Shown here: positions 1 through 36,354 of the stretch, in pieces
How the letters are laid out: the number at the start of each line of letters is the position of its first letter
Numbering within the stretch: position 1 is the stretch's first letter
Assembly: GCA_016190815.1 (NCBI GenBank)
Contig: JACPPT010000009.1
Location: forward strand, 1-36,354
Reading direction: 5' to 3'
DNA: 36,354 bases
Source of the DNA: Chloroflexota bacterium
GTDB taxonomy: Bacteria; Chloroflexota; Dehalococcoidia; JACPPT01
Position numbers and translations under genes: made by a program
The notes under the pieces: model-generated
What the model was told of the DNA's origin: nothing
Databases searched by the model: none
Seen by the model: only the letters and a program-made list of their open reading frames with translations

Positions 1-133
1 GAAGCTGCAGAAGCCTTCTTGATGCGGTATCATTACCACAGGCCTCACCTAGGCCTTGGACTGCGCACACCTCTCTCGAAAGGAGCCTGACTGTCGGATA
101 TTTACGGAGAATACAACGGAGAACGTTGTATTC

Positions 134-637
134 GGTTCTGCTCGGTTAGGGTTGATATGTTCAAGGTTATATTGCATTTAGATATAGTCTCCTATTATCA
201 TTCCCTTTGGAGGTGAAGTATGACTATTGGGCTTACGTCAGATGAGTTATTTTTCATTTATCTCGCTTCCTTTAATAAAAGAATCGGGACATGGCAAAGC
301 CAAATTGCAGCCGCACAGGTTGGGGAGAGTCCTGAAATGAAAAAGGCATTGGATAACACAATTGAAGGTTTCCATAAGATGTTTCCAAACATTACTGACC
401 CTGCAATTTTGGCGGGATTTTCTCTAGCGTTTCAGACAGTTCTTTTATCATTGATGGATTCTGTGGTTGCAAATAATGGCGAGCTTGCAAAATCCATTCC
501 TCATATTGAGCGGGGACAAAAGTAGTGGGATATTGACGTAAACGCAATTTTGCAAGGTTATTAAGTGACTGTATTAATTCAATATACATAGTATTCTCCC
601 TTCCATATTGTAGTGCCCACCTTAACCGAGCAGAACC
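134..637. repeat. 15-bp inverted repeat pair around an unknown gene
   Basis: GGTTCTGCTCGGTTA at 134-148 is exactly repeated in reverse complement at 623-637. The pair encloses the 101-aa gene at 220-525 and nothing else. Just outside the left arm is a separate 10-bp perfect hairpin (109-118 with 124-133, loop GAGAA). The arrangement resembles terminal repeats of a small non-autonomous element or cassette, but no transposase and no clear target duplication is visible. From 526 to 798 I see only this right arm, AT-rich sequence and a short tandem repeat. Confidence 0.6.
220..525 (+). CDS. hypothetical protein, 101 aa
   Basis: I do not recognise the family. The start is well supported: ATG is preceded by GGAGG at a spacing of six. 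The protein is mostly predicted helical. It has a hydrophobic stretch around residues 62-80 (ILAGFSLAFQTVLLSLM) that could be one buried or membrane-associated helix, and no cysteines. It stands alone on the plus strand in AT-rich sequence, framed by a 15-bp inverted repeat, which suggests mobile or accessory origin. Its codon use and base composition differ from the GC-richer housekeeping genes further right. Confidence 0.55.
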   Translation: MTIGLTSDELFFIYLASFNKRIGTWQSQIAAAQVGESPEMKKALDNTIEGFHKMFPNITDPAILAGFSLAFQTVLLSLMDSVVANNGELAKSIPHIERGQK

Positions 638-749
638 TTGTGCGGTGTCCAGGAGATACTATACAGCAGACCGCTCAAGCATTGTCACCAGACAAATTGT
701 CAAAGTAAAAAGGGTCTTGCATTTTCTATGGAATTATGGCTTAATAAAT

Positions 750-773
750 ATGTAGATAATAATGTAGATAATA
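750..773. repeat. two tandem 12-bp units
   Basis: The unit ATGTAGATAATA occurs twice without a gap, just upstream of the small gene at 799. It may be a polymerase-slippage product or lie in the leader of that gene. No function can be assigned. Confidence 0.7.
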
Positions 774-798
774 ATTAAGATATGCATAGAGGCGAAAA

Positions 799-1005
799 AT
801 GCCACAACGTCGCAAAGACTTTGTTCCAAGCGATTTGGCAGGACGCCAAGAAGAGGCACGGAAAGAATTTGATGGCTTCCTCAAATCGTATAAGGAATTT
901 CTAGAAAAATGGGGATCGTATAAGAGGTCTAAGGCAGCGCGCATGAAGCCGCGCGAACGACCTAAACATACTATATTCAGAGCAACATTTCATAGAAGTG
1001 AGTGA
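799..1005 (+). CDS. small basic hypothetical protein, 68 aa
   Basis: The ORF is rich in Arg, Lys and Glu and starts MPQRRKDF. Residues 17-40 look like a charged amphipathic helix (EEARKEFDGFLKSYKEFL). I do not recognise a family. Its stop codon (TGA, 1003-1005) shares its last A with the ATG of the next gene, so the two are very probably translationally coupled. It could be a small partner or adaptor of the downstream SDH_sah-type protease. The Shine-Dalgarno sequence is weak (GAGGCG). Confidence 0.55.
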   Translation: MPQRRKDFVPSDLAGRQEEARKEFDGFLKSYKEFLEKWGSYKRSKAARMKPRERPKHTIFRATFHRSE

Positions 1006-1880
1006 TGTCTATTAACATTCCTACCCAAACTCCGCTTTTCTATGCAATTCAGAAAGACCGCTACTATCGCCAGAACCTCATAAAAGAAATTGAGACGGAG
1101 ACGAAGCGCAAGTTAATTTCGTATGTGGCATCATTTGACCACCCAGGTGGCTCAATAGACAAGAGCGATGTACTAAGTTTTGGTGATCTTCTTCATGGAA
1201 TGAAGTCTCAGCATATTGACCTTCTACTTCATAGTCCCGGTGGTGACATAGACGTCGCAGAGAAGATAGTCTATATGTGTTGGAGTCGGGCTAGTTCGCT
1301 TCGTGTCATCGTTCCTGAAAGTGCAAAGAGTGCAGCCACTTTAATAGCTCTATCTGCAAATAAGGTCATGATGAGTGACACGTCTGAGCTCGGGCCCATC
1401 GACCCACAAATAGTCATTACCACCCCAAGTGGTGAACCAATCAGCCGCCCAGCTAGATCATTTTTGGACGGCTTGGCTGCTATTAAGACTGAGGCAAAGA
1501 AAACAGGGAGCCTTTCACCCGTCTACTTCCCCCTTCTAGCGCAACTAGACCCTGCACTTATTGATTTTTGTCGTAAAGCTATCGCGCGGTCTGAGCGCTT
1601 TGCGGAAAAGTGGCTCCTAAAAGCACAATGCCAAGGAGACACAGCGAAAGCAAAGAAAATTGCAAAGACATTGGTTAGCGCTAGGCGGTATCTTTCTCAT
1701 GGGACTGTCATAGACCATAGCGAAGCAACATCGATAGGCCTAACGGTAGAATACTTGGCACAAGATAATACACTTTGGCAGGCCATTTGGAGATTGTACT
1801 GCGCATACGAAGTTGACATACGAAATGAATCGCTAGCAAAAGTCTTTGAAAGTACCATTGTGTCTATTCCGATGACTTAG
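1005..1880 (+). CDS. SDH_sah-family serine protease (Clp/SppA fold)
   Basis: The protein has the Clp/crotonase-fold signature of the SDH_sah family (serine dehydrogenase proteinase, PF01972). HSPGG at residues 76-80 forms the oxyanion loop. The ESAKSAAT segment contains the likely nucleophile Ser109, and SELGPIDPQ (about 128-135) is the conserved segment after it. No signal peptide or membrane segment is obvious, so it is probably cytoplasmic or peripheral. ATG at 1005 is preferred to GTG at 1002 because AGAAG at 994-998 then sits six bases away and the start overlaps the upstream stop. Members often occur in accessory or defence regions, but the substrate here is unknown. Confidence 0.8.
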   Translation: MSINIPTQTPLFYAIQKDRYYRQNLIKEIETETKRKLISYVASFDHPGGSIDKSDVLSFGDLLHGMKSQHIDLLLHSPGGDIDVAEKIVYMCWSRASSLRVIVPESAKSAATLIALSANKVMMSDTSELGPIDPQIVITTPSGEPISRPARSFLDGLAAIKTEAKKTGSLSPVYFPLLAQLDPALIDFCRKAIARSERFAEKWLLKAQCQGDTAKAKKIAKTLVSARRYLSHGTVIDHSEATSIGLTVEYLAQDNTLWQAIWRLYCAYEVDIRNESLAKVFESTIVSIPMT

Positions 1881-1894
1881 TAAGTCTGTTGTCT

Positions 1895-2066
1895 TCATCG
1901 TGCCCGAGCCGCTTTTTGGGCTATTGCCCGCCGTTGCTCTGGCGTTAGTTTCTGTGCCCTTGTGGGGCCACCACTTTTGCCCCCCCAGTCTCCCCAGAGC
2001 CACAGCAGCGGGATTCTTTTGCTCACTCTCAGACTTCTTGACAACTTCATCTATAATAGAAGCCAC
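1895..2066 (-). pseudogene. frameshifted small gene of the 'KNPAAVALGRLGG' family
   Basis: On the minus strand one frame gives KNPAAVALGRLGG and then nonsense. Shifting frame at a seven-G run (1980-1986) gives a tail that continues GKSGGPTRAQKLTPEQ and ends RRAIAQKAARAR followed by TGA (1895-1897). Together these match a common family of small basic bacterial proteins of unknown function (family recognised from memory). Upstream of the GTG at 2066 the frame still reads family-like residues (VPRDVSQLVASIIDE) before a stop at 2094-2096, so the 5' end is damaged too. It is either a decayed gene or has one assembly indel plus a lost start. The rest of 1881-2218 holds only the leader of the gene at 2219. 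Confidence 0.65.
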
Positions 2067-2218
2067 AAGTTGGCTAACATCTCTTGGTACGCTTTACCGC
2101 TTTGGCATATATTCTTGTGCTATATTTCTGTGTTTTTGTCTGGCCCCCACGTTTTTAAATTGACCCACTACTTGAGGTTGGCTAATGCATAAAGTCCTAA
2201 CCCATAAAGGAGGCATAA

Positions 2219-2725
2219 ATGATAAGAAGCCTGGACGGCAAGACCCCAAGGATCGCAGATTCGGCCTTCGTCAGCGAAGCGGCCTACGTCGTGGGAAACG
2301 TGGAGATAGGTGAGCACTCCAACGTTTGGCCCGGGGCTGTTATCCGAGCCGATTTCGGCCCCATAAGAATTGGCAAATACACCTCCATCCAGGACAACTC
2401 GGTGCTGCACGTAGATGACGAGCTTGAGATAGGAGACCACATCCTCATCGGCCATGGGGTAATCGTCCACGGCCGCAAAATCGGCAGCAACGTCCTCCTG
2501 GGGAATAACGCCACAATTCTTAACAACACGGAGATAGGCGATTTCTGTATTATAGGAGCAGGGGCGGTTGTCCCTCCGGGCATGGTGATCCCCTCTGGCT
2601 CCTTTGTCATAGGCATACCCGCCCGCATTCAGCGAGAGATAACCCCCGAACAGAGGAAGCGTCTGGAAAATCAAGGCGATGGTTACGCAAGGAACGGCAA
2701 GCGGTTCAAAGACCAGGGTCTATAA
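2219..2725 (+). CDS. gamma-carbonic anhydrase family protein
   Basis: This is a left-handed beta-helix hexapeptide-repeat protein of the YrdA/PaaY/gamma-CA type, of full length (168 aa). Zinc ligands typical of the family are visible: His64 in SVLHVDD, and His79 and His84 in IGHGVIVHG. Family members form trimers with zinc at subunit interfaces; some hydrate CO2 and others are acyltransferase-like or inactive. The start has a very strong Shine-Dalgarno (AAAGGAGG, about six bases before ATG). It is a single gene converging on argS with a 7-bp gap between stops. Confidence 0.85.
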   Translation: MIRSLDGKTPRIADSAFVSEAAYVVGNVEIGEHSNVWPGAVIRADFGPIRIGKYTSIQDNSVLHVDDELEIGDHILIGHGVIVHGRKIGSNVLLGNNATILNNTEIGDFCIIGAGAVVPPGMVIPSGSFVIGIPARIQREITPEQRKRLENQGDGYARNGKRFKDQGL

Positions 2726-2732
2726 GCCTACC

Positions 2733-4391
2733 TTACATATGCTCGGGGGCTGTTACCCCCATAATAGAGAGGGCTCTGGCTAAGGTTATCTGGACAGCGG
2801 ATACGAGCTTCAACCGGGCTTTGCTCATATGTATGTCCGGAGAAACAACGCGGCACTGCTTATAGAAGGCGTGAAAGACTGTAGCAAGCTCCTGGGCATA
2901 GTAGGGCAAATGATGGGGTTCCAGGGTGAGAGCCACAGTTTCCACCAGCTCCGGCAGGAGGAGCATTTTTCTGATAAGGGTTAGTTCAGGCTCAGTCTTA
3001 AGCAGCGAAACATCTCCAGCAGAGAAGTCTATCCCCCTCTCCTGAGCCAATCGAAGGATGCTGGCAATTCGTGCATGGGCATACTGAACGTAGTAGACCG
3101 GGTTATCTTCCGACTGTCGCTTGGCCAGCTCTAAATCGAAGTCCATCTGACTGTCGGCGGAGCGCGTGAGAAAGAAGAAACGACATGCGTCCGCTCCCAC
3201 CTCATCCACCAGCTCCCTGAGAGTTATTAGCTCGCCTGTCCGCTTGGAGACCTTCAATACCAAGTCGCCCTGGCGGAGGGTCACCATCTGGGATATGATG
3301 ATTTGGAGACGTTCCGGGGCTATCCCCAGGGCACTTGCCACAGCCTTCATTCTTGAGACGTGCCCCTGGTGATCAGCGCCCCAGATGTTTATGACTTCAT
3401 CGAAGCCCCGCTCCAGAAACTTGTTGTAGTGGTAGGCCACATCGGAAGCGAGGTAGGTGGGCGCTCCACTTGAGCGCACCAGGACATTGTCTTTATCCTC
3501 CCCTAAGGCCGTGGACACAAACCAGATGGCTCCCTCCCTTTCTCGGACAAATCCACCGTCCTTGATGATTTTCATGGCCCTTTCGTACTGGCCTCCGTCG
3601 TAGAGGCTCCGCTCGCTGAACCACACGTCAAATTCTACCCTGATCCTCTCCAGGTCCTCCTTAATAGAGGTCAGCATCTTCTGGAGCCCCACCTTCCCCA
3701 ATTTCGACACAGCCTCTTCAGAGGGCATCTCTGCAAAACGTCTGCCTTCCTCAGAGATTATCTCTCTGGCCAGGTCTATCATGTAAGCGCCCATATATCC
3801 ATTAGCAGGCATCTCTGATTCAATGCCCAGAGCTTGAAGGTAGCGAGAATACAGGGAGCGATAAAAAGAATCCATCTGACTCCCAGCATCATTTACATAG
3901 TATTCACGGCTAACCTTGTGACCTGCGGCTGATAGAACGTTAGCCAATGTGCTCCCCAGGACTGCCCCCCTTCCATGCCCCACGTGAATAGGGCCGGTGG
4001 GGTTCACGCTTACAAACTCCACCTGCACCTTCCCGCCCTTGCCTAAATCCACATTTCCATACTCCTGCCCCAGGGAAAGTATCGAGTCCACCTGCTTCTC
4101 GAGCCAGTCGTCTTTGAGTGTAAAGTTGATAAAACCAGGGGGGGCAACTGTTACCCTCTCGATCTCCTCCGCCTGTGGGAAAAGGTCTGCCAGGTGCCGG
4201 GCGATGGTGAGAGGGTTCATTCTAGCAGCTCGGGCCAGTTTCAGGGGAGCAGCCGAGGCATAGTCACCATGCTCAGCGTTTTGGGGGCGCTCCACCGTCA
4301 TTTCAGGCAGCGCTACGTTAGGCAGATGCCCCTTGGTCTGAGCCTCCCTGGCCGCATCCTCAAGTAACTTAGCTATGCGTTCCTTTATCAC
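2733..4391 (-). CDS. argS: arginyl-tRNA synthetase
   Basis: This is a class I aminoacyl-tRNA synthetase charging tRNA-Arg. The N-terminal Add-1 tRNA D-loop-binding domain covers about residues 1-85. The HIGH motif appears as HVGH at 136-139 in PTGPIHVGHGRG. The KMSKS equivalent is KVSKRTGE, which lacks the second Lys, as is usual in many ArgRS. The C-terminal DALR anticodon-binding domain follows (DNPVYYVQYAHARIASIL and after). Length 552 aa is normal. It is the last gene of the minus-strand series fakA-degV-recG-argS. Confidence 0.95.
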   Translation of the reverse strand: MIKERIAKLLEDAAREAQTKGHLPNVALPEMTVERPQNAEHGDYASAAPLKLARAARMNPLTIARHLADLFPQAEEIERVTVAPPGFINFTLKDDWLEKQVDSILSLGQEYGNVDLGKGGKVQVEFVSVNPTGPIHVGHGRGAVLGSTLANVLSAAGHKVSREYYVNDAGSQMDSFYRSLYSRYLQALGIESEMPANGYMGAYMIDLAREIISEEGRRFAEMPSEEAVSKLGKVGLQKMLTSIKEDLERIRVEFDVWFSERSLYDGGQYERAMKIIKDGGFVREREGAIWFVSTALGEDKDNVLVRSSGAPTYLASDVAYHYNKFLERGFDEVINIWGADHQGHVSRMKAVASALGIAPERLQIIISQMVTLRQGDLVLKVSKRTGELITLRELVDEVGADACRFFFLTRSADSQMDFDLELAKRQSEDNPVYYVQYAHARIASILRLAQERGIDFSAGDVSLLKTEPELTLIRKMLLLPELVETVALTLEPHHLPYYAQELATVFHAFYKQCRVVSPDIHMSKARLKLVSAVQITLARALSIMGVTAPEHM

Positions 4392-4448
4392 TTGTTTCCT
4401 TTCAGTATTAATGTATGAGCACCCGCTATTTCATAGCCTTTATCTCCT

Positions 4449-4596
4449 TCAGTATACAAATAGCTTAGGCACCTGGATACCGACATCTTTCTCATCTTCC
4501 CCATCAACAACAGGGTCTGAATAGAGTTTGATAGCTTTCGCCCGTGCAAACCTTACCCTCTCGACTGTCTCAATTATAAATGGTTTTCAAACCCAT
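4449..4596 (-). pseudogene. possible short coding remnant between recG and argS
   Basis: A 45-codon open frame (4586 down to the TGA at 4449-4451) translates to a charged, protein-like sequence with ERVRFARAKAIKLYSDP and VGIQVPKLFVY. It has no canonical start codon. Removing one A from the AAAA run at 4584-4587 would join it to the ATG at 4596 (MGLK). There is no good Shine-Dalgarno. It may be a frameshifted small gene, an assembly indel or chance. I do not recognise a family. Confidence 0.3.
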
Positions 4597-4612
4597 GAGA
4601 ACAGGGAGCAAG

Positions 4613-7102
4613 TTATGCCTCGGCTCCATGAACCTGCCAACTTCGTCCCCTGAGAGCAAGCTCCTGAGCCAGAGGCCTGTGTCCCTGAAGCTCCAGCTTC
4701 GGGTCCTTTTCAAAAAGGTGGATGGCCTCCTCTCTGGCCTTCTCAAGGATGGCCACATCGGAAAGGCGAGCCATCCGAAGGTCGGGCAAGCCGCTCTGGC
4801 GAGTGCCGAAGAACTCTCCAGGGCCCCTGAGTTTCATATCCTCCTCCGCTAGGAGGAAGCCGTCCCGGGTTTTCTCAATGAGGGAAAGACGCTCCCTCCC
4901 CTCCCGGGAGGGGTAGTCTGCCAGAAGCAGACAATAGCTTTTGTGAGTTCCTCTCCCAACCCTGCCACGGAACTGATGCAACTGGGACAGGCCGAATCTG
5001 TCTGCCCCCTCCACCAGCATTACGGTAGCGTTGGGCACATCAATCCCCACCTCCACCACCGGAGTAGACACCAGTATATCCAGCTCTGCGTCCCTGAAGA
5101 GGCGCATCACCTCTTCTTTGGCCTCAGCGCGCATTCGCCCGTGGAGAAGTCCCAACCTCAGGTCGGGGAAAACCTCCTTGGAGAGGCGCTGGAACTCCTT
5201 AGTTGCCGCCCTGGCCTCGATGCTCTGGGATTCCTCTATCAGGGGACAAATAATGAATGCCTGGCGGCCCGCCTCTACTTCTTTGCGCACAAACCGGTAG
5301 GCCGCCTGCCTTTGGGAAGGTGAAAGCCACTTGGTTGCAATCTCCTGACGCCCTGGGGGAAGCTCGTCTATTACTGACAGGTCGAGGTCGCCATAAAGAG
5401 TAAGAGCCAGGGTCCGGGGGATAGGGGTGGCAGTCATCACCAAGAGGTGAGCGGATACGCTAGCTTTCTGTCTGAGGGCGGAGCGCTGCATCACACCGAA
5501 CCGGTGTTGCTCGTCCACGACTACAAGGGCAAGCCGCTCGAACTCCACCTCCTTTTGTATCAGGGCGTGGGTTCCAATTATTATGTCAATTGAACCCTGG
5601 GAAAGCTTCCAGTGGAGGTCCTCCTTCTCTTTCTTCTTAAGGCTCCCCGTAAGAAGTCCCAGCGTTACAGGACGGGAGATGGGGCCTACATATGCACAAA
5701 GGAGGTTGCCTTCCCCTACAGGCTGGGCCAGGCTTCTCAGAAGCCGGGAGATGTTGGCAAAGTGCTGTTCGGCTAAAATCTCCGTGGGTGCCATAAAGGC
5801 GGCCTGATAGCCCTGAGCTGCGGCCACGAGGAGAGAGGCGGTGGCCACCACCGTTTTCCCGCTCCCCACCTCTCCCTGGAGGAGTCGGCTCATGGGCCTG
5901 GGCTTCTCCATGTCAGCAAGCACCTCATCCAGCGCTCGCCTCTGGGCTTTGGTAAGGGAGAAGGGCAGAGATCCCAAGAAGGCATCCAGGAGCTTGGGGT
6001 TCGTCCGAAGCTGCGGGCTTTGCCCACCCTCCTGCCAATCCCGCTTTCTTCTCATGACGCCAAGTTGCATCAACAAAAGTTCGTCAAAAGCCAGACGTCT
6101 CCTCGCCTCATCTTTCTGGGAGTCGCTCTCAGGGTAGTGTGCCTGCTCGATAGCCCTGGAAAGCCCCATCAGCCCATTTCTTTTTCCAACGTCTTCTGGC
6201 ATAAAGTCCAAAAGGGCAGGAGCCCAGCGGTCCAGGGCGTCTTTCACGATTCTCCGCACGGTCCTGGGACTCAGCCCTTCGGTCAGAGGATAGACCGGGA
6301 CAAGCCTTCCAGTGTGGATAAGCTCCTGGGCCTCTAGAAGCTCGTACGCGGGGGATTCGAAGACCTTCCTCCCATTGTGGATGTCGACTCTTCCGCTGAG
6401 GACAACCTTCTCATTCACCCTAAGCATTCTTGCGAGATACGGCTGATTAAACCATATCACTCGAATGTTCCCTGTTTCGTCGCCCACAATGGCTTCCGTC
6501 CCCCTCATGGCCTTGCCTATAGTTTTCTCGCGGGCCTCCCAGACCGTAGCTACGACGGTCTGCTCCATTCCCACATTGAGCTGAGAGACCTTGGTTATTT
6601 GAGAGAAATCGTTGTGCCTTCTGGGGAAAAAATACAGGAGGTCTTTTACAGTTCCTACCCCCAGCTTCTGGAGCCTGGATGCGAGGGCTGTGCTAACCCC
6701 TCTAAGACAAGTTACAGGGGAATCCAGGGATTCGCCAGCGGCTGCCATTGTCGAACCTTTCCATGTCCTTTTGGGGGGAGAGACCTTTCTTAAAGTGTTT
6801 TTTGAGTCTGTCACAAGGGGCGAAGATTGAAAGCCGTTACCAGTGCTTTGCAGTTCCTTCAAAACTCTTTCTGCCCACGTGCCGCGGCCTTTCGGGTCCA
6901 GAGCGGCATAGCTGGGTTTCGGAAGTTCGAGCCTATTGAAAAACCCGTCGTCAACGGTCTTAGTTACTTGACGGCGAAGATAGCTATCTAGACCACCCCA
7001 TACAGCGACATCGGTGAATCCTCTAAAACGCTCCAGTTCCAGGATTCTTCGCAGAGATTCTGCCTGGAGGTCAGGGAGAGGGCGAGGTTCCGAGGGCCTC
7101 AT
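4613..7102 (-). CDS. recG: ATP-dependent DNA helicase RecG
   Basis: RecG remodels stalled forks and Holliday junctions. Visible features: an N-terminal extension (about 1-125) longer than in E. coli RecG, a wedge/OB domain with helix-hairpin-helix-like segment VTCLRGVSTALASRLQKLGV (130-149), Walker A GEVGSGKT (410-417), DEQH motif II (530-533), TATPIPRTLAL (motif III region, from 557), and the late motifs QFRGRVGRG and the TRG-like C-terminus with GPGEFFGTRQSG. At 829 aa it is long because of the extension. It starts 7 bp after the stop of the DegV gene. Confidence 0.95.
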   Translation of the reverse strand: MRPSEPRPLPDLQAESLRRILELERFRGFTDVAVWGGLDSYLRRQVTKTVDDGFFNRLELPKPSYAALDPKGRGTWAERVLKELQSTGNGFQSSPLVTDSKNTLRKVSPPKRTWKGSTMAAAGESLDSPVTCLRGVSTALASRLQKLGVGTVKDLLYFFPRRHNDFSQITKVSQLNVGMEQTVVATVWEAREKTIGKAMRGTEAIVGDETGNIRVIWFNQPYLARMLRVNEKVVLSGRVDIHNGRKVFESPAYELLEAQELIHTGRLVPVYPLTEGLSPRTVRRIVKDALDRWAPALLDFMPEDVGKRNGLMGLSRAIEQAHYPESDSQKDEARRRLAFDELLLMQLGVMRRKRDWQEGGQSPQLRTNPKLLDAFLGSLPFSLTKAQRRALDEVLADMEKPRPMSRLLQGEVGSGKTVVATASLLVAAAQGYQAAFMAPTEILAEQHFANISRLLRSLAQPVGEGNLLCAYVGPISRPVTLGLLTGSLKKKEKEDLHWKLSQGSIDIIIGTHALIQKEVEFERLALVVVDEQHRFGVMQRSALRQKASVSAHLLVMTATPIPRTLALTLYGDLDLSVIDELPPGRQEIATKWLSPSQRQAAYRFVRKEVEAGRQAFIICPLIEESQSIEARAATKEFQRLSKEVFPDLRLGLLHGRMRAEAKEEVMRLFRDAELDILVSTPVVEVGIDVPNATVMLVEGADRFGLSQLHQFRGRVGRGTHKSYCLLLADYPSREGRERLSLIEKTRDGFLLAEEDMKLRGPGEFFGTRQSGLPDLRMARLSDVAILEKAREEAIHLFEKDPKLELQGHRPLAQELALRGRSWQVHGAEA

Positions 7103-7109
7103 CTTCTCC

Positions 7110-7946
7110 TCAGCTTCCGCCCCTCACCACCACCCCAATAGCCCCCGGCCCGAGATGGGCTCCCAGGACAGGCCCAATCCTGGCCCTGCGAATCCTCGCC
7201 GCAGGATAGATAGCGCCCAGGCGCCTGGTAAATGCTTCAGCATCGCCCTGGTTTGTACTGTATACCACAGCTATGTCGTTAGCAGGCATACACCCCTTAG
7301 CCAGGGCGAAAAGTCTGTCCATCCCTTTAGCCTTCGTCCTTACCCTTTCCATCGGATGGGCCTCACCATCTTTCACAGTAAGAATGGGCTTGATATTGAG
7401 AAGAGAGCCCAGAAAGGCCTGTAGCTTCCCGATACGCCCTCCCCTTTTCAGGTATTCAAGGGTATCCAGAAGAGCGAAAACCCTTGTGGTGGAAATGGCT
7501 TCCCTGGTTGTCTTGAGAACACCCTCAAGAGTCTGCCCCCCTTTGGCGGCTTCCGCAGCGGCAATGGCTATAAGCCCCAACGCCATGGTTGTCTGGGCCG
7601 AGTCCACTATCTCGATGCGGCAGCGTCCGCCCAGGGACTGGACAGCAGTCATAGCAGAGTTGATGGTTCCACTGAGCTTCGCTGAGATATGAATAGATAC
7701 TATCTGGTCTGTTTCCTGTGCAAGCTGGCGGTATGCTTCTAGAAACACACCCGCCGAGGGCTGGGAGGTGGTTGGAAAAACTGTACTTTGGGTGAGCCTC
7801 TGGTAGAAATCATCTGCCGTGAGATCGGCTCCGTCTCGGTAGACCTCCTCGCCGAAATGTACATTGCATGGCACAACGGTTATGCCCAGCCCTTGAGCAA
7901 TTTCTTTCGGTATGTCCGAGGTACTATCTGTTACAACTCTTATCAC
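7110..7946 (-). CDS. DegV family fatty-acid-binding protein (FakB-like)
   Basis: DegV/FakB proteins bind a free fatty acid and present its carboxylate to the kinase FakA. The N-terminus IRVVTDSTSDIPKE is the classic DegV start; TTSQPSAG (about 58-65) and HISAKLSGT (about 101-109) are the conserved ligand-contact segments. Length 278 aa is typical. It lies 21 bp downstream of the fakA-like gene on the same strand, so both components of a fatty acid kinase are probably made together. Confidence 0.9.
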   Translation of the reverse strand: MIRVVTDSTSDIPKEIAQGLGITVVPCNVHFGEEVYRDGADLTADDFYQRLTQSTVFPTTSQPSAGVFLEAYRQLAQETDQIVSIHISAKLSGTINSAMTAVQSLGGRCRIEIVDSAQTTMALGLIAIAAAEAAKGGQTLEGVLKTTREAISTTRVFALLDTLEYLKRGGRIGKLQAFLGSLLNIKPILTVKDGEAHPMERVRTKAKGMDRLFALAKGCMPANDIAVVYSTNQGDAEAFTRRLGAIYPAARIRRARIGPVLGAHLGPGAIGVVVRGGS

Positions 7947-7967
7947 TAAAGGACACCCATTTAAGCG

Positions 7968-9611
7968 CTACTCTACAGAAACTATATAGTTATAGTGCGG
8001 TTGGCCACCCCAGACAAGCTCAACCTCCACACCCGGGAAGTCCCTGCGGATGTTCTGAGCAACCCTTTCTGCCTCAACCTTCTCCGTGTCGCCCCCATAA
8101 TACAGGGTGACCAGGTTCCCATCCTTTAGATGACACTTTTCAAGAAGCTCATAAAGGACTGCTGGAATGCGCTCTCCCGCTGCTACCAATTCACCATCTA
8201 TGAACCCGATAGCTTGGCCACCCTCTACCCTGACGCCACCCATCTCTGCTGAGCGCACCGCTCTGGTTAGCTCCAGGGTCCTAGTCGGGGCAACAACAGC
8301 TTTCATAGTCTCAAGGTTTGACTCGAAGTTAGCCTCGGCGTTGAAGGCAAGAAGGGCCGCAATCCCCTGGGGCAGGCTATGAGTGGGCACAACCTCGGCC
8401 TCTTTCTTCGTCAAAGAGCAGGCCTGCTGAGCTGTCATAACAACGTTCTTGTTATTTGGCAAGACTACAACCTTATCCGATGACACACCTTCGATGGCCT
8501 GGAGTATCTCCTCTGCGCTGGGATTCATGGTCTGCCCGCCTGAAACAATAGAAGTCACCCCAAGGCTCTTAAAAATCTGAGTGAGACCTTCTCCATGAAC
8601 CACAGCCACAGTGGCTATATCCACCGCTCGCTCAGCACTTCTCACCTGAAGGAACTCCAGGTGCTGATCATCAATGTTATCGACCTTCACCTGATGCAGC
8701 ACACCAAGGGACGTAGCATAGCTTACGACTGGCCCTGGTTCAAAGGTATGAACGTGAATTCTAACAGCCGTCTCATCACCCACCACAAGGGTGGAATCTC
8801 CCATTCTTCCTATCTTCTCTCTTATTCCCACAATATCCAGGTTCTTGCCCCCTATGAGGAGCTCGGTGCAGTATCCGTAGTGCCTTTTCACATCTATGGC
8901 AGACCTTTCCTTTCCACACGGGCCGGGGCTGCTCCTCATGGTTACCGCCGCGATACCCTTCTCCACAGCCCTGCCCTTCAGAAAGCGAAGAGCTCCCTCC
9001 AGAAGAACGTAAAGCCCCTGCCCACCCGCATCCACCACGCCTGCCTCCCGCAAAACAGGTAGCAGGGACGGGGTTGTAGCAACAGAGACCTTGGCAGCTC
9101 GCACCGTCGCCTCAAGCACCGCCGTTACGTCTGAGGTGTTGCTCTCCGCTTTTGCCTTGGCCGCAACCGATGCATCCCGAACTACTGTAAGGATGGTCCC
9201 CTCTACAGGCTTGCTAACTGATTTATAGGCTGCGCTGGAGGCATCCTCCAGCGCTTGAGCCAAGTCCTTTGAGAATAGGGATTCCTTGGCAGCAAGAGAC
9301 TTGGAGAACCCTCTGAAAATCTGGGAAAGGATAACGCCGCTATTGCCTCTCGCACCCATCAGCGAGCCATAGGCCATGGACTGCGTGATGGAAGAGGCAG
9401 TCTCGTTGGAGGCCCGATACGCCTCCTCCATCGTTGCCCGCATGGTGAGAAGCATATTTGTGCCTGTATCACCATCCGGCACGGGGAAGACGTTAAGGGC
9501 GTTTATAGCCTGGGCATTTTTCTCAAGCCAGGAAGTGCCAGCATCGAACATCTGCCTGAGCTGATGCCCTGAGCAGCAATGTAATCCTCGTTTCGAAGAG
9601 CCACCCTGCAT
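7968..9611 (-). CDS. fakA: fatty acid kinase catalytic subunit (DAK2/YloV, FakA)
   Basis: The protein has an N-terminal DhaL/DAK2 ATP-binding domain with NVFPVPDGDTGTNM, whose Asp residues bind Mg-ATP, and GARGNSGVILSQIFRG. The middle and C-terminal YloV/FakA domains include TPSLLPVLREAGVVDAGGQG. With the DegV protein it would phosphorylate fatty acids to acyl-phosphates for lipid synthesis. An earlier TTG start at 9638 is possible and adds nine residues. I prefer ATG at 9611, because a promoter at 9662-9689 leaves a leader and family proteins begin near here. AGGAG is 19 bases upstream, so the start is not certain. Confidence 0.9.
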   Translation of the reverse strand: MQGGSSKRGLHCCSGHQLRQMFDAGTSWLEKNAQAINALNVFPVPDGDTGTNMLLTMRATMEEAYRASNETASSITQSMAYGSLMGARGNSGVILSQIFRGFSKSLAAKESLFSKDLAQALEDASSAAYKSVSKPVEGTILTVVRDASVAAKAKAESNTSDVTAVLEATVRAAKVSVATTPSLLPVLREAGVVDAGGQGLYVLLEGALRFLKGRAVEKGIAAVTMRSSPGPCGKERSAIDVKRHYGYCTELLIGGKNLDIVGIREKIGRMGDSTLVVGDETAVRIHVHTFEPGPVVSYATSLGVLHQVKVDNIDDQHLEFLQVRSAERAVDIATVAVVHGEGLTQIFKSLGVTSIVSGGQTMNPSAEEILQAIEGVSSDKVVVLPNNKNVVMTAQQACSLTKKEAEVVPTHSLPQGIAALLAFNAEANFESNLETMKAVVAPTRTLELTRAVRSAEMGGVRVEGGQAIGFIDGELVAAGERIPAVLYELLEKCHLKDGNLVTLYYGGDTEKVEAERVAQNIRRDFPGVEVELVWGGQPHYNYIVSVE

Positions 9612-9656
9612 GATGCTATACTTGTTATCTCTCCTCAAATGTGGTATGTTTACTCA

Positions 9657-9685
9657 TTGTCATTCTAGTAGTTTTACAGTAAAAG
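9657..9685 (+). promoter_or_regulatory. likely sigma-70 promoter for rpmB
   Basis: TTGTCA (9657-9662), 17-bp spacer, TAAAAG (9680-9685), about 28 bp upstream of the rpmB start. It overlaps the promoter of the opposite strand. Confidence 0.45.
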
Positions 9686-9689
9686 TCAA
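9662..9689 (-). promoter_or_regulatory. likely sigma-70 promoter for fakA-degV-recG-argS
   Basis: On the minus strand TTGACT (9689-9684), 16-bp spacer, TAGAAT (9667-9662), each hexamer matching consensus at five of six positions. It faces the fakA gene and interleaves with the rpmB promoter, so the two transcription units probably compete for polymerase. Confidence 0.55.
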
Positions 9690-9712
9690 CCGTAATCGAA
9701 AGGGGAGAACAA

Positions 9713-9898
9713 TTGGCAAAGTGCGAACTCTGCGGGAAGGCGCTCACCTTCGGGCGAAGCGTGAGCCATTCCAAGCGGCATACAAGCCGACAGTGGCTGC
9801 CAAATATTCACAGCAGCAGACTGCTCATCGAAGGCCGCCTGAGAAAACTCAAGGTCTGCACCAGATGCCTTCGCACCCACCGTAAGCAGGAAGTATAA
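9713..9898 (+). CDS. rpmB: 50S ribosomal protein L28
   Basis: L28 is a structural protein of the large ribosomal subunit. The sequence begins MAKCELCGKALTFGRSVSHS and ends with CTRCLRTHRKQEV, so it is the zinc-ribbon form with two CXXC pairs (Cys4/Cys7 and a C-terminal pair). Length 61 aa is normal. The start is TTG, supported by AGGGGAG five bases upstream (9701-9707). It is divergent from the fakA operon, a pairing seen in several bacterial phyla. Confidence 0.95.
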   Translation: MAKCELCGKALTFGRSVSHSKRHTSRQWLPNIHSSRLLIEGRLRKLKVCTRCLRTHRKQEV

Positions 9899-9972
9899 TA
9901 CAAATGGCCCGTTGCCGGTAAGTGCTCTGATTTTCTGAAAACACTAAAAGTAGCCAGTTAAGAGGTATTTCT

Positions 9973-10692
9973 ATGCCAAGTAAGAAAAGACCTCGCTCTG
10001 GACGCAGGGCCCAAGAAGCCTACACCAGCAAGCGAGGTCCAGCGCTCCTCAAGCAGACAAGTATAATCCTGGGGGTATTCATCGCTGTGATGATGGTCGT
10101 TACCCTCGTCCTGGTGGGAAGGGCAGGCCAGCCTGCACCTCCCACGTCAAGCCCCACACCATCTCCCTTCGCTTCAGGGCTCTCCAAAGGAGCAGAAGAC
10201 GCACCCGTAACCATAGAGGAGTTCTCCGACTTTCAGTGCCCCTTCTGCGCCCAGTTCGCCCGGACCACCAGCCCCCAGATTGAGGAAGTCTACATCAATA
10301 CAGGTAAGGTCAGGTTTGTATATCGCCACTTCGCCTTTATTGGAGAGGAGTCCATCCTGGCGGCCATGGCCTCGGAGTGCGCCAACGAGCAGGGGGCGTT
10401 CTGGCCCTATCACGACAAGATTTTCGCCAGCCAGTCGGGGGAAAACAAAGGCGCTTTCAGCAAAGCCAACCTGAAGCGTTTTGCCAAGGATATGGGACTG
10501 GACACGAACTCCTTCAACCAGTGCCTTGACTCCGGGAAATATGCGCAGAAGGTGGCCGACGACCTGTCAGCAGGCAGTCGATTGGGTGTGGATACAACAC
10601 CTACATTCGTGGTCAATGGGAAGATAGTGAAGGGGGCTCTCCCCTTTTCCCAGTTCCAGCCAATAATAGAGGCTGAACTAGCCAAAAAGTGA
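9973..10692 (+). CDS. DsbA-family thiol-disulfide oxidoreductase, membrane-anchored
   Basis: A basic N-terminus is followed by one transmembrane helix (about 29-48, IILGVFIAVMMVVTLVLVG) and a Pro/Ser/Thr-rich linker. The extracytoplasmic thioredoxin fold (thioredoxin_4 type) carries the active site FQCPFC with CPFC at 89-92. The cis-Pro loop is DTTPTFVVNG near the C-terminus. It oxidises thiols in exported proteins. The next gene, a VKOR protein with which it overlaps by one base, would reoxidise it. Confidence 0.92.
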   Translation: MPSKKRPRSGRRAQEAYTSKRGPALLKQTSIILGVFIAVMMVVTLVLVGRAGQPAPPTSSPTPSPFASGLSKGAEDAPVTIEEFSDFQCPFCAQFARTTSPQIEEVYINTGKVRFVYRHFAFIGEESILAAMASECANEQGAFWPYHDKIFASQSGENKGAFSKANLKRFAKDMGLDTNSFNQCLDSGKYAQKVADDLSAGSRLGVDTTPTFVVNGKIVKGALPFSQFQPIIEAELAKK

Positions 10693-11144
10693 TGAGCACT
10701 GCTAGAAAACTGGAGAGTCTAGCAATCCCCATTTTGAGCCTAGCGGGTGCCCTGGTATCGGCGTATCTCGTCTATGTTAAAGTAAGCGGCTCATCGTTGC
10801 TGTGCACAGGTGTGGGCGGATGCGAGGTGGTCAACGCCAGCGTCTACTCCGAAATAATGGGAATACCCATAGCCTTTCTGGGCCTTTTGATGTTCCTGGT
10901 GCTCCTGGGATTGGGCATATGGCAGTTCTATGCCATCAATGAGAAGCGGAACATAGCTTTAGCAATATTCACCATCTCCCTGGCCGGGATGCTTTACTCT
11001 GCCTACCTTACGTACATCGAGCTATTTGTGCTCAGGGCAATTTGTCCTTGGTGCGTTACCACCGCCGTCCTGATTACAGCTATCCTCGCCCTATCCGTAA
11101 GGCCTCTGCTGGTATACGGACAGAGTAGGGTGGGTGGAGCATAG
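10692..11144 (+). CDS. vitamin K epoxide reductase (VKOR) family protein
   Basis: Bacterial VKOR proteins oxidise DsbA-like partners and pass electrons to quinone. The protein has about four hydrophobic helices, the periplasmic-loop pair Cys38/Cys44 (LLCTGVGGCEVVN) and the quinone-side CPWC motif at 118-121. The start is ATG at 10692, overlapping the upstream TGA; GTG at 10689 would add one residue. The last six codons and the TAG stop lie inside a copy of the repeat at 11125, so the repeat has replaced or extended the natural C-terminus (SRVGGA). Confidence 0.92.
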   Translation: MSTARKLESLAIPILSLAGALVSAYLVYVKVSGSSLLCTGVGGCEVVNASVYSEIMGIPIAFLGLLMFLVLLGLGIWQFYAINEKRNIALAIFTISLAGMLYSAYLTYIELFVLRAICPWCVTTAVLITAILALSVRPLLVYGQSRVGGA

Positions 11145-11155
11145 CGAAACCCACC
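11125..11155. repeat. 31-bp repeat, copy 1 (half element)
   Basis: These 31 bases, starting GTAGGGTGGGTGGAGC, are identical to 11925-11955. AGGGTGGGT (11127-11135) pairs with ACCCACCCT (11149-11157) over nine bases, so it can form a hairpin, possibly attenuating transcription after the VKOR gene. It contains the VKOR stop codon. The distal half of the full element seen at 11925-11998 is missing here. Confidence 0.85.
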
Positions 11156-11213
11156 CTCCAAACGCATCACAATCTAATGATGAGTTTCTAAGTAAATGCA
11201 AGCAACATCGTAT

Positions 11214-11242
11214 TTGACATCCTCCTGACAGCGTATTATAAT
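11214..11242 (+). promoter_or_regulatory. perfect-consensus sigma-70 promoter of the RHH/RelE module
   Basis: TTGACA (11214-11219), spacer of exactly 17 (11220-11236), TATAAT (11237-11242). Just downstream TATAC (11246-11250) and GTATA (11259-11263) form a short inverted repeat at the expected transcription start. That is a candidate operator for the RHH antitoxin. A promoter this strong normally needs repression, which fits an autoregulated toxin-antitoxin operon. Confidence 0.8.
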
Positions 11243-11285
11243 GTCTATACGTCTGGAAGTATACACGGCTATAAGGAGATATGGC

Positions 11286-11561
11286 ATGAAAAGAAAAATG
11301 ACATTGGTGTTTCACGATGAAGACCTATACACGCAATTGAAAATAGAGGCGGTTAGAAGGCACACAACCGCGAGCGACATCGTGGCTGATGCCGTGCGCG
11401 AATGGCTGGAAAGCCATGAAGACGCTGAGCTAGTGTCTGCCATTGAATCGGCCCGTACCGAATGGAAGGAAAAGGGCGGTCGTTCCTGGTCTGAAGCTGA
11501 ACGAGAGCTGGAGGAATCAATAAACCGCCGCGAAGGAGCTGCCGCGGCAAAGCGTGTATAG
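11286..11561 (+). CDS. ribbon-helix-helix antitoxin
   Basis: The N-terminus KRKMTLVFHDEDLYTQLKIEA is a beta strand plus helix typical of RHH/CopG-type DNA-binding domains, followed by TTASDIVADAVREWLESH. The acidic, flexible C-terminal half would neutralise the toxin. ATG at 11286 is chosen because AAGGAG (11273-11278) lies seven bases upstream; the open frame extends to 11241 but that start lies in the promoter. It overlaps the toxin gene by eight bases. It probably represses its own promoter. Confidence 0.8.
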   Translation: MKRKMTLVFHDEDLYTQLKIEAVRRHTTASDIVADAVREWLESHEDAELVSAIESARTEWKEKGGRSWSEAERELEESINRREGAAAAKRV

Positions 11562-11829
11562 AATCGAGGTTTCACTGTCTGCCGACCGCGACTTAGAAAA
11601 GCTCAAAGCTCGAATAAGAAGGCAGGAATTCCAGCGGTTAAGGATTGCCGTCGGCGGTCTGGCTGAGGAGCCTCGGCCTCAAGGAGTAAGGAAGATTAAG
11701 GGCGAGGAAAGAGCTTATCGCATTAGGGGGGGTAGCTACAGGGTTGTTTACGAGGTGTACGATAACGATAAATTGGTCCTGATTCTACAAATAGCTCGCA
11801 GGAGTGAAACAACCTACCGTCAGCAGTAG
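11554..11829 (+). CDS. RelE/ParE-family toxin
   Basis: The 91-aa protein has the RelE/ParE fold pattern: YRIEVSLSADRDLEKL at the N-terminus, then KIKGEERAYRIRGGSYRVVYEVYDND and a C-terminal strand LVLILQIARRSE. RelE members cleave mRNA on the ribosome and ParE members poison gyrase. The conserved Arg-rich strands favour a RelE-like RNase, but this is not proven. The start is GTG at 11554 inside the antitoxin gene, indicating translational coupling. Confidence 0.85.
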   Translation: MYRIEVSLSADRDLEKLKARIRRQEFQRLRIAVGGLAEEPRPQGVRKIKGEERAYRIRGGSYRVVYEVYDNDKLVLILQIARRSETTYRQQ

Positions 11830-11924
11830 TTCAGTTCAGGGCTTTAATGAGTAACTCAAGTTATCGCGAAGAAGTCTTCAACGGTATGCCGAGCCTAAGT
11901 AAGGACAAGCTAAGTTTGTAGTTT

Positions 11925-11998
11925 GTAGGGTGGGTGGAGCATAGCGAAACCCACCGTGCTAATGAATCAGATTAAGTGGTGGGTTTCACCCACCCTAC
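11925..11998. repeat. 74-bp palindromic element (full copy)
   Basis: The ends GTAGGGTGGGTG (11925-11936) and CACCCACCCTAC (11987-11998) are perfect 12-bp inverted repeats. Inside them GAAACCCACC (11946-11955) pairs with GGTGGGTTTC (11978-11987). The first 31 bases equal the copy at 11125. It resembles widespread small palindromic intergenic repeats (REP/MITE-like). Nothing else is visible between 11830 and 11924. Confidence 0.85.
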
Positions 11999-12052
11999 GA
12001 AAGCTTTTTGATTCCCCCCACCAACGTAACGTTTACTTTCCCACCCAGGTTG

Positions 12053-12094
12053 GGGGAGAATCCAAAATTTTATAGAGATTTGGTTTGTTATGTA
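12053..12094. repeat. 42-nt dispersed repeat, copy A
   Basis: Ungapped alignment to the copy at 34519-34560 gives 29 of 42 identities by hand count. It lies just beyond the 3' end of hicA. Confidence 0.5.
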
Positions 12095-12113
12095 TTTGCA
12101 AAAGGGAAAGCCG

Positions 12114-12350
12114 CTATTTATTTTCTAAGAGTTTCAAGAAGTCCTCTTTGCTAAGCTGAGCATCCTTTAGAATGCTGGATAAGACTTTTGGATGTAAAAC
12201 TTTGCCTTTGTGGTACGGGACTGTGGTGCGCTTCCCCGCCTGATTTTTGTAGATTTTGTGGCTGCCACTCTGCCGGGATAATCTGAAACCAGCTCTTTCT
12301 AATGCCTGGACTACTTCGTCAGCGGTAATTCTGGGTAGCTTTTCACTCAA
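12114..12350 (-). CDS. hicA: HicA-family mRNA interferase toxin
   Basis: HicA is a small double-stranded-RNA-binding-fold toxin that cleaves mRNA. The sequence contains the typical VVQALERAGFRLSRQSGSHKIYKN with catalytic His31, and VPYHKGKVLHPKVLSSILKD. Length 78 aa is normal. It follows the antitoxin gene with a 4-bp overlap, so translation is coupled. Antitoxin-first order is common for HicBA in environmental bacteria. Confidence 0.9.
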   Translation of the reverse strand: MSEKLPRITADEVVQALERAGFRLSRQSGSHKIYKNQAGKRTTVPYHKGKVLHPKVLSSILKDAQLSKEDFLKLLENK

Positions 12351-12571
12351 ACCGCTACCTCTAAAGTAGAAAGGCTCACCACCTCTGAGGTAGGAATGGG
12401 TTCGTTATTGTCCAGCCTATCCTTGACATGGAGTCTTATGGCATCCTTTATATTCTCCATGACCTCCTCAAAGGTTTCCCCTTGGGTGTAGCACCCCTGT
12501 AGTTCAGGGCAATAGGCAAAATAACCGTGTTCGTCTTTCTCCACCACCACAGCAAAATGATAACTCCCCAC
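12347..12571 (-). CDS. hicB: HicB-family antitoxin
   Basis: The protein has the HicB degenerate RNase H-like fold: FAVVVEKDEHGYFAYCPELQGCYTQGETFEEVMENIKDAIRL is the diagnostic region (residues about 6-47). There is no separate DNA-binding domain at the C-terminus, so autorepression may be weak or need HicA. The start is GTG at 12571, with AGGAGG (12579-12584) seven bases upstream. Confidence 0.9.
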   Translation of the reverse strand: MGSYHFAVVVEKDEHGYFAYCPELQGCYTQGETFEEVMENIKDAIRLHVKDRLDNNEPIPTSEVVSLSTLEVAV

Positions 12572-12635
12572 TTTTTTGCCTCCTACTTTTGAGTCTCAAG
12601 CTCCTGCCCCAAAAGGGGGATTGCTTTACCAGTTT

Positions 12636-12644
12636 ATTATAGCA
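12636..12644 (-). promoter_or_regulatory. extended -10 promoter for hicBA
   Basis: On the minus strand TGCTATAAT (12644-12636) is an extended -10 element with a perfect TATAAT. No good -35 hexamer is present. It lies about 65 bp upstream of the hicB start. Confidence 0.45.
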
Positions 12645-12672
12645 TGGGCTAATTATGAGTATTAACCGTGCA

Positions 12673-12714
12673 GGGGAAAATCCGAACTTTTGTGGGTACG
12701 CAGATAATTATGGC
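12673..12714. repeat. 42-nt dispersed repeat, copy B
   Basis: The first 17 bases (GGGGAAAATCCGAACTT) and the last eight (ATTATGGC) are identical to 34519-34560, with 31 of 42 identities overall, no gaps. It lies between hicB and the SIR2 gene; together with copy A it brackets hicBA in direct orientation. Confidence 0.65.
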
Positions 12715-12790
12715 CTTTACCAATGGTAAGACGCATTACAGACGTGCTAAATGAATCTGGCTCCACCATTTATGATAAAAGGTAAAACCT

Positions 12791-15520
12791 TCAGCGTTTC
12801 TTTTTACGTCTGCTGCTTTGTTTCTTGATATATTTGCGGCGAAACTTCTCTATTCTGGCTAACTCCTTTTCGGCTGATTCAGCGCGTTTAGTCTCAATGG
12901 CTGCACGTTTTTCGGCTTGCTCTCTTCTTGTCGACTCGATTTGTGCTGCTTCATTTGCAAACTGTAACGCTGCTAGTGGGCGATTCATTGGTGCGATCCT
13001 ACTCAGCACGACCTCAGGAGGTTCTCCGTACTTACTCTCCAAATCATTGCTATATAATTCTCGTTGTTCCTTGACACTTGTTTCGGCCTGGTCAATTACA
13101 CCACCGAACACCTCTTTTATAGTCTCATCATCCAATAAGTCAACACCACTTTCAGCAACAGCTAAAAGGATAGTATCGAAAGCTTTGTCAGCCTCTTCTG
13201 CTTCAGTCGAGCGACACAATGTCGATGCGAATTGGAAAAAGGACTCCGGTTGCCAAGTAATCCTAGAGCCTTCCCCCAGCAGATTGAGTATTGACGTACT
13301 ACTGATGAACCAAGCATCCGACTGTTGGGGTGAACTTGTTAAAATGTAATAGGACCCACCTCGCTCTTTCTTAATAACGATAGAAGCTTCCCCCTCCGGC
13401 ACAGCTTTCCGCTCCGAGTCTACCGCTGTATCCTCTGTGTTAGTATCTCTTTGCCTTGGTATTTGTTCCCGCTTCAGCCTGATTTCCTCTGTTCGTTCAG
13501 AGATTTCGGAGTAATCATTCTGGGAAAACCCTGGCCAATTTTGAAGTGGTACAGTCTCAATTCCAATTTCTGAAAGAGCGGAGGCTACAGCTTTATCATT
13601 GACTTCATGACTTTTAATTACCTTGTACAGATAAGCTTTCCAGTCGCAAGGATTTCCCGCTTTCTGCCATGAGATAAATCCCCTCAGAAATTCATTGGAT
13701 TGTCTATAAGGAGTATCTCCTTTGGCTGCGGCCATTACATCACGAGAATTTGCCCCTTGGAGCTTAACTACGCTTTCAGCAAATCTCAAATGGTCAACAG
13801 TCTCTGAGAACAAATTGTATGTTGTAAAGGACCTTATTCCCAGTTCTCTCAGTCTTGATAGGCATTCTCTGACAACATAGTTCCCGATATTGGCTACGGC
13901 CAATGCTATGATTTGAACGTTTGAGTCAATTAACCACACAGTTTCTTTGGCATGTTTCATCCGCTCTAACGCTACATCTCCTAGGACCCCTAGAGCGTGA
14001 AAAGCAAAGAAGCCTCGTGATATCCTGCCAAGATACTCTCTCTCCGCGGACCCTGCCCTCTTAAAAATGTCTATTGAGACGGTTGAAAAGGCTTGCCTCT
14101 TCGACCAAGTGTCATATCTAGCTGCGGCTAAGTTGACGAACTTCAAGACTGAACTGGGTACCACTTGCGGAGACCTACCCGCTATTAGAACGCTTGATAG
14201 TGTTAACCCAGCCTCTCGGAAAAAACCAGTAAGAGAAGCTTCTACGTATGTGGCTATCTCGTCAGCCTCTTTGTTCAAAGCAGGGAACTTAGCTTTTATC
14301 CTAAGGGCTACAGATTGTATAAACCTATCCCTAGCTTGAATAAATTTCTCTCTGCTGCTTTTTGCACGCCCATCAGCATTCTTGCCGAGTTTGAATCCTT
14401 TCCCGGTTCGTTCCAAAAGCCCTTCTGCAACAGCCTGAGTAGCCACTTTATTCCTAAAGGTCGTCTGCAAGCCATAAGACCCAGGCCATCCGACAAGGCT
14501 CAGTGCTTTTTCTAAAGAGAATTCTCCCATGTTTCTTAGTTCAGTTACTATCGACATCATGGTTGCAGTAGCTATTTCGGCCTGTATGTTCGCAAGGTCG
14601 AGTTTTTCACAGAATTTGTTGAACACATAGAAACCAGGAGCCGCCGCATCAGACTTAAGCGAAGATGAGGTTACTCTCTTAACATGTTGTAGAATGGGAA
14701 CTGAAGTACGCTGCGGAATGAAATCGCTTATCGCTTCTATTAGTCGCAGTAATGAAGTATGTTCTGCGTCACTCTCATATGGAATTACTCGAATGCGGTA
14801 TCTTTCTAAGTATTCTCTAAGCTCCTTTTGAGAAACGTTAGGGGCTATCCAGCATACTGGTCTTTCAACTCCTGCCCCGCGTTTCGCAGCGTTTAGAACG
14901 TGCTTAATATTTGCGTCAGATAGAGAATGGCCCAGAACAAACATTCTGCACATTTGAAATACGGAAATCATTCTTGTCCGCCAATACTCCCAAGAATTAC
15001 CAGAAGTTATATCTTTGTAATGGTCAGAAGTTAGTATTAGTCCTGTATCCGTGCTCAAATCGCCATGTAATTTCACAATGGCACCTGACAGGTCAGTATT
15101 TAACATACCCATGTGGTCGGTCGAGTTTGATAATAGTCTGTACGCCTCGTTCACTTTGGCTAGGTGCAGTTGTATTTCATCGTCATAGTTTGTTGTTAAG
15201 TAAACCTTGACCGGCCAAGCTGCGACCATTTCATAAAGTTTACCCGATTTAGTCGGTTTTAAGTAATCCCCCAATATCTGCCTAATGCGCAGGCTTCCGA
15301 ACATGTCAACTGCCGCTTTGAATGCCTCTGGGTAATCCTTGTTCTCAATTACTTTGCGCATTCTAGTTAGGTCTCCATTTGTTTGTTCTGCACGCAAAAC
15401 CTCCAGCGACTTCTGCGCTAACTGTGCCCAAGTGGGATAACCCATTTCAATTGAAGGGCCTGAGCCAACTAACAACCATGCTTCACCGGAACTTAGATAT
15501 TCAATTAAGACGCTGTCCAT
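12791..15520 (-). CDS. SIR2-domain protein with PIN-like middle region (probable anti-phage effector)
   Basis: Residues about 1-270 are a SIR2_2-type NAD-binding domain: GSGPS at 19-23, TTNYD at 109-113, KLHGD with catalytic His152, and GHSLSD at 197-202. Defence sirtuins of this class deplete NAD+ during phage infection. Residues 330-460 look like helical or winged-helix linker. From about 525 the segment VWLIDSNVQIIALA (Asp532) and FSETVDHLRFAE (Glu573), with a late strand AWFISSTSILNLL (736-748), resembles a PIN-type nuclease; this is tentative. The C-terminus (about 860-909) is a charged coiled coil ending in a Lys/Arg-rich tail. It starts 10 bp after the 64-aa gene and may share its transcript. 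Confidence 0.8.
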   Translation of the reverse strand: MDSVLIEYLSSGEAWLLVGSGPSIEMGYPTWAQLAQKSLEVLRAEQTNGDLTRMRKVIENKDYPEAFKAAVDMFGSLRIRQILGDYLKPTKSGKLYEMVAAWPVKVYLTTNYDDEIQLHLAKVNEAYRLLSNSTDHMGMLNTDLSGAIVKLHGDLSTDTGLILTSDHYKDITSGNSWEYWRTRMISVFQMCRMFVLGHSLSDANIKHVLNAAKRGAGVERPVCWIAPNVSQKELREYLERYRIRVIPYESDAEHTSLLRLIEAISDFIPQRTSVPILQHVKRVTSSSLKSDAAAPGFYVFNKFCEKLDLANIQAEIATATMMSIVTELRNMGEFSLEKALSLVGWPGSYGLQTTFRNKVATQAVAEGLLERTGKGFKLGKNADGRAKSSREKFIQARDRFIQSVALRIKAKFPALNKEADEIATYVEASLTGFFREAGLTLSSVLIAGRSPQVVPSSVLKFVNLAAARYDTWSKRQAFSTVSIDIFKRAGSAEREYLGRISRGFFAFHALGVLGDVALERMKHAKETVWLIDSNVQIIALAVANIGNYVVRECLSRLRELGIRSFTTYNLFSETVDHLRFAESVVKLQGANSRDVMAAAKGDTPYRQSNEFLRGFISWQKAGNPCDWKAYLYKVIKSHEVNDKAVASALSEIGIETVPLQNWPGFSQNDYSEISERTEEIRLKREQIPRQRDTNTEDTAVDSERKAVPEGEASIVIKKERGGSYYILTSSPQQSDAWFISSTSILNLLGEGSRITWQPESFFQFASTLCRSTEAEEADKAFDTILLAVAESGVDLLDDETIKEVFGGVIDQAETSVKEQRELYSNDLESKYGEPPEVVLSRIAPMNRPLAALQFANEAAQIESTRREQAEKRAAIETKRAESAEKELARIEKFRRKYIKKQSSRRKKKR

Positions 15521-15530
15521 TGCGCGCCCC

Positions 15531-15725
15531 CTAAGATTTTGTCGGCTCGTCAGCGGCGACAGTTACGCTCTCTGCTGAGAAGACCAGTCGCTTGCCATAC
15601 CCTCGCCAGCCGCCCTTCTTATCCGACATGATGCCCGTGTAGAGGTTTACCTCGCCACCCTTGATAACGGCGTATTTGCCAGCGGTCTCCTTGCCCGTTT
15701 TCTTGTCCGTCACTTTCACGCTCAT
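15531..15725 (-). CDS. small hypothetical protein, 64 aa
   Basis: The start is ATG at 15725, not the longer open frame, because a perfect AAGGAGG is about five to six bases upstream. It begins MSVKVTDKKTGKETAGKYAV and is rich in Lys, Gly and beta-forming residues, with no cysteine, suggesting a small beta-barrel-like domain. I do not recognise a family. It sits 19 bp after rpe and 10 bp before the SIR2 gene on the same strand. It could be either an appended housekeeping gene or a partner of the SIR2 protein. Confidence 0.7.
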   Translation of the reverse strand: MSVKVTDKKTGKETAGKYAVIKGGEVNLYTGIMSDKKGGWRGYGKRLVFSAESVTVAADEPTKS

Positions 15726-15744
15726 TGCAGCCTCCTTAGCAAGT

Positions 15745-16431
15745 CTAGACTCTTCTGAGGGCTTCCACGCTCTCCCGAATCCGACCCAGGGCCTGGGCAA
15801 CGCTCTCCTTTCGGTTGAACACAGCGGAGCCTGCAACCAGTACCCTGGCGCCGGCCCTGACCACTTTGGGGGCTGTCTCCGCCGATATGCCCCCGTCCAC
15901 CTCCAGCTCGGCATGGCAGCCCGCCTCGTCCAGCATCCGTCGGAGGCGGGCTATCTTCTTCAAAGTGCTTTCGATGAACTTCTGCCCGCTATAGCCCGGG
16001 TTGACGCTCATAATAAGCACCAGGTCCAGATGGGGCAGAACCTCCTCCACCATAGAGAGAGGCGTGCCGGGGTTCAGGGATACGCCAACTTTAACCCCAA
16101 GCTCCTTGATATCCTGGACGACCCTGTGAAGATGAGGGCAGGCCTCGGCGTGAACGGTGAGGATGTCTGCGCCCGCCCTGGCAAACTCCTTGATGAGGCG
16201 CTCCGGCCTTTCCACCATGAGGTGGACGTCCAGGGGCAGGTGTGTCCAGGAGCGTATCGCCTCAACTACGAGAGGACCCACCGTCAGGCTGGGTGCAAAA
16301 TGGCCGTCCGCAACATCCACGTGGATGTAGTCGGCCCCTGCCCTGGTCGCCTCGGCCACCTGCTCGCCCAGCCGGGCGAAGTCCGCCGCGAGAATGGACG
16401 GGGCGTATTTCACTTCGCTTATATTAAGCAT
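15745..16431 (-). CDS. rpe: ribulose-phosphate 3-epimerase
   Basis: This TIM-barrel enzyme interconverts ribulose 5-phosphate and xylulose 5-phosphate. Visible signatures: APSILAADFARLGEQ at the N-terminus, IHVDVADGHFAPSLTVGP (metal-binding His/Asp), LDVHLMVERPE, MSVNPGYSGQKFI and LEVDGGISAET with the second catalytic Asp. Length 228 aa is normal. It overlaps the end of argH by 8 bp, so the two are coupled. Confidence 0.95.
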   Translation of the reverse strand: MLNISEVKYAPSILAADFARLGEQVAEATRAGADYIHVDVADGHFAPSLTVGPLVVEAIRSWTHLPLDVHLMVERPERLIKEFARAGADILTVHAEACPHLHRVVQDIKELGVKVGVSLNPGTPLSMVEEVLPHLDLVLIMSVNPGYSGQKFIESTLKKIARLRRMLDEAGCHAELEVDGGISAETAPKVVRAGARVLVAGSAVFNRKESVAQALGRIRESVEALRRV

Positions 16432-17800
16432 CGCCTTTCAGGATTTCCCTGGCGCGCGCCAGGGCCTTCTTCACCTGCTCAGGAGCCGTCCCGCCAGGGA
16501 CGTCCCTCGAGGCTATGGAGGACTCCAGGGTGATATTGAGCACATCCTTATCAAAGAGATTCGAGGAGCGCCGATATTCCTCCAGGGTTAGCTCCTTCAA
16601 ACCCTTTCCCGACTCCGATGCGTAGCGCACCACCTCCCCCACGATGCCGTGTGCCTTGCGGAACGGAATCCCCTTCTTGACCAGGTAGTCCGCCAGGTCT
16701 GTGGCCAGGATGTAGCCCTCTTCGGCCGCCTTTCGAGTCCGTGCAGAGTCGACCTTAAGAGTCTGCACCATCCCCGTAAGAACCTCCAGGGTGAAGTGCA
16801 GGGTGTCGATGGTGTCGAACAGGCCCTCCTTGTCCTCCTGGAGGTCCCTGTTGTATGCCAAAGGCAGGCCCTTGAGGGTCGTGAGAATGGCCATCAGATG
16901 CCCGTAAACCCTGCCGGTCTTTCCTCGGGCCAGCTCCGCCACGTCGGGGTTCCTCTTCTGGGGCATAATGCTGCTTCCCGTGGCGTAGGCCTCGTCCATC
17001 TCCACTAAGCCGAACTCCTCCGTTGACCAGAGGACGAGCTCCTCGACAAGTCTGGAGAGGTGCATCATAGCAAGGCAAGCCGCAGCCTCGTACTCCGCCA
17101 CGAAGTCCCGGTCTGAGACAGCGTCTATGCTGTTCTGGCTCACCCACCCAAAGCCCAGCTCCCTGGCCAGAAAGTCCCTGTCTATGGGATAGGGGACGCC
17201 AGCCAGGGCACCGCTCCCCAGAGGCAAAACGTCCACACGCTTAAGGCAGTCCAGAAAACGCTCCACATCCCGCTGGGCCATCTCGAAGTAGGCGAGGAGG
17301 TGATGGGTGAAGAGCACAGGCTGGGCCCGCTGAAGGTGGGTGTAGCCTGGCATGACGACCGATTTGTTTGCCTCCGCCAATTCCAGAAGGGCTTTCTGAA
17401 AACCGCGGAGCCTCCCTACAGTTTCGGTGATGGCCCTCTTGAGGTAGAGGCGCATGTCCAAGGCTATCTGGTCATTTCGGGAGCGGGCGGTATGCAGCCT
17501 CCCGGCTGCATCGCCTATCTTCTCCGCCAGGCGGACCTCGATGTTCATGTGGATGTCTTCCATCTCCTCTTTGAACGGGAATGTGCCCTGCTCCATCTCC
17601 TCCCTTATGGAAACGAGGCCCATAACTATTAGCTCGGCGTCCTTCTCCGAGATGATGCCCTGGCGGGCTAGCATCCTGGCGTGGGCTATGCTTCCTTCGA
17701 TGTCCTCTCGATAGAGACGCCTATCGAAGGGGAGAGAGGCGGTATAGGCCTGAGCCTTTCTATCCAGGCCTTTTTGCATTCGTGGGCGGGTTGGCTTCAT
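16424..17800 (-). CDS. argH: argininosuccinate lyase
   Basis: The last step of arginine synthesis: argininosuccinate to arginine and fumarate. The fumarase/aspartase-superfamily signature GSSIMPQKRNP is at about residues 275-285, with TARSRNDQ and PGYTHLQRAQP upstream. ATG at 17800 is preferred over TTG at 17806 because GAGG then sits seven bases away. Length 458 aa is normal. It lies 9 bp after the MaoC gene. Confidence 0.95.
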   Translation of the reverse strand: MKPTRPRMQKGLDRKAQAYTASLPFDRRLYREDIEGSIAHARMLARQGIISEKDAELIVMGLVSIREEMEQGTFPFKEEMEDIHMNIEVRLAEKIGDAAGRLHTARSRNDQIALDMRLYLKRAITETVGRLRGFQKALLELAEANKSVVMPGYTHLQRAQPVLFTHHLLAYFEMAQRDVERFLDCLKRVDVLPLGSGALAGVPYPIDRDFLARELGFGWVSQNSIDAVSDRDFVAEYEAAACLAMMHLSRLVEELVLWSTEEFGLVEMDEAYATGSSIMPQKRNPDVAELARGKTGRVYGHLMAILTTLKGLPLAYNRDLQEDKEGLFDTIDTLHFTLEVLTGMVQTLKVDSARTRKAAEEGYILATDLADYLVKKGIPFRKAHGIVGEVVRYASESGKGLKELTLEEYRRSSNLFDKDVLNITLESSIASRDVPGGTAPEQVKKALARAREILKGDA

Positions 17801-17809
17801 ACTCAAGCC

Positions 17810-18289
17810 TCAGACCTCACGAGCTTTTTTCTTGGAAACAAGCACCTGGCGCTTGAAGGTGAGGATGGTCTCATTCTTCTGGTTCCAGGCCCTTGACTCC
17901 ACTATTACAATGCCTCTATCTGGCCTGCTCCTGGACTCCTTCTTGTCCAGGACCTTCGTCTCAGCGTAGATGGTGTCGCCGTAGAAGCTGGGGCCGACGT
18001 GCCTCACCTCGTCGTACCCCAGGTTGGCGATGGCCTTGCCGCTTATGTCCCGCACGCTCATACCGACAACAAGGCTGAAGACGTAAGTCCCCACCACAAG
18101 CCTTTTGCCGAACTGGCTTCCCTTCATATAGTTCTCGTCCAGGTGAAGGGGGTTGTGGTTCATCGTGAGGAGACAGAAAAGAGTGTCGTCGAACTCCGTT
18201 ATGGTCTTGCCGGGCCAGTGCTTATATACATCGCCTATGTTGAAGTCCTCATAGCAGCGGCCGAAGCTCTCCCTGCCATCTATCTCCAT
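17810..18289 (-). CDS. MaoC-family hotdog dehydratase
   Basis: Hotdog-fold enoyl-CoA hydratase-like protein, 159 aa. The conserved hydratase segment has Asn and His in MNHNPLHLDENYMKG (about 43-57), preceded by the FNIGDVYKHWPGKTITEFD start typical of MaoC proteins acting on acyl-CoA substrates. The neighbouring acyl-CoA dehydrogenase 13 bp upstream suggests the two work in sequence on an acyl-CoA, making and hydrating a double bond. The substrate is unknown. Its place inside an arginine operon is unusual. Confidence 0.85.
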   Translation of the reverse strand: MEIDGRESFGRCYEDFNIGDVYKHWPGKTITEFDDTLFCLLTMNHNPLHLDENYMKGSQFGKRLVVGTYVFSLVVGMSVRDISGKAIANLGYDEVRHVGPSFYGDTIYAETKVLDKKESRSRPDRGIVIVESRAWNQKNETILTFKRQVLVSKKKAREV

Positions 18290-18302
18290 GTCTTCCCTCC
18301 CA

Positions 18303-19460
18303 TCAGATCTTGTATTTATTGAGGAGGTTCCTTGCTATCACGAGCTTCTGAATCTCGTTGGTCCCCTCGCCTATTATCATCAAAGGTGCATCCCTGTAAT
18401 ATCTTTCCAGGGGCAGTTCCTTGATGTAACCATATCCGCCATGAATGCGCATAGCCTCCATCGTTACCTCGCCGCAGACCTCGCTGGCGAAGAGCTTGGC
18501 CATCCCGGCCTCCAGGTCGCAGCGCTCCCCCATGTCCTTTTTGGCGGCGGCGTGGTAGGTGAGGAGCCGGGCTGCCTCTATCTTGGTGGCCATATCTGCC
18601 AGCTTTATCTGAATGACCTGGTGCTGGCAGATGGGCTTTCCGAAGGCCTGGCGCTGCTGCGAGTATCTAATGGCGGCTTCAAAGGCGGCTGTGGCAACGC
18701 CTACAGCCCTGGCTGCTATGTTTATCCTGCCCACCTCCAGCCCGCTCATAACGTGGGAAAAGCCTGCCCCCTCCTTCAACCCGACCAGGTTCGTAGCAGG
18801 AACTCGAAAGTCCTGGAATATAAGCTCGCACGTGTCCAGCCCCCGATACCCTAGCTTATCCAGGTCTCGTCCGACGGTGAAGCCTGGCTCTCCTTTCTCA
18901 ACTATGAAACAGCTTATGCCCTTGTAGGGTGGCTGCGCTTTTGTGTCCGTCTTGGCCAGAAGAGCAAAGGTGTTCCCGTATCTGCCGTTGGTTATGAAAA
19001 GCTTGGTTCCGTTTATTATGTAATCATCGTCATCTTTAACTGCCGTGGTCTGGATAGCCTGGACATCACTTCCAGCGTTGGGCTCTGTAAGGGCCAGTCC
19101 CCCCCGTTTCTCTCCCTTGGCCAGAAGGGGCAGGAAGCGCTTCTTCTGCTCCTCCGTCCCGAAAGTGTAGACGATGTAGGACATGATGGAGTGGGTGCCG
19201 ATTATCCCGCTCACGCTCATCCACCCTTTGCAGATCTCCTCGAAGATCATGGCGTAGGTGGTGTAGTCGAGCCCCATCCCACCGTATTCCTGGGGTATGG
19301 TGCATCCGAAAAGCCCCATCTCCTTCATCTTCTCCACTATCTGGAAGGGGTAATCATCGGCGTTCTCCATATTGCTGGAGACAGGGGCTATCTCTCTTTT
19401 CACGAAATCCCTGATGGTTGTCAGTATCTGTTTCTGCTCGTCTGTCAGCTCTCTATACAT
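18303..19460 (-). CDS. acyl-CoA dehydrogenase
   Basis: FAD-dependent enzyme introducing a 2,3 double bond into acyl-CoA. Family signatures: LTEPNAGSD (about 136-144), ITNGRYGNTFALLAKTD, AFGKPICQHQVIQIKLADM, HGGYGYIKELPLERYYRDA, and GEGTNEIQ near the C-terminus with the probable catalytic Glu. Length 385 aa is typical. ATG is preceded by GAGGGA. Electrons would go to ETF, not in this window. Its function in an arginine operon is not obvious; it probably pairs with the MaoC protein. Confidence 0.93.
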   Translation of the reverse strand: MYRELTDEQKQILTTIRDFVKREIAPVSSNMENADDYPFQIVEKMKEMGLFGCTIPQEYGGMGLDYTTYAMIFEEICKGWMSVSGIIGTHSIMSYIVYTFGTEEQKKRFLPLLAKGEKRGGLALTEPNAGSDVQAIQTTAVKDDDDYIINGTKLFITNGRYGNTFALLAKTDTKAQPPYKGISCFIVEKGEPGFTVGRDLDKLGYRGLDTCELIFQDFRVPATNLVGLKEGAGFSHVMSGLEVGRINIAARAVGVATAAFEAAIRYSQQRQAFGKPICQHQVIQIKLADMATKIEAARLLTYHAAAKKDMGERCDLEAGMAKLFASEVCGEVTMEAMRIHGGYGYIKELPLERYYRDAPLMIIGEGTNEIQKLVIARNLLNKYKI

Positions 19461-19472
19461 CTTGACGTCCCT

Positions 19473-20711
19473 CTACTTTTCCTTGCGAACTGACACACCC
19501 AAAATCCCGTCAGGCTGTTCTAAGAGCTGAACCTGCGCCTGGACTCTAACCGGCAGTCCCCAGATATAGATGAAACCGGGGGCAGCCTGCTGATCGAAAA
19601 CGTCTCCTTTGTCGTAGGTGGCCAGCGAATAGGAATAAAGGGACTTGGGAGACTTTCGCCCCACCACGATGCAGTTGCCCTTATGCAGCTTGACCCGCAC
19701 GGCTCCTGTAACGTGGCGCTGGGTGCTCTGTACGTAGGCTGCCAGGTCCTGGTGCAAAGCTGTAAACCAAAGACCATCATAGATGAGGTCAGCGTATTCC
19801 TGGGCCACCCTTTCCTTGAAACGCAACTGCTCCTTGCTCAGGGTCATCATCTCCAGAGCTTTATGAGCCTTTAGGAGGACCGTTGCAGCAGGTGATTCGT
19901 AGACCTCCCTGGACTTTATCCCCACAAGCCTGTTCTCCAGGTGGTCTATTCTCCCCACGCCGTGGGCGCCCGCCATCTCGTTTAATCTACGAATTAATGC
20001 CACGCCGCTGAGGTCCTCGCCGTCCAGGCTCACCGGCAGGCCTTTCTCAAAGCCTATCTCAATATACACCGGCTTATCCGGACTCTCCCCCGGGGACTTG
20101 GTCCAGGCGTAGACCTCCTCCGGTGGCTCCGCCCAAGGGTCCTCCAAGATGCCGCACTCGATGCTTCTTCCCCAGAGATTCTGGTCTGTGGAATAGGGGG
20201 TGGTCTTGGCCGGGGGCATAGGAATTTTGTGGCGGTGGGCGTATTCCATCTCCTCCTCCCTTGTCATCCGCCACTCCCTGGCCGGTGCTATAACCTTGAG
20301 GTCTGGCGCCAGGGCTGCCGTGCTCACGTCGAACCTCACCTGGTCGTTTCCCTTGCCTGTGCAGCCGTGGGCAATGGCCTTGGCACCCTCCTCCCGGGCC
20401 ACATCCACCAGCAGCTTCGCTATTAAGGGACGAGATAGAGCAGTGGCAAGGGGATACTGCCCCTCGTAAATTGCATCCGCTGCCAGGGCTGGGAATACGA
20501 AATGCTTTACAAAAAGCTCCTTGGCATCCACCACAAGAGCCTTGACCGCCCCAGCTTTGAGGGCCTTCTCCCTGACCGATGAGATGTCCTTCTCCCCACC
20601 CACATCCAGCGTAAGGGCTATGACATCCATCCCGTATTTTTCAGGGAGCCACTTTATGGCCACAGAGGTATCCAGCCCACCACTGTAAGCCAGTACAACC
20701 TTCTCTTTCAC
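19473..20711 (-). CDS. argG: argininosuccinate synthase
   Basis: Condenses citrulline and aspartate using ATP. The N-type ATP pyrophosphatase loop is AYSGGLDTSVAIKWL (about 8-22). Downstream are IAHGCTGKGNDQVRF, TPYSTDQNLWGRSIECG and the tetramerisation C-terminus. Length 412 aa is normal. The start is GTG at 20711, preceded by an AAGGGGG sequence. The gene lies 23 bp after argD. Confidence 0.96.
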   Translation of the reverse strand: MKEKVVLAYSGGLDTSVAIKWLPEKYGMDVIALTLDVGGEKDISSVREKALKAGAVKALVVDAKELFVKHFVFPALAADAIYEGQYPLATALSRPLIAKLLVDVAREEGAKAIAHGCTGKGNDQVRFDVSTAALAPDLKVIAPAREWRMTREEEMEYAHRHKIPMPPAKTTPYSTDQNLWGRSIECGILEDPWAEPPEEVYAWTKSPGESPDKPVYIEIGFEKGLPVSLDGEDLSGVALIRRLNEMAGAHGVGRIDHLENRLVGIKSREVYESPAATVLLKAHKALEMMTLSKEQLRFKERVAQEYADLIYDGLWFTALHQDLAAYVQSTQRHVTGAVRVKLHKGNCIVVGRKSPKSLYSYSLATYDKGDVFDQQAAPGFIYIWGLPVRVQAQVQLLEQPDGILGVSVRKEK

Positions 20712-20734
20712 TTTAACCCCCTTTCTCCCCCTGT

Positions 20735-21937
20735 CTACATAAGTTTCTTGTCCTTTGCCACCTTCTCCAGAGCCGATGTCAGGATGCTTATCGCTTTATC
20801 TACCTCTGCCTTCTTAACCACAAGAGGCGGCATGAATCGAATGGCGTCAGGCTTGACTGGGTTGAGAAGAAGGCCTCCCTCCAAACAGGTCTTTACCACA
20901 TCCGCCGCAATTTCACCGTTGAACTGTAATGCCATGAGAAGCCCCCTGCCCCTGACCTCTGTGATAAATGGGAAGGTGGCTTTCAGCTTGTTGAAGCTCT
21001 GTTTCAGGTGGTCTCCCAGGCGGCTCACATTGGAAACCACGTCCTTTTCCAAGATGAACTTCAGTGTTTCGTAGCCTACGGCGCATGCCAGGGGATTCCC
21101 GCCAAAGGTTGAGCCGTGGTCGCCCGGTTTGAATACCGAGGCCGTTTCCTTCGCTAAAAGGGCGCCTATGGGAAAGCCGCCTGCCAGTCCCTTGCCCAGG
21201 GTCATTATATCAGGCTCAACCCCGAACTGCTGGTAGCCAAATAGAGTGCCCAGTCGCCCTATGCCGGTTTGAATCTCGTCCATAATAAGAAGCAGCCCCC
21301 GCTCATCGCACCATGCCCTGACCTGCTTCAAATAGCTATCGTTTGGGACGTTTACGCCCCCCTCCCCCTGAACAGGCTCCAGCATCACCGCGCAGGTCTT
21401 TTCATTGGTGGCCTCCATTATGGCTTCGATGCTGTTGAACTCCACATTTACAAAGCCTTCTGGAAGCGGTGTAAAGGGCTCCTGGTATTTGGGCTGGCCC
21501 GTGGCCGCCACCATGGCCAGGGTCCGCCCATGGAAGGAGTCCATTGCAGTTATGATGGCGTATGCACCGCTCAGGTGCAGCTTGCCATATTTGCGGGCCA
21601 GCTTCACAGCACCCTCGTTGGCCTCAGCCCCGCTGTTGACGAAATAGGCCCGCTCCATGCAGCTATTCTGGACCAGAAGCTCGGCAAGCTGAATCTGCGG
21701 GATGTGATAGAAAATGTTGGAAACATGTATGAGCTTCGAGGCCTGCCCAGACAGGGCCTTTCTCACCACGGGGTGACAGTGGCCGAGGCTGTTGACCGCG
21801 ATGCCAGCCACAAAGTCCAGATACTCCTTCCCGTCCTCGTCCCAGACCTTTACCCCTTTCCCCCGCACTATGGTAACAGGCTGGCGCTTGCCCGTGGTCA
21901 TAAAGTAGCGGGCCTCGAGTTCTTGCCACTTGCTCAT
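20735..21937 (-). CDS. argD: acetylornithine aminotransferase
   Basis: PLP-dependent class III aminotransferase making N-acetylornithine. Visible: FVNSGAEANEGAVKLAR (phosphate-binding, 99-115), SFHGRT (134-139), LLIMDEIQTGIGR with PLP-binding Asp220, and TLGKGLAGG with Schiff-base Lys249. Length 400 aa is typical. ATG has an AAGGAG Shine-Dalgarno. It follows the UPF0182 gene by 12 bp. Confidence 0.95.
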   Translation of the reverse strand: MSKWQELEARYFMTTGKRQPVTIVRGKGVKVWDEDGKEYLDFVAGIAVNSLGHCHPVVRKALSGQASKLIHVSNIFYHIPQIQLAELLVQNSCMERAYFVNSGAEANEGAVKLARKYGKLHLSGAYAIITAMDSFHGRTLAMVAATGQPKYQEPFTPLPEGFVNVEFNSIEAIMEATNEKTCAVMLEPVQGEGGVNVPNDSYLKQVRAWCDERGLLLIMDEIQTGIGRLGTLFGYQQFGVEPDIMTLGKGLAGGFPIGALLAKETASVFKPGDHGSTFGGNPLACAVGYETLKFILEKDVVSNVSRLGDHLKQSFNKLKATFPFITEVRGRGLLMALQFNGEIAADVVKTCLEGGLLLNPVKPDAIRFMPPLVVKKAEVDKAISILTSALEKVAKDKKLM

Positions 21938-21949
21938 CTTGGCTCCTTC

Positions 21950-24682
21950 CTAACGCAGCGATTCCAGAAGATTGTTGAGAGCCTCTTCCAGCTTCTTAAG
22001 CTCTTCTTGAACATTCTTCAGGGCGTCCTGTATTCCTTTGATCTCCTCTCCTACCCTTGGGGTGCCCCCGGGCGGCTGTTCTCCACCTGGAGGTGTAACC
22101 GCTGGCGGCGACACCCTGCCACCTGTTACAGCCGCAAGGCTTTCTGCCAGGGTGGGTTGCATTGTTACACGGTCGCTGGTTACCACAACAACACGCTTCA
22201 GTTCAGGGAACGCTAGCTGCTCAGCTTGAAGGAATATTGGCTCAACGTAGAGCAGGGAGTTCTCTATGGGAATCACCAGGAGATTGCCACGAATTACCCG
22301 GGAGCCCCGCTGGTCCCAGAGGGTAAGCTGCTGCGCGATGACGGGGTCGTTGTTTATTCGGGCCTCTATTTGACTGGGGCCATCTATCTGCTTGTCCTTG
22401 GGGAAATTGTAGAGCAGAAGCTTGCCATAGTTCTCACCATCGCTTCTGGCCGCCAGCCATCCCACCATATTGGGCTTGTTGGCTGGGGTGAATGGGAGAA
22501 GGAGGAGGAACTCCTCCCTGGGCTCCCCGAGCAGACGCATAATGACGTAGTAAGGCTCCATTTGCTGGTACTTGCCGTAGTACAGCTCCTGGGGAATGTC
22601 CCACAGGTCTTCCCTATTGTAGAAGACCTTGGCATCCTGCATGTGATATTTCAGAAGCATCCTGGCCTGCACCATAAAGAGATCCTCAGGGTAGCGAACA
22701 TGCACCCTCAAAGACGCTGGCATATCGTCTATGGGCTTGAAGAGGGTGGGGAAGATATTCTGGTAGGTTCGCACCAAGGCGTCATCGGGGTCTGCGATGT
22801 AGAAATCCATAGTGCCCTCATAGGCATCTATGACCACCTTTACGCTGTTGCGAATGTAGTTTATGCCGCCTTCGAATGGCTGGGAGTAGGGATACCTGCT
22901 GGTGGTGGTATAAGCATCCTGAATCCAGAAGAGCTTGCCATCGGCCACCACCATGTACGGGTCCCCGTCCAGGCGCAGGAAGGGCGCTACGTGGTTCACC
23001 CTCTCCTGAATATGGCGGAAGTATTGGATTCGGCTCTCCGGAGTTATCCCGCCGGCGATGAGGATATTTACGTCTCCGAACTGCAAGGCATAGGCCAGGC
23101 GGCGGATGTAGGAGCTGAGGAGGACCCCCCCTTTGCCCTGGTATTTTGTGTAGACGGGTATGTCCTCCTTGGTGGGATAGTCAAACTCAGGGATGTTTGT
23201 GTTCACAATAACATAGCTCGTGGTCTTCTCCCCGAAGTAAATCTGCGGGCGCTCCAATGGAATATCCCCCGCAGGAGGCACATCCTTGATGAAGAAAAGG
23301 GGGCGCCCCTCAGGAGAGAACTCGGTAACGGGGCTCATGGCTACGCCATATCCATGGGTGAACTGGAGCTTCTGGTTTATCCAGCGTTGCGCCTCCGCAG
23401 GAAGCTTCTCTACCGATAGCTCCCTGGGGCCAACCATGACCTGTCGGTACCGGTCATCGATGGTGTAGCGATCCACGTCCACATCGTGGAAATCGTAGTA
23501 AAGCCTTATGAATTGAATCTGGTTATATGTGTCCTTCAGGGGGCGATAATCCCATAGACGGACATTATCTATAGTGTCCGGGTTCTTGAGTATGTCCTCT
23601 TCTTTTACCTGCCCCTCAGCGGGAAAAGACTTCGCCTCTACACTGTCTAACCCGAAGGCGTAGCGTGTGGCCTTGACGTTGTTCTGTATGTATGGTGTCT
23701 CTCGCGCCAGTTCATTGGGCACCACATCAAATTGCTGAACCAGGCCGGGATATATATTCCCTACCACAATAGAAGCCGCCACCCATATTCCAACTCCCCA
23801 CAAAGGCAAACGAATCCCGCCGGTGAAGACGCTAGCAATGAGAAGCAAGGCACAGAAAGATGCTATGACTATTAAGATTCTATACGCCGTTAGCTGGGCA
23901 TTGACATCGGTGAAGGTGGCGCCAAAGACAGCGCCCCTGGACGAAAACACCAGCTCGTAGATATCGAACCAGTAGCTCCAGGATATTAGAAGAAGAGCGG
24001 CCGCGCCCAAAAGAAAGATGTGTACTCTTATAGGTCGATTGAACGCAAAATTAAATCCGCGGAGGCCAAAATTCACTATGTAGATGCCCAGGCCTCCTAA
24101 GAGGGTAACCACTACCGCCCCCATCAGCCATCTTTGAATAGAACGGTAGAAGGGAAGGGTAAAGACATAGAAGGATGCGTCTTTCCCGAAAGCGGGGTCA
24201 GCCTGACCGAAGGGGACAGCGTTGGCAAATCGGAGGATGTTATCCCATTGCCCCATGGCGACTGCACCGAAGATGAGACTCAAGAAGATAGAAGCAAGAA
24301 TAAACACGATATTCACAGCCCGGCGCACCATTCCCAGGAACTCCTCGGGGAGCATTGGCAAGCCGGCCCTCCTGGATAGCCTTATGGAAAGATAGATGTT
24401 GGCAACAAAAAAGGCTGCAAAAAGCAAGGCACCTGCAAAAAAGAGCCACACCTTTGTAACCAGAACAGTGGCATACACCCTCTGAAAGCCAACGTTTTCA
24501 AACCAAAGCCACTCGGTATAGATGCCCCTCCCGATGGAGAAGATAATATAAATAGCCAGGAGCACGCCAAAGATCAGAACCCACCTCAACAGTGGAACAA
24601 TGGGATCAGGCTGCTGACCCCTGTAATCAAAAGGCAATGGTGGCAACCCGCCAGGTCGGTTCGTCTCAAAAAACATCATCAT
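21950..24682 (-). CDS. UPF0182 family membrane protein
   Basis: 910 aa. The N-terminal third has about seven hydrophobic helices, starting at LLRWVLIFGVLLAIYIIFSI (about 31-50). A large extracytoplasmic region follows with family-typical segments such as RAEETPYI-like RETPYIQNNVKATRYAFGLD and YTTTSRYPYSQPFEGGINYIRNSVK. The C-terminus has a Pro/Gly-rich linker and a coiled coil (about 875-910). UPF0182 proteins are found in Actinobacteria, Cyanobacteria and Chloroflexota; their function is unknown. It overlaps argB by 4 bp, so it is translated with the arginine genes. Confidence 0.92.
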   Translation of the reverse strand: MMMFFETNRPGGLPPLPFDYRGQQPDPIVPLLRWVLIFGVLLAIYIIFSIGRGIYTEWLWFENVGFQRVYATVLVTKVWLFFAGALLFAAFFVANIYLSIRLSRRAGLPMLPEEFLGMVRRAVNIVFILASIFLSLIFGAVAMGQWDNILRFANAVPFGQADPAFGKDASFYVFTLPFYRSIQRWLMGAVVVTLLGGLGIYIVNFGLRGFNFAFNRPIRVHIFLLGAAALLLISWSYWFDIYELVFSSRGAVFGATFTDVNAQLTAYRILIVIASFCALLLIASVFTGGIRLPLWGVGIWVAASIVVGNIYPGLVQQFDVVPNELARETPYIQNNVKATRYAFGLDSVEAKSFPAEGQVKEEDILKNPDTIDNVRLWDYRPLKDTYNQIQFIRLYYDFHDVDVDRYTIDDRYRQVMVGPRELSVEKLPAEAQRWINQKLQFTHGYGVAMSPVTEFSPEGRPLFFIKDVPPAGDIPLERPQIYFGEKTTSYVIVNTNIPEFDYPTKEDIPVYTKYQGKGGVLLSSYIRRLAYALQFGDVNILIAGGITPESRIQYFRHIQERVNHVAPFLRLDGDPYMVVADGKLFWIQDAYTTTSRYPYSQPFEGGINYIRNSVKVVIDAYEGTMDFYIADPDDALVRTYQNIFPTLFKPIDDMPASLRVHVRYPEDLFMVQARMLLKYHMQDAKVFYNREDLWDIPQELYYGKYQQMEPYYVIMRLLGEPREEFLLLLPFTPANKPNMVGWLAARSDGENYGKLLLYNFPKDKQIDGPSQIEARINNDPVIAQQLTLWDQRGSRVIRGNLLVIPIENSLLYVEPIFLQAEQLAFPELKRVVVVTSDRVTMQPTLAESLAAVTGGRVSPPAVTPPGGEQPPGGTPRVGEEIKGIQDALKNVQEELKKLEEALNNLLESLR

Positions 24683-25461
24683 CCTCCTGCAATTGTTGTG
24701 CCTGCACCTTCCCCCTCAATGGTATTGATAAGGGCATGGGGCAAGCGTCCATCCACGATCTGAGCCATATCTACGGCGCCGACGGCCTTGAGACAGGCCT
24801 CCAGCTTGGGTATCATACCCCCGGAAACGACACCAGAAGCCATCAGCGAGCGGGCCTCCTCTGAGGCAAGTCTTGGGATGACCTTCCCAGCCCCATCCTG
24901 GACGCCGGCGACGTCTGTAAGAAATACAAGCCTACGGGCGCGTATGACCACGGCCAGCTCCCCCGCAACGGTGTCAGCGTTTATGTTAAGGATTGTGCCC
25001 GCCTCGTTGGAGCTTCCAGACTTACTCAGGGCCACGGTTGCTATCACAGGTATGTATCCGGCAGCAATCACCGCCTCAAGAGGCTTTGGGTCGATCCTGG
25101 TCACCTCCCCGACAAAGCCCAGCTCAGGGTTTGCAACCCTCGCCTCGATGAACCCGCCGTCCACGCCGCTCAGCCCCAGGGCTTTGCCGCCCAGGGCTTG
25201 AATCCGGGCAACCAGCTCCTTGTTCACCAGACCCGCCAGCACCGCCACCACTACGCCCAGGCTTTTAGCATCTGTTACCCTTAACCCACCAACGAATTTG
25301 GCGGGGACGCCCTGCCTTTCCAGCCACTGGGTAATGGTCTTTCCTCCCCCGTGTACCAGAACCACGGACAAGCCCTTTTTCCAGAGAGCCACCACGTCCT
25401 CCAGGGTCGTATCGTGGCTCCCCAGGGTGCTTCCGCCTATCTTAACTATGATAGGTTTCAT
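24679..25461 (-). CDS. argB: acetylglutamate kinase
   Basis: Amino-acid kinase family enzyme phosphorylating N-acetylglutamate. Visible: VKIGGSTLG (6-14, ATP phosphate contacts), VLVHGGGKTITQWLERQG (substrate loop, about 35-52), ILNINADTVAGELAV and LVFLTDVAGVQDGAGKVI. Length 260 aa is near normal. It starts 10 bp after the Mrr-N-like gene. argC, normally the next enzyme, is absent from the window. Confidence 0.95.
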   Translation of the reverse strand: MKPIIVKIGGSTLGSHDTTLEDVVALWKKGLSVVLVHGGGKTITQWLERQGVPAKFVGGLRVTDAKSLGVVVAVLAGLVNKELVARIQALGGKALGLSGVDGGFIEARVANPELGFVGEVTRIDPKPLEAVIAAGYIPVIATVALSKSGSSNEAGTILNINADTVAGELAVVIRARRLVFLTDVAGVQDGAGKVIPRLASEEARSLMASGVVSGGMIPKLEACLKAVGAVDMAQIVDGRLPHALINTIEGEGAGTTIAGG

Positions 25462-25471
25462 CTGATTCCTG

Positions 25472-26260
25472 CTAAATACCGAAGATAGCCCTCATTGCTT
25501 GCAAATTGCCTGCCTTCACCGCCGAATGAAGCGTGAGCATATCACCAACCTTCAGGGGATAAATTTGGGCTTGTGGAGGCAATTTGTTCTTCGCAGCTTG
25601 AAAATCGGCGTCCTCAAAAGTTACAAGAATACACTTAGCTAACCAATTTTGAACCGCCCAAGATAGTGAAGCAATATCCTTATCCAGATTTCCCTTATCA
25701 CAAACTTCAACCACCAATCTGGGGCTGTCGTAAGGTTTATCTTTCCAAACACCATCATGTTTGTAGATAGGCCCCCATTCTTTCTCCACGACTTTGCCCA
25801 GGATTTGACCCATTTCTTTAACCATCTCTACTACTTCGTCATGGGTTGGGCGAGGTTTTCCCTCCCCTGTCTTCTTTGCTAATTCTGCAAGCTTTCCTGC
25901 ACGGCTCGTTATCTCTACCAGCAACTCATGCGGGTCATCAGGGGACTGACTGGTTGGTGTAGGCACAACAGGTGGTAGGGTGAGACCTTTAACTCGCCAT
26001 ACCCCACCTGTACCCCCAATCGGACCTTCAATACGCCCTTTCTTTTTTAGAATTTGGAGTTCTGTATGAAAGCGATGTTCTACCGTATTTTGCCCAGAGG
26101 GATCTGTTTGTCTCATGTCTTGTGGCGTTATGTTCAAGCCATAATTCTGCTGCTTTGCCACAATCCTAGAGAACAAATCCCGGGATGGCAATCCACCCTG
26201 CGTTGTTCCTAACTCAGCCATAATAGGCTGCTCAAAATCGCTCGACGTTGGTACCGCCAT
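25472..26260 (-). CDS. protein with Mrr N-terminal-like winged helix
   Basis: Residues about 1-95 (MAVPTSSDFEQPIMAELGTT, then RDLFSRIVAK, TVEHRFHTELQILKKKGRIEGP, GVWRVKGL) fit the winged-helix domain found at the N-terminus of Mrr-type restriction proteins. The middle is a Pro-rich linker and helices. Residues about 180-262 (SPRLVVEVCDK, then ILVTFEDADF) may be a divergent nuclease-like or wH-associated domain. No complete PD-(D/E)XK motif is seen. It sits 10 bp before argB and probably arrived there by insertion. Function is unknown; a restriction or regulatory role is a guess. Confidence 0.65.
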   Translation of the reverse strand: MAVPTSSDFEQPIMAELGTTQGGLPSRDLFSRIVAKQQNYGLNITPQDMRQTDPSGQNTVEHRFHTELQILKKKGRIEGPIGGTGGVWRVKGLTLPPVVPTPTSQSPDDPHELLVEITSRAGKLAELAKKTGEGKPRPTHDEVVEMVKEMGQILGKVVEKEWGPIYKHDGVWKDKPYDSPRLVVEVCDKGNLDKDIASLSWAVQNWLAKCILVTFEDADFQAAKNKLPPQAQIYPLKVGDMLTLHSAVKAGNLQAMRAIFGI

Positions 26261-26266
26261 GTGAAT

Positions 26267-26401
26267 CTACCTCCACAAAGGCTGTGCCCCTACTTCTTGG
26301 CCTGTAGTCAGTTCATCATGGATCGAAGCTCCTTGCCCGCCCGCCGCTTCTATCTCTTTCAAGAGAGGGATTTCCACATCCTTCTGCTTGGGAAGCGCCA
26401 T
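26267..26401 (-). CDS. short Mrr-N-like ORF, 44 aa (probable truncated gene)
   Basis: ATG at 26401 has a good Shine-Dalgarno (GGGAGG, eight bases away). The first 23 residues, starting MALPKQKDVEIPLLKEIEAA, look like the beginning of an Mrr-N winged-helix domain. The rest (ASIHDELTTGQEVGAQPLWR) does not continue it. The stop lies 6 bp before the ATG of the related protein at 26260. It is either a truncated paralogue left by duplication or insertion, or a real small protein coupled to its neighbour. Confidence 0.5.
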   Translation of the reverse strand: MALPKQKDVEIPLLKEIEAAGGQGASIHDELTTGQEVGAQPLWR

Positions 26402-26424
26402 TCATACCACCTCCCTTTTGCATT

Positions 26425-26556
26425 TGAGACCGTCTAGAAACGCCTTTCAACCCCCTGAATCCCCCATTCTTGGGGGACTTTCTAAAGCTGGGGAATACCC
26501 CAGACCCCCAGCAAAGGGGCAAAGCCCCTCTGCACTCCCCTTTATGAACGGTCTCA
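26425..26556. repeat. GC-rich three-hairpin repeat element, copy 1
   Basis: The core starts CCTTTCAACCCCCT. Hairpins: 26461-26466 with 26471-26476, 26488-26493 with 26498-26503, and 26515-26520 with 26524-26529. The ends TGAGACCGT (26425-26433) and ACGGTCTCA (26548-26556) pair perfectly. It is homologous to 32181-32294 in the same orientation. It lies between argJ and the Mrr-N-like genes, in the middle of the arginine gene series. Confidence 0.85.
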
Positions 26557-26563
26557 TTATCCC

Positions 26564-27781
26564 CTACGTAGTGTACTGGCTGTTTATCTGGACGTATTTC
26601 TCCGTCAGGTCACATCCCCAGGCTGTGGCCCGGGCATTCCCCAGATTCAAACGTATGCCTATGGATACCTCGGGGCGGTTCATGGCGGCCACCGCTGCAT
26701 CCTTATAGAAAGGAATGGGTACGCCTCCATCCATTACACAGATTTCGTTTATGTGAACTACCAGCTTCGAGTCATCTATCTGGGCTCCGCTCCTGCCCAG
26801 GGCCGCTATCACCCTGCCCCAGTTGGGGTCGTTGCCGTGCACCGCCGTCTTGAGAAGGGTTGAGCCTGCCACGGTGCGCGCTGCGGCCCTGGCGTCGCTC
26901 AGGGTCAAAGCCCCCTCCACAACAACCTCGATGAGCTTGGTAGCTCCTTCTCCATCCCTGACAATTTCCCTGGCGAGCTGCGTGCACACCTCCTTCAGGG
27001 AGTCTCGAAAGGCACCTGCTCCTGGCGAGTCTTCTTTCAGGGGCCTATTACCTGCAAGGCCGTTGGCCAGAATGAGCACCATATCGTTGGTGCTGGTGTC
27101 GCCATCCACAGTGATCATATTGAAAGAGGCATCCACAGCTTCCCGCAGTGCTTTATCCAGAAAATTCGGCTCCACTTTGCCATCGGTGGCAAGGAAGCAA
27201 AGCATTGTTGCCATATTGGGATGAATCATGCCCGCTCCCTTGGCGATGCCCCCTATGGTTATCTCCTTGCCTCCTACTTCTACAGAAAGGGCAACCTCCT
27301 TGGGACGTGTGTCCGTAGTCATAATGGCCCTGGCCAGGGCATGTCCTCCATCGGTGGAGAGAGCTATCCTGCTAAGCCCCGCTCGGATAAGGCCCATGGG
27401 CAACTCCACTCCGATGATGCCCGTGCTGGCAACCAGGACCTCCTCTGGAGCGATCTCCAGCTTCTTTGCCGTAAGCTCCGAGGTGTTTCGTGCGTCTATC
27501 ATCCCCTGGGGGCCTACGCAGGCGTTGGCGCACCCGCCGTTGGCAACGATGGCCCTTGCCCTCTTATCTCTCAGGCGCTCCCTGGTGAGGACAACCGGCG
27601 CAGCCACGATCTTGTTCGTGGTAAAAACGCCTGCCGCTCGGCAAGTCGCCTCTGAGAATAGGATGCCCAGGTCCAGCTTCTCTTCACCATAGGTCTTAAG
27701 CCCAGCATAGGTTGCTCCAGCCAGGAATCCCCTGGGGGTAGTGATAGTACCATTGGGAACGACTTTCCAGGCCATCCTCAT
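26564..27781 (-). CDS. argJ: bifunctional ornithine acetyltransferase / N-acetylglutamate synthase
   Basis: Transfers acetyl from acetylornithine to glutamate and may also use acetyl-CoA. The precursor self-cleaves into two chains at the Ala-Thr bond in HPNMATML (Thr192), clearly present. Other signatures: GVFTTNKIVAAPV (51-63), IVANGGCANACVG (78-90), STGIIGVELPM and TVDGDTSTND. Length 405 aa is normal. It is the first arginine gene on this strand, with a promoter at 27808-27837. ATG at 27775 (residue 3) is an equally possible start. Confidence 0.95.
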   Translation of the reverse strand: MRMAWKVVPNGTITTPRGFLAGATYAGLKTYGEEKLDLGILFSEATCRAAGVFTTNKIVAAPVVLTRERLRDKRARAIVANGGCANACVGPQGMIDARNTSELTAKKLEIAPEEVLVASTGIIGVELPMGLIRAGLSRIALSTDGGHALARAIMTTDTRPKEVALSVEVGGKEITIGGIAKGAGMIHPNMATMLCFLATDGKVEPNFLDKALREAVDASFNMITVDGDTSTNDMVLILANGLAGNRPLKEDSPGAGAFRDSLKEVCTQLAREIVRDGEGATKLIEVVVEGALTLSDARAAARTVAGSTLLKTAVHGNDPNWGRVIAALGRSGAQIDDSKLVVHINEICVMDGGVPIPFYKDAAVAAMNRPEVSIGIRLNLGNARATAWGCDLTEKYVQINSQYTT

Positions 27782-27807
27782 CTTCTTAAACGAAAAATCT
27801 GCAACCG

Positions 27808-27837
27808 AGTATAGCAGAATAGGCCCCTAGGTCGCAA
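27808..27837 (-). promoter_or_regulatory. likely promoter of argJ
   Basis: On the minus strand TTGCGA (27837-27832), 18-bp spacer, TATACT (27813-27808), ending about 26 bp upstream of argJ. No arginine-repressor box was recognised. Confidence 0.45.
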
Positions 27838-27840
27838 GCT

Positions 27841-27876
27841 AAAAAAGGGCTGGCCTTGGATCTGAGGCCAGCCCTT
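27841..27876 (-). terminator. Rho-independent terminator after the GHKL gene
   Basis: Read on the minus strand: an 11-bp perfect stem (27876-27866 with 27855-27845), 10-base loop, then a run of T (27846-27841). It lies 36 bp past the stop of the gene at 27913 and insulates it from argJ. Confidence 0.9.
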
Positions 27877-27912
27877 AAGGAGGAGGGTGTCTCCGAGGTT
27901 ACTCAGTATTTT

Positions 27913-29364
27913 TTAGATTCGGTGTCTAAGGAAATCGGAAGCCGCTATGCGCAGGGCAGAGTTGGCTCTATCCAGATACTCGTTCACATCCTGAGGGTCA
28001 TCTGCCTCAGGCCTGGCCATCTCCAGGGAAAGGGTCTCCAGAAGATAGGCCATATCACCTCTCGCGGCCTGGTAGCCGGGATAGTTGGAAAATACTATTA
28101 CCTTTCTTGTACCGTTTTCATGGGTGGAGACAGAACGAAGGGTGCCGTCGCCAGACACTATATCCGCATAAATCTGCCCAGCTTTCTGGGGCACCTGCTT
28201 CAACTCCTGCACAGCCTCCTCCAGAGACGCTGGCTCATCGTGGAACTGAAGCTCGGCTTCCTTTCCAGGGATGTACTCAACTTTCTCTTTGGGCTGGCCG
28301 GAGCCTGAAACCAGGGGCATGCCCTTGTATCCGCTCTCGATCCGCCTGAAAGCCCTCCGTATTAGCACAAGGGCCCTGAGGGCGTTTTCCCTGGACTCCT
28401 CCGGGACAACGACCTGACTCTGAGCCAGGATATCCTTCACCCAGGGCTCCATCGCCAAATGCATCGCTTTGTAGATCTGCCTCCAGGCATCTGACTCCCT
28501 GTCGAAGTCGCTCTTATTCAGGTTAGGGGACACAGGGAAATCAATATACACTTCACCCGTAAGGGTGTTGAGGGCAGCGTTATCGGCCGGCCCCGGGTGA
28601 CCGAAGAACTCGCCCTGGGATACGAGTCTCCCATAGCGATAGCATCTTATTCCGCCTCTAACCCCTTCACAGCCATTTTCCGAAACGGGCGCCATTATTC
28701 CTAACCAGCCCCTGAGACTTTTCCCGTCTGGAAGGGCTATCTCAAAAGGCTGCGGCTCCTTGGAGAGAGATATCTCCAGTGGCTTAACCCGCTGGGTTTT
28801 GGGTCCCGCTTTAATGGTTACGATAAGATTGTCGTTCTGAAGAATGGGGCGGTAGACGCTGGATAGCCTTCGTATCAGGTGCCGGTAGGAAACCTTTCTC
28901 TTCAAGCGGAAAAGCTCTATATCAACATAGGCTTCCTCTTTGGGTGCGGGGAAGGGCTGTGGCTCGTAGGCGGTGAAGAACTGCCTGTCTCCCCAGGTTG
29001 GATCAGTTAGCTCCCAGCCCACCTCCTCGCCTCTCTTGGTGCACCGGATCCTGACACCGTGGGCCAGATAGCCTATTGCCGCTTTTCCACCCTGACCCCA
29101 CTGACCAATCCTGGCGGTCTTGTGAGCGTAGCCCCACTTAAGAAAGTTCTCCAGCTCGCCGTAGCCCATGCCCACCTCGCCCTTGCTGCGGATGCGCAAC
29201 CTGTGGGGTGTTATCACAACATCCACTTCCACCGGAAACTGCTGGGTTTTGCCTACCCAGTCGTCAGCGCCGTTGTCCACAAGTTCCAGCAGGGCATCTA
29301 CGGCGCTGGGGAAATTGGCCATAAGAGCCAGACGCATATTGGCATCGAAGGTCTCCTGGATCAT
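27913..29364 (-). CDS. GHKL-type ATPase domain protein (Hsp90/MORC-like), function unknown
   Basis: The N-terminus carries a GHKL ATP-binding fold: LLELVDNGADDW (N-box, about 25-36), a G1-like KGEVGMGYGELENF and the G2-like lid ARIGQWGQGGKAAIGYLA. A second alpha/beta domain similar to the transducer region of Hsp90/MutL/MORC proteins follows (SPNLNKSDFDRES), then a unique C-terminus. ATG at 29364 is preferred because AGGAGG sits about eight bases upstream; the open frame extends to 29451. Bacterial MORC-like ATPases are often tied to DNA or defence functions. No nuclease partner is adjacent; it is a single gene with its own terminator. Confidence 0.75.
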   Translation of the reverse strand: MIQETFDANMRLALMANFPSAVDALLELVDNGADDWVGKTQQFPVEVDVVITPHRLRIRSKGEVGMGYGELENFLKWGYAHKTARIGQWGQGGKAAIGYLAHGVRIRCTKRGEEVGWELTDPTWGDRQFFTAYEPQPFPAPKEEAYVDIELFRLKRKVSYRHLIRRLSSVYRPILQNDNLIVTIKAGPKTQRVKPLEISLSKEPQPFEIALPDGKSLRGWLGIMAPVSENGCEGVRGGIRCYRYGRLVSQGEFFGHPGPADNAALNTLTGEVYIDFPVSPNLNKSDFDRESDAWRQIYKAMHLAMEPWVKDILAQSQVVVPEESRENALRALVLIRRAFRRIESGYKGMPLVSGSGQPKEKVEYIPGKEAELQFHDEPASLEEAVQELKQVPQKAGQIYADIVSGDGTLRSVSTHENGTRKVIVFSNYPGYQAARGDMAYLLETLSLEMARPEADDPQDVNEYLDRANSALRIAASDFLRHRI

Positions 29365-29518
29365 TACCATTCCTCCTCTTATGTTAAGTGTAAAACCGCC
29401 ATTAAGAGACAAAAGAATAAATTCTGAGAACCAGTCTAGCACTTTTTTCATAATATTTCAAGATGTTATCCGAGGAAAATATGCCCAAAATTGCAAATTG
29501 TCGGAAGCTGGAAAACAA

Positions 29519-29543
29519 AAACCCCCGTTTCATACGGGGGTTT
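29519..29543 (-). terminator. terminator of the DUF169-UGSC operon
   Basis: ACCCCCGT (29521-29528) pairs with ACGGGGGT (29534-29541), extended by two A-T pairs. On the minus strand it ends in TTTTTGTTTT. It lies about 20 bp beyond the selenoprotein stop. Confidence 0.9.
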
Positions 29544-29560
29544 TCCTTCCAGAAGGTATT

Positions 29561-30109
29561 TTAACTGACTAAGAGAAGTTCCAGGACATGCGGCAGGGCA
29601 AGTTTTGCTCGCTCCATAAGGCCCGCCTGGGAAAGGCTTCCAACGGGGTGTGGAACCACGACAAATGGGTAGTCAGGCAATCCCTTTATCCTGGCAGTCG
29701 CCTGGGCTGTGGCGATGAATTGGTCTGTGCAAAGCAAGACCGTCGGCACTCCCCTCTTCTCCAGTTCGATGGCGTCGTGCATACTGCACGAGCTACAAGA
29801 CCCTCAGTCTCCAATGGCCACAAGGGCTACCTGACACTTCCTTGCTATCTCATCCAGAAGCTCCCTGGGAGCTATCACTGAGGCGTTCCTTTTCCTGAAC
29901 GGCAGAGACCCGCCCAACATGAACCTATGCCCAAGGAGGATAGACATCATGTTGAGAATCTCAGTCGCGTTGTGCTTGCTGTTGTCCAAGAGGCCCAGAA
30001 CCCTGCCGTTTAAGGAGGAGAGTCGAGACGCCATCGCAGCTTTGGCCTGAGCTGGCTCCACTGTGGGATCCAGAACCGTTAGCCGACTAACAGAGGTTCC
30101 AATAGTCAT
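29561..30109 (-). CDS. UGSC-family selenoprotein (in-frame TGA read as Sec)
   Basis: Two adjacent same-frame ORFs are separated by a single TGA at 29804-29806. Reading it as selenocysteine gives AIGDUGSCSSCSMHDAIELE, the motif that names the UGSC (seleno)protein family: Sec102-Gly-Ser-Cys105, plus Cys108. The full product is 182 aa. ATG at 30109 has AGGAGA five bases upstream. A 7-bp hairpin with loop GTA begins 12 bases after the TGA, fitting bacterial SECIS rules. The Sec/Cys pair suggests redox or alkylated-thiol chemistry, but the reaction is unknown to me. It is the third gene of an operon with a 346-aa protein 11 bp upstream. No sel genes are in the window. Confidence 0.9.
29775..29791 (-). 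promoter_or_regulatory. bacterial SECIS hairpin
   Basis: On the minus strand TCGTGCA (29791-29785), loop GTA (29784-29782), TGCACGA (29781-29775): a perfect 7-bp stem. The distance from the UGA to the loop is 19 bases and the loop begins with G, both within the known requirements for SelB recognition. Confidence 0.8.
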
Positions 30110-30120
30110 AGTCTTCTCCT

Positions 30121-31161
30121 CTACTCTTTCATCCTGATCAGCTTTGACACCGAACGAGAAGAAATGCCACCACCCCAGAGGGGGATGCAAATGGAGAAGG
30201 GGCCAGCGCCACCACCCCCAACCAGCACATCGATATCCTCTGCATCGCCAACCACCACCTTCATCCGATCTTCATCCCCATGCTCAATAGCACCCGGCAT
30301 TTTCCTAACCCTCTTCCAATCGGCGACGGAGCGCCGAGCTTTTTCAGCAAGGAAGCGTTTAACATCTCTTTTCGACCAGCCATGGCCGGAGATATGGTGC
30401 AGGTGCTCCGGGCTTATGATAACCACAATCTCCGCTTGCTCGTATCCTACGGTAGCCATCGTGTCCGCCACACTGGCGAGGATGTCCTCAGGGGTGTTGC
30501 CGATGAAGTTTGTCACCTGAATAGGGGCCTGGGCAGCAAAAACGGTTACCACGCTTTCCTCCCTGGGAAAACCCCTCTCCACGTGGAAAGGCTCCCAGGG
30601 GCTCAAATCCTCGTTCTCAGCTATGCAGAAACTGTATTTGCCGCCGTGTCCAAAGGTGGACTTGTCCATGACCCCAGGGATAGCGCCGCATACGTTCATC
30701 AGAATGAGGCGCAGCGCCCTTCCAATGGTCGCGTTTGGCCGGAAGCCAGGGCCGAAAAGGTTCACGCCGGAGTTGATGCCCAGCTTTTTAGCTATGGGGC
30801 CGTTGACCACAATAAGCTGGGCTGAGCCCATGGTGCTGGCGGCGCTCCCGTGCAGGTTGAAGGCTTTTTCAGTGACGGCCTCCACAACAGCAATGAGCAC
30901 AGGCATATACTCCGGCAGACAGCCCGCCATAACAGCGTTTATGGCCACCTTTTCAGCAGTGATTGTTCGCCCTCGCTCAGGAACCTCTCCGATGACGTCC
31001 TGGGAGCGCTTACCCGCTTTCTCCAGAAATTCTTCAACTCTTTCGGCGGTGGAAGGCACCACAGGAAGGCCATCGGTCCATCCCTTCTCGTAGTAGAACT
31101 CAATGGCCTCCAGGGCGCTTCCCACCTGATATTGCTTCGAGGAAAGACCTTTTTCTACCAT
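30121..31161 (-). CDS. conserved protein with WTDGLPVVP motif, 346 aa, partner of the UGSC selenoprotein
   Basis: I recognise the N-terminal YEKGWTDGLPVVPSTAERVEE segment as conserved in proteins that accompany UGSC proteins, but not an established function. Other notable parts: MAGCLPEYMPVLIAVVEAV (about 78-96), NLHGSAASTMGSAQLIVVNGP and a Gly-rich C-terminus (VGGGGAGPFSICIPLWGGG). No signal peptide is evident. Gly and His richness around HGSAAST could indicate a metal or cofactor site. It follows the DUF169 gene by 31 bp and precedes the selenoprotein by 11 bp, so the three are one operon. Confidence 0.7.
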   Translation of the reverse strand: MVEKGLSSKQYQVGSALEAIEFYYEKGWTDGLPVVPSTAERVEEFLEKAGKRSQDVIGEVPERGRTITAEKVAINAVMAGCLPEYMPVLIAVVEAVTEKAFNLHGSAASTMGSAQLIVVNGPIAKKLGINSGVNLFGPGFRPNATIGRALRLILMNVCGAIPGVMDKSTFGHGGKYSFCIAENEDLSPWEPFHVERGFPREESVVTVFAAQAPIQVTNFIGNTPEDILASVADTMATVGYEQAEIVVIISPEHLHHISGHGWSKRDVKRFLAEKARRSVADWKRVRKMPGAIEHGDEDRMKVVVGDAEDIDVLVGGGGAGPFSICIPLWGGGISSRSVSKLIRMKE

Positions 31162-31192
31162 TATCTGTTTACCCGATTCTACGCTAAAGACG

Positions 31193-31972
31193 TTATGGCG
31201 ACTGCTTCAAGTAATCCATAAGCTTGTAGTAGCTTGGCGGAAGGGCTGCCTCAAATCTGAGATATGACGGGATGGGGTAGCGCTGTAGCCCGCTCTCATG
31301 GCCTGCCTTCAGCCCCCTGATGGTGGACTCCACCCTGCTCCATGGCATAGAAAATGCCATCTCATGGTCCTGTGCCATGCCGAAGATGCGGTCGCCGTTG
31401 CAGGGCAGGACGAACTGGCACTCGCCGCTTAGCATGGTCTGGGAGATGATGTCGGCGCAGTCCCGTCCCCCGGCTGCACTGGAGGTCAGGTATCCACCCC
31501 TTTCGTAGACAGCGCCCTGAACGAGCCTCATCACCTGGGCAGAGTCGCCGTAAATCACCACTACATGAGGCTCGAAGGTGACGGCGTGGAGAGGCGAGAT
31601 GAGGACGTGGCTGTACTTGCCATATTCCAGCCTGGGAAGAGCCTCGGCGCTTCTTGCCGCCGCTGCCCCGCTGCCCCGGGAAAGAGACTCGGCAAAGCTA
31701 CCATCCACAAACTTATCTTTGGTGGGCACAAAGCCCAGGGCCAGGGCACCGTACGGGCAGGACTCCTCATCCTTCCCGACAGCCAGCGTCCAGCCGTACC
31801 GGCGGGCCATTCCGATCCCCTGGCACACCGTTACGGGAAATCCCATGTTGCGCTTTGGGAGCCTGGCCTTCTGAGGGATTTCCTCCGCCGACTGGCACAT
31901 CCTTATGGCCAGGGGGAAGGTCTGAGGGCGAACATAAAAGCTCAGGGCTTCGTTTATTTCCTTCAGTTCCAA
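31193..31972 (-). CDS. DUF169 domain protein
   Basis: 259 aa matching the DUF169 pattern: a short helical start (ELKEINEALSFYVRPQTFPLAI), a Cys after it (MCQSAEEIP), and VTVCQGIGMARRYGWTLAVG with a second conserved Cys. Later come ESCPYGALALGFVP and a C-terminal CNGDRIFGMAQDHEMAFSMP. Function unknown; members are common in anaerobes and in Dehalococcoidia. The start is TTG at 31972, with AGGAGA six bases upstream (31979-31984). It is the first gene of the selenoprotein operon. Several cysteines agree with a redox or metal role. Confidence 0.85.
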   Translation of the reverse strand: MELKEINEALSFYVRPQTFPLAIRMCQSAEEIPQKARLPKRNMGFPVTVCQGIGMARRYGWTLAVGKDEESCPYGALALGFVPTKDKFVDGSFAESLSRGSGAAAARSAEALPRLEYGKYSHVLISPLHAVTFEPHVVVIYGDSAQVMRLVQGAVYERGGYLTSSAAGGRDCADIISQTMLSGECQFVLPCNGDRIFGMAQDHEMAFSMPWSRVESTIRGLKAGHESGLQRYPIPSYLRFEAALPPSYYKLMDYLKQSP

Positions 31973-32052
31973 AACCTGTCTCCTTTCATAACCTGTAAGA
32001 TAAACCAGCTTTACTACCGGATTTGCCTTCTTCGTCTTGATCGACGTGTTTG

Positions 32053-32081
32053 AATTTAATACAAGTTCTGTCTACAGTCAA
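32053..32081 (-). promoter_or_regulatory. likely promoter of the DUF169-UGSC operon
   Basis: On the minus strand TTGACT (32081-32076), 17-bp spacer, TAAATT (32058-32053), about 80 bp upstream of the DUF169 start. The rest of 31973-32418 holds the repeat copy at 32181-32294 and a short hairpin GTCCTT/AAGGAC at 32345-32364; I see no gene there. Confidence 0.4.
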
Positions 32082-32180
32082 CTGGAGGCCGGGCTTACAC
32101 ATTTGAGGCAAGCGCAAAGTTCGATTAATCTATAATCACATTACTGCGGGTACACCAGCCTTGCACAAAAAGTCATTCCT

Positions 32181-32294
32181 ATGAAAATAGTCCTTTCAAC
32201 CCCCTAACCCCCAATCTTGGGGGAATTGGGGGAGTGGGGGGACACCCCCCTGCCCCCGCCAAAGGGCTTCGCCCTCTGGACTCCATATTTTCAT
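32181..32294. repeat. GC-rich three-hairpin repeat element, copy 2
   Basis: Homologous to 26425-26556. Hairpins: 32208-32214 with 32217-32223, 32236-32241 with 32245-32250, and 32263-32267 with 32271-32275. The ends ATGAAAATA (32181-32189) and TATTTTCAT (32286-32294) pair perfectly yet differ in sequence from the ends of copy 1. It lies between the methyltransferase and the DUF169 operon. Confidence 0.85.
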
Positions 32295-32418
32295 CCTTTG
32301 TAGTGCTGGTTGTCCAGCTAAGGAGCAGACCCTTCGCGGAGCTTGTCCTTGAGGGCCGAAGGACTCAGGGAGATAACGGTCTTGCAATAGGCTTTATGTG
32401 CAAAGCCCGGATGCACAT

Positions 32419-33201
32419 TCACCCCCTTCGACCGACAAATATAAGTTCACCCGGGTACTTGGAACCGTAAGGGCTTCCATCGAAGTCGCTACACACCTCC
32501 TCCACCTCAAACCCTGTCCTCGTGAGGAGATGTTCGACCTCGTAGCGAAAGAAATAGCGGAAAGGAAATGGGTGAACAAGTCGCTCCTGTCTCCCATCTG
32601 GGTATGTTACGTAATAAATGATCTCCGTATCACGCACCTGCTTGTGCAGGTCAATGGAAACAATTCTGAATTTCCTCACCACGCGCCTGCCGTCGGGCAT
32701 CTCGAAGGGTGGCTCGTCTCCCATTTCCTCAAGAAGTCTTTCGTTGACCAGCCGGCTTAAATCAGGGTTGAACACATCCATTGCAAGCCGTCCTCCGGGC
32801 TCCAGATGACGGTGCGCACAGGCAAGACAGTTTAGCTGGTCCTCCACCGTAACCAGATGCTGGAATGGACGGAATGGGATGATAACCAGCCTGAAGCGAC
32901 GGCCCAGGTCAAATTGCCGAATATCTCCCACCACGAGTTTCACCCTGTCCTGCACCTCTACAGGCTCCTGGGGCAACTTTTCGCGGCAGACGGCCAGCAT
33001 GTGCTCTGACATATCAATTCCGGTTATCTGGATGCCTGCCCGGGAGATAGGAATTAGTACCCGACCAGTTCCGCACCCCAGCTCCAGCACAGGCCCTCTC
33101 GATTCGATAGCCAGGCCAACGTAGAACTCCATATCCCGCCGCTCTACATAGGGCGCAACGTGGTCGTAAAAGCCAGCAACAAACTCGTATTGATTAGCCA
33201 C
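32419..33201 (-). CDS. class I SAM-dependent methyltransferase
   Basis: Rossmann-fold methyltransferase with motif I VLELGCGTGRVLIPI and the acidic loop TGIDMSEHML, then VVGDIRQFDLG and the post-motif strand VIIPFRPFQHL. The C-terminal half contains a beta extension (FRIVSIDLHKQVRDTEIIYYV) resembling methyltransferase_25 relatives. The substrate is not predictable. GTG at 33201 gives an N-terminus at VANQYEFVAGFYDHVAPY, where family proteins begin, with GGAAGG upstream. The open frame extends to 33300 but the extra 33 residues look non-homologous. Confidence 0.85.
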   Translation of the reverse strand: MANQYEFVAGFYDHVAPYVERRDMEFYVGLAIESRGPVLELGCGTGRVLIPISRAGIQITGIDMSEHMLAVCREKLPQEPVEVQDRVKLVVGDIRQFDLGRRFRLVIIPFRPFQHLVTVEDQLNCLACAHRHLEPGGRLAMDVFNPDLSRLVNERLLEEMGDEPPFEMPDGRRVVRKFRIVSIDLHKQVRDTEIIYYVTYPDGRQERLVHPFPFRYFFRYEVEHLLTRTGFEVEEVCSDFDGSPYGSKYPGELIFVGRRG

Positions 33202-33309
33202 TGCTGCCTTCCAACAAGAACTCCAAAGGTATATTCTAAAGCTCTGGCAAATTGAAGTATATAACAATTTGAAATATGCACATAATTTCGCCATAGCCAA
33301 CTTTTTTCC

Positions 33310-33338
33310 TTTACAACGGCCTCGGCGCTTGCTAGAAT
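33310..33338 (+). promoter_or_regulatory. likely sigma-70 promoter of pspA
   Basis: TTTACA (33310-33315), 17-bp spacer, TAGAAT (33333-33338), 43 bp upstream of pspA. No sigma-54 promoter (GG-N10-GC) was seen, unlike the enterobacterial psp operon. Confidence 0.55.
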
Positions 33339-33381
33339 TTAAGGGTGTTTGATAAAACGGAACGCCAAGGGGGGGTGAAGA

Positions 33382-34110
33382 ATGGGAATTCTTTCCAGGA
33401 TGACCACCATCATCAAGTCCAAGATAAGCCGGCTTCTGGATAGGGCCGAAGACCCCAGGGAGACCTTGGACTACTCCTATGAGAAACAGCTAGAGCTTCT
33501 CCGCCAAGTGAAACGGGGCGTCGTGGAGGTTGTCTCCTCCAAGGCGCGCCTCCAGCTTCAGATGGCCAAGGTTCAGGAGAGCATATCCAAGCTGGACAAT
33601 CAGGCAAGACAGTCTCTGGCTGCAGGGAGAGACGACCTGGCCAAGATGGCTCTGGAGCGAAAACAGGTCGCCCTCTCGCAGCTTTCAGGGCTGGATGCCC
33701 AGATAGCAGGCCTTGAGAAGGAGCAGCAACGTCTGACCGAGGCCGAGCAGCGCTTATCGGCCAAGGTGGAAACCTTCCGCACCCAGAAGGAGGTTATCAA
33801 AGCTCAGTACACCGCCGCCGAGGCCCAGGTGCGCATAGGCGAGGCCCTCTCAGGCATCTCCGAGGAGATGACCGACGTGGGTGTAGCCATAGAGCGGGCC
33901 GAGCAAAGGACGGAGAGCATGAAAGCCAGGGCTACAGCCATCGACCAGCTTGTAAATTCAGGAGTCCTGGAGGACGTAACAGCCAAAGGCGACCTGATAG
34001 ATAGGGAGCTGGCTAAGATCACCTCATCTCAGAACGTGCAGAAGGAGCTGGAGACTATGAAGCGTGAGCTTGCAGCCCCCGAGACAAAGCAACTGGAGGC
34101 CGGAAGATGA
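33382..34110 (+). CDS. pspA: PspA/IM30 (Vipp1) family membrane-stress protein
   Basis: Peripheral membrane protein of the ESCRT-III-like PspA family that oligomerises to protect or repair membranes. The N-terminus ILSRMTTIIKSKISRLLDRAEDP is the amphipathic helix plus conserved DP. Residues about 25-220 are almost entirely coiled coil (ARLQLQMAKVQESISKL and further), with no transmembrane helix. Length 242 aa is typical. GGGGGTGAAG precedes ATG. The next gene overlaps by 4 bp. Confidence 0.92.
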   Translation: MGILSRMTTIIKSKISRLLDRAEDPRETLDYSYEKQLELLRQVKRGVVEVVSSKARLQLQMAKVQESISKLDNQARQSLAAGRDDLAKMALERKQVALSQLSGLDAQIAGLEKEQQRLTEAEQRLSAKVETFRTQKEVIKAQYTAAEAQVRIGEALSGISEEMTDVGVAIERAEQRTESMKARATAIDQLVNSGVLEDVTAKGDLIDRELAKITSSQNVQKELETMKRELAAPETKQLEAGR

Positions 34111-34385
34111 TAGTGCGCATCCTTCATGAAGGACAGTACAGACTCCCCAGCTCTAATCTGGACAGGCTCAATAATATAGACAACCGCCTGGTGAAGGTGG
34201 TGGGGGCAGACAATGAGAAGGAGTACTCTCGCCTTCTCAATCAGATGATTGAACTGGTCAGAACCAAGGGGGAGAAGCTATCCAGCAACGAGCTTGTGGA
34301 ATCGGATGTCATCCTTCCCAGCGAAGACACAACCCTGGGAGAGGCAAAGAAGCTTTTCAGCGGCGAGGGGCTGATACCCGGCTAG
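34107..34385 (+). CDS. PspA-associated protein (PspAA)
   Basis: 92 aa, starting MIVRILHEGQYRLPSSNLDR and continuing with the NEKEYSRLLNQMIELVRTKGEKL helix. It matches the PspA-associated (PspAA) family seen next to pspA in Actinobacteria and Chloroflexota. ATG overlaps the pspA stop (ATGA), so production is coupled. It probably modulates PspA assembly or links it to a signal. Confidence 0.8.
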   Translation: MIVRILHEGQYRLPSSNLDRLNNIDNRLVKVVGADNEKEYSRLLNQMIELVRTKGEKLSSNELVESDVILPSEDTTLGEAKKLFSGEGLIPG

Positions 34386-34462
34386 ACGGACCCTATGGAA
34401 AAATGCCTTTGTGCTGACAGTAGGATCATTCTTGCACGTCATCACTGTGTGAAAGGGCTGTT

Positions 34463-34560
34463 AGTTCGGACTTTTTATATTTGTCTGGCCTCACAAGAGA
34501 TAAATTCGCCCCCGATGGGGGGAAAATCCGAACTTCTTTAGATTTCTGGCTCATTATGGC
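34463..34560. repeat. 42-nt repeat copy C with inverted partner
   Basis: 34519-34560 is the third copy of the repeat at 12053 and 12673. Upstream, AGTTCGGA (34463-34470) is the perfect inverse of TCCGAACT (34527-34534). A CCCCC/GGGGG hairpin lies between them (34509-34522). So this copy may be a complete small inverted-repeat element of which the others are halves. The remaining sequence of 34386-34687 shows no gene. Confidence 0.55.
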
Positions 34561-34591
34561 TTTGAATAAGTTAGAGCGCAGCAGGAATAAG

Positions 34592-34603
34592 AGTTCCCCG
34601 GGC
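34592..34603. repeat. possible attachment-site-like copy of tRNA 3' end
   Basis: AGTTCCCCGGGC matches 36334-36345 (AGCTCCCCGGGC) at 11 of 12 bases in direct orientation; the latter is the acceptor-stem end of the partial tRNA. Next to it GGCTAACGGCG (34601-34611) is inversely repeated at 36311-36321. No integrase is visible. Confidence 0.35.
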
Positions 34604-34687
34604 TAACGGCGCAGCGAACGATAGTGATGAAGCCGATAAGCCAATGTTCTTTGGACTCACCATAAGGGAACTTGCAGCACAACAGTT

Positions 34688-35170
34688 TTAGGGGATACCA
34701 ACCGTGCTTCTTATCTCTGAAGCGTTTAGATGGGCAAAACGACGTGCATCGAGATAACGAGCAACTACCTCAAGATTGTTCAATCTAGATCGTGTATCAA
34801 CCACATCAATCATTCCATTTTTAGAATATGCCGGATCAAGAACATATGCGAAGATAGAGAAGTTGCCATTCGTCTGCGCGGCCTGAACAATATCCTCGAG
34901 TGATAAATGCCTATAAGGGTATGTAGGTTGGATTGCTGCTACAAGACCAATAACACTGCGTGTCCGATGAACTGTACGGAGAATTTCAGTGAAATCTTCT
35001 ATTGGAATATCCGATTCCTGTGGTGAACTTGCGATAACGTAGATTTGTCTCTTGGTGGATTGGTCTTTAACGAGACCTCTGTAATTGCGAGATGGGCAAC
35101 CTGTGAAGCTGGTAATAATGGTTGATTTGCCAGACCCTGAGCCCCCGATGAGTATCACAAACGGTTTCAT
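34688..35170 (-). CDS. small P-loop NTPase
   Basis: About 160 aa with a Walker A GGSGSGKST at residues 9-17 directly after a hydrophobic strand (KPFVILI). ATG at 35170 is chosen because AAAGGGG is close upstream; the open frame runs to 35209. A possible Walker B strand is VIGLVAAIQPTY or IFAYVLDPAY. The protein is short, like dNK/AAA-type small kinases or GTPase-like defence partners; the family is not clear. It lies 131 bp downstream of the AbiTii gene on the same strand and may be a functional partner. Confidence 0.6.
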   Translation of the reverse strand: MKPFVILIGGSGSGKSTIITSFTGCPSRNYRGLVKDQSTKRQIYVIASSPQESDIPIEDFTEILRTVHRTRSVIGLVAAIQPTYPYRHLSLEDIVQAAQTNGNFSIFAYVLDPAYSKNGMIDVVDTRSRLNNLEVVARYLDARRFAHLNASEIRSTVGIP

Positions 35171-35301
35171 TTGACCCCTTTCACCAAGTACCATAAACAG
35201 ACCAGGCAATAAAAACTACGTCTTTTTGGGCAATTATACACCTATTTGGAGCACGGAGGTATCGGATACTTCTGGAAGGACATGACTGGTTATGCGGAAT
35301 G

Positions 35302-36222
35302 TTATAGGCCATAATACTGGCTCAAAGCTTTAATTAGTAGTTGTGTAGCAACGGTGGTAGCGATGTTCCAAGAGACAGTGCCAGCTTTGCTTACCATTTT
35401 ACCTAGCCAAGACTTGACTTTACCACCAAGGTCATTTGGGTTTCGTGAAGGCTCATCGGCATGAATAGCCTCTGAGAGCTCGTCTATATCTTGTTTATCT
35501 AGTCCAATTGATGATAGAAAACTTCGTAGACTATTTAGGTCGTTTTTTGTAATTGTAATTTGAGTATTCTCGATTGAAGGTTGGATACCTGCGGCTAGAT
35601 TGGTAACATTCCCTTGGATGTGCGTATTAAATATCTGGGTGACTTTTTCGTTTGCTATTGGTTTTGTATTCGGTTCTGCCTCTCCCGCGTCTGGTGCCTC
35701 AGCCTCAATCTTTAATGCAAAACTAAGGACACGGTTACGCACCGTGTCCAATAGTGAAGCAACAAAACCTTCTGGTATCACTTTCCAAGCACCAATGCAG
35801 TTCATGCCTTCGAAGATTTTGTCTCCGAATATACGTAAATAATCAGCAGGCCAATTTTCAGCAAATGTGCCCTTCCTTTCTGCATTTTCCAACAAATTGG
35901 AATAGTAAATAATGGGATCCATAAAATACGATTTAGTAAGGTATTCACGATATTTCTCTGGAATAAGCGAAGGAGGTATCGGAATATGGCTAGCAGACGA
36001 CTGAAACACGCCCACGAAATTTCCCCGGGATTCTACATTTTCTCTTATCCGGTATGAAGGAACTTCGTCTGGAGAATTGTAACCATTCAATTCATGTTCT
36101 ACCCATAAATCAAACTCTTTGTTCCCTAAGCGTGCAGCTAATACCTTGCATTTACGCAATAAGGTAGATATTCCTATATTTGTATCTACAACTGCATCAG
36201 TAATTTCTCTGAGAAGTGACAT
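35302..36222 (-). CDS. AbiTii-domain protein (abortive-infection type)
   Basis: 306 aa. The N-terminal about 190 residues match the AbiTii domain: LLREITDAVVDTNIGISTLL, RKCKVLAARLGNKEFDLWV, EHELNGYNSPDEVPSYR and a later YSNLLE. The middle is a Pro/Glu/Ala linker (about 185-200). Residues 205-285 (NTHIQGNVTNLAAG, ITKNDLNSLRSFLSSIGL) look like a bundle, and the C-terminus has a hydrophobic segment (TVSWNIATTVATQLLIKAL). AbiTii proteins occur in phage-defence contexts, sometimes as sensors or effectors. The promoter is at 36241-36269. Confidence 0.8.
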   Translation of the reverse strand: MSLLREITDAVVDTNIGISTLLRKCKVLAARLGNKEFDLWVEHELNGYNSPDEVPSYRIRENVESRGNFVGVFQSSASHIPIPPSLIPEKYREYLTKSYFMDPIIYYSNLLENAERKGTFAENWPADYLRIFGDKIFEGMNCIGAWKVIPEGFVASLLDTVRNRVLSFALKIEAEAPDAGEAEPNTKPIANEKVTQIFNTHIQGNVTNLAAGIQPSIENTQITITKNDLNSLRSFLSSIGLDKQDIDELSEAIHADEPSRNPNDLGGKVKSWLGKMVSKAGTVSWNIATTVATQLLIKALSQYYGL

Positions 36223-36240
36223 CGATATCCTCTAGCAAAA

Positions 36241-36269
36241 AGTATAGTAGATTTTGCACCCTCCCTCAA
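36241..36269 (-). promoter_or_regulatory. likely promoter of the AbiTii gene
   Basis: On the minus strand TTGAGG (36269-36264), 17-bp spacer, TATACT (36246-36241), ending about 20 bp upstream of ATG; GAGG lies close to the start. Confidence 0.5.
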
Positions 36270-36335
36270 CTTTAGTAGGCGATTCGGAATCTCGTAAGCT
36301 TCGCGCTCTCCGCCGTTAGCCAGGTAAAAATAAAG

Positions 36336-36354
36336 CTCCCCGGGCAGGACTCGA
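36336..36354 (-). tRNA. 3' end of a tRNA, cut by the window edge (isoacceptor not determinable)
   Basis: Read on the minus strand, the sequence is a T-loop (TCGAGT, first T outside the window), the T-stem 3' strand CCTGC, the acceptor 3' strand CCGGGGA and discriminator G. The 5' acceptor strand should be TCCCCGG. CCA is not encoded. Acceptor TCCCCGG with G73 is compatible with tRNA-Asn, but the anticodon is outside. A T-rich tract follows. Confidence 0.6.

Follow-up and report, generated by a model that had tools for sequence, protein, structure and literature searches.

Within the window, i.e., the whole stretch of 36,354 nucleotides analyzed here from a Chloroflexota bacterium of the class Dehalococcoidia, the minus-strand frame at 30109-29561 contains a single TGA, ends with the stop codon TAA and reads ...AIGDUGSCSSCSMHDAIE... 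when the TGA is translated as selenocysteine (Sec). A standard ORF caller gives the first half alone (29804-30190). This is in accordance with an earlier sequence-only reading of this DNA, which had held that the gene is split at the TGA and that its halves share one frame and join as GDUGSCSSCSMHDAIE; read-through indeed yields one minus-strand frame of 182 amino acids. The features of the locus are as follows:

31193..31972, minus strand: DUF169 gene (PF02596, 188.8 bits), 31 nt upstream of the WTD gene
30121..31161, minus strand: gene of the WTDGLPVVP ("WTD") protein, 346 amino acids, upstream of the UGSC gene and ending 11 nt before its start
30120-30116, minus strand: ribosome-binding site AGGAG before the ATG at 30109 (direct reading)
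30109-29561, minus strand: UGSC-family selenoprotein gene, 182 amino acids with Sec at residue 102 (read-through translation)
29806-29804, minus strand: in-frame TGA, codon 102, the Sec codon of GDUGSC (TGA in nearly all class homologues, Cys in outside homologues)
29791-29775, minus strand: SECIS-type hairpin TCGTGCA-GTA-TGCACGA with a 7-bp stem and a GTA loop, starting 12 nt past the UGA
29785-29783, minus strand: AGT codon in the hairpin loop, seventh after the UGA (comparison of Sec and Cys genes of the family)
about 29544-29511, minus strand: GC-rich intrinsic-terminator-like hairpin AAAACCCCCGT-ATGAA-ACGGGGGTTTT with a T-run (direct reading)

The AGGAG is a good Shine-Dalgarno sequence and bears out the strong ribosome-binding site that had been claimed, whereas the terminator said to follow the gene fared less clearly: the hairpin and T-run are seen by direct reading, but they are absent from the output of a simple terminator scan.

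The read-through protein matched the UGSC family models PF24696 (185.6 bits at a cut-off of 25, E=1.1e-54) and NF041046 (143.2 bits at a cut-off of 125), with both matches spanning the TGA; judged by these profile scores, the match to the family is far beyond chance. The window gene agrees with the family throughout, i.e., in its whole-length match, in the UGSC motif and in Sec at the defining position, and the U/C-G-S-C columns of its GDUGSCSSCS stretch are invariant in the alignment (A1). Since UGSC is an already published family (Zhang and Gladyshev, 2008; PMC2398784), for which fusion with an unknown domain was likewise reported in 2008 (Zhang and Gladyshev; PMC2398784), the window gene is a new member and no new family. 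The novelty lies in the constant association with WTD, the relationship to GrdB/PrdB, the codon signature in the hairpin loop and the number of copies in the expanded genomes; no description of WTD adjacency, co-occurrence and co-evolution with UGSC or of the GrdB/PrdB link was found in the literature searched.

UGSC exceeded the cut-off in 22 of the 60 class genomes searched, nearly all listed copies in these genomes contain exactly one TGA, and in the alignment the TGA of the class homologues falls on the first position of UGSC. Outside the class, a genome-collection scan that used the Cys codon gathered 33 loci with Cys at the Sec position in Actinomycetota, Pseudomonadota, Myxococcota and Binatota, so that the check on homologues named in the sequence-only reading came out as Sec in nearly all class relatives and Cys elsewhere. 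Sec and Cys are interleaved in the UGSC tree, with 14 changes by parsimony and at least five forced by well-supported branches. A search of the genome for the Sec machinery, which had also been proposed, was successful for tRNA-Sec (68.6 bits, tca anticodon), SelB (359 bits) and a Sec-type SelD (384 bits) whose frame likewise contains a TGA (CAGUAAK), but not for selA, most likely because this metagenome-assembled genome (MAG) is just 71% complete. Among the UGSC-positive class genomes, selA was over the cut-off in 19 of 22, and SelA or SelB was found in all 22 as compared to 13 of 38 negatives (p=1.9e-7, hand tally). Taken together, the sequence comparisons show that the window gene encodes a genuine selenoprotein and adds a member to the UGSC family, as the sequence-only reading had proposed. 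It might be argued that translation really ends at the TGA, that the codon arose by a sequencing error or that the gene is decayed, with halves that do not form one protein, since standard ORF calling splits the gene and the incomplete MAG lacks selA; however, the same TGA is present in many independent genomes, a complete domain lies downstream, and the AGT codon signature described below is confined to Sec genes, which makes this explanation very improbable. That the UGA is read as another amino acid, owing to a code change or an opal suppressor, is to our mind barely credible: the evidence consists of in-frame openness and conservation rather than of the inserted residue, but the genome encodes SelB, SelD and tRNA-Sec, homologues outside the class have Cys instead, and the WTD domains are free of in-frame TGA, which shows that TGA does not generally serve as a sense codon. 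The selD gene of the window genome (L016:865-1980, plus strand) is itself a selenoprotein gene (LARCAGUAAK), and its frame is ended by two further TGA codons. A second SelB-like match beside a tRNA (C14), considered as an extra Sec system, proved to be EF-Tu beside tRNA-Tyr/Thr.

The sequence-only reading had further described a perfect 7-bp hairpin with a GTA loop 12 bases past the UGA, and this was located at 29791-29775. The spacing of 19 nt between the UGA and the GTA loop suits a bacterial SECIS with G in the apical loop. Taken alone, the window hairpin is unremarkable (z=-0.19 as compared to dinucleotide shuffles) because the protein sequence itself favours the palindrome, and 17% of synonymous recodings of the window gene gave an equally good fold; the case for a SECIS therefore depends on the comparison within the family. 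The best SECIS-like hairpin had a median of -8.2 kcal/mol in 67 Sec genes as compared to -3.9 kcal/mol in 36 Cys genes (p=3e-7; p-values are nominal, given the relatedness of the sequences and the different codon usage of the Cys genomes). Moreover, 84.6% of the 7-bp stem cells were paired in Sec genes and 65.5% in Cys genes, and the stem was complete in 30 of 67 Sec genes but in only 1 of 34 Cys genes. The serine codon at position +7 was AGT in all 40 Sec genes with Ser there and in none of 35 Cys homologues, whereas AGT accounted for only 8 of 382 Ser codons elsewhere in the same Sec genes. This within-gene contrast is unexplained by codon usage, and AGT at +7 is a synonymous choice that places GU in the apical loop; among the sequence features compared, it is the strongest sign of a SECIS. 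An Rfam search of the window matched no family. The AGT loop codon offers a simple signature for spotting split UGSC genes in annotated genomes.

With a profile built from WTD, 104 of 109 UGSC copies were found to have a WTD gene on the same strand, either at a distance of up to 2.5 kb or as a fusion. Fusion, found in 23 of the 104 partnered cases, was accepted only where a single ORF continued through a TGA-free linker; several apparent fusions in read-through ORFs were dismissed because neighbouring genes happened to be in the same frame or because frames overlapped. As the 109 copies were collected via UGSC hits, agreement at the genome level is the cleaner test: an independent search detected WTD in 22 of 60 class genomes, a set identical to that of UGSC, and WTD and UGSC copy numbers per genome were similar (e.g., 8/8, 7/7, 4/4 and 3/3). 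Furthermore, mirror-tree analysis of the pairwise distances of UGSC and WTD gave r=0.87, with 0.12 as the largest value of 500 shuffles, and the same correlation of 0.87 was obtained among 28 UGSC-WTD pairs inside one genome. WTD is hence a conserved and co-evolving partner of UGSC. It had no Pfam, NCBIfam or PDB sequence match; its residues Cys81, Cys179, Arg148, Glu182 and Trp189 are near-invariant. Its structure was predicted with confidence (93.4) but had no good match among PDB folds, the best being fumarase-like with a TM of about 0.26 and an rmsd of 18, which is unusable as an indication of kinship. A scan of viral contigs for WTD was empty.

The suggestion that the upstream genes form an operon with UGSC held for WTD but not, as a conserved arrangement, for DUF169. 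The DUF169 gene is probably co-transcribed with the WTD and UGSC genes in the window; however, phmmer detected no relative of it at the other UGSC loci examined and it is outside the 25 commonest neighbour families, so that DUF169, found beside UGSC in the window only, was dropped as a pathway member. The neighbours of UGSC in the class (n=118) included 23 family-5 solute-binding proteins (SBP_bac_5), 8 family-III CoA-transferases and some amidohydrolases. SBP_bac_5 was enriched beside UGSC-WTD as compared to "other" regions of the same genome, an enrichment that is if anything underestimated since these control regions held more WTD genes. Single-copy UGSC-WTD pairs, including that of the window, had no conserved neighbour. 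Just downstream of the UGSC gene, the window encodes a 512-amino-acid protein (27913-29451, minus strand) without Pfam or NCBIfam match, in which the stretches ELVDNGADD and GQGGKAAIG, recognized by eye, suggest a GHKL-type ATPase. The gene at 35302-36222 (minus strand) encodes a putative phage-defence component with an AbiTii domain (PF18864, 147 bits).

With respect to function, the NCBIfam GrdB model TIGR01917 matched UGSC residues 83-160 with E=2.8e-6 and 26.5 bits, far under its cut-off of 602.2, and no PF07355 match was obtained in the Pfam search. HHalign comparison of the UGSC alignment with PF07355 proteins of the class gave a probability of 93.6 and E=2.2e-7 (single comparison), with Sec placed on Sec. 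These profile comparisons indicate by computation that the Sec site of UGSC is remotely homologous to that of GrdB/PrdB, i.e., of the glycine/betaine/sarcosine and D-proline reductases, with which it shares the following alpha/beta segment and the UxxC(xxC) motif. By contrast, only about 80 residues align, the N-terminal half of UGSC differs, and its partner is WTD, the sequence of which is unlike any known family tested. In a confident AlphaFold prediction for a fused UGSC-WTD homologue (pLDDT 92, pTM 0.92) the UGSC domain is alternating alpha/beta, and the Sec (residue 91) lies immediately ahead of the helix that comes after strand three. Another split selenoprotein family is widespread in the class: short PrdB-like genes (PF07355) in which a TGA interrupts the frame (TTUPVCNRSGG; L153-L165, e.g., L157).

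The computations establish Sec coding by UGSC and its partnership with WTD. We consider it likely, at a probability of roughly three in four, that UGSC is a genuine selenoprotein made by SelB-dependent UGA recoding at the hairpin and that it is the catalytic component of an enzyme formed together with WTD. This two-part enzyme would most likely be a Sec reductase in which WTD binds the substrate and UGSC provides the selenolate. Alternatively, UGSC-WTD might be a general thiol-disulfide or peroxide oxidoreductase for redox protection of the thioredoxin/peroxiredoxin kind, which we regard as unlikely: UGSC has the UxxC motif in common with the thioredoxin-fold UxxC selenoproteins and was assigned a likely Trx fold in 2008 (PMC2398784), but the alternating alpha/beta domain predicted in the fused homologue differs from theirs, no thioredoxin was among the 50 best PDB fold matches of the UGSC model, and dozens of diverged paralogues beside transporters fit substrate catabolism better than housekeeping defence. 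Binding or detoxification of a metal or metalloid, e.g., mercury or nickel, via Sec/Cys ligands is a doubtful alternative as well. The cluster of Sec and Cys, the conserved Cys81 and Cys179 of WTD and the existence of nickel-binding members in the neighbouring solute-binding protein family 5 would be in line with it; however, models of the glutathione, nickel and peptide types all match the family-5 proteins, with scores far under the equivalog cut-offs in the member shown, so that none of these matches is diagnostic, and the nearby CoA-transferases and amidohydrolases suggest organic substrates.

For the two-part Sec reductase we propose, by analogy, the following sequence of events. The UGA at Sec102 would be recoded by SelB via the hairpin just downstream, and a small organic substrate would be bound by WTD. 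The selenolate of Sec102, which forms the UxxC motif with Cys105, may then attack the substrate reductively, as in the GrdB/PrdB-type reductases, whereupon the selenenyl intermediate would be resolved by Cys105 and the Sec102/Cys105 pair re-reduced by a thioredoxin-like donor. In genomes with many copies, the paralogues would probably act on different substrates, many of them brought by family-5 ABC binding proteins from adjacent genes. A family resembling the pyruvoyl subunit or the acetyl-phosphate part of glycine reductase was absent from the commonest neighbour families, and chemistry analogous to GrdB is therefore not assured. Moreover, an anaerobic-style reductase is less expected for the Cys homologues in aerobic-type genera such as Streptomyces, and a few paralogues whose motif contains no Sec or Cys count against the two-part reductase. 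The fixed partner, the fold class and the remote GrdB/PrdB link nevertheless turn a family of unknown function into a testable two-protein enzyme.

The family is strongly expanded in some class genomes. In a 5.0 Mb genome (G027), the count of distinct UGSC genes containing an in-frame TGA reached at least 89 (loci L119-L137 and L174-L235), a lower bound based on about 1.1 Mb of sequence read plus the matches listed by search; one 359-kb contig alone carries 22 UGSC genes, each with exactly one TGA. The median identity of nearest paralogues was 66%, with more than 90% in only 2 of 61, and hence the expansion is not due to strain duplication. This draft genome, with 7% contamination, has SelA, SelB and a Sec-type SelD, and tRNA-Sec was not located among the 150 of 734 candidates scored. 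In a 2.7 Mb genome (G028), UGSC is present in 46 copies or more. The count for G027 exceeds the published bacterial maximum, the 63 selenoprotein genes of a MAG (PMC13188914). That UGSC-WTD represents an undescribed class of two-part selenium-dependent reductases, diversified to dozens or even some 100 or more substrate-specific paralogues and making up the largest known bacterial selenoproteome, is a proposition for and against which we see the odds evenly balanced. Provided that these many copies are expressed, the dependence of some environmental bacteria on selenium would be far greater than has been assumed. Some paralogues depart from the motif: one that is fused to an intact WTD reads GWSGVYT (L132:12003-12497, minus strand) and another reads GVGGSNA (L122:14091-14492, plus strand), both with neither Sec nor Cys and thus possible pseudo-enzymes. 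In a further paralogue (L136:3937-4440, minus strand) the motif reads GDUGTUTSW, with a second in-frame TGA in place of the resolving Cys, possibly forming a UxxU double-Sec site.
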